Source: a virus
Direction: 5' to 3' (one strand)
IMG/VR virus record: IMGVR_UViG_3300031753_000030
Coordinates: 1 to 31,777 of that record
DNA: 31,777 bases
Of this stretch, positions 1-31,777 are shown one piece after another. The notes under the pieces were generated by a model that ran no database searches, was not told where the DNA came from, and worked only from the letters and a program-made list of their open reading frames with translations. Both the position numbers and the translations under genes were made by a program. The stretch's first letter is position 1; each line of letters begins with the position of its first letter.

Positions 1-266
1 AGCGTCTGAATCTCGACTCTCGCAGCGAGTAGTTCATCGCTGATGGTCATAGCGACGTTGCGCCAGCTCTGAGCCTGGACGCCGAGCTTGCCTCGCTCAT
101 GACGCCAGTCCTCCCGCTCCTGTTGCAAGCTCGTTCTAGCATCATTGCACGCTTTCTGCCAAGAACCGACCGATGCGTGCGCGTCATTCAGCTCCTTCTT
201 GATCTGACTGTTCATATCAGCGAGGTGAAAAGCCTTCGTCCGATACTTGCAGTGATGTCGCTTCAT
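1..266 (-). CDS. Hypothetical coiled-coil protein (3' end outside window)
   Basis: Read leftward from ATG at 266-264, the frame stays open to the window edge, giving at least 88 residues. It begins MKRHHCKYRTKAFHLADMNS. A strong GGAGGA Shine-Dalgarno lies just upstream and fixes the start. After a basic N-terminus the chain is charged and Gln/Glu/Arg-rich and looks helical or coiled-coil (QQEREDWRHERGK). No family is recognised. An 18-bp TTGTCCA dyad sits directly upstream of the Shine-Dalgarno, so transcription or translation of this gene may be controlled there. It is the most downstream leftward gene visible. Confidence 0.7.
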   Translation of the reverse strand, partial: MKRHHCKYRTKAFHLADMNSQIKKELNDAHASVGSWQKACNDARTSLQQEREDWRHERGKLGVQAQSWRNVAMTISDELLAARVEIQT

Positions 267-277
267 GTTCCTCCTAG

Positions 278-295
278 TTGTCCATTTTTGGACAA
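278..295. promoter_or_regulatory. 18-bp dyad copy 1 (TTGTCCA-TTTT-TGGACAA)
   Basis: Perfect 7-bp inverted repeat with a 4-nt centre. It lies between the tRNA-like element and the Shine-Dalgarno of the leftward gene that ends the window. It is one of six copies with conserved arms. It could be a DNA operator or an mRNA stem-loop next to the ribosome binding site. Copies are visible in the sequence; function is inferred. Confidence 0.75.
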
Positions 296-296
296 G

Positions 297-387
297 TGGG
301 GCGGCAGGGAATCGAACCCTGCTAGGCGCCGTTGCTCCATTGAGGTACTATCCGATTTCACGGTTCGGTCAGAGCGTGCTCCGCCGC
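297..387 (-). tRNA. tRNA-like element or decayed tRNA with intact T-arm
   Basis: On the minus strand the 3' part is convincingly tRNA-like: T-arm CAGGG-TTCGATT-CCCTG (321-305), then CCGCCCC plus discriminator A (304-297). The 5' boundary is unclear. GCGGCGG at 387-381 pairs 6 of 7 with the 3' acceptor strand and would give a 91-nt, type-II-sized molecule. GGGGCG at 414-409 pairs perfectly over 6 bp but would give 118 nt. A D-arm-like string lies in between (TAGCGCAGCGGCGGAGCA), but I find no clean anticodon arm. Probably a degenerate tRNA. No CCA is encoded. Confidence 0.35.
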
Positions 388-579
388 TGCGCTACTTTCC
401 TCCTCATTCGCCCCATAGTGGACAGGGAGGACTTGAACCTCCAAAGGAAGGCGTCTCAACCTTCCCTCGCACGATGCCTGCCCAGAGCTGGCCGCGGGGG
501 GAGTGATGCCGAGGGACTGTTGTATCCAGCCTTCATCCCTCGCCCGCAGGGCTGCTATGAGAGCCAGCTTTTGCGTCAT
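358..579 (-). CDS. Possible small ORF, 73 aa, overlapping tRNA-like element
   Basis: Leftward ATG at 579-577, 8 nt after the stop of the 156-aa gene, reading MTQKLALIAALRARDEGW and onward to TGA at 358. The N-terminus looks like a genuine short helical protein. The rest (SSGQASCEGRLRRLPLEV...) is unremarkable and runs straight through the tRNA-like element at 418-484. There is no good Shine-Dalgarno. Either it is a short gene whose 3' part was disrupted by the tRNA-like sequence, or it is not translated. Confidence 0.3.
   Translation of the reverse strand: MTQKLALIAALRARDEGWIQQSLGITPPAASSGQASCEGRLRRLPLEVQVLPVHYGANEEESSAAAEHALTEP
418..484 (-). tRNA. tRNA-like element, D-arm reduced
   Basis: Minus strand, about 67 nt. 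The acceptor TGGGCAG (484-478) pairs with CTGTCCA (425-419) over 7 bp with one G-U; the discriminator is C. The T-arm is GGAGG-TTCAAGT-CCTCC (442-426), with the canonical TTC and 5-bp stem. An anticodon-like stem GGAAGG/CCTTCC (465-460/451-446) has an 8-nt loop TTGAGACG, which would present GAG (Leu) or TGA (Ser). Where the D-arm should be there are only about 11 nt. It resembles a D-armless tRNA or a decayed one; no CCA is encoded. Confidence 0.4.
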
Positions 580-587
580 GCTGCGAC

Positions 588-1058
588 CTACGCCTTGGCT
601 TTCGCCAGGAGCCGCAGTTCCTCTTCGCTGATATCCCCGTTGCTGAGTCTGTCGAGGAAAGCAGCGATCGTGTCCCCGGCCTCGCCGCCGAGCTTCTCGG
701 CAGCCTTGGCCGCAGCGTTCTTCGCACGACTCTTCGGCGTCGACTGGCCGATCTCGCGTGTGCCAGGCTTGAAGTCCACTTCGGCCTGTGCGATCTCGTC
801 CATGCTCTTCTTCGCCTTGACCATACGCCGTGCGATGCCCTGGTAGCTGACAAGCGGCGACGTACCGTCTGACATTCCGAGCAGAGCCTCCTCGCCGTAA
901 TGCGCGAGTTGACCGTCGAGGGAGTCCCAGACCAGAATGGGAACAAATCCCAGCGACTGCTGCCCGTGAGCGGTCTTGACCTCGCGAAACTCGAAATGCG
1001 AGCCTGCAGGGGCCTGGACTGTCAGCTTCGACGTTGCTGTTGGTGCAGTGGCTGTCAC
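588..1058 (-). CDS. Hypothetical phage protein, 156 aa
   Basis: GTG start at 1058-1056 with GGGGGTGATT just upstream, an extended Shine-Dalgarno like that of the next gene. The N-terminal half (about residues 10-75) looks like a compact mixed fold (SHFEFREVKTAHGQQSLGF, PILVWDSLDGQLAHYGEEAL). The C-terminal half is Lys/Ala-rich and probably helical (KSRAKNAAAKAAEKLGGEAG). I do not recognise a family. It is the second gene of the leftward block starting at the 1.5-kb promoter, 34 nt after the preceding gene. Confidence 0.75.
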   Translation of the reverse strand: MTATAPTATSKLTVQAPAGSHFEFREVKTAHGQQSLGFVPILVWDSLDGQLAHYGEEALLGMSDGTSPLVSYQGIARRMVKAKKSMDEIAQAEVDFKPGTREIGQSTPKSRAKNAAAKAAEKLGGEAGDTIAAFLDRLSNGDISEEELRLLAKAKA

Positions 1059-1092
1059 GTGTAATCACCCCCTTTCGGGTATAGGTAACTGC

Positions 1093-1464
1093 TCATTCTT
1101 CTTGACGATCGGGGTAGAGTGCAATCTTCTCGTTGCGGTAATCTTTGCAGAACTCGTGAATCTTGATGCCTAGGCGCTTGAGGAGCTCTACTGTCTCATG
1201 CTCCGCAGCAGCGTAGTGCTTCTTGTCTGCTTGCTTCCCGTGATGCCGCAGGCATGGAACTCCGCAAGCGTTGGCCATCTCGCACTCGAGCATCTCTGCG
1301 ACTTCCTCGTCATCGAAAGCGAGGACGGTCGTTAGCGAGCTGCCAACTATGAGCGCCCGTGCAGGATGCATGCGCGCGAGCATAACTGACGCGATGCCTA
1401 GAGCACCGTCAAGTGCTTCGGCCTCACGCTCAGAGAGCGTAAGCTGAATTAGCTTGGTTTCCAC
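1093..1464 (-). CDS. Hypothetical protein, 123 aa
   Basis: GTG start at 1464-1462, preceded by GGGGGTG. First gene downstream of the leftward promoter at 1519-1547. The protein begins with METKLIQLTLSEREAEALDG, resembling the helix-rich N-termini of small regulators. It continues with an acidic helix (FDDEEVAEMLECEM) and a Cys/His-containing middle (CGVPCLRHHGKQADKKHY) that could bind metal but matches no pattern I know. The C-terminal helix is LLKRLGIKIHEFCKDY. Function unknown. Confidence 0.7.
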   Translation of the reverse strand: METKLIQLTLSEREAEALDGALGIASVMLARMHPARALIVGSSLTTVLAFDDEEVAEMLECEMANACGVPCLRHHGKQADKKHYAAAEHETVELLKRLGIKIHEFCKDYRNEKIALYPDRQEE

Positions 1465-1518
1465 TTCGACACCCCCGCTTCATGGTGATGCGAGAGGGCA
1501 CTTCGCCCCCATGGGACC

Positions 1519-1547
1519 AATATAATGCACCTAACTCGAGTTGTCAA
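1519..1547 (-). promoter_or_regulatory. Leftward sigma70-type promoter P1
   Basis: On the minus strand: TTGACA (1547-1542), exactly 17 nt, TATATT (1524-1519). It lies between the stop of the 64-aa gene and the start of the 123-aa gene. The -35 is consensus, and the layout matches the other two leftward promoters at 3671-3699 and 4493-4521. The P1 and 3.7-kb spacers match at 12 of 17 positions. Confidence 0.85.
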
Positions 1548-1556
1548 TAGTTCCCA

Positions 1557-1751
1557 CTAATGCCGCATCGCCGCTTCGCGCTCAAGCTCTGCGATGCGAG
1601 CGATGATCGCTTGGCGACTAGCAAGAGACTCTAGCACGACCTGAGCCCTCTCACGAGTTATGCCTTCCTCCTCGATCATCTTATCAAGCATCGTCTTGTC
1701 TGCAAAGATGAGGCCTTCTCTCATCGCCGGCAGTTCGTCAACTGTCATCAT
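1557..1751 (-). CDS. Small hypothetical helical protein, 64 aa
   Basis: Starts at ATG 1751 (second ATG immediately after) and overlaps the end of the macrodomain gene by 14 nt, so it is probably translationally coupled. It is almost entirely charged and helical (LDKMIEEEGITRERAQVVLESLASRQ), ending in a basic tail. It is the last gene of the block transcribed from the 3.7-kb promoter. No family recognised. Confidence 0.6.
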   Translation of the reverse strand: MMTVDELPAMREGLIFADKTMLDKMIEEEGITRERAQVVLESLASRQAIIARIAELEREAAMRH

Positions 1752-2139
1752 CGCTAAGATCAGCCGCTGTGCTAGGAGATTCCCTTATGCTCGTCCATTC
1801 TCTCCACCCTTCAGGTAGCTCACAGTTGTCCGGCGCTCCTTTGAACATCGGAGCTATGTCAGCGTCAGTGTAGCCTGCTAAGCCACAGCCAATGCGAGTC
1901 ACTTCGAACTCGAGGTCGGGATTGAGCTGCGCGAAAAGCAAGAACGCTTGTACGTAGTGCTGAATGATGGTGAGCGGTAGCGCTCTGATGCGCTCATCCT
2001 TAGTCGGTATAGCGTAGCTGTCTCCTTGCATACCGATGCCTTGGCCGTAGATAGCGCCACGCTTCTCGTATGCGAACGCTGCTGCGCCGCCTCCGTGGAG
2101 GCCACGTAAGTTCGACCCAAAGACGAATATCTTTGGCAC
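1738..2139 (-). CDS. Phage macrodomain-like protein (A1S_2505-like)
   Basis: 133 aa. The N-terminus KIFVFGSNLRGLHGGGAA, followed by GAIYGQGIGMQGDSYAIPTK and later VTRIGCGLAGYTDADIAPMF, is the signature of the phage A1S_2505-like macrodomain family. Macrodomains bind ADP-ribose and some hydrolyse ADP-ribosyl bonds or related NAD metabolites; the reaction of this subfamily is not certain. The Gly-rich loops expected to cradle the phosphates (GSNLxGxHGxGAA and GCGLAG) are both present, so the fold looks intact. A short Ser/Asp-rich tail follows the domain. It sits in the early arm just downstream of the lipoprotein gene. It may process ADP-ribose species made during infection, including by the ART-like domain of the last late gene; that link is inferred. 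Confidence 0.8.
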   Translation of the reverse strand: MPKIFVFGSNLRGLHGGGAAAFAYEKRGAIYGQGIGMQGDSYAIPTKDERIRALPLTIIQHYVQAFLLFAQLNPDLEFEVTRIGCGLAGYTDADIAPMFKGAPDNCELPEGWREWTSIRESPSTAADLSDDDS

Positions 2140-2577
2140 CTAGTGACTCAGCCTCAAGAAGCTCCACGCTGGTACAGTGTACACTCCATGGAGGCTGCCG
2201 CCAGTAATGGTCAGCGTATCGCCTGCGGCGACTGTGTCAACGGTCGAGACGAACGCAACGAAGTCGTCTACGCTATCAGGCGAAAAGAGCTCGCCGATAG
2301 CGACAGAGCGACGATTGATCTGCACGCCGACCAGGTGCTCTCCTACTGAGCCTCGATAGGCGACTTGCACATCTATCGTCCAGACGCCTGAAAGCGGGAA
2401 CACTTGTGGGCATCCCGCGAAGTGCAATGGCCCCGCGAAGGCATGGTAGACTGGCGCAAGCGTGTCTGGCGTTGCCTGCAGTGCTTCGCAGAAGAACGTC
2501 GCAGGCGGATCAGTGATCGCTGCGCGCTCGCAGCCTGCGATAGCGAGCAATCCTGTGACTGCACGAAGGCGCTTCAT
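2140..2577 (-). CDS. Phage-encoded lipoprotein, putative
   Basis: 145 aa from ATG 2577, which overlaps the upstream stop as ATGA; an in-frame ATG two codons earlier is possible. The N-terminus MKRLRAVTGLLAIAGCE is a lipoprotein signal: basic n-region, hydrophobic core and lipobox IAGC, with Cys at about residue 16. The mature part is beta-rich (VWTIDVQVAYRGSVGEHL, GDTLTITGGSLHGVYTV) and probably a small beta-sandwich. Small phage lipoproteins are often superinfection-exclusion or receptor-masking factors. That role is inferred from type and early location only, since no homologue is recognised. Confidence 0.7.
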   Translation of the reverse strand: MKRLRAVTGLLAIAGCERAAITDPPATFFCEALQATPDTLAPVYHAFAGPLHFAGCPQVFPLSGVWTIDVQVAYRGSVGEHLVGVQINRRSVAIGELFSPDSVDDFVAFVSTVDTVAAGDTLTITGGSLHGVYTVPAWSFLRLSH

Positions 2578-2912
2578 TCGCATGCCAGGAAGTCGTGCAG
2601 GCGCTCGTGAGTAGGCACTACTTCGGTCCCGTACTCGTCACGATACTGCGTTTCGTCGTTGACGCTGATGAGTTCGGTTACTTCCTCTGCGCTGTAAAAG
2701 CCTAGCGCGATCAGCTCTTCTTGGAAGGCGTCCCAGATACGATTGCCGCCGTTTCCGTTATGGACTCTGAGCGCGGCGTCGATGCCAGCTTCGTGAAGGC
2801 AAGCGCCCATGATGCAGTAGTGAGGCTCGCCGAAGCGCTCATCAACCAGCGTCCCTTCAACCAAGCGATATTTGTACTTGTCAACGATCTCGCAAAGCCG
2901 TTTCTTGTTCAC
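2574..2912 (-). CDS. Hypothetical protein, 112 aa
   Basis: GTG start at 2912 with AAAGGAGG a few nt upstream; it overlaps the preceding stop as GTGA. It reads MNKKRLCEIVDKYKYRLVEG, then CIMGACLHEAGID and IWDAFQEELIALGFYSAEEV, with an acidic C-terminal half. It is globular, with scattered Cys and no known motif. The ATGA overlap with the lipoprotein gene suggests coupling. Confidence 0.65.
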   Translation of the reverse strand: MNKKRLCEIVDKYKYRLVEGTLVDERFGEPHYCIMGACLHEAGIDAALRVHNGNGGNRIWDAFQEELIALGFYSAEEVTELISVNDETQYRDEYGTEVVPTHERLHDFLACE

Positions 2913-3064
2913 GATGCCTCCTTTGCAGCCCGTTTAGCCAGCTTCGCTGCACGCTTCGCGAGGGATTTCTCCTTCGAGGCAGCGAAGTCAGCGGCTTGGC
3001 GTTCTTTGATCGCCTTCTCGAGGTCCTTGGTCTCCTCGCTTTGACCTCTCGCCCAGGGCTTCAT
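2909..3064 (-). CDS. Small basic coiled-coil protein, 51 aa
   Basis: The start chosen is ATG 3064, which overlaps the preceding TGA as ATGA, rather than an upstream in-frame start at 3226 that would lie deep in the previous gene. It reads MKPWARGQSEETKDLEKAIK and ends in Lys/Ala repeats (AKRAAKLAKRAAKEAS). A single highly charged helix, possibly nucleic-acid binding. Family unknown. Confidence 0.55.
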   Translation of the reverse strand: MKPWARGQSEETKDLEKAIKERQAADFAASKEKSLAKRAAKLAKRAAKEAS

Positions 3065-3387
3065 GTGAGCTTGACTCCTAGCCGAGTTGTGAGCGTCTCT
3101 AATGCCAGGAAGTACTGCTCTGGTTTGAGGTGAACGTGGTGTATCTGGTAATTCTTCACTACTTTCTTCTTCTCCTCGGGCAAGAGCCCGCGCAGCGAGA
3201 GCAGGAACCACTCCAGCTCGAACCACTTGCGCTCTGCCCAGACGTCTGCGAGATGGATATGGCCTCGCATGTACTGCATGATGTCGACTGGAATATCATC
3301 ACTCCGCGCCTTTAGCGGCGCCTTCGGCGGAGCTGGCCGAGGCACGCGACGAGTCCACTTCGCGTGTAGGCGGAAGGTGTTTATCAT
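3061..3387 (-). CDS. Hypothetical protein, 108 aa
   Basis: Start ATG 3387 overlaps the zinc-finger gene's TGA as ATGA; a longer frame exists but would sit inside the upstream gene. The N-terminal 30 residues are basic and Pro-rich (RRVPRPAPPKAPLK). The rest is helical and aromatic-rich (IHLADVWAERKWFELEWFLL), with a basic patch (EEKKKVVKNYQIHHVHLK). No family recognised. Confidence 0.6.
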   Translation of the reverse strand: MINTFRLHAKWTRRVPRPAPPKAPLKARSDDIPVDIMQYMRGHIHLADVWAERKWFELEWFLLSLRGLLPEEKKKVVKNYQIHHVHLKPEQYFLALETLTTRLGVKLT

Positions 3388-3617
3388 GGCCAGGTGACAG
3401 GGCCTTCGTAATCCCCGTATCCCTCCATGTTGCGTAGCCATTGCTCAGACTCCCAAGCAGCGTCTCGCTCGTCGGTCTCGTCCTTTTCTTTTACGTCCTC
3501 CTCTTCGCACCACTGACACTCTGCATCCAGGACGTGATTCACTGCGCCGCATTTCTCGCAGCGCCACTCCGTGTTCTTGTCCAATTCTGGACAAGCATAA
3601 TCGGGGCTGTCTGCCAT
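3384..3617 (-). CDS. RanBP2-type zinc-finger protein, 77 aa
   Basis: Start ATG 3617 with GGGAGTGGGAT upstream, about 50 nt after the expected start of transcription from the 3.7-kb promoter. Residues 17-36 (EWRCEKCGAVNHVLDAECQW, then C) form W-x-C-x2-C-x3-N-x6-C-x2-C, the RanBP2-type zinc-ribbon pattern with Trp, Asn and four Cys in place. A very acidic linker (EEEDVKEKDETDERD) and an aromatic tail follow. In this family the finger binds RNA or protein; the partner here is unknown. An 18-bp dyad lies inside the coding sequence (codons CPELDK), so this copy of the dyad is protein-coding as well. Confidence 0.7.
   Translation of the reverse strand: MADSPDYACPELDKNTEWRCEKCGAVNHVLDAECQWCEEEDVKEKDETDERDAAWESEQWLRNMEGYGDYEGPVTWP
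3577..3594. promoter_or_regulatory. 18-bp dyad copy 2 (TTGTCCA-ATTC-TGGACAA)
   Basis: Perfect 7-bp arms, located in the first codons of the zinc-finger gene and about 80 bp downstream of the leftward promoter at 3671-3699. A repressor bound here would act as a roadblock; an mRNA stem-loop would sit just inside the reading frame. Centre ATTC is shared with the copies at 8643 and 25673. Confidence 0.7.
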
Positions 3618-3670
3618 ATCCCACTCCCGGTTCAATGTTGACCTACCTATGCGGATTCCCGCACCTCGCA

Positions 3671-3699
3671 AATATAATGCATCTTAATCCAGATGTCAA
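3671..3699 (-). promoter_or_regulatory. Leftward sigma70-type promoter P2
   Basis: Minus strand: TTGACA (3699-3694), 17 nt, TATATT (3676-3671). The -35 box contains the stop codon of the upstream 76-aa gene. It would transcribe the zinc-finger-to-64-aa gene block (3617 down to 1557). Confidence 0.85.
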
Positions 3700-3926
3700 G
3701 ACTCTGAAATTGCGGTTAGTGGCACCTCGATCTCGATACAAATAGCGCTATGCCACTGAATCGCCTTCCGTCCTCGAGTTGACCCGGTCTCCGCTAATTT
3801 TCGTTGGTCCTTAGCGTCATGTAGCTCGATTTGTTTCTCGATCTCACCCTGAGCATCGCCGAGCTCGTTCACGATTCTAAGCGGCTGTAGCGTAGGCTTA
3901 GTCGCGCAGATGAGTATCTTCCTCAC
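3696..3926 (-). CDS. Hypothetical protein, 76 aa
   Basis: GTG start at 3926, overlapping the HTH gene's stop as GTGA, with no separate strong Shine-Dalgarno, so coupled translation is likely. It reads MRKILICATKPTLQPLRIVN, then a charged helix (DAQGEIEKQIELHDAKDQRK) and a short hydrophobic C-terminus. No family recognised. Confidence 0.55.
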   Translation of the reverse strand: MRKILICATKPTLQPLRIVNELGDAQGEIEKQIELHDAKDQRKLAETGSTRGRKAIQWHSAICIEIEVPLTAISES

Positions 3927-4462
3927 GGCGCGAGCCGCTGCGTCATGTCACCAGGAAGATTCATCTCCTCGTCTTCTTTCGTCTGCCTCGCCGCACGCTG
4001 AAGCTCTGCAGCAACGACTAGCACGTTGGCTTCGAGAAGCCTTCCTCGATTCTCTGAGAAGTACTTAAACATCACCTCGACCTGTTCGAAGTTCCATATA
4101 CGACCCTTGCCCGTTCGCTCACGAGCGATCTGCTGAGCGATCTCCTGTGGTAGCTCCTTCTGCACGATTCCTCGAGCTGTCTGATTCGAGATATCAAACA
4201 GCTGTCCAAGCTGATTGAGGCTCGCTCCTGCGACATATGCTGCTGTTATCGCCAGTCGTCGCTCCTTAAATGCTCTTATCTTCGCCTCGTAGTTGCCGCC
4301 AATCTTACTCATTGCCTCGCGCTGCCGTCGAGCGATTTCTGCCTCGAGTTCTTCCGGCTTGTCCATGTATGAGTTGATCTCGCTCAAACTCATTCCTACG
4401 CTTCGCGCTTGACCGATCATACGCTGGACGCGTTGAAGTTGCCCTAAATCGAGTTCTGGCAT
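3923..4462 (-). CDS. HTH DNA-binding protein, putative early regulator
   Basis: 179 aa, ATG 4462 with AAGGAG upstream. Residues about 70-103 (RLAITAAYVAGASLNQLGQL and on through NQTARGIVQKEL) form a resolvase/Hin-like helix-turn-helix: 'aa-yvaGaslnqLgqlFdIsnqtarGIvqk'. The rest is charged and helical, before (EELEAEIARRQREAMSKIGG) and after the HTH, consistent with dimerisation or oligomerisation. It is the first gene after the 4.5-kb leftward promoter, whose -10 overlaps a small dyad, so autoregulation is plausible. It could equally be a replication-initiator accessory or transcription factor. It is the only clear HTH regulator visible in this window and hence a candidate binder of the repeated dyads (inference). 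Confidence 0.65.
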   Translation of the reverse strand: MPELDLGQLQRVQRMIGQARSVGMSLSEINSYMDKPEELEAEIARRQREAMSKIGGNYEAKIRAFKERRLAITAAYVAGASLNQLGQLFDISNQTARGIVQKELPQEIAQQIARERTGKGRIWNFEQVEVMFKYFSENRGRLLEANVLVVAAELQRAARQTKEDEEMNLPGDMTQRLAP

Positions 4463-4492
4463 GTCTCCTTACCCGTATTGGGGGTTAAACCC

Positions 4493-4521
4493 AATATAAC
4501 ATAACTCGATTTAGTTGTCAA
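4493..4521 (-). promoter_or_regulatory. Leftward sigma70-type promoter P3 with overlapping dyad
   Basis: Minus strand: TTGACA (4521-4516), 17 nt, TATATT (4498-4493). A 6-bp inverted repeat, ATTGGG/CCCAAT (4477-4482/4490-4495), straddles the expected transcription start and touches the -10, a good place for an autoregulatory operator or a 5' mRNA hairpin. Drives the HTH gene. Confidence 0.85.
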
Positions 4522-4658
4522 GGCCACATGGATGTATGGTCCCTGACTACCTGTTGGGTCTGAGTAAGGTCTGCTACCTGTCCCCTAGCCTTCACAAAGA
4601 ATTAATTTCATACATGCGTCTGCATGGTGCTAAGTAGCGCGCTAGTGAGAGATGGCCA

Positions 4659-4728
4659 GTTGTGTTTAGTTATAGTTGTGTTTAGTTGTATTTATATATC
4701 TATATATATATTTTTTGCTATATACAAC
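4659..4728. repeat. Direct repeats plus AT-rich tract (candidate replication origin)
   Basis: A 13-bp direct repeat GTTGTGTTTAGTT occurs at 4659-4671 and 4675-4687; as 16-mers (4659-4674, 4675-4690) they match at 15 of 16 positions. A nearly pure A/T tract follows immediately, and a 7-bp inverted repeat GTTGTAT (4685-4691)/ATACAAC (4722-4728) flanks it. Iteron-like repeats beside an AT-rich stretch in a gene-free zone suggest a replication origin or a control region. No replication protein is seen nearby, so this is inference. Confidence 0.45.
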
Positions 4729-4812
4729 AAAGGCAGTCCCTTCTCTGCACTGGCGCTCAGTTGAACTCTACTCACTTTCGATGTATGAAATTATTTCTTT
4801 GCGCGGCATGGG

Positions 4813-4857
4813 GGACAGGAGCCCGACCTGCCTGTATCCTAACAGGTCCACCTGTCC
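4813..4857. other. Nested inverted repeat (structured RNA or DNA element)
   Basis: The outer stem is GGACAGG (4813-4819) with CCTGTCC (4851-4857), 7 bp. The inner stem is GACCTG (4825-4830) with CAGGTC (4843-4848), 6 bp, with a 12-nt loop. No U-run follows on either strand, so it is not a standard terminator. It lies in the 420-bp gene-free interval 4522-4943. Confidence 0.5.
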
Positions 4858-4880
4858 TTACAACGCCCCTCGCGAAGCGC

Positions 4881-4911
4881 AACTAGCCCCTCGTACAGAC
4901 GGGGCGTAGTT
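4881..4911. other. 10-bp inverted repeat near the end of the leftward 131-aa gene
   Basis: AACTAGCCCC (4881-4890) pairs with GGGGC-(G)-TAGTT (4901-4911), a 10-bp stem with one bulge. ACAGAC inside the loop can pair alternatively with GTCTGT at 4924-4929. It lies about 35 bp beyond the stop of the leftward gene ending at 4944, so it may act as a terminator or processing hairpin. There is no U-tract. Confidence 0.4.
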
Positions 4912-4943
4912 GAGAGCGGGGCGGTCTGTCAGGGGAGTTCTCC

Positions 4944-5339
4944 TCACTTCGCTGCGAACTCCATCCAAGCTGCCTGGGCCTCTTCCTTCGTGGCGAACGT
5001 CTCGTCGTTAGGTCCAACATAGACCTTCGGCACGCTCGCCACTCGAATCCCTAGCAGCCACTGAACATTCTTAGTGCGAATCGCCTGAGGGTCTTTGACC
5101 CCTTTGGCCGCCGCATCCCTACCGACGCGTTGCGAATTCACTTTCATCGACTGGCTGTTGCTCGTCTTCAGCAACGTTCCAGGGAAAGCCGCTTCGAACT
5201 TCGCAACCTCGGTCACCTTCATCACGGGTATGTTCTCGTATTTGATACCGTCACGTTCGACAGTCTCAAGATTAAACTCAAACCCGTAAGATGCGGGATT
5301 CGCTAGGATTGCGGGAATGTCTTTGGATAGCTCAGTCAT
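4944..5339 (-). CDS. Hypothetical protein, 131 aa
   Basis: Start ATG 5339 with TTGGAGG upstream; the same frame stays open upstream to 5648, but that extension is Arg/Gly/Pro-rich, lacks a ribosome site and looks non-coding. It reads MTELSKDIPAILANPASYGF, EFNLETVERDGIKYENIPVM and ends KVYVGPNDETFATKEEAQAA plus WMEFAAK. Basic/acidic mixed and globular; no recognised family. It stands alone between two structured intergenic regions and is the leftward gene closest to the rightward promoter, a position typical of an early control or host-takeover protein (inference). Confidence 0.7.
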   Translation of the reverse strand: MTELSKDIPAILANPASYGFEFNLETVERDGIKYENIPVMKVTEVAKFEAAFPGTLLKTSNSQSMKVNSQRVGRDAAAKGVKDPQAIRTKNVQWLLGIRVASVPKVYVGPNDETFATKEEAQAAWMEFAAK

Positions 5340-5567
5340 GCTAACCTCCAAGGGGAATTGTGATAGATCGTCCAACTTCCCCCTGACATTCCGCCCCATG
5401 GGTGTAGTTTCAGGGCTCGAGCGTGCTCGGACGGGATGGACCGACCAGTTGCCGCCCGGACCCGGCCGTATTCGCGTAGCGCCTGTCCCCGAGCGTGTGG
5501 TCGCCGCGCCGTCCTCGCGCGTGCCGCGCCTGCACGGGTCACCTATTGCAGGGGCCGTGCCGTGGCG

Positions 5568-5592
5568 CAAGTTGTTGCGGCACAACGACTTG
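5568..5592. repeat. Inverted repeat, 10-bp arms
   Basis: CAAGTTGTTG (5568-5577) against CAACGACTTG (5583-5592): 9 Watson-Crick pairs and one T-G, with a 5-nt centre. GTGCCG (5557-5562) and CGGCAC (5578-5583) form a competing stem. Operator-like; function unknown. Confidence 0.5.
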
Positions 5593-5756
5593 CATAATGC
5601 AATGCAGGATATTGCGCCGTAACATGCCCGATCGCTGGCAACATGCAAGGTGCCACGACGGCGTCGCGACAGCGCTGCGTGCAGCTCGCCAGGGTGTGTC
5701 GAATCGTAGCGGGAGGGGTCGCCGCCTTCGGATACCCCCTATCCCCGAAACGCGTC

Positions 5757-5793
5757 GCGCGAAAACGGCATAGTGGTCTTCAACTTTTCGCGC
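5757..5793. repeat. Perfect 9-bp inverted repeat
   Basis: GCGCGAAAA (5757-5765) and TTTTCGCGC (5785-5793), separated by 19 nt. No U-run follows, so terminator activity is uncertain on either strand. It lies about 35 bp upstream of dyad copy 3 in the divergent control region. Confidence 0.55.
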
Positions 5794-5826
5794 AATAGAA
5801 ATCGCTCTAAGGGAGAGCTATGGTAG

Positions 5827-5844
5827 TTGTCCAGAAATGGACAA
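5827..5844. promoter_or_regulatory. 18-bp dyad copy 3 (TTGTCCA-GAAA-TGGACAA)
   Basis: Perfect arms, 32 bp upstream of the -35 box of the rightward promoter. It is followed at once by a small hairpin GGCGC-GTA-GCGCC (5847-5859). The placement upstream of the main late promoter suggests an operator or activator site. Confidence 0.75.
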
Positions 5845-5876
5845 GGGGCGCGTAGCGCCGAGCGATGGTACCCCCA

Positions 5877-5905
5877 TTGACAACTGAGGGCGAGTGTGTT
5901 ATCAT
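5877..5905 (+). promoter_or_regulatory. Rightward sigma70-type promoter for the late operon
   Basis: TTGACA (5877-5882), exactly 17 nt, TATCAT (5900-5905). Transcription would start near 5912, about 20 nt before the GTG of the small terminase gene. The spacer begins ACT, like leftward promoters P1 and P3. Confidence 0.8.
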
Positions 5906-5932
5906 GGGCGATTCCTATGGGGGGAGCTGTGA

Positions 5933-6592
5933 GTGCCGGGAAGGCCAGATTTTCGCGCAGTCAAGCCAGGACCGCGCCTGCGGCAAGCGGCGAGGCTGTA
6001 TGCTACCGGCGCGGTTAAAAGTAGGAGGGAGGCGTGTCGCGTGGTCGGCGTTAGTGATGAGTATCTGAGTTCGCTAATAGGAGCAGGAAATCCAGTGGTA
6101 ACTGGCATCCTGGATGAGACGGATAGAGCGCTGGCGGATAAGACGATAACGCTAAGCGCGACGATTCAGCTGCTTGCGCGTAAGGCTGCGCTTCGCATGC
6201 AAGCACTCATCCAGTCGAACAACGAGCACATCGCGCTGAAGGCGTCTAGCGATATCCTCGACAGAACCCCCGAGACAAGTAAGACCTTCCGTGGGACAGT
6301 CACTTCGTGGAACCTAGACTCGGCAGACGCGAAGGACTTAGCAGCGGCACTCGTCGAAGCAGCTAAGGTCAAAGCTAGCTTCGCCGGCGTAGCCGCAGGC
6401 GACTTTGTCCGCGTCGAACTGGAGGCAGACCCAGATGGCAACGCGCAAGCGAAAGAAGGCCACAAAGCACTACGACAAGTCCACGAAGGGAACGGTGACT
6501 CGGGAGATCGGCCGAGCATCGAGCGCGAAGCGCAGCGGGTTGACGGGGAGCCCGAGGGAGGGCTTCAAGCAGGGCCAGCGCCCCTGGAATAA
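5933..6592 (+). CDS. Terminase small subunit, putative
   Basis: 219 aa, GTG start at 5933 with GGGGGGAG 7 nt upstream. The N-terminus is basic (GRPDFRAVKPGPRLRQAA). A helix-turn-helix (YATGAVKSRREACRVVGVSD) is followed by a long helical segment (DRALADKTITLSATIQLLAR, then KAALRMQALIQSNNEHIALK) and 'SSDILDRTPETSKTFRGT', a common pattern in small terminases. This subunit recognises the packaging site and stimulates the large subunit. The C-terminal 50 residues are Gly/Glu-rich and overlap another frame (6435-6626), so the exact end of the functional domain is uncertain. It is the first gene after the rightward promoter, in the canonical place ahead of TerL. Confidence 0.75.
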   Translation: MPGRPDFRAVKPGPRLRQAARLYATGAVKSRREACRVVGVSDEYLSSLIGAGNPVVTGILDETDRALADKTITLSATIQLLARKAALRMQALIQSNNEHIALKASSDILDRTPETSKTFRGTVTSWNLDSADAKDLAAALVEAAKVKASFAGVAAGDFVRVELEADPDGNAQAKEGHKALRQVHEGNGDSGDRPSIEREAQRVDGEPEGGLQAGPAPLE

Positions 6593-6626
6593 GGGCAAGA
6601 GTCATCCAGGCTACGGAGGGCTCTAG
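6435..6626 (+). CDS. Small basic protein, 63 aa
   Basis: ATG 6435 with GGAGG at 6420-6424, overlapping the 3' end of the small terminase gene by 158 nt in a different frame. It reads MATRKRKKATKHYDKSTKGT and ends GFKQGQRPWNKGKSHPGYGG plus L. It is strongly basic. The 'GFKQGQRPWNKGK' string resembles DNA-contacting tails of HNH/NUMOD-type proteins, but there is no nuclease core. Probably DNA- or packaging-associated; not identified. Confidence 0.55.
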   Translation: MATRKRKKATKHYDKSTKGTVTREIGRASSAKRSGLTGSPREGFKQGQRPWNKGKSHPGYGGL

Positions 6627-6627
6627 C

Positions 6628-6879
6628 ATGGCTCGCAAGAAGCGTAAGGTCTCCATGCGTCAGCAAGTAGACGCCGAGATCGCTGCGCACGCGGAGAAGG
6701 ACACGCCCTCTTGGCCTGAGCATCAGCAGCGCGCCAAGATGGGGAATCAAGTGTTCCATCATCCCTCGCCGGGGCGTGCAGTGCATCCTCATGTCGCTAA
6801 GGCTATGGCGGCTGCGCCGAGTGGATTAAGAGACGGAGTCCCTGGCACTCGTAAGCGCCGTAGGCGCAGCCGTGGCTAA
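6628..6879 (+). CDS. Small basic protein, 83 aa
   Basis: ATG 6628, one nt after the previous stop. It begins MARKKRKVSMRQQVDAEIAA and ends in a run of Arg/Lys (TRKRRRRSRG), with a His/Pro-rich middle (HHPSPGRAVHPHVAKAM). Basic at both ends. The role is unknown; its place between the terminase genes suggests DNA packaging. Confidence 0.55.
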   Translation: MARKKRKVSMRQQVDAEIAAHAEKDTPSWPEHQQRAKMGNQVFHHPSPGRAVHPHVAKAMAAAPSGLRDGVPGTRKRRRRSRG

Positions 6880-6997
6880 GAAGCCGCGGAGCAAGATCTA
6901 CAAGGAGATACTGTCTCGCGTAAAGCCGAGGCAGATGCTCTCGCAGCTTCGTAAGGGGAAGCAGATGAAAGGGCGTAGACGCCAAGCGGGCCTATGA
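6872..6997 (+). CDS. Small basic protein, 41 aa
   Basis: GTG 6872 overlaps the preceding stop by 8 nt, and its own TGA overlaps the terminase ATG as ATGA. It reads MAKKPRSKIYKEILSRVKPR, QMLSQLRKGKQMKGRRRQAG, L. About one third of residues are Lys/Arg. It is the third consecutive tiny basic protein, and the perfect overlaps at both ends argue for real translation. Confidence 0.5.
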   Translation: MAKKPRSKIYKEILSRVKPRQMLSQLRKGKQMKGRRRQAGL

Positions 6998-8616
6998 GTC
7001 TAGAGCCATCGCGAGACCTGCCAAGGGTAGACGCTAGCGTAGCGAGCCAGCCTGAGGACATCCGGCGGGACCTCGCAGAGGCGGCGTCGAGGAACTTGTT
7101 CATGTTCGCTCGCGATGTGCTCGGATATAAGGACCTAACGGCGTCCTGTCATGGGCCGCTCTGCGCCTGGCTAGACGGGAACCCTGCGCGTTTCAAGCTG
7201 GTGCTTCATCCTCGAGGCACCTTCAAGACCACAATCAACATCGCTCGCGTGATGCAGAAGATCGCGCAGAACGCTGAGCATCGAATATTGCTGGCGAACG
7301 AGACTGCGACGAACGCGGAGAGGTTCCTCAGCATCATTCGCACGCACGCGGAGTCGAACAGGGTCTTCCGAGCGCTCTATTCGCACCTGATCCCTAGCGA
7401 CCCCAAGCGTTGGTCGCAGCAGGAGCTGTTGTTCAACCGCAAGGGCGTTTACGCAGAGCCTACGGTCGACTCGATCGGTATGACAGGCGCGATGACATCG
7501 CGGCACTACACGCATATGACCTTTGATGACCTCATCTCGGAGGAAGCCGCGAAGAGCCGCCTGGTCATGGATGATACGATCAATCGCTTCGCGAAGTTGT
7601 ACTCCCTCATGGTGAACCCTGAGACCGACACCCTCGACGTCGTCGGAACGAGATGGGCCTTCTACGATGTCTACTCCTACGCCATGCAGCGCTTCGGTCC
7701 TAAGATCGCGAGATACATCCGTGGAGCGATCGAGGACGGCAAGGCCATCTTCCCCGAGCGCCTAGGCTTGGACGCGCTAGCAGACATCCGCAACGATCCG
7801 ATCCTTGGCGGCGAGTATCAGTTCTCTTGTCAGTACATGAACAATCCCCGTAACGTGGCGGTGCAAGACTTCAATGTCCAAGACCTCAAGTTCTGGCGCT
7901 GGAGCCCGGATGAAGAAAGCATCGTTCTCTACGATCGAAACGGTGAGATTGAACGAGTGGTGGAAGTCGAGGACTTGGACATCACTACCACAGTCGACGT
8001 GCGCTATGGTGACAAGCTTACCTCTGACCGTGACGCCGTGGTTACGGTCGGCACGACCGAGCAGGGTGACGCCATTGTCCTCGATGCCTGGGGCGCTAGA
8101 GCGAACCCTCTCGAGGTCGTTGCGAAGCTAATCGCTATCGCGAAGCGCTTTCATCCTCGGTGCGTGGGCATCCAGAAGGTCGGCTACGAGATGAGTCTCA
8201 AGTATCATCTCCAAGCGGAGTGTGAGCGCCATGGAGTTTACATCTACGTCGTCCCGGTCAAGCCCGGAGGGCCGCAGAAGTCGCACATCCGCGGCTTGCA
8301 ACCAGTCGCAGCTACAGGGCATCTCTATGTTCTGCCCACTCAGCACCTGCTTCGCACAGAGCTCGCTGAGTATCCCCTCGGCCGCAACGATGACGTTGCC
8401 GACGCCTTGGCGCTTCAGACCCAACTCTGGCGCGGCCTCCTAAGCCCTGAGCGCATGCGAAAGTACAAAGAGAGCGAAGCTCAGGTGCTACGCCGTATAG
8501 CGCGTAGTTACGAGGGCCCTGATATCGAGGAGCTGTCTCCCGGAGAGCTCGAAGACATCGGCTACGATGCTGAGGACCATCGCTGGGGTCCGCAACGAGT
8601 CGCGGAGCTCAACTGA
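6994..8616 (+). CDS. terL: Terminase large subunit
   Basis: 540 aa, ATG 6994 in an ATGA overlap. This is the ATP-driven DNA-packaging motor and headful/cohesive-end nuclease. The Walker A variant is HPRGTFKT at residues 72-79, Walker B THMTFDD at 173-179, followed by EE. The C-terminal RNase H-like nuclease domain shows its first acidic strand in TTTVDVRYGD (Asp near residue 333) and the final metal Asp residues in RNDDVADALA (near 473). Length and domain order fit the family. It lies between the small terminase block and the HNH nuclease, as in many phages. Identification is by motifs, since no search was possible. Confidence 0.93.
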   Translation: MSLEPSRDLPRVDASVASQPEDIRRDLAEAASRNLFMFARDVLGYKDLTASCHGPLCAWLDGNPARFKLVLHPRGTFKTTINIARVMQKIAQNAEHRILLANETATNAERFLSIIRTHAESNRVFRALYSHLIPSDPKRWSQQELLFNRKGVYAEPTVDSIGMTGAMTSRHYTHMTFDDLISEEAAKSRLVMDDTINRFAKLYSLMVNPETDTLDVVGTRWAFYDVYSYAMQRFGPKIARYIRGAIEDGKAIFPERLGLDALADIRNDPILGGEYQFSCQYMNNPRNVAVQDFNVQDLKFWRWSPDEESIVLYDRNGEIERVVEVEDLDITTTVDVRYGDKLTSDRDAVVTVGTTEQGDAIVLDAWGARANPLEVVAKLIAIAKRFHPRCVGIQKVGYEMSLKYHLQAECERHGVYIYVVPVKPGGPQKSHIRGLQPVAATGHLYVLPTQHLLRTELAEYPLGRNDDVADALALQTQLWRGLLSPERMRKYKESEAQVLRRIARSYEGPDIEELSPGELEDIGYDAEDHRWGPQRVAELN

Positions 8617-8987
8617 TGATCGTCCTCCCGGACACGTCCGCCTTGTCCAATTCTGGACAACTACGGCCCGCGTCAGCGGTCATGTCCGATATGACTGCCC
8701 TGCTTCGCAAGCGTAAGAACCTTCAGATCAACCGCAAGCGGTTCCTTTCTCGCTGGGGTCGGCTAAGGAGCGAGCTTGAACACACTCCCGAATACCAGGA
8801 GTTCCGGCAACTGGTCCTCGACCGAGACGGATTCGTTTGTCAATCTTGTGGTAGCTACGGCCGTATTGTCCATCATCATCGTCGCGTGGCTCTGGCTGTT
8901 CACCTTGCTCTTGACCCAGGGAACGCCTCAGTGAGATGCGCCGATTGCCATGAGAAGGTCCACCCTTGGCTGAGAAAGGCATCATGA
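8616..8987 (+). CDS. HNH endonuclease
   Basis: 123 aa from ATG 8616, overlapping the TerL stop (TGATG); an internal ATG at 8682 is an alternative that would place dyad copy 4 outside the coding region. The HNH core is complete: 'LDRDGFVCQSCG', 'IVHHHRRVA', 'NASVRCADCHEKVH', with two CxxC zinc ligand pairs, the catalytic His pair and the final Asn/His. HNH proteins next to TerL are known to assist terminase cleavage of packaged DNA in several phages, and that role is likely here. The N-terminal 45 residues are basic and helical. Confidence 0.85.
   Translation: MIVLPDTSALSNSGQLRPASAVMSDMTALLRKRKNLQINRKRFLSRWGRLRSELEHTPEYQEFRQLVLDRDGFVCQSCGSYGRIVHHHRRVALAVHLALDPGNASVRCADCHEKVHPWLRKAS
8643..8660. 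promoter_or_regulatory. 18-bp dyad copy 4 (TTGTCCA-ATTC-TGGACAA)
   Basis: Perfect arms, 26 nt after the TerL stop. It lies inside the HNH reading frame if ATG 8616 is used, and upstream of it if ATG 8682 is the true start. Confidence 0.75.
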
Positions 8988-9328
8988 CTGCTCCTACGCC
9001 AGTGCCCGTTAAGTCAGCCCCTACGGGGTCACAGCTCCTGAAAGTGGTTCAGGCCCTTATCGTCAAGCTCGAGAAGGCTGAGCCCTTCGGGATCAACAAC
9101 TGGCCCACCTGGAGTAACGAGGGCCTCGGCGGCCTCGTCGAGCAGGCCATCTTCCATATCCCACTAGTCTGGCTCTCCTGGTGGCTGCCGATAGGGTGGC
9201 TACTCTACAACGCCGCGAGTTACTACTACGAGCGCAAGCCTGATCCATACGGCTGGTCCACTGCAGACTTCGTCTGGCGCCTTGTCGGCTCCACTGCAGT
9301 GACAGCCCTGCTCTGGTGGATCGCCTAA
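8984..9328 (+). CDS. Small membrane protein, 114 aa
   Basis: ATG 8984 overlaps the HNH stop as ATGA (an in-frame ATG 18 nt earlier is less likely). After a 30-residue soluble part comes an amphipathic region, then a Trp-rich hydrophobic segment (IPLVWLSWWLPIGWLLYNA, about residues 60-80) and a second one at the C-terminus (FVWRLVGSTAVTALLWWIA). Two membrane helices are expected. It could be a holin-like or virion membrane-contact protein, but the lysis cassette at 24.5-25.7 kb already has a holin. Confidence 0.7.
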   Translation: MTAPTPVPVKSAPTGSQLLKVVQALIVKLEKAEPFGINNWPTWSNEGLGGLVEQAIFHIPLVWLSWWLPIGWLLYNAASYYYERKPDPYGWSTADFVWRLVGSTAVTALLWWIA

Positions 9329-9498
9329 TGCCGCTCAAGAAAGGCACCTCGAAGAAGACTCGCTCTGAGAACATCCGTGAGTTCCATAAGGGCGCGACCT
9401 ATGCTCGGACGAAGTCTAAGTTCGGCAAAGAACGCGCCGACGCTCAGGCAATCGCCGTCGCTTACGCGCAAGGTCGACGCGGGAAGAAGCGCAAGTGA
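9328..9498 (+). CDS. Small basic phage protein (DUF6496-like)
   Basis: 56 aa. ATG 9328 overlaps the previous stop as TAATG. MPLKKGTSKKTRSENIREFH and 'KFGKERADAQAIAVAYAQGR' match the common small phage protein pattern with 'QAIAIA' near the C-terminus and a Lys-rich tail. Function is unknown in the family; it usually lies among packaging or head genes, as here. Confidence 0.65.
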   Translation: MPLKKGTSKKTRSENIREFHKGATYARTKSKFGKERADAQAIAVAYAQGRRGKKRK

Positions 9499-9662
9499 AC
9501 GCCGAAGTCGAGAAGGTTCTGAAGCAGCGCAAAGCTCGCGCTAGCGCCGCCTACACCGTGGAGCTATGGGCGTCCAAGTTGCTTGACGGCCTCGTGCCAA
9601 CTCCCTTCTCCTGGGAAGCAAGCATCTTCATCCACCGGAGGAAGCTAGCCTTCTGGCCATAA
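9495..9662 (+). CDS. Small hypothetical protein, 55 aa
   Basis: GTG 9495 overlaps the previous stop as GTGA; the frame ends at TAA 9660-9662. It reads MNAEVEKVLKQRKARASAAY, TVELWASKLLDGLVPTPFSW, EASIFIHRRKLAFWP. A helical N-terminus is followed by an aromatic tail. No family recognised; the coupling overlap supports expression. Confidence 0.5.
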   Translation: MNAEVEKVLKQRKARASAAYTVELWASKLLDGLVPTPFSWEASIFIHRRKLAFWP

Positions 9663-9676
9663 GGCGGACGTTCGGA

Positions 9677-9871
9677 TTGCCGCAGAACGGCGAAGCCAAG
9701 TGCTGCTTCGTTTGCGGAAAGGAGTCCATGCTTCAGGAGCATCACTTAGCGCCCGTAAGCCTCTTCGGTGACGAGGCTGAGCTATGGCCCAAGGTCATGG
9801 TCTGCCTAGTATGTCACAAGAGGTGGCATGTGAAGATGGGACACCGCTACGCACTCGGATGGCCTGACTAG
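9677..9871 (+). CDS. Zinc-binding HNH-like small protein, 64 aa
   Basis: TTG start at 9677, the only in-frame start that keeps the first Cys pair. 'CCFVCGKESMLQEHHLAP' and 'VMVCLVCHKRWHVKMG' give CxxC...HH...CxxCH...H, an HNH/zinc-ribbon arrangement, but shorter than the complete HNH at 8616 and lacking a clear Asn. It may be a second, minimal HNH nuclease or a structural zinc protein. It directly precedes the portal gene. Confidence 0.6.
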   Translation: MPQNGEAKCCFVCGKESMLQEHHLAPVSLFGDEAELWPKVMVCLVCHKRWHVKMGHRYALGWPD

Positions 9872-9873
9872 CT

Positions 9874-11994
9874 ATGGACGCCTCTATTCCTCCTAGCGAA
9901 TTCGAGTTCCGTGACGCGAAGATCGAGCCTGGGAACACGCATCATGCGATTCTCGATCGCGACGCGGGATTCGTTGAGCAGGTTGACGAGACGTCTAAGC
10001 CGAAGGATACGCCAGCGATTAAGCGGAAGGAGCTACCTCCGCCGATCTTGGATATCAGTGAGGAACAGAAGAGCCGGCTCCTTATCTGGCTCGACCAGTG
10101 GCTGAATGACCTCGACTCTGCTCAGCAGGACTTACAAAGCGCTTGGGCCGATCAGGAGAAAGCCTACCGCGCAGTCACTCCTGACTCTGTCCAGTTTGAG
10201 CCCTTCCGCGGCGCCTCGAGGGAGGTCATCCCTGTCGGCGCGATGGCAGTGGATCCTATCCACGCCAGGCTGGACATTGGTATCTTCAAGCAAGACCCAG
10301 TGTTCACTTGGAAAGGGCTTCGCAAGGACATCCTCGAGCTGATGCCGTCTGTGCAGGCCTTCGTAGACAAGTACCAGAAGAACTACCTCGAGCTTCGTCG
10401 CGTTGCGTCTCCGCGCATTCTCGAGTGCGTCAAACTCGGTACTATGGCCTTTAAGACCGTCTACGACCGTGACGAGTACAAGGTCTTCCGCTACAACGAC
10501 GACTACTCAGAGGTCGTCGAAGTCCCGCAGGTTCGCTTTGCTGGCCCGCGAGTCTTCGGCATCCACCTAGGTGATCTCCTCTTCCCGCCGTTCTATGAGA
10601 CACCAGACGAGTGCCCGATCATCTTCGAGCGTCAGCGGACGACTTACGAAGCGCTCAAGATTCTCGAAGCCGCAGGTAAGATCACTAACGTCGAATCCGT
10701 GCGAAGCCAGCAGACTATTGGCGTTCGCACTGCTGTCGAGCAAGCCCGTGAGGATGCTAACAAGCACGCGCTTCGCACTACCTTTGCCAACGAGATCACT
10801 GTCTACGAGGCGTGGTTTGACTACGCGATCTACCCAGGCAAGCCGCCTTCGCACCTCGTCGCTACGTACCACAAGGACACTCGGACCCTTCTCCAGCTCC
10901 GGCTGAACTGGTACTTCCATCAGCGGAAGCCCTACACGATCGTGCCGTATACGATCGCTAGTGATACCATGCTCGGCTTGGGCATCATGGAGATGGTCAA
11001 GTCCCTTCAAGACGCGATCACGAAGTGGCACCGTATGGCGCAGGACAATGCGTATATCGCTAACATACGCATGTTCATCGCGAAGAAGAACTCTGGCATC
11101 GAGCAGGTGCCGCGTCTCTACGCTGGGAGAGTGTTCTTTGTCGACGAGCCTACAAAAGATTTCATACCGTTCGCTAGCGGGGATATCTACCCTTCCACGC
11201 TCGCCGAACGGCAGAACCTTTTCGGCATGGTCGAGAAGCGGACGGGTGTTAGTGATTATCTGCAAGGACGGGAGTCTCCGATCATTGGCACTCGAGCCAC
11301 CGCTACGAGTACCTTGGCTCTTATCAAAGAGGGCACCCAGCGTGTTGAGGAGGTCTTAGAGAATCTCCGCCAGGGCTTTGCTGACATCATGGAGTTCTGC
11401 ATTAGCATCTGGATTCAGTTCGGCACTGGCGGGATCGAGGACCTCATCTTCGGCGATGACAAGATCGCTACAGACGTTAAGCAGTTCTTCAAGATGGTCT
11501 CTCAGGAGAACATCAACGGAGCGTTTGCGGTTGACTTGACCGTTACCGACGCTTCGACCAATCGCCAAGCTCAGCAGCAGATGCAGTTGTCGCTCATTCA
11601 GGTGATGATGCAGTACCTTGAGAAAGTGCTCGAAGCGGGACAAGCGGGTATCGTAGCGTCTAAGCAGGGCATGCCGGAGTATACCGAGATGGTGAAGGAA
11701 GTCATGTCCACGGCCCGCAAGCTGTTCCGCGACCTGATTGCGAAGTACGATATTCGTAATCCAGAGGACTACTTACCAGACTTGGAGAAATATCTCAATG
11801 CCCACGCTCAGCCCGGAGCTGCCCCAGGACAAGGCAACGGCGGAGACGCTCAGGGACGAAATGGTGGACCTGGAGGGCAACAGGGCCTTCCAGTTGGTAC
11901 AGGCCCGGCTCGAGGCCCTACTCCAGCAAAGCCAGCGACTCCTGGAAGCGGAGGAGGATCACCCCAACTTGCGGAACTTGCAAGGACGGGTTAA
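9874..11994 (+). CDS. Portal protein
   Basis: 706 aa, a size typical of podovirus portals. ATG 9874 follows the previous stop by 2 nt. The portal is the dodecameric ring through which DNA enters and leaves the head. Features: 'FRGASREVIPVGAMAVDPIHARLDIG' near residues 110-135, a central wing domain, then 'PYTIVPYTIASDTMLGLGIMEMVKSLQDAI', a stem-like helical segment common in large portals. 'ERQNLFGMVEKRTGVSDYLQGRES' is followed by a long helical crown (QRVEEVLENLRQGFADIMEF). The final 65 residues are Gly/Pro/Ala-rich and apparently disordered; they overlap another reading frame. Confidence 0.88.
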   Translation: MDASIPPSEFEFRDAKIEPGNTHHAILDRDAGFVEQVDETSKPKDTPAIKRKELPPPILDISEEQKSRLLIWLDQWLNDLDSAQQDLQSAWADQEKAYRAVTPDSVQFEPFRGASREVIPVGAMAVDPIHARLDIGIFKQDPVFTWKGLRKDILELMPSVQAFVDKYQKNYLELRRVASPRILECVKLGTMAFKTVYDRDEYKVFRYNDDYSEVVEVPQVRFAGPRVFGIHLGDLLFPPFYETPDECPIIFERQRTTYEALKILEAAGKITNVESVRSQQTIGVRTAVEQAREDANKHALRTTFANEITVYEAWFDYAIYPGKPPSHLVATYHKDTRTLLQLRLNWYFHQRKPYTIVPYTIASDTMLGLGIMEMVKSLQDAITKWHRMAQDNAYIANIRMFIAKKNSGIEQVPRLYAGRVFFVDEPTKDFIPFASGDIYPSTLAERQNLFGMVEKRTGVSDYLQGRESPIIGTRATATSTLALIKEGTQRVEEVLENLRQGFADIMEFCISIWIQFGTGGIEDLIFGDDKIATDVKQFFKMVSQENINGAFAVDLTVTDASTNRQAQQQMQLSLIQVMMQYLEKVLEAGQAGIVASKQGMPEYTEMVKEVMSTARKLFRDLIAKYDIRNPEDYLPDLEKYLNAHAQPGAAPGQGNGGDAQGRNGGPGGQQGLPVGTGPARGPTPAKPATPGSGGGSPQLAELARTG

Positions 11995-12079
11995 GGGGCT
12001 GAGGGACGCACTGGAGATGCCGAGAACGTTGATTCACGAGATTGATAACTCGAACTTTGAGGGAGAACGAGATGGCTGA
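11798..12079 (+). CDS. Coiled-coil head-assembly protein nested out of frame in portal 3' end
   Basis: 93 aa, ATG 11798 with GGAGAAA upstream. It overlaps the portal gene by 197 nt in another frame and the scaffold start by 8 nt. MPTLSPELPQDKATAETLRD is followed by 'LVQARLEALLQQSQRLLEAE' and 'LRNLQGRVKGLRDALEMPRT'. This charged helical pattern, ending 'GRvkgLRdaLemPr', resembles small phage proteins often found beside portals. The biased Gly/Pro tail of the portal is probably a by-product of coding for this helix in the other frame. Confidence 0.7.
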   Translation: MPTLSPELPQDKATAETLRDEMVDLEGNRAFQLVQARLEALLQQSQRLLEAEEDHPNLRNLQGRVKGLRDALEMPRTLIHEIDNSNFEGERDG

Positions 12080-12911
12080 TACTGCCGCGCCGGTTAGCGA
12101 TAAAGAGGTCCTTGCCGGCCTGAGGGAAGAGGTATATCTCGAGGACGTAGGGAAGAAGCTCGAGGAGACCAAGGCAGCTGAGAAGAAAGCTGCTGAGGAA
12201 GCTGAAGCGAAGAAGAAAGCTGAAGCCGACGCGAAGATGCGCGCCGAAGCGCAAGCTGCGCTGCCTGACGATCCTCGCGTGAAGGCGCTCTCGGAAGCGC
12301 TACGTATCAGCGAGGAAGCTCGTGAGCGTGCGCTTGCCGCAGTTCGCGCTACGCCTGCGTCGGCTGCGCCAATCTCGGCTGAGGATAAGGACCTGTCTAC
12401 GGAGGAGATGAACAAGCTCTTCCAAGACAATCCCCTCGCTGCGATTGACAAGCTTCTTGCCAAGCGGGAGAAGGTTCTTATTGACAACGTCAACTCCCGT
12501 CTGGGCTCCCTCGCGCAGAACAACGCTGAGACCGCTCGTGAACAGGCCGAGCGTAAGTACCCTGACGAGTTCCGTGTCTTCGGCCGGAAGATCGACGAGG
12601 CGATTCAGCGCTTACCGAACCCTGCGGCGTTGACGTCTCTCAAGAACTGGGACGACTTCATGGCCTGGTTCAGGGGACAGACAGGAAACTTCGACACTCT
12701 CGTCAACGACCGCGCAGAGCGCGCCAAGACGAAAGCTGCCGAGGATGCTCGCGCAGCGCAGGCCGCAGGTGCTGGAGCGCATACAGTGTCCACCATCAGA
12801 GCCCCCGTCATGACGAGCGACGGAGGTCTTGATCCTGTGGCGAAGGAGATCGCCAAGACGATGGGTATGTCAGAGGAGGACTACGTTCTATGGCGGAAAG
12901 CAGGCCAGTAG
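12072..12911 (+). CDS. Scaffolding protein, putative
   Basis: 279 aa from ATG 12072 with GAGGGAGAA upstream (an in-frame ATG at 12042 lacks a site). It is highly charged and helical. Residues about 25-65 are Glu/Lys/Ala coiled coil (EAKKKAEADAKMRAEAQAAL), followed by an acidic mid-region 'DLSTEEMNKLFQDNPLAAID', a helical part and a C-terminal region 'DPVAKEIAKTMGMSEEDYVL'. Position between portal and coat genes, acidity and coiled coils fit a scaffold that directs coat assembly and then leaves. Confidence 0.75.
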   Translation: MADTAAPVSDKEVLAGLREEVYLEDVGKKLEETKAAEKKAAEEAEAKKKAEADAKMRAEAQAALPDDPRVKALSEALRISEEARERALAAVRATPASAAPISAEDKDLSTEEMNKLFQDNPLAAIDKLLAKREKVLIDNVNSRLGSLAQNNAETAREQAERKYPDEFRVFGRKIDEAIQRLPNPAALTSLKNWDDFMAWFRGQTGNFDTLVNDRAERAKTKAAEDARAAQAAGAGAHTVSTIRAPVMTSDGGLDPVAKEIAKTMGMSEEDYVLWRKAGQ

Positions 12912-13384
12912 ACGAGAAGGCTCCTGAGCCAACGAGGTCTGATCTTCGGAGGCAGCTCGAAGACATTGCTCGGAAGCTCAGTCGAGTCGAGGGTCAGAAG
13001 CGTAGCGGCGCTAGTGAGCGCACGCCTCGGGCGAGGATGCTCGACGCGTCGCCGTTGGAGAAGAAAGACCCTGAGCATCACTACCGCTACAACAACACGG
13101 ACGACGCTGGGCAGATCCAAATCTCGGTAGACGATGGGTACGAAGCCGTGCCCGAAGGGGAGTGCGAAGCTGCAGGTGTCCGTGCACAGGTGGGTGAGGT
13201 GAGACTGATGAGGGTCTCTCGTGAAAAGCACGAGGAGGAAGTCGAACGGCAGCGCGAGCTTCACAAGAGTCGTCTGGAGGCTCATCGGACAGAGGTGCGA
13301 AGCGTAGCAGAGGCAGTCTCGAAAGAGCTCCGGGATCGGCATGGCATCAGAGTCCCGGTCGAGCGTCTCTTAGTGGACGAGTGA
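12890..13384 (+). CDS. Minor head protein, putative
   Basis: 164 aa; ATG 12890 overlaps the scaffold end by 22 nt, with AGGAGG about 10 nt upstream. A basic helical N-terminus (RRQLEDIARKLSRVEGQKR) leads to 'DPEHHYRYNNTDDAGQIQIS' and 'VDDGYEAVPEG', then 'VGEVRLMRVSREKHEEEVER'. This order (HYRW/YRY, GYE, VGD/VGE-LMR, Lys/Glu helix) recurs in small proteins encoded just before phage coat genes. Exact role unknown. Confidence 0.6.
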   Translation: MAESRPVDEKAPEPTRSDLRRQLEDIARKLSRVEGQKRSGASERTPRARMLDASPLEKKDPEHHYRYNNTDDAGQIQISVDDGYEAVPEGECEAAGVRAQVGEVRLMRVSREKHEEEVERQRELHKSRLEAHRTEVRSVAEAVSKELRDRHGIRVPVERLLVDE

Positions 13385-13393
13385 GGAGGCATA

Positions 13394-13891
13394 GTGTCGC
13401 AATTTCCAGCCTTCATCGCTCACGGCAATCCGCAAGCGGAGGGACGGGTAGGGCAGTATACGTTCCTCTCAACGGACACGTCGCAGCCGGGGGACCTAGT
13501 GTTCCTCGATACGGCGGATAACAACGTCAAGAAGTGCGGAGCGAACCCGGCAGCGATTCTCGGAATCTGTTTGGGCTTTGCGCCAACGGCACCGCAAGTT
13601 GCCCTCGGTCTGAAGCCTCAGCCGTATCCGGTGAATCAGATGCTGGTGGAGATTCTCACTGGCGACGTCACCGTGGGCTTGAGCAGTCTCGTAACACCGG
13701 CGGTAGCATACCTGACACGAGCGCAGGACATCGCGAACGTGAACATCTCGACTGGTGCAGGTATCCGGTCGTTCTGGCAGGTGCTTTCTACTACCGCGAA
13801 TACGCGGGTCAGAGTCATTGACATCGACGTAGTGAACGGTATCTTCTACGTTCGCTTCCTCGATGCCAACCTACAGGCACTCTCAAGCTAG
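13394..13891 (+). CDS. Putative head decoration protein, 165 aa
   Basis: GTG 13394 with GAGGAGG upstream. A beta-rich small protein: 'QYTFLSTDTSQPGDLVFLDT', 'AILGICLGFAPTAPQVALGL', 'MLVEILTGDVTVGLSSLVTP', ending 'GIFYVRFLDANLQALSS'. The order scaffold, small beta protein, coat protein is typical for head decoration or cement proteins. Identification by position and composition only. Confidence 0.55.
   Translation: MSQFPAFIAHGNPQAEGRVGQYTFLSTDTSQPGDLVFLDTADNNVKKCGANPAAILGICLGFAPTAPQVALGLKPQPYPVNQMLVEILTGDVTVGLSSLVTPAVAYLTRAQDIANVNISTGAGIRSFWQVLSTTANTRVRVIDIDVVNGIFYVRFLDANLQALSS
13818..13845 (+). promoter_or_regulatory. Possible internal promoter ahead of the coat gene
   Basis: TTGACA (13818-13823), 16 nt, TATCTT (13840-13845), inside the decoration-like gene and about 60 bp before the coat gene. 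The -35 is perfect but the match could arise by chance in coding sequence. Confidence 0.3.
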
Positions 13892-13907
13892 GAAAGGAGC
13901 CTAGACA

Positions 13908-14801
13908 ATGGTCATGGTTCGTGGCGCCTTTTCGAACTTATTGGCGCCTGGCTTTAGGAAAATCGTCTTCGAGACGTACAAGGAACGTCCGACCGAGGGC
14001 GATCGCTGGATCAACATGAATAAGAGCCAACGGGCGTATGAGGAAGACTTCCCCATCGCCGGTTTCGGCACACTGTTGAGCAAGGCGGAAGGTCAGCCGG
14101 TTACGTTCCAGGACGCGATTCAGGGAGTGCTGGTCCGCTATCTCTGGACCACGTTCGGCCTCGGATTCAGAATCACCGAGGAGATGATGGAGGACGATCT
14201 GTACGGCATCATGGGAGCGAAGATGTCGAAGGCTCTGGGTCGCTCCGCAAGGAACAACTTCGAGATCGTGGCGCACGCAGTGCTGAACAACGCGTTCAAC
14301 ACAGCGATCAACGGTTTCGAGGCAGGCGTGTCGCTGATCTCGACGAGCCACACGACGCTGCGTGGCCTGTCAGCGACTAATCGCCCTGTGACGGACACCG
14401 GCATCAGCTTGCCCGCAGTTCAGGCTGCCATCGAGGCGTTCCATGCCTTGAACGACGAGTCTGGCCTGCCCGTCATGTTCATTCCGAAGTACGTGCTCTA
14501 CAACCCTGGCGACCACTGGATCGTCAATCAGATCCTGAAATCGGAGAAGCTGCCAGGCAGCAACCAGAACGACATCAACCAGTTGTCCCGTGAAGGGTTG
14601 ACGCCGCTGCTGTCGCACTATCTCACGGACCCGTTGTCGTGGTATATCATCGCAGACAACCATGATCTCAATTACTTTGACCGTCGCGCACCTCGTTTAA
14701 CGAATACAGACGATTTCGAGACAGGTGACGCTAAGTTCAAGTTGACTCGTCGAAACGGGTCAGGCTTCGGAGACTGGCGCGGTGTCTACGGCTCGCCATA
14801 G
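13908..14801 (+). CDS. Major capsid protein
   Basis: 297 aa, ATG 13908 with AAAGGAG upstream. Gene order (portal, scaffold, decoration, then this) and sequence fit an HK97-fold coat protein of the Mu gpT-like type. Signs are the N-terminal arm 'PGFRKIVFETYKERPTEGDR', the conserved 'FGTLLSKAEGQPVTFQDAIQ' and 'GLGFRITEEMMEDDLYGIMG', a spine helix region around residues 105-140, and a C-terminal 'YIIADNHDLNYFDRRAPRLT', where coat proteins usually carry the P-domain strand. Forms the icosahedral shell. Confidence 0.85.
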   Translation: MVMVRGAFSNLLAPGFRKIVFETYKERPTEGDRWINMNKSQRAYEEDFPIAGFGTLLSKAEGQPVTFQDAIQGVLVRYLWTTFGLGFRITEEMMEDDLYGIMGAKMSKALGRSARNNFEIVAHAVLNNAFNTAINGFEAGVSLISTSHTTLRGLSATNRPVTDTGISLPAVQAAIEAFHALNDESGLPVMFIPKYVLYNPGDHWIVNQILKSEKLPGSNQNDINQLSREGLTPLLSHYLTDPLSWYIIADNHDLNYFDRRAPRLTNTDDFETGDAKFKLTRRNGSGFGDWRGVYGSP

Positions 14802-14810
14802 GAGACAGAC

Positions 14811-15578
14811 ATGCCGCTGAAACCATTAACAGGTTCGGCCTACCCCTACCCTAGCGGTAGGGCGGTCACAACCAACCGCCGCGGCATCCAGAGGGGTGGG
14901 TCACTGGTGTATCACCAAACGTGGCCTGCTCCCTCGACGGCGGCAGCAAATGATATCACGACGGCAACGTTGGGGCCGAACGCAGTAACGACCAACCTGC
15001 CGTTGAACGGGACGTTGGCGAATACCGCAGGTACGGCAGCGACGCTGTTGCCGACCTACGGGCCGTTCACAGGTGGGCGTAACGTGGTGATTACAGTCAC
15101 TCACGCAACGTCCATTGTCGCAGTGAGCGGTACGATCTTCGGTACCGACGTGTACGGTGTCGCGATCAGTGAGAACTGGTCCGTCTCGGCCACAGGCACA
15201 TCGAAGACCTACACGTCCGCGTGCGCGTTCAAGAGGATCACATCTATCACCATCACTTCGGCAGGTAACGCTTCTACCGATACGATCACAGTTGGTGATG
15301 GCGTAGTGCTCGGCTTGGACGTGATCTGTTCAGTGGGCACCGCTGCTGGCCTCGCTGGGGCGGCGGAGAAGGAGATCGTGAACGGAGCGCTTGTCGCGAC
15401 GGGACTGTTGGCCCTTACAGGGATCACAATCTCGACCGCAGGCGTCATCTCAGTTCCCGCTGCGGGGGCAGCGCAGGATCGTAGAGGCACGTACGCCCCG
15501 GCGTCAGCGCCGAACGGCGTGCAGAACTACGACGTGTGGTATCTTTCAGACTACCCGGAGTATAGCGGCGGCGCATAG
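14811..15578 (+). CDS. Beta-rich head or tail structural protein, 255 aa
   Basis: ATG 14811, 10 nt after the coat stop, with GGAGACAG upstream. The first 45 residues are Pro/Tyr/Gly-rich (YPYPSGRAVTTNRRGIQRGG). The rest is Thr/Ala/Val/Gly-rich and beta-predicted (GRNVVITVTHATSIVAVSGT, RITSITITSAGNASTDTITV), like Ig-like or head-fibre decorations. The same style recurs in the gene at 22349. It ends immediately before dyad copy 5. Confidence 0.65.
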   Translation: MPLKPLTGSAYPYPSGRAVTTNRRGIQRGGSLVYHQTWPAPSTAAANDITTATLGPNAVTTNLPLNGTLANTAGTAATLLPTYGPFTGGRNVVITVTHATSIVAVSGTIFGTDVYGVAISENWSVSATGTSKTYTSACAFKRITSITITSAGNASTDTITVGDGVVLGLDVICSVGTAAGLAGAAEKEIVNGALVATGLLALTGITISTAGVISVPAAGAAQDRRGTYAPASAPNGVQNYDVWYLSDYPEYSGGA

Positions 15579-15596
15579 TTGTCCAGATTTGGACAA
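15579..15596 (+). promoter_or_regulatory. 18-bp dyad copy 5 (TTGTCCA-GATT-TGGACAA)
   Basis: Perfect arms. It begins the nucleotide after the TAG of the previous gene and ends within 1-2 nt of the GAGGAG Shine-Dalgarno of the next gene. In mRNA it would be a 7-bp hairpin abutting the ribosome site. Confidence 0.8.
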
Positions 15597-15603
15597 GAGG
15601 AGT

Positions 15604-15900
15604 ATGAAGAGACTCATCGCAGTCGGAGTGACGGGCTCATGGGAAGGCGATTGGCAGCCAGCTCAAGGGAACGAGGTGGCTGTCGTCGCCTATCCTGTGG
15701 GAGAAGAAGAGCGTGTCATCTTAGAGATCGTTGACAAAGGAGGTATCGCCTGGAGCCTACTTTTGTCCGAAGGCATCGCAGCTTCGCTAGACGAGAAGAA
15801 ACTCGCACGCTACCGAGTAGTTAAGGACGGTAGTAGAGCCACGGTTCAGACGCCGACGACTGTGGAGATGATACTATCAAATGGCTCGTCATCTACATGA
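15604..15900 (+). CDS. Hypothetical protein, 98 aa
   Basis: ATG 15604 with AGAGGAG directly after dyad copy 5; the longer frame from 15391 lies inside the previous gene and is rejected. It reads MKRLIAVGVTGSWEGDWQPA and 'EVAVVAYPVGEEERVILEIV', a small beta-rich domain with a Ser/Thr-rich end. No family recognised. It sits in the head-completion region. Confidence 0.6.
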   Translation: MKRLIAVGVTGSWEGDWQPAQGNEVAVVAYPVGEEERVILEIVDKGGIAWSLLLSEGIAASLDEKKLARYRVVKDGSRATVQTPTTVEMILSNGSSST

Positions 15901-16252
15901 CCTAGGGACGCTTACCATCCCGAACGGCGGGACATTCAGTCCTGCGTACACAGGCTCAAGCCCTGGACAGGTGCAGGCTGTGCTAGGCGCTATGTCGAGC
16001 CTGGTGATCTTTGCGCCAGCTACGCTACCTGAGGTCATCAACGTCGAGGTCTCACCGATCCGTTCTCCGAACGAGGTCTGGAGCGTGCTGCAGTGGCAGC
16101 CTGGCACGACGATAGTTATTGGGGCAGGTCTAGCCGTGAATATTCCACTCGTCGCCGGGTTCAGGTCGCTTCGCATGTTCGCGACAAGCGCGGTCGGTGG
16201 AGCCAGAGTGTTCACGCTCTGCGCTCAAGTCGACGCGGATTACGAGAGCTGA
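15881..16252 (+). CDS. Structural protein, tandem paralogue A, 123 aa
   Basis: ATG 15881, overlapping the previous gene by 20 nt. MARHLHDLGTLTIPNGGTFS aligns with the start of the next gene (MAKHQHRLGDLVIKKGEKAS). Both then share a 'VIFAPATLP' / 'VTIYAPAELT' strand, 'EVSP' / 'EVQP', 'NIPL' and a terminal 'RVF-L---VD'. It is a small beta-sandwich candidate. The pair probably arose by duplication; role unknown, possibly head fibre or adaptor. Confidence 0.65.
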   Translation: MARHLHDLGTLTIPNGGTFSPAYTGSSPGQVQAVLGAMSSLVIFAPATLPEVINVEVSPIRSPNEVWSVLQWQPGTTIVIGAGLAVNIPLVAGFRSLRMFATSAVGGARVFTLCAQVDADYES

Positions 16253-16254
16253 TC

Positions 16255-16593
16255 ATGGCTAAGCATCAACATCGTCTTGGTGACTTAGTCATCAAGAAGG
16301 GCGAGAAGGCCTCGAACCCTATCGAGATTCACGCTCGTACGGGGACGATAGCGGTGGTGACTATCTACGCGCCAGCGGAGCTAACTGGCGAGACGATGCA
16401 GTTCGAGGTGCAACCGGAGAAGGATGCTGACTGGTGCTGGTTCTACCATAAGGGCGACGCTGTGAAAGTCGCTTCGCCGCGGTCAGCGTTCAACATCCCG
16501 CTACCGGCTTGCCATGCGATGCGAGTCATCAGCGGGATACCTGTCAAGGCCGATCGAGTATTCAAGGTCTTCACGCTCCTCGAGGTTGACTAG
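16255..16593 (+). CDS. Structural protein, tandem paralogue B, 112 aa
   Basis: ATG 16255, two nt after the stop of paralogue A; the longer frame from 16093 lies inside A. It shares the MA[RK]HxHxLGxLxI start, the NIPLPA strand and the RVFKVFTLLEVD end with its neighbour. It differs in the middle (KDADWCWFYHKGDAVKVASP), which is more charged and aromatic and may be the binding face. Confidence 0.65.
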   Translation: MAKHQHRLGDLVIKKGEKASNPIEIHARTGTIAVVTIYAPAELTGETMQFEVQPEKDADWCWFYHKGDAVKVASPRSAFNIPLPACHAMRVISGIPVKADRVFKVFTLLEVD

Positions 16594-16967
16594 TGGCAGC
16601 GACGACGGTAATAGCTCCGCTAACGATCGTTCTTGGCGCTTCGACGCTAGGTCCATGGAGCGTGCCGGAGGGCAGTAGTCGCTATGTGCTAGAACTCGAC
16701 ATGGCGAACTTGACGCTAGGCCTTACCATCGAGTGTGACTACTCGCCAGACGGTGGCACTACGTGGGAGGTGCTAGGCGCTGCTACGTTCCCTGGACCCT
16801 TCATGGAAGGGCTACAACTCAACACTACGCTCGAGTTCGGCGTGGTGCTTGGAGCTACTGGTGATCCGACGCAGCGGGTGGTAGCGACTAGTAACGCCCA
16901 GGTACGCTTCGTGCTCAACAATGCCCTTGCGTTCGCCTCGGCAGGCGGCACTATGGTGGCTTCGTGA
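16593..16967 (+). CDS. Beta-rich structural protein, 124 aa
   Basis: GTG 16593 overlaps the previous stop (TAGTG). It reads MAATTVIAPLTIVLGASTLG, 'YVLELDMANLTLGLTIECDY', then 'SPDGGTTWEVLGAATFPGPF'. The 'ldm..l..gltie.eySpDGGtTWe.lgaatfpG' pattern is a beta-sandwich fold seen in phage minor structural proteins. It probably belongs with the preceding paralogues in one assembly. Confidence 0.6.
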   Translation: MAATTVIAPLTIVLGASTLGPWSVPEGSSRYVLELDMANLTLGLTIECDYSPDGGTTWEVLGAATFPGPFMEGLQLNTTLEFGVVLGATGDPTQRVVATSNAQVRFVLNNALAFASAGGTMVAS

Positions 16968-17725
16968 TCGTTGCCTCGTCGTCTCGTCATGGTGGATTAA
17001 AGACACCGCCTGCCGGTGGAGGCTGCGTCGGTAACGTCAACGATATCGGCTTCCCGAATGTGCCAGGGACGTGGACAACAGTCATTAGCGACTACGACTG
17101 CTCTGCCTTTGGCGCAGGTGGGTGGAGCACGAACGGAGGGACGCTACAGGCGATCACAAGCGACGCTTGCGCGCCGAAGGCTCCTCAGAAGAACTGGCAA
17201 TACACCTTCGACCAGGGCGACACGGGCCTGTGCGGCTCGGGGCCCGCGCTCCAGTACATCAGCGGTCTAAACATTCAAAAGCTCTATGCGGGCTGCTACG
17301 TCAAGTTCTCCAATCCCTTCGACTTCTTCGGCAACAACATCAACTTCCCGAACAACGGGGAGGTGCACCTCCATGCGGTCCTGACGTCGGGTGGCGGCTC
17401 GATCGTCCAGGACATCTACTCGGACCACGTCGAGGTCGTCAACGAGGACGATCCGGGCGGGACAACAAACTACGACAGCAGCACCGGTACGTACTCGATC
17501 GGCGTCTACCATCTCCTCGAGACCATCTATGACATGGTCGGGGCGACGGTGACGGTCTATGTCGATGGCGTGCAGGTTCTCAGCGCGAGTACGAGTTTCA
17601 ACAGCGACCACATCACGGAGTTCCACTGGAGCAACACCTGGGGCGGCTGCACGCTCGGACAGGGTGTCGCGCCGGCCTTCACCTGCTACACCTGGTGCAA
17701 CCATATCCACTTGGTGAGCCCGTGA
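16964..17725 (+). CDS. Lectin/polysaccharide-lyase-like jelly-roll protein, 253 aa
   Basis: GTG 16964 in a GTGA overlap. After a short Gly/Pro head, residues about 60-250 look like a concanavalin-type jelly roll: 'KLYAGCYVKFSNPFDFFG', 'NNGEVHLHAVLTS', 'GATVTVYVDGVQVL', 'DHITEFHWSNTWGGC'. That pattern occurs in glycan-binding LamG-like domains and heparin-lyase-type folds. It has several Cys. The stretch from about 17160 to 17700 uses noticeably more G/C-ending codons than its neighbours, which suggests recent acquisition. It may bind or cut host surface glycan; activity not provable here. Confidence 0.6.
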   Translation: MIVASSSRHGGLKTPPAGGGCVGNVNDIGFPNVPGTWTTVISDYDCSAFGAGGWSTNGGTLQAITSDACAPKAPQKNWQYTFDQGDTGLCGSGPALQYISGLNIQKLYAGCYVKFSNPFDFFGNNINFPNNGEVHLHAVLTSGGGSIVQDIYSDHVEVVNEDDPGGTTNYDSSTGTYSIGVYHLLETIYDMVGATVTVYVDGVQVLSASTSFNSDHITEFHWSNTWGGCTLGQGVAPAFTCYTWCNHIHLVSP

Positions 17726-19488
17726 GGTCGGTCTGGGTTGCAGAGCAGAATCTACCTGTATCCTCTCGCGGGCACGGGTTCCGCTGGCCGAAGCTCAAGG
17801 TAGGTTGCCGCCGCTCGAGACAGCATGCATGGCACGTGGTGCATTACAAGCTACGCTTGCCTATAGCTCCGATACCGATCCTCTCGTGGTGGGGGCCGGT
17901 GTTGTCTGTAGTGCTACTGCACATGCTGTCTGAGCAACCAGAGATGTTAGCAGACGATCATTTCGGTGCGCTGCTTACTGATCCGTACCGTAGTCGCATC
18001 TGGTGGAAGGGTCAGTGGCGTACGCTCCAAGGCGGCGTGAATACTCCGACAATGGTGCAGCACATTGCGGGGCCGATCTACAGTCCTGTCGCTATTCCAG
18101 ACATGACGCTTCGGCTGCCGAACCTAACGCTACTGAACAATCTAGTCGTTGTGAGCGTCACAGTCGGATCGACTACGACTACGTTCACAATGAGCGATAA
18201 CAAGGGATCGACGTACACCGCAGGCCCTACGGCCAATGACGCGAGCGCTCCTCAGAAGGCGTCAATGTTCTACGCGCCGGGCTGTCAAGCAGGAATCGCG
18301 ACGATTAAGGCTACGTTAAGCGCGAGTACGGTTAGCCTTGCAATGATGGCGACGGAGTTCTATAACGTACAGACGACGACGCCGAGTGATGGGTCGAACA
18401 CTGCAGTCGTGGCGAGCGGCGGCACGGCGGCTTTTGACGCTGGAAGCGTGACTACGGGAACTAGCGGCGACCTCGGATACATCTACGCGATTGACGACGG
18501 CGGTTTCGAGCCGTGGACATGCGCTCATCCTACTCAGGGAACTGGCGGCACGCTGCTTTCTGCGTACGGCGAGTCGGCACAGACCGGAGGCATGGCTGCT
18601 GGGTTCACTGTACAGACGGCAAGCGGTGCGATCGACTTGAGCATGGTGATTACGACTACAGGCTCGGTGCCTTCATACATCGCGCTGGTGCAATGGTTCA
18701 AGAGTGCAGCGGCGGGGACTGCTCCTTCTATTACGCCACGGATTCAGCGAGTTCGGATGATGTCTATTCCTGACAACACTACAGCGATCCCAAAGGCGCA
18801 GATTCCCTGTGGAGACAACCTCGTAGTTGTGCTATCGCATAGCTCACCGAATGATATGACGCTTGTGAGCGACAGTAATAGCAATACGTACACGAGTGCG
18901 GCTGTGGATCACTCTACAGGCGGGGCGAACTTCATCTACTCGCACATCTGGTACGCAGCGAATGCTACGACAGGCGATACACTATCGCTCTCCGTCACGT
19001 GGCCTGCGAGCACTATTGGAATTACGTTTAGCGTTCTCGACATAACGGGCGCTTCTACAAGTCCGTTTGTCGTAGCAGCGGCGACGCACGGCGATCAGAC
19101 GACTGTAAACGGCAACCCGAATATTCTGCCAGGGACGACAGTAGCTCCGACAGCGGCAGGGCAGTTAGCAGTTGGCGTCGGTGACCAGGATACTGCGACA
19201 TGCACGGGAGTGACGACAGGAGTGTTCTTACTCCCTACATGGTCTACGCAGAACGAGGGTGGAACTCCTAGCGGAGCAGGCGACTTTTTCACTGACGATG
19301 CTATGCTTGCTAGCTACTACACTCCTAGCGGATCGTCGTTCACCTTTAGCTGGATTTTCTCGGCACAGGCTCAGGTATCAGGCGTCGGAAACTGGTGTAC
19401 GGCAGTTGCGGTATTTCAGGGAGCAGCTGGCGGTGGCGCGCCTCAGCCGGTAGTGAGGTCGCAGGCGGTTCAGCGGTCAGTCACATAA
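17722..19488 (+). CDS. Large beta-rich fibre-like protein with duplicated domain, 588 aa
   Basis: GTG 17722 in a GTGA overlap with the jelly-roll gene; a longer frame from 17695 starts inside it. The N-terminal part is basic, with a hydrophobic stretch (LPIAPIPILSWWGPVLSVVL), perhaps an anchor. Two similar beta domains of about 230 residues follow. Each has 'NNLVVVSVTVGS'/'DNLVVVLSHSSP', 'SDNKGSTYT'/'SDSNSNTYT', 'MFYAPGCQAG'/'IWYAANATTG' and 'TEFYNV'/'LDITGA'. Related sequence recurs at the start of the 20437 gene. Likely a tail-fibre or appendage protein; no enzyme motif seen. Confidence 0.7.
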   Translation: MRSVWVAEQNLPVSSRGHGFRWPKLKVGCRRSRQHAWHVVHYKLRLPIAPIPILSWWGPVLSVVLLHMLSEQPEMLADDHFGALLTDPYRSRIWWKGQWRTLQGGVNTPTMVQHIAGPIYSPVAIPDMTLRLPNLTLLNNLVVVSVTVGSTTTTFTMSDNKGSTYTAGPTANDASAPQKASMFYAPGCQAGIATIKATLSASTVSLAMMATEFYNVQTTTPSDGSNTAVVASGGTAAFDAGSVTTGTSGDLGYIYAIDDGGFEPWTCAHPTQGTGGTLLSAYGESAQTGGMAAGFTVQTASGAIDLSMVITTTGSVPSYIALVQWFKSAAAGTAPSITPRIQRVRMMSIPDNTTAIPKAQIPCGDNLVVVLSHSSPNDMTLVSDSNSNTYTSAAVDHSTGGANFIYSHIWYAANATTGDTLSLSVTWPASTIGITFSVLDITGASTSPFVVAAATHGDQTTVNGNPNILPGTTVAPTAAGQLAVGVGDQDTATCTGVTTGVFLLPTWSTQNEGGTPSGAGDFFTDDAMLASYYTPSGSSFTFSWIFSAQAQVSGVGNWCTAVAVFQGAAGGGAPQPVVRSQAVQRSVT

Positions 19489-19503
19489 CCTCAGGGAGGT
19501 CGT

Positions 19504-19974
19504 ATGGCAGCGGGTTTCGTAGTGAAGAGTTCGACGACCGCAACGGCGCTTGTGGCCGCTACGGCGAAGACATGCTGCAACGTGATTCCTGGCGCGAACC
19601 GCCAGTGCATTCTGTGTGAGATCAGTAATTCGTTTGATGGTGTGACAGCGAGCAACGTGCCGGTACTGGTGGAGCTGGTCGGCTCGACGCAGGCAGGCGC
19701 AGGAACAAGCACTGCATTTACGCCATACCTCATCCGCGGTATTGGCGCAGCCACGGCGACAGGTCAGACCGACTACACCGCGGAGCCGACAGTGCTAACG
19801 CCGTTCAAGCACTGGCTCGTGACGCCTAACGGCGGACTGTTGGTGATTCAGTCCCCGCTCGGTCGCGAGGCGCAGACGAACCTCTCCGGCAGCGCGACGC
19901 TGCTCGGGATCGCGCTGAGAGACAACGCTCCAGCAGTGGTCAACAGCCGGACGTACATCGAGTTCGAAGAGTAA
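19504..19974 (+). CDS. Structural protein, 156 aa
   Basis: ATG 19504 with GGGAGG upstream. It reads MAAGFVVKSSTTATALVAAT, 'NRQCILCEISNSFDGVTASN', 'PVLVELVGSTQAGAGTSTAF', ending 'VVNSRTYIEFEE'. It is a compact beta-sandwich of a kind common among phage minor tail or head proteins. No enzymatic signature. Confidence 0.6.
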   Translation: MAAGFVVKSSTTATALVAATAKTCCNVIPGANRQCILCEISNSFDGVTASNVPVLVELVGSTQAGAGTSTAFTPYLIRGIGAATATGQTDYTAEPTVLTPFKHWLVTPNGGLLVIQSPLGREAQTNLSGSATLLGIALRDNAPAVVNSRTYIEFEE

Positions 19975-19977
19975 CAG

Positions 19978-20436
19978 ATGGCCGACGAGCCTATCGTTCG
20001 GAAGCTGCCGTTTCCGCCACAGGAGGCGGCAGCTCCGGCTCGTCCCTATCCACCGCCAGTGTTGAGGCCAGTAGCGCGCTGGCGGACGTGGGATGAGCCA
20101 GACAGGGATGTAGCAGTAGCGCAGTGGGTTGAGCGCGGGGTGTGCGTGGTGTTTCCTCGCGTATGGGTCGCGAAGCATGGGCAGGAGTCGATGATTGCTC
20201 ATGCGAAGGATAGGATTGCGGCGGTTGAAGCGATGGCAGGTGGTAGAGTGCTTCAGCCGGGGTCAGTGCTACTGGCGTTCACCAGGCACGTCGGCACTAT
20301 TGACCCGACAATCTCCGACGAGGCGATGATGAGGCACTTGCTTACCACTCGTCCACGTGAGGAGATCATTGACCCAGACGCGACGCGGAACATACTTTCA
20401 ACAGACCCTGACCATCCACTCGTGGATCATCCGTAA
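19978..20436 (+). CDS. Hypothetical protein, 152 aa
   Basis: ATG 19978, 4 nt after the previous stop. The N-terminal 40 residues are Pro-rich (LPFPPQEAAAPARPYPPPVL). A helical part with 'MIAHAKDRIAAVEAMAGGRV' and an acidic C-terminus (EEIIDPDATRNILSTDPDHP) follow. No family recognised. It ends exactly where the next gene begins. Confidence 0.6.
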   Translation: MADEPIVRKLPFPPQEAAAPARPYPPPVLRPVARWRTWDEPDRDVAVAQWVERGVCVVFPRVWVAKHGQESMIAHAKDRIAAVEAMAGGRVLQPGSVLLAFTRHVGTIDPTISDEAMMRHLLTTRPREEIIDPDATRNILSTDPDHPLVDHP

Positions 20437-22338
20437 GTGGCGATAGCGTTTAGAGCGGCATCGGCGCAGGTCTTGATGGATGCAGGGACGACACTCACCC
20501 CTGCTAATCCTGCCGGTACGCTCCCGACGGATATACTGATCGCATGCTTCGAGTATGACGGTGGGACAGGCATTACGATTACTCCGCCGACTGGCTGGAC
20601 GCTGATCGCAAAGTCAGACAACGGTGCGACCTGTGGAACAGCAGCGTACTGGGCCTTAGGCAACGTAGCGAGTAACGCCTTCGGCTTCACGAGCACTACA
20701 GCTATCGGCTGGATTCTTGGCTACTCCGGAGTTGATCCTAACACTCCGATGGACGTGGCAGCGACGAACAGTGTCAATACATCGTCGGTGACCGGAACGT
20801 GCCCTTCGATCACGACCAAGACGCCTGGCGCAGTCTGTGTCTGTATCTGCGGCTTCCAGGCGCAGAGCGCGACGTTTAGTGGACAGACGTTCACTGAACG
20901 AATGAACGGCGCGGAAGGTGGCACGAGTGATCCGCAGTCTATGGATAGCGGGGACTTCCTCGCTGTAGCGGCTGGCGCAACGGCGGCTAAGACGACGACT
21001 TCGTCAGTCGCAGCGCTGAACAACGGCATCACTGCCGCGCTTCGCCCGTTGCTCGCTGGTGTATCGCAGATCATTAGCGTCGCTCGGACGACCGCACGAC
21101 GAGCGCATCAAGCGGTAGGGATGATCGTATTCCTACACGCTCCGCGAGTCGTTGTTCCGCCGCCTACGGCTGGCATCCCACCTGCTACGCGAGGCAGGCT
21201 ATTCTCGCGAGTGTTGCAGCTTCGCGGTGGTATCGTGCCGCCGGCTGCGCCTGCGAACAGTCGCATACACATCGTGCAGGCCGCTCAGCCGCATCGGCCA
21301 GGCACGCATGTTATCTACATACATGGCGCACCGTCTACCGTTCCACAGCGACTGCCGACTCAGCCAGTTGTCGTCCAGGTACGCAATCGTCCTGCGCCTA
21401 CGCATGTCATCGCGCTACGCGGCGGTCAGTTTACGCCAGCGCCGAAGATGCATGTCGTCCTGGCTCGCAACAAGCCGCAGCCGACGCATGTCGTCTATGT
21501 TCATGGCGCGAAGTCGACTGTTCCGCAGAAGCTACCTGCACAGCCGTATGTGGTACAGGCTCGGATTCGTCCGCCTACGACGCGTGTAGTTTACATACAG
21601 GGAGCCCCGGCTCCGCCGGCTGCGCCACCTGCGGTAGCAGGACCGTCGCCAGCGACTCGTGGACGGTTCTTCTCGCGCGTTGTGTTCCTGCGGGGCAGCC
21701 CGCTTGTGGCACCGGCAGTTCCACCACCTCCGCAGCAGATACATGTCGTGCAGGCTCGAATCCGCCCGCCTGCTACGCACGTTATCTCGCAACACAATCC
21801 TGGCGGGCTAATAGCGCCGAGCGCGCCGCAGTACACGGCGGTCCTTGTCGAGCGCTCAAGGCAGCATGTAAAGACGAGCATCGTACAGCTTCGCGGTGCG
21901 GAGTCTGTTGTACCCGCAAAGCTCGCGCCACAAGTGCATGTCGTGCAGGTCCAGCACCGCCCAGCGTACGGCAAGTTCGTCTTTATACGCAACGCGGCAG
22001 TGCCGCCTCCGCCACCTCAGCCGCCAACGGTGCAGGTGCATGTGGTGCAGGTGGCTCATCGTCCGGCGAAGACGAACGTCATCTATGTGCATGGTGCGCC
22101 TTCGACGGTACCACTGCGCCTCGCGCCGCAGATTACGATCGTTCAGCAGCGGATACGCCCGGCGAAGACACATGTCATCTCTATTGCCGGCCACGCGATA
22201 CCGCCAGTGGTCGCTGTGCGCTCACCAAACTGGGAAGCGACGAGCTCGACGTGTCCTGCGCCGGGGTTCACAGACGTGGCTCCGATTACGGTGCCGTTCA
22301 CTTCATGGGCACCCATAGACCCGAACTGCACCTGCTAG
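20437..22338 (+). CDS. Repeat-containing fibre-like protein, 633 aa
   Basis: GTG 20437, immediately after the previous TAA. Residues 1-205 are a beta domain ('ITPPTGWTLIAKSDNGATCG', 'FGFTSTTAIGWILGYSGVDP') related to the duplicated domain of the 17722 gene. Residues about 212-595 are about twelve degenerate repeats of roughly 30 residues with the theme 'HVVQxRxRPxxTHVIYxHGA' then 'PSTVPxxLPxQ'. The tail carries one PNWEA motif and ends 'VPFTSWAPIDPNCTC', echoing the end of the 23119 gene. It is very Pro/Val/Arg/His-rich and likely an elongated fibre or a surface-binding module. I know no described family with this repeat. Confidence 0.75.
   Translation: MAIAFRAASAQVLMDAGTTLTPANPAGTLPTDILIACFEYDGGTGITITPPTGWTLIAKSDNGATCGTAAYWALGNVASNAFGFTSTTAIGWILGYSGVDPNTPMDVAATNSVNTSSVTGTCPSITTKTPGAVCVCICGFQAQSATFSGQTFTERMNGAEGGTSDPQSMDSGDFLAVAAGATAAKTTTSSVAALNNGITAALRPLLAGVSQIISVARTTARRAHQAVGMIVFLHAPRVVVPPPTAGIPPATRGRLFSRVLQLRGGIVPPAAPANSRIHIVQAAQPHRPGTHVIYIHGAPSTVPQRLPTQPVVVQVRNRPAPTHVIALRGGQFTPAPKMHVVLARNKPQPTHVVYVHGAKSTVPQKLPAQPYVVQARIRPPTTRVVYIQGAPAPPAAPPAVAGPSPATRGRFFSRVVFLRGSPLVAPAVPPPPQQIHVVQARIRPPATHVISQHNPGGLIAPSAPQYTAVLVERSRQHVKTSIVQLRGAESVVPAKLAPQVHVVQVQHRPAYGKFVFIRNAAVPPPPPQPPTVQVHVVQVAHRPAKTNVIYVHGAPSTVPLRLAPQITIVQQRIRPAKTHVISIAGHAIPPVVAVRSPNWEATSSTCPAPGFTDVAPITVPFTSWAPIDPNCTC
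21070..22219 (+). repeat. About 12 degenerate tandem protein repeats (THVIYxHGAPSTVP type)
   Basis: The coding repeats are about 90 nt each. Two units (ATRGRLFSRVLQLRGG near 21184 and ATRGRFFSRVVFLRGS near 21652) are closely similar and five units apart, so a five-unit block appears to have been duplicated. Confidence 0.7.
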
Positions 22339-22348
22339 GGAGGACATA

Positions 22349-23119
22349 GTGTCAATCACAAATGCTGAGTTAGTATTCCTCGCGGCTGTGAACAGGCCGA
22401 ATGACGATGTGAGCACAGGCGGCGGAGCTATTGATCTCACATGCGGCTGCGGAGCGATCAATCATCTAACCGCTGCGGCTGTGATTAGCTTCGTGTCGAC
22501 GAACAGTGGCGATACGATGAACATCACGATCAGCGGCAGGACCGCTAGTGGCGTCTATACCACTGAGACGCTCGCTATGAACGGAACGACTGAGGTTAGC
22601 TCTGTCAACACCTATCAGCGCATCCTCGACGTTACGTTCGCGTCGCTGCCAGCAGGCGTGATCAGTGTATACCAAGGTACGGGCACTGGCACGCTGATCG
22701 GCGGGTTCAACAGCGCTGGGCATCCTTACTACAAGGACACCGCGCTGTTCAAGAAATCAGCGTCGAGCTCGACCGCGGTGACGAGGTACGACAAGGTGTT
22801 CTTCAAGAACACTGATGCATCGCTAACGCTAACAGGCGCAACAGTAACGCTGGTCGCTGACCCTTCGGGACGCATCAGCATCGGCCTCGAGACTGCGTTA
22901 AACGACGTGAACACGATCACGAACCGACTGACGGCGCCAGCAGGCATCACGTTTCAGGGAGTTGGCACTGCGATCAACGTGCCGAATAGTCAGAACTTGA
23001 CGAACGGCAGCTACATCGGCATCTGGGTCAGGCAAGCGCTACTCGCGAATGACGGAGCGTTTGACTACGGAGTCTCCGGCTCGCAGTTGGAGATTCAACT
23101 AAGCGGTAATACGACCTGA
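22349..23119 (+). CDS. Beta-rich structural protein, 256 aa
   Basis: GTG 22349 with AGGGAGG upstream. It reads MSITNAELVFLAAVNRPNDD, Thr/Ser/Gly/Asn-rich strands (TMNITISGRTASGVYTTETL), then 'HPYYKDTALFKKSASSSTAV' and 'RYDKVFFKNTDASLTLTGAT', ending in 'GSYIGIWVRQALLANDGAFD'. The 'yyyKvFfKNt' and 'iGiwvrqalladd' segments are seen in phage structural proteins of the same gene neighbourhood. Likely an appendage or tail structural component. Confidence 0.65.
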   Translation: MSITNAELVFLAAVNRPNDDVSTGGGAIDLTCGCGAINHLTAAAVISFVSTNSGDTMNITISGRTASGVYTTETLAMNGTTEVSSVNTYQRILDVTFASLPAGVISVYQGTGTGTLIGGFNSAGHPYYKDTALFKKSASSSTAVTRYDKVFFKNTDASLTLTGATVTLVADPSGRISIGLETALNDVNTITNRLTAPAGITFQGVGTAINVPNSQNLTNGSYIGIWVRQALLANDGAFDYGVSGSQLEIQLSGNTT

Positions 23120-23778
23120 TGTCAGTAGTAACGGCGAATAGGTTCCCTAATTGGGAAGCGCTAGGCGGGATATTCGCACCTCGCTTTCCTAACTGGGAGG
23201 CTTTAGGAGGCGTCGCTGCGCCTAGATTCCCTGACTGGGAGGCGATAAGCCCTGTTTCGTCGCCGAGATACCCAAATTGGGAAGCGCTAATGGGCATTGC
23301 AGCGCCTCGGTATCCCAACTGGGAGGCTCTCGGAGGCATTTTTGCTCCGAGATATCCTAATTGGGAGGCATTAGGAGCGATTGCGGCGCCTAGATATCCG
23401 AATTGGGAGGCTTTAGGGCTTCTTAGCAGCGCAAGATTCCCTAACTGGGAAGCGGTATCTGCTCTCATTGCAAACAGGTTCCCGAACTGGGAGGCCTTAG
23501 CTATAGTTCCTGCTGCAAGGTTCCCAAATTGGGAGTCGCTATCGCAGCAGAACGTCGCTGCGGCGAGATATCCGAACTGGGAAGCGCTAGGACTGATTCA
23601 GGCGCCAAGATTTCCGAACTGGGAGTCGCTGACGTCGCTGATTCAGGCACCGCGCTTCCCGAACTGGGAGTCGCTAGGGCTAATCGTCATCCTAGCAGAG
23701 CCCAACTGGGAGTCTCAGCCAAAGGAGTTCTGCTTCTACGTAGCGATCATCGTGCCGTTCCAAGCGCCGTGCATGTAG
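23119..23778 (+). CDS. PNWEAL-repeat protein, 219 aa (novel repeat family)
   Basis: ATG 23119 overlaps the previous stop (TGATG). Almost the whole protein is 14 tandem units of about 14-16 residues such as RYPNWEALGGIFAP: [RE][F/Y]-P-N-W-E-[A/S]-L, then a small hydrophobic spacer ending Ala/Pro. Trp, Pro and Glu are invariant in every unit, and the Asn is Asp in only one. The last 20 residues break the pattern (EFCFYVAIIVPFQAPCM) and resemble the end of the 20437 gene. The units use different synonymous codons, so the repeat is kept at protein level. Probably a solenoid or fibrous virion protein, with the Trp array perhaps binding glycan or wrapping DNA; function unknown. Confidence 0.8.
   Translation: MSVVTANRFPNWEALGGIFAPRFPNWEALGGVAAPRFPDWEAISPVSSPRYPNWEALMGIAAPRYPNWEALGGIFAPRYPNWEALGAIAAPRYPNWEALGLLSSARFPNWEAVSALIANRFPNWEALAIVPAARFPNWESLSQQNVAAARYPNWEALGLIQAPRFPNWESLTSLIQAPRFPNWESLGLIVILAEPNWESQPKEFCFYVAIIVPFQAPCM
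23140..23717 (+). repeat. 14 tandem PNWEA coding repeats (about 42 nt unit)
   Basis: PNWEA is written in at least eight codon combinations (for example CCT AAT TGG GAA GCG against CCG AAC TGG GAG TCG). This indicates old duplication with purifying selection on the peptide. Confidence 0.85.
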
Positions 23779-23788
23779 AGGAGGCCGC

Positions 23789-24490
23789 GTGAATCTAAGC
23801 GAGTTTAGAAGTCGCTTGCGGATAAGGATCGGGAATCCGAGCACGACAGACGTGCCGGATACGCCGAATCTTGACCAGCACATTAACGACGCGGGGCAGG
23901 AGATCTTTGACAAGTACAAGTTCAAGCGGCGTAGAGCGAGAGCTCAGTTCACGACAGTAGTTGGGCAGGACAAGTATAGCGTTAGCCAGCTAACCGACGT
24001 GATCTTTAAGGCCTGGGATAGGACTAATGGCCGTGAGCTAACGTACGTCGGCACGAATGTTCTCGCAGAGCAGGACTACAACGCGAGCCCGAACAACTTG
24101 ATACAGAACGGTAAGCCGGATAAGTGGACGTACATTGAGTCGTACTTCCAGGTGCTACCGCCGCCAGATGGCGCGTACTGCATCGAGTTCGTGTATAAGG
24201 TGATCTACTCGGCGCTGACGCAGACATCAGATGTGCCAGTGATTCCGCTGTCGTGGCATCGAGGGATGGTGATTCTCGCATCGGCGCTCTACTACGAGGA
24301 CGAGGCTCAGGACAAAGCGAAAGCGACATATCACCACGACGCGTTCGATAAGTGGGTTGCTGACAAGCCTGTTGAGGAACACGAGCAGACCGAGGCCGTC
24401 GACTCAGCTGTTGAGATACCAACCTTGTCGCCAGACTTCGCAACGCTGCGTAAGCCTGACGGCATCTTTTGGGATATTCAAGAGCCATGA
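23789..24490 (+). CDS. Head-tail adaptor (connector) protein, putative
   Basis: 233 aa, GTG 23789 with GAGGAGG upstream. It reads MNLSEFRSRLRIRIGNPSTT, 'DVPDTPNLDQHINDAGQEIF', 'YKFKRRRARAQFTTVVGQDK', 'SYFQVLPPPDGAYCIEFVYK', 'PLSWHRGMVILASALYYEDE'. The pattern of an N-terminal helix pair with 'hiN.A..ei', a beta core, then 'w...lv..as.lyy.dea' matches phage adaptor proteins of the tail-tubular-A / P22 gp4-like kind, which join the portal to a short tail. It supports a podovirus-like particle. Confidence 0.7.
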   Translation: MNLSEFRSRLRIRIGNPSTTDVPDTPNLDQHINDAGQEIFDKYKFKRRRARAQFTTVVGQDKYSVSQLTDVIFKAWDRTNGRELTYVGTNVLAEQDYNASPNNLIQNGKPDKWTYIESYFQVLPPPDGAYCIEFVYKVIYSALTQTSDVPVIPLSWHRGMVILASALYYEDEAQDKAKATYHHDAFDKWVADKPVEEHEQTEAVDSAVEIPTLSPDFATLRKPDGIFWDIQEP

Positions 24491-24765
24491 CCTTCGGATC
24501 GAGTGAAGTAAACACGCTGCTTCTTACTATCGGCTTGCCGCTGATGGGGTGGCTAGGTAGGAAAGCAGTGAAGGTGCTAACCGATCTTCGAGGAGCTGTG
24601 AGCGACTTGTCAATGTCGGTGAGCATTCTGCATGTCACCTTGCTCGGAACGGACGATCAGGGTGGGCTAGTGAGAAGAGTCGAAGGAATCTCGACTAGAG
24701 TGCACGATCTTGCCGGGAGCGTACAGGTGCTACAGGCTCGTGAGGAGTATAGGCGAGACAGATGA
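24487..24765 (+). CDS. Membrane-anchored coiled-coil protein of the lysis cassette, 92 aa
   Basis: ATG 24487 overlaps the previous stop as ATGA (the frame from 24469 starts inside the adaptor gene). One membrane helix near the N-terminus (VNTLLLTIGLPLMGWLG) is followed by a helical coiled coil (LRGAVSDLSMSVSILHVTLL, GISTRVHDLAGSVQVLQARE). Directly ahead of lysozyme and holin, it may be an i-spanin-like or XhlA/BhlA-like accessory lysis protein. The topology is supported by sequence; the role is inferred. Confidence 0.65.
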   Translation: MTFGSSEVNTLLLTIGLPLMGWLGRKAVKVLTDLRGAVSDLSMSVSILHVTLLGTDDQGGLVRRVEGISTRVHDLAGSVQVLQAREEYRRDR

Positions 24766-25238
24766 ACATGAGTCCTATAGGACTAGAGATGCTTGAGGGC
24801 CTCGAAGGCGAAAGGCTCCAGATGTATCACGACCAGGTGGGGATACCCACTATTGGCGTGGGACATAAGCTCACGGAGTCAGAGCTCTCGTCAGGCGAGA
24901 TCTGGATCGCCGGGAAGCCGTATGACTGGACAGCAGGGCTAGATAATCAGCAGGTGGATGCCTTGCTTCAGCAGGACCTAGCTGGCGACGAGAAGACCGT
25001 CACTGATACAGTGAAGGTAACGATCTCGCAGCCTCAGTTCGACGCGCTAGTGTCGTTTACGTTCAACATAGGCAACGAGGCATTTGAGCACTCGACGCTA
25101 GCGAAGCTGCTAAACCAGGCGAACTATAGCGCAGTACCAGGAGAGATGCGGCGCTGGATCAAGTCGAAAGGTCAGGTGCTAGCTGCTCTTGTACACCGTC
25201 GCGAGGTGGAGATTGCTCGCTGGAGGGCATCGGCATGA
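24762..25238 (+). CDS. Endolysin, GH24 lysozyme
   Basis: 158 aa; ATG 24762 in an ATGA overlap. Cleaves the beta-1,4 bond between MurNAc and GlcNAc in peptidoglycan at lysis. The GH24 catalytic triad is visible: E15 in 'LEGERL', D24 in 'MYHDQVG', T30 in 'IPTIGVGH'. Spacing (9 and 6 residues) is that of T4 lysozyme (E11, D20, T26). The helical lobe follows with 'ISQPQFDALVSFTFNIG' and the C-terminal 'ALVHRREVEIARW'. No signal peptide or SAR segment, so it depends on the holin that overlaps its end. Confidence 0.92.
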   Translation: MNMSPIGLEMLEGLEGERLQMYHDQVGIPTIGVGHKLTESELSSGEIWIAGKPYDWTAGLDNQQVDALLQQDLAGDEKTVTDTVKVTISQPQFDALVSFTFNIGNEAFEHSTLAKLLNQANYSAVPGEMRRWIKSKGQVLAALVHRREVEIARWRASA

Positions 25239-25672
25239 GTGGATTGCTTGACGCACTGAACCCGCTCAAGGCGGTAATAGACACTGTCAACGGGGTCATC
25301 GGCAAGTTCGTGCCTGACCCGGCTGAGAAGCTCGCGCTCCAGTCGCAGATCGCTACGGCGACGGCGGAGTTGCAGTCGAAGATGATAGACGCCGATAGGG
25401 CCCTTGCCGACGCGCAAGCGAGCGTGATCACAGCGGAGGTCAAGTCAGATTCGTGGCTTGCGAAGAACTGGCGACCGATTCTGATGCTCACCTTCACCTT
25501 CATCATAGCGTGGAACTACATCTTCGTACCGATTCTCGGAGTGACAGCAGCTGCGATTCCCGCTGATATGTGGACTCTGATGAAGATCGGAGTTGGCGGC
25601 TACGTAATAGGACGAAGCGGTGAGAAGATCGCACCTGCGGTGGCTTCGGCAGTCACGGGCAACGGGAAATAG
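25235..25672 (+). CDS. Holin, GTA_holin_3TM-like
   Basis: 145 aa; ATG 25235 in an ATGA overlap with the lysozyme. The helical N-terminal half has 'DPAEKLALQSQIATATAELQ'. 'DSWLAKNWRPILMLTFTFII' then starts a membrane region continuing through 'AWNYIFVPILGV' and 'MWTLMKIGVGGYVIGRSGEK'. The 'sWlaknWRPilML.F..iiaw' signature is that of the 3TM holin found in gene transfer agents and many phages. It permeabilises the inner membrane to release the lysozyme. It ends immediately before dyad copy 6. Confidence 0.85.
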   Translation: MSGLLDALNPLKAVIDTVNGVIGKFVPDPAEKLALQSQIATATAELQSKMIDADRALADAQASVITAEVKSDSWLAKNWRPILMLTFTFIIAWNYIFVPILGVTAAAIPADMWTLMKIGVGGYVIGRSGEKIAPAVASAVTGNGK

Positions 25673-25690
25673 GTGTCCAATTCTGGACAA
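25673..25690 (+). promoter_or_regulatory. 18-bp dyad copy 6 (GTGTCCA-ATTC-TGGACAA)
   Basis: Six of seven arm pairs; the outermost T is G. It starts the nucleotide after the holin stop and is followed at once by AAGGTGG and ATG 25699, the same arrangement as copy 5. Confidence 0.75.
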
Positions 25691-25698
25691 GGTGGCGC

Positions 25699-27324
25699 AT
25701 GGCTAGACCTATAAGCGGCACCACTTCTCGGCTCAGTCCGAGGCAGTTTGCGGCACTGATGGCTGCGCCTAAGATCGAAGCTCCGCCGTTGACGTTCTTT
25801 AGTCCGCCGAAGGGACTCGACACGCTAGCGCCGCTAGGCCGCGTAGACCGACAGCACTTCGTCGGGTCACAGAATGTGATCCTCCAGCGAGGGATCACTA
25901 AGAGCCGCAATGCGTTCTCGACCTTTGGCGCGAAGCCGGCAGGAACAGACACGACGATGCTGACTGCTGACATCGAGTTCTGTTCTACGGCAGGAAGCGC
26001 GATTAAGTGGCCACTACGATGGACGCGATCGAAGTTGTATGTGTACACTGCTAGCGGCTGGTCGGATACGGGCATCTCGCATGCGATCCAGCAGTTGCCT
26101 GACGATGGCGTGAACTACGCAATGTGGAACGGGCTAGTGGTCTATTCTACAGGGATACTCGCGGCATCGCCAGGTATGATTGAGTACACGCCGCCTACAG
26201 TCGCGAATCCAGTAGGGACGTTTAGGCTGCTTGCTGGGTCGCCGACTGGCGCGCACGCGACGATGTTTGGGAATAGGATCATCGTATCGGCAGTGTACGG
26301 CCTGTTCACGAACGTCTTGAATCGCATTCAGTGGACAGTCAAGGATAACGATAACGACTGGGCTGGGCTTGGTAGCGGCTTCGAAGACCTAATCAATATG
26401 TCAGGCGGGCTCTGTGACGCGGTGATGGGAGTGTATCCGATTAGCGATACTACTGCTCTCGTCGTCCGCGAGTCGAGCATCTGGCGGATGGACCTGACAG
26501 GGTACTTTGATGCTCCGTTCCTATTCACGCTGCTAACTGACAAGCTAGGGACTTCCGCTCGGCGAACGATTCAGGCGATTACTGGCGGAGTGATCTTCCT
26601 CGGATACGATGATGTCTACATCGTGACGCTTGGCGGAATTCAGCGCATTGGCCGTCAGGCTCTCGACAGCGTGTTTCTATCTCCGTCGTTCGTGGCACTG
26701 GGCTCTACAGGGATCGCTTCTACGCTCGCGGCATCGTACGGATACTACGATCGTTGGAATCAACGCTACTGGCTAAACATCAAGGGCCTTGGCACTTTCG
26801 TTTACAGCTTCGACGATAAGGGATGGACTCAGCAGGTGTTCAGCTTCGAGCCGTGGTCGATAGAGCATGCGTACTACCAGTCAGGCTCAGGCGAGTTTCA
26901 TGGAGTGTACGTCACAGCAGATACTCGCGTCTCGGCTATATCTACGCTCTCGCTACGAGAGGACCCGACAGCGACGTCCGACGCAGACCCGTTTGGCTTC
27001 ACGGTTCCACAGACGACGTTCAACGTGTGGACAGGATATGTCTACGTCGACTCGCCGCTATTCAAGACCGAGATCGTTGAGATGCAGGTTGAGTACGACG
27101 CAGGCGTAGCGCAGAACTTGTTCTTCGACATCTATCGCGACGGCGCATGGGTGCAGTTCTCGACGGTCACTGTGCAACCGACGACAGGCGCGCAAGTGCT
27201 AAGTGTTCGAGGTAGCGTCGAAGATGAAAACCTCCAAGTGCGAGTGCGAAGTGATACCCTAGGCAAGATTAGCATCTACGCGCTACACGTCTTCGCGAGT
27301 AAGGGAGCGCTCATTCATCCGTGA
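25699..27324 (+). CDS. Beta-propeller-like tail structural protein, 541 aa
   Basis: ATG 25699 with AAGGTGG upstream, after dyad copy 6. Basic head MARPISGTTSRLSPRQFAAL, then 'SPPKGLDTLAPLGRVDRQHF', 'VGSQNVILQRGITKSRNAFS'. The 'GLdt..pl..v....f....Nvilqrg...sR.gf' opening followed by many short beta repeats (VYTASGWSDTG, IIVSAVYGLFTNVLNRIQWT, IGRQALDSVFLSPSFVALGS) resembles propeller-like tail or stabilisation proteins of short-tailed phages. The last 90 residues look like a separate beta-sandwich. Probably part of the tail hub. No catalytic motif. Confidence 0.65.
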   Translation: MARPISGTTSRLSPRQFAALMAAPKIEAPPLTFFSPPKGLDTLAPLGRVDRQHFVGSQNVILQRGITKSRNAFSTFGAKPAGTDTTMLTADIEFCSTAGSAIKWPLRWTRSKLYVYTASGWSDTGISHAIQQLPDDGVNYAMWNGLVVYSTGILAASPGMIEYTPPTVANPVGTFRLLAGSPTGAHATMFGNRIIVSAVYGLFTNVLNRIQWTVKDNDNDWAGLGSGFEDLINMSGGLCDAVMGVYPISDTTALVVRESSIWRMDLTGYFDAPFLFTLLTDKLGTSARRTIQAITGGVIFLGYDDVYIVTLGGIQRIGRQALDSVFLSPSFVALGSTGIASTLAASYGYYDRWNQRYWLNIKGLGTFVYSFDDKGWTQQVFSFEPWSIEHAYYQSGSGEFHGVYVTADTRVSAISTLSLREDPTATSDADPFGFTVPQTTFNVWTGYVYVDSPLFKTEIVEMQVEYDAGVAQNLFFDIYRDGAWVQFSTVTVQPTTGAQVLSVRGSVEDENLQVRVRSDTLGKISIYALHVFASKGALIHP

Positions 27325-27620
27325 ATATCGGCCAAACAGTAAAGCCGGATTCCTTGCAGAAGGTCCTTCAGGCGATGGCGAACAACCTTACGCCTCAGGA
27401 TAACTTGTACTGCAAGCTGCTAGGGCCGATAGTCACGGCAGGCACACACGATGTTGAGTTCACTGTGCAGCACAACCTTGGTCGCGTTCCGACGAACTAC
27501 ATTTGGAACGTCGATCAAGCGGCGATAGTGTACGACTCGAGGAGGGCGAATTGGACAACGTCGCAACTGTTCCTAAAGTGCAGCGTAGGCAGCGTGAATC
27601 TATACTTGTTGGTGATGTAG
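27321..27620 (+). CDS. Small tail-associated protein, 99 aa
   Basis: GTG 27321 in a GTGA overlap. It reads MNIGQTVKPDSLQKVLQAMA, then 'DVEFTVQHNLGRVPTNYIWN' and 'QLFLKCSVGSVNLYLLVM'. 'efti.HnLgrvPt.y.w..dq...vy' is a beta motif common in small phage tail proteins encoded near adaptor or fibre genes. Role otherwise unknown. Its 3' end overlaps the GNAT-like gene by 70 nt. Confidence 0.6.
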   Translation: MNIGQTVKPDSLQKVLQAMANNLTPQDNLYCKLLGPIVTAGTHDVEFTVQHNLGRVPTNYIWNVDQAAIVYDSRRANWTTSQLFLKCSVGSVNLYLLVM

Positions 27621-28129
27621 AGCGCCTGCCGGCGCCGTTGCTGGAGCACGGTGAGTACCAAGTGCGGCAGATGACGCTCACTCGACAGAAGCTTGCTGCG
27701 CTTTGGAAGGAGCTGTTGAAGTATAGGACGCTGTTCAGCGACCTTACGCGCGGTGACTTTGTCAATTTCGTGCAGTATGTCACTAGCGAAGATACGCTCT
27801 GGCTCGAGATTTGGCGAGGTTCGTCTCTCGTCGGCATCGCGACGTTTGAGGAGTTGCATAAGGTCATCGACGCCGAGTCCCATGTGCTCTTCTTCGATCG
27901 CGAGCTAGCGAACAAAGTACCAGTGTGCAAAGCCATCATCGCTTGGCTCTTCGCGAACTTTCCGTTGCAGCGGCTATCGACGCAACTGCCGTCGATCTAT
28001 CACGCGCCGATTCGGCTGACGATGGATATAGGGTTCGTTCGCGAAGGACGCAAGCGGCAAGCAGTGCTGATTAGCGGCAGATGGGTCGACGTGGATATCT
28101 TCGGCATCGTACGCTCGGAGGTCAAATGA
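27551..28129 (+). CDS. GNAT-like acetyltransferase-fold protein, 192 aa
   Basis: Start chosen: TTG 27551 with AGGAGG at 27540-27545, overlapping the previous gene by 70 nt; an upstream in-frame ATG at 27503 lacks a site. An N-terminal linker precedes 'QVRQMTLTRQKLAALWKELL'. The C-terminal half has the GNAT layout: 'LWLEIWRGSSLVGIATFEEL', 'ANKVPVCKAIIAWLFANFPL', 'PIRLTMDIGFVREGRKRQAV' and 'LISGRWVDVDIFGIVRSEV'. The R/Q-x-x-G-x-G/A acetyl-CoA loop is not clear, so activity may be lost. GNAT-like proteins occur in virion gene blocks of other short-tailed phages. Confidence 0.65.
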   Translation: MDNVATVPKVQRRQRESILVGDVERLPAPLLEHGEYQVRQMTLTRQKLAALWKELLKYRTLFSDLTRGDFVNFVQYVTSEDTLWLEIWRGSSLVGIATFEELHKVIDAESHVLFFDRELANKVPVCKAIIAWLFANFPLQRLSTQLPSIYHAPIRLTMDIGFVREGRKRQAVLISGRWVDVDIFGIVRSEVK

Positions 28130-28563
28130 GCTTTTTATTGGGGAAGACCAATAACCCTACTGGCGCCCTAGCGGGACAGTACGCCAGTGCCTACGGCGAC
28201 CTGCTAAGCGGTAAGGGTAATGATCCCTTCACGAGCCTGTTTCAGAATGAGCTCGGACCAGTGCTCGCGCAAGCGAAGGAGTCGACGGGGAACTTGACGG
28301 GCACCAGCCTAGGCAACGTCGAGGGTACTGCCGCAGGGAGATCGCTAAGCTCGTTCCTCCTCGGCATCCTCGGCCAAGGAGCGAGCTTCGCGAGTCCTGG
28401 GGCGCAGCAAACTTACACGCCAGGGTTCTTGGACTATCTATTCTCCGGCATTAGCAAGGCTGCACCGGCGCTTGCGGGAGCGTTTACAGGCGGTGGCGGC
28501 GCGGCGAGCACTGCCGACTCTGGCGCCTCGTCCTCGATCTCGTCCCTGTTTCCGGGAAAGTAA
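28126..28563 (+). CDS. Gly/Ser-rich small virion protein, putative, 145 aa
   Basis: ATG 28126 in an ATGA overlap with CGGAGG upstream. It reads MSFLLGKTNNPTGALAGQYA, 'LFQNELGPVLAQAKESTGNL', 'SSFLLGILGQGASFASPGAQ', then a Gly/Ala/Ser-rich end (GGGGAASTADSGASSSISSL). It has hydrophobic and small-residue stretches but no clear single membrane helix. The position among internal-protein genes suggests a virion or ejection component. Confidence 0.55.
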   Translation: MSFLLGKTNNPTGALAGQYASAYGDLLSGKGNDPFTSLFQNELGPVLAQAKESTGNLTGTSLGNVEGTAAGRSLSSFLLGILGQGASFASPGAQQTYTPGFLDYLFSGISKAAPALAGAFTGGGGAASTADSGASSSISSLFPGK

Positions 28564-28566
28564 ACT

Positions 28567-29724
28567 ATGACTATACCTATCGCACCAGGTCCGTTTTCGT
28601 TCCTCGACGAGGCAGGCGAAGCCGCTGGATCAGTCGCCGCTGTGCGTGAGGAGCGCAAGCGTCACGGCGAGGAGATCGCGCATAAGGCTGCGCAGGATAT
28701 CATCTCCCAGATTCAGCAAGGGATTCGTCCGTCGTCGGTGTTGAAAGACCCTGAGGTCAAGAAGCTCTTTCAGAAAGCCTATGGCGTGACGATACCTGAT
28801 ACGCTCGTACCGAGACCGCAAGAAGACATGGCTCGGCTGCTATCACAAGCGCTGCAGAAGGTGCAGCCTGACTCGGCACAAGCGCGCGCTGTCACACAGG
28901 TGCCAAGCGAGGCTGTTGCTGCCGCAGGCGAAGCCGTGACGGTTGAGAAGGGCGCTGAGGCTAGCGCTAAGACCGCCGCTGGCGTACCTGCGCTCGAGGC
29001 CGAAGCTGGCGCAGCCGAGGCGAGAGCGAAAGCGGCAGGATCCACTTTCAACCGCAACGTGTACGAAGGCGCGACGGCGTTGCTTGGTAGTGATCCGACG
29101 TTCAAGAAGCTTGCGGAGGAAGCTGCGACAGGCGTCCTCGACTACCGCCTTCGCAACATCGCGCTATACCGTGAAGGGCTCTCACTCGAGCGTCAGCAAG
29201 CTGCTGACAATGTGAAGATTCTTCATGACATGCTAACTGAAAGCTCGAAGAGGTATGACGCGCTCGTTACGAAGTGGGAGAACGACGCAGCGCTAAGCGG
29301 CGATCCTGAGGCGTACAAAGCGGCTAATCCCAAGCCGAACCCGGACGACGTCGCGAAGGAGTACCTCCAGACCTGGGGCATGACGCCACAGGAGTTCCAG
29401 AGCCGACTGCACCAGGCGATGTCGAAGCTGCAGGCTGTGCCAGAGTCAGGTGGACCGAAAGCGACTGCCGGTAAGCCTGGTGGAGGGCAAGCCGGAACTG
29501 CGCCGGCAGGAGATCGCGTCTCGCAGATCACTGAGGCTGCGACTAAGGCTGATCCTGAGCGGGCTGCCCAGTACATCGCACAGCACGAACGTGATGGCAG
29601 CTTCACCGATCTCGAGGTTCGAGCGGTGATGCTCAGGCTCAAGGACTCGCTACCGGCGAGCCAGTATCGCAAGCTCAAGAAGGCCTACGACCTCGCGAAG
29701 GCGAACACTGAGACGACTCGATGA
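28567..29724 (+). CDS. Internal virion protein, putative, 385 aa
   Basis: ATG 28567. Ala/Glu-rich and mostly helical: 'AVREERKRHGEEIAHKAAQD', 'VPALEAEAGAAEARAKAAGS', 'YREGLSLERQQAADNVKILH'. Low-complexity linkers appear near residue 300 (GPKATAGKPGGGQAGTAPAG), and 'DPERAAQYIAQHERDGSFTD' precedes a basic end. Long helical Ala-rich proteins at the end of the late operon of short-tailed phages are usually ejected with the DNA. No lytic transglycosylase motif seen. Confidence 0.6.
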   Translation: MTIPIAPGPFSFLDEAGEAAGSVAAVREERKRHGEEIAHKAAQDIISQIQQGIRPSSVLKDPEVKKLFQKAYGVTIPDTLVPRPQEDMARLLSQALQKVQPDSAQARAVTQVPSEAVAAAGEAVTVEKGAEASAKTAAGVPALEAEAGAAEARAKAAGSTFNRNVYEGATALLGSDPTFKKLAEEAATGVLDYRLRNIALYREGLSLERQQAADNVKILHDMLTESSKRYDALVTKWENDAALSGDPEAYKAANPKPNPDDVAKEYLQTWGMTPQEFQSRLHQAMSKLQAVPESGGPKATAGKPGGGQAGTAPAGDRVSQITEAATKADPERAAQYIAQHERDGSFTDLEVRAVMLRLKDSLPASQYRKLKKAYDLAKANTETTR

Positions 29725-31777
29725 GTGATCCCTTTGCGGCGCTAGTTCAAGGCCCAGCTAAGGCAGCTCCACTGCCACCTGACCAGGACCCTTTCAAGGA
29801 CCTCGTCGCGTCGTCAGCGCCGGATACGAGTGCTGATCCGTTTGCCGGCGTTGCACCTAGCACGGAGAAGCCTCCGACGTTCGAGCAGTTGCATCCTCGC
29901 ATAGCGGGCTTACTCATCGAGCCGATGAAGCAGGTTTCGAAGGCAGTTATCTGGGACCTGACTGGCACGCTGCCGAGTGAGGACCAGCCAGTGACTACTC
30001 CTGGCGACGTCCGAGGCACAGGCGACGTGGCAACGACGTTAGCGACGCAGCCGCAGGCACCAGCGTTATCTCCCGAGGGCGAAGCAGACGTGCGACGAGG
30101 AGCTGCGCTGATCGCGAGCATGGCACCTGGGCCGTTGATAGGTGAGATACCTGCCGTTGCAGCACGCCTTGGCGCTTGGGGAAGCTTCCTTACTGGCGAG
30201 TTCCTTGGAGGTTCGATCTACGGCGCTGTGCGGCCTACAGCGGATGATGAGACTCGCGCTGAGGCGGTTCTGGGAGATGCTGCTGTGTTCGCTGCCTTTG
30301 GCGGAGCGATACGCGGAGCGGGAGAGCTGGCGTCATGGGCGCTGAAGCGGCACATTCTCAGGCTGCCGCCTGCTGCGCGTAAGGTCGCGCTGACGACGGT
30401 CAAGACGGAACTTGACAAAGTCGAAGCGAAGCTAGCTGAGGGTGGCGTCACGCTAGATCAGCTACCGCCTGACGTTGCGACGAAGCTCGAAGAGCCGATC
30501 CTTCGTCAGGCTGTCGAGAACCTCGATCCTGGGCAGGTGAATGTAGACAATATCATCTCTGCTGAGGCCTCGCGAGAACTCGAGCACGCACCTCGTTTCG
30601 ACCAGCCGAGTTCGCTCAAGCTTACGCCACCTATCGAGGTGACATTTAAGCAAGAACTCGAGAAGCTGAAAGCGATCCCCGGTAGCTCTAGAGGCTTCGA
30701 GGTAACCGGCGAGCGCCCAACCCCTCCACCCCCCGCAGGAGGTAGGACTCTCAGTGATCTAACAGGTGCGACGGCGCAGCAAGACGTGGCGGAGAGGATA
30801 AGGTCACAGGGGGCTGCACCGAAGATTGATGAGGTGATGTATAGAGGAGTGACTAGCAAGTCTACTACGACGGAACCGCTTTTCTTTTCGCGAGATCGGG
30901 AAGTCGCTAATCACTTCGCTAAAGGAGAGAAAGGCGGAGAGGTACTTAGTCGCCGAGTGACTATTCGCAATCCTGCCGGAAACTCTGAGGTTCTATCCGC
31001 GGCAGTGGAAGCTGGATTCAAGTTCGACGAGGACGGCGATCCGAAGGAGTTATTCCAAGGGACGCCCGACGCTGCCGATCTGTCCACTGACCTACGTCAT
31101 TACTCAGACTCTCCTGCTGATCTTCTCTACTCGAAGCGTGTCCGCGATATTCTATCAGCACGCGGCTTTGACGGATACGAAGGCGTAGATAAGAGCCTCG
31201 GCGACGAGATCGACAACAGAATCGTCGTCACCTTTGGAAAGGCTGAGGTATCACGGGACTTCCTCGTCGGACCCACTGTTCGCGGTAAGTCAGGCAAGCT
31301 CTACGTTGGAGGTGCGACGCATCAGGAGACGATAGATCGAGCGATACAAGCGGGCGCGCCTGAGGCCGAGTTCGCGGGGGCGACGCCAGATAGTCCTGAC
31401 CGAGGGTTCAAGACGAGCACTCGTGACTTCATCAGCCGCGATGAGGCTGCAGCGCTGGTAGACCATCCCGAGCCTCTGATCTCCGAAGACATGCACCATC
31501 GCGGCTTGACCTCGACTGAGTCGACAGATGTGGCTGAGCTCAAGATGTCCAACGTCGCGAAGGACATAGCGACTTCGCCTAAGCCCGGCGAGGTCGAGCA
31601 GATCAAGCTGATGGATGCTGCAACGGATCATGCAGTGGCGAGTATCATCCCGACGAAGGTCGCTGAGTCCGAGGTCAAAGACGCCATTAGCGTCGTCAAG
31701 GGGGAGATTCACGAACTGCCGAAGCGCAGCAAGAAGGCACGGGAGTCGCTACAGAGCGTCCTAAGCGCCGCGCTGAA
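29721..31777 (+). CDS. Large virion protein with ART-PolyVal-like domain (3' end outside window)
   Basis: ATG 29721 in an ATGA overlap; open to the window end, at least 685 residues. The N-terminus is Pro/Asp/Phe-rich (MSDPFAALVQGPAKAAPLPP). Residues about 115-205 are hydrophobic, Gly/Ala-rich and possibly membrane-active. Residues about 370-515 match the ART-PolyVal pattern of ADP-ribosyltransferase-like domains: 'VMYRGVT' (R375), 'PLFFSRDREVANHFAKG' (S390), 'VTIRNPAGN', 'ILSARGFDGYEG', 'NRIVVTFGKAEV'. 'GGATHQETIDRAIQAG' and 'GFKTSTRDFISRDEAAALV' follow, a segment common in giant phage proteins. It could be an injected effector modifying host proteins, as T4 Alt does. Catalysis is inferred from motifs. 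Confidence 0.65.
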   Translation, partial: MSDPFAALVQGPAKAAPLPPDQDPFKDLVASSAPDTSADPFAGVAPSTEKPPTFEQLHPRIAGLLIEPMKQVSKAVIWDLTGTLPSEDQPVTTPGDVRGTGDVATTLATQPQAPALSPEGEADVRRGAALIASMAPGPLIGEIPAVAARLGAWGSFLTGEFLGGSIYGAVRPTADDETRAEAVLGDAAVFAAFGGAIRGAGELASWALKRHILRLPPAARKVALTTVKTELDKVEAKLAEGGVTLDQLPPDVATKLEEPILRQAVENLDPGQVNVDNIISAEASRELEHAPRFDQPSSLKLTPPIEVTFKQELEKLKAIPGSSRGFEVTGERPTPPPPAGGRTLSDLTGATAQQDVAERIRSQGAAPKIDEVMYRGVTSKSTTTEPLFFSRDREVANHFAKGEKGGEVLSRRVTIRNPAGNSEVLSAAVEAGFKFDEDGDPKELFQGTPDAADLSTDLRHYSDSPADLLYSKRVRDILSARGFDGYEGVDKSLGDEIDNRIVVTFGKAEVSRDFLVGPTVRGKSGKLYVGGATHQETIDRAIQAGAPEAEFAGATPDSPDRGFKTSTRDFISRDEAAALVDHPEPLISEDMHHRGLTSTESTDVAELKMSNVAKDIATSPKPGEVEQIKLMDAATDHAVASIIPTKVAESEVKDAISVVKGEIHELPKRSKKARESLQSVLSAAL

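Follow-up and report, generated by a model that had tools for sequence, protein, structure and literature searches.

A 14-residue tandem-repeat protein with a recurrent partner gene as a candidate appendage scaffold of a short-tailed phage

What use does a phage have for a protein that consists of little more than one short peptide repeated in tandem? The question is raised by a gene in the 31,777-nucleotide stretch of viral DNA analysed here (the window; features in Table 1). Nearly the whole of its 219-residue product is made of 14-residue units, and the 14 tandem units that a first-pass annotation had read in this frame were recovered as 14 P[ND]WE[AS] motifs; 20,000 residue shuffles of the protein never produced more than one such motif. 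Trp, Pro and Glu, described there as fixed at a spacing of 14–16 residues, are each present in 14 of 14 units, as is A/S, while N, R and F/Y are kept in 13 units each and L in 11. The spacings between the 14 Trp residues are 14 (nine times), 16, 14, 15 and 14, and the one- and two-residue insertions behind the longer spacings sit in the variable half of the unit. Pro precedes Trp by two positions in every unit and a second Pro closes 8 of the 14. The proposed [RE][FY] start of the unit is valid as a consensus; it fails for the last unit, which begins A-E instead of R-[FY] and continues into the non-repeat tail QPKEFCFYVAIIVPFQAPCM. The protein ends about 20 residues past the last WES, and NWES followed by xxCF, with a Cys near the end, is common to this tail, to the related protein of contig L007 and to both related proteins of L101.

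Table 1. Positions of the genes and protein segments of the window referred to in the text.
Feature	Position	Strand	Basis or remark
SU10-type portal	9874..11994	+	PF23899, SU10_portal 2.4e-26
Major capsid protein	13908..14801	+	PF25209 1.5e-15
Upstream 633-aa protein	20437..22338	+	sequence; searches empty
Partner gene, family A6, 256 aa	22349..23119	+	stop overlaps repeat-gene start (TGATG)
Repeat protein, 219 aa, ATG start	23119..23778	+	ORF translation
14-unit array, residues 8-206, consensus R[FY]PNWEALGGIAAP	23140..23736	+	
C-terminal tail QPKEFCFYVAIIVPFQAPCM	23716..23775	+	
SU10-type adaptor (head-tail connector)	23789..24490	+	PF24175, SU10_adaptor 3.6e-18

Free variation of the codons and selection on the repeat peptide had also been claimed, and the nucleotide sequence bears this out. 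When units one to six apart were compared, identical residues (Met and Trp excluded) used the same codon in 35–44% of pairs, and a DNA repeat finder at its default score detected just 3.7 copies at 71% match in the repeat gene. Since the codons differ and the repeat finder picks up no more than a portion of the array, we conclude that the array is maintained at the peptide level and that selection acts on the peptide. For the twelve units of exactly 14 residues, mean NG86 values were 0.43 for dN and 1.59 for dS in the 22 of 66 pairs that could be computed, the other 44 being undefined and presumably saturated. The sole close copy found, in a phage (L002) that is 98.7–99.7% identical to the window in aligned stretches, shows no difference in the 660 nucleotides of the repeat gene and is thus uninformative on selection. 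Arrays of this kind do expand by recent duplication, as three adjoining units in L066 (4308-5891) are identical in DNA. A functionless array, a chance or neutral low-complexity DNA repeat, has nevertheless a practically negligible probability: the residues are kept though the codons differ, and the unit is found again in other viruses.

The position of the gene between structural proteins and the connector, as first annotated, was confirmed: portal and capsid genes lie upstream, and the SU10-type adaptor is encoded immediately downstream. The region in front of the adaptor varies among relatives. L006, whose adaptor is 72% identical, is without an array and encodes at this place a long protein interpreted as a pectate-lyase-like tailspike; in L018 the corresponding variable stretch encodes a protein that carries a PhoD-like phosphatase domain; and L007 (adaptor 62% identical) carries a divergent array of 167 aa directly upstream, ending NWESVKEFCFY. 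The 633-aa protein encoded further upstream in the window consists of a non-repeat N-terminal part, Pro-rich repeats of about 28–32 aa (by eye), one PNWEA and a Cys-containing C-terminal tail; it gave no match in Pfam, PHROG or NCBIfam searches. Pro-rich repeats of about 25–32 residues (by eye; in the window THVIYIHGAPSTVPQRLP...) were also seen in L007:5885-7576 and L018:14294-18535. The proteins of the window and L007 finish with WE[AS] motifs followed by a Cys-containing tail; that of L018 carries the PhoD-like domain. Elsewhere, between about 17023-19453 of the window and 4076-6335 of L002, two genes are replaced with the end of the second kept, which is likely to be a receptor-binding swap.

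No Pfam, NCBIfam or PHROG model fitted the repeat protein (PHROG: none at E up to 0.1), and tblastn against 50,697 phage records returned nothing. PRK08419, KRTDAP and MT-RNR1 scored far below their curated cut-offs, had no independently matched stretch and were rejected. The statement that no phage repeat with this unit had been described is therefore right in so far as the unit is absent from the three collections, but units of the form [W/Y/H/I]-E-[A/S]-L-x-x-[I/L/V] are also present in a further thirteen virus contigs. A profile (A5) was seeded with five of these, and the other eight score 34–95 bits with it. The highest control scores were 19.8 bits, for 1,999 ORFs of bacterial loci that had been selected by their tandem Trp patterns, and 20.8 bits, for 100 arrays with permuted columns; a Trp array of a different type, L046, reached 24.0 bits. 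A search of IMG/VR for three WE[AS] motifs gave 91 stretches, from which in-frame reading retained L047, L066 (with the same protein in L085), L081, L086, L101 and the phage of L007; KWESGATRGKANP arrays, poly-WEAA, L046/L058 and other low-complexity arrays were set aside by eye. L101 has two array genes, whose arrays end in NWESCKPICF and NWESEQAFCF, each followed by a tail.

Other routes to relatives were less productive. Adaptor-based searches led to three loci only, and the NWES..CF tail pattern to five stretches, two of them already known and three without a relative; a pattern scan of genome contigs contained no family member by eye among the matches listed. Genome loci selected for tandem Trp patterns gave 55 period-14 hits, a figure that this selection makes unfit as a control. 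With tblastn against named phages, L101, L260 and L261 matched nothing, L066 matched Aeromonas phage vB_C4 at 0.009 and L081 matched Aeromonas phage AVP3 at 1e-5, its other matches being at chance level. The open-licence literature searched held nothing relevant on a 14-residue phage repeat, on Trp tandem repeats of tail fibres or on the letters of the unit. The window protein itself has the period of 14, the Glu, the Leu at +2 and the aliphatic residue at +5, and its virus carries an A6 gene, as do many members of the family but not all (L086). A second A5 match in G004 (C1:11773-12303, L279; the virus of L245) reads through three stop codons and was excluded from the analysis; it may be a decayed copy or an artefact of the reading frame.

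The array is frequently accompanied by one protein of about 250 aa, A6, whose gene overlaps the array gene by stop and start in the window (Table 1) and in L007 (TAGTG). Searching with no profile other than A6 led to 19 loci, 12 of which have a period-14 ORF within the fetched stretch (27 ORF matches, which include several shadow frames of one array). Seven of the 12 belong to six viruses already known as array carriers; the other five are new array loci (L246, L249, L257, L260 and L261). Under the same period-14 test, none of 451 ORFs in 17 loci of capsid relatives was positive, and the nine of these control loci that were checked are all without A6. When whole records were searched with A5, an array of at least 34 bits was present in seven of ten A6-carrying records, those of L245 and L250 falling outside the fetched A6 flank; of the three records without an array, two are identical over their central 2 kb and the third is L016, a short contig that is also a seed row of A6. 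Loci L247 and L256 were left out of this search. Five capsid relatives, from 21 loci found, had neither array (0/5) nor A6 (0/5), and the record of L086, in which no A6 was found, contains an array (42 bits). Bacterial genomes contained A6 in 0 of 4, 2 of 289 (both weak) and 0 of 297 cases. Two side observations concern the surroundings of A6. A partial match (35 bits) in L284 (G245:C65, class of G027) adjoins a different 14-residue array (IKRNVQNTVTKTVT), which profile A5 did not report. A protein of 116–157 aa with a C-terminal CPxC, zinc-ribbon-like by eye, adjoins A6 in L007 (8356-8706), L245, L247, L260 and L262; none was seen beside the A6 gene of the window.

To describe what the units conserve, 208 chained units from 13 proteins were aligned on Glu/Asp, an anchor that is fixed by construction; a few of those at the ends of arrays are probably not genuine. 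Position −1 holds W in 108 units, Y in 20, I in 15, D in 14 and T in 13, position +1 A (86) or S (67), position +2 L (113) and position +5 I, L or V (142), and Pro or Asn stands two before Glu in 97. Position −1 is chiefly Ile, Thr or Asp in L261, L249 and L246. Trp is therefore favoured but not required in the wider family and is fixed in a subset only, so that its description as a fixed feature does not extend beyond such members. Hydrophobic residues peak three positions apart, at −1, +2 and +5 around Glu, and in all 13 proteins tested the helical moment was larger than the strand moment (in this set the proteins of L245 and L250 replace those of L257 and L086).

Units resemble each other most when they lie four apart (Stouffer Z 7.1; positive for 11 of the 13 proteins), and Z remains at 4.1 when both L101 proteins (L101a and L101b), L066 and L007 are removed. 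Neighbouring units (offset 1) gave Z 5.4, and all remaining offsets 2.3 or less. The superperiod is weak in the window array (z 1.2–1.3) and at z 0.7 or less in four other proteins, and an echo at offset eight is clear only in L101a. The repeating variant is an xDELLQGI-type unit in L101 and a Gly-containing unit in L047 and the later part of L081. As a tendency, a distinct variant at every fourth unit, hence a superperiod of 56 residues, can be seen in L101:7682-9220, L081:9659-11098, L047:1393-2424 and L007:9491-9994. Codon agreement at offset four is not raised in most proteins. In L007 (0.55, 22 pairs) it is higher there than at any of the other five offsets, and in L081 (0.53) this holds by a narrow margin, so that recent block duplication may lie behind the superperiod in those two. 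For the relatives that have it, the four-unit superperiod suggests an ordered structure.

Evidence on function comes from relatives. PHROG 6079, annotated as 'tail protein', matches three of them, L047 (7e-8), L066 (4e-12) and L081 (4e-20), and L086 reaches 0.0095. It gave no match for the large protein of L101 or for L007, none at E up to 0.01 for L246, L249, L257, L260 and L261, and none at E up to 0.1 for the window protein; the best stretches in the relatives cover about 46–171 of its 605 positions, the remainder of the profile being unmatched. In L086, four units stand upstream of a GDSL esterase in one chain (PF13472, 2.5e-11), and in L246 units follow such an esterase in the same chain (4.2e-7, slightly below Pfam's cut-off). 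GDSL-type esterases are common in phage spikes. The array of L081 lies downstream of a long ORF read by eye as a tape measure. The location of the gene, taken together with the PHROG 6079 and GDSL matches of relatives, points to a virion appendage. We consider it about an even chance (roughly 0.5), judging from sequence, that the repeat protein forms the extended scaffold of such an appendage, a tail or head fibre or a spike, in a short-tailed phage with SU10-type portal and adaptor.

In such a scaffold, each 14-residue unit would be one module, with hydrophobic residues (W/Y/I, L and I/L/V) at −1, +2 and +5 followed by a looser half of about seven residues, and the modules would stack one upon the next to form a slender, elongated body with, in several relatives, a higher-order repeat every four units. 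Array length would set the reach of the scaffold. The protein would be made together with its A6 partner of about 250 aa, which may attach to it, and the Cys-containing C-terminal tail might cap or anchor the assembly. We infer that the protein is present in the virion. Position before the adaptor, the tail-protein matches and the esterase domains also weigh against a disordered protein with an internal, assembly or early-infection role that forms no part of the mature virion surface. This alternative would agree with the low confidence of predicted structures, and virion evidence was found for no member of the family; we regard it as quite improbable.

Prediction of the full-length structure, proposed at the outset as a check, returned no confident fold. 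AlphaFold2 with the A5 alignment (seven sequences) gave a mean pLDDT of 30.8 and a pTM of 0.15, with short helices at WEAL. With alignment A7 the values were 37.9 and 0.32, with one strand per unit; A7 has 33 rows, the window protein and 32 of 50 phase-matched fragments, which overlap and come from eleven proteins and are thus not 33 independent sequences. The two models disagree, helices against strands, and neither supports a claim on the fold. The helical hydrophobic pattern of all 13 proteins also runs counter to the strand-type model. Foldseek with the A7 model found nothing in the PDB at E 0.001, and a BFVD match to an uncharacterised herpesvirus protein (3e-4) was dropped because the model is unreliable. 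Sequence searches of solved structures with A6 and A7 had best E values of 0.12 and 0.11, none being under 0.1.

Fourteen residues equal two heptads, and a trimeric coiled-coil shaft with W and L at positions a and d would account for the helical moments in 13 of 13 proteins and for the acidic relative in the virus of L245, which looks helical by eye. Such a shaft is nevertheless very unlikely. Pro stands in all 14 window units two before Trp, with a second Pro closing eight of them, and Pro or Asn at −2 from Glu in 97 of the 208 family units; one- and two-residue insertions break the heptads, and the window protein contains no unbroken run of heptads free of Pro.

The main competitor of the scaffold reading retains the virion and changes the architecture. 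By itself the chain would be extended or disordered, and every Trp-Glu-x-Leu would clip one partner subunit, perhaps A6 or trimeric fibres, so that partners are gathered at the tail or head. There is a precedent in phage SU10, where (PMC9509320) a fibre-dock loop of the nozzle protein presents Trp 839, 847 and 857 in pseudo-threefold arrangement, each contacts one chain of the trimeric short tail fibre, and the fibre clamps the segment before each dock Trp. The window phage, with its SU10-type portal and adaptor, would share with SU10 repeated Trp residues in a virion protein of an SU10-type tail. The SU10 dock differs in having three Trp 8–10 residues apart inside the nozzle protein, whereas the window has 14 Trp mostly 14 apart in a separate 219-aa gene, and no sequence relation is shown; the window protein is not a Trp loop of a nozzle protein. 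A conserved unit core beside a remainder that tolerates insertions, monomer predictions lacking confidence, and a partner gene overlapping by stop and start would all suit docking. The spacing of 14 instead of 8–10 does not, nor do chained unit counts of 9 to 32 (approximate), which in 10 of 13 proteins are not multiples of three, a four-unit superperiod suggestive of an ordered stack, or the Ile, Thr or Asp that mostly fills the Trp position in L261, L249 and L246. The superperiod thus favours ordered stacking, and the failed monomer predictions and the insertion-tolerant half favour docking. On balance we hold multi-site docking to be unlikely. More specifically, an array of near-identical Trp motifs, overlapping the gene of its ligand, A6 or a fibre, could multiply the three-Trp dock of SU10, which we judge rather improbable. 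If docking were true, a short-tailed phage could tune the number of bound appendages by gain or loss of 14-residue units.

Other proteins built from repeats offer further close comparisons. Triple beta-spirals have a period of about 15 residues; for comparison with these and with beta-solenoids, the window protein offers a period of 14 and one strand per unit in a low-confidence model (pLDDT 38). The adenovirus fibre shaft, a thin trimeric triple beta-spiral of 22 repeats (PMC8869412), is alike in its short tandem units and differs in period. Repeat-built virion proteins are thus already known; the unit, the partner and the superperiod are without description in the literature searched. What emerges is a family, as yet without a name, of modular repeat proteins of virion type that are encoded by uncultured phages, have a recurring partner gene and, in several members, show the four-unit superperiod. 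The small window protein allows one to ask how a 14-residue unit builds or decorates a phage appendage, and arrays of tunable length could serve as designed scaffolds.

Trp repeats of the NSxxWxSVYSTV type, also of 14 residues, occur in phage fibre proteins, and L046 presumably resembles them. They share with the window the period and one Trp per unit but have no E-A-L core, and the 24.0 bits of L046 with A5 are barely above the other controls; open-licence papers on the letters of this unit were not found. The tail protein of Aeromonas phage AVP3 (L242:1237-5622) likewise has a C-terminal 14-residue tandem array (APYGLQPGVIADLT), but no Glu-Ala-Leu core, and a link through A5 was rejected at 18 bits, within noise. 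A link of A5 to Stenotrophomonas phage S1 was also dismissed as noise (9.6 bits). Inspected by eye, protein gp21 of S1 has a segment with Trp residues about 14 apart, one of them as PWEG; it differs in having a C-terminal region, absent from the window protein, with an additional match to PHROG 1887 'tail protein'. It matches PHROG 6079 at 8.9e-172, and through this profile S1 is a possible distant relative.
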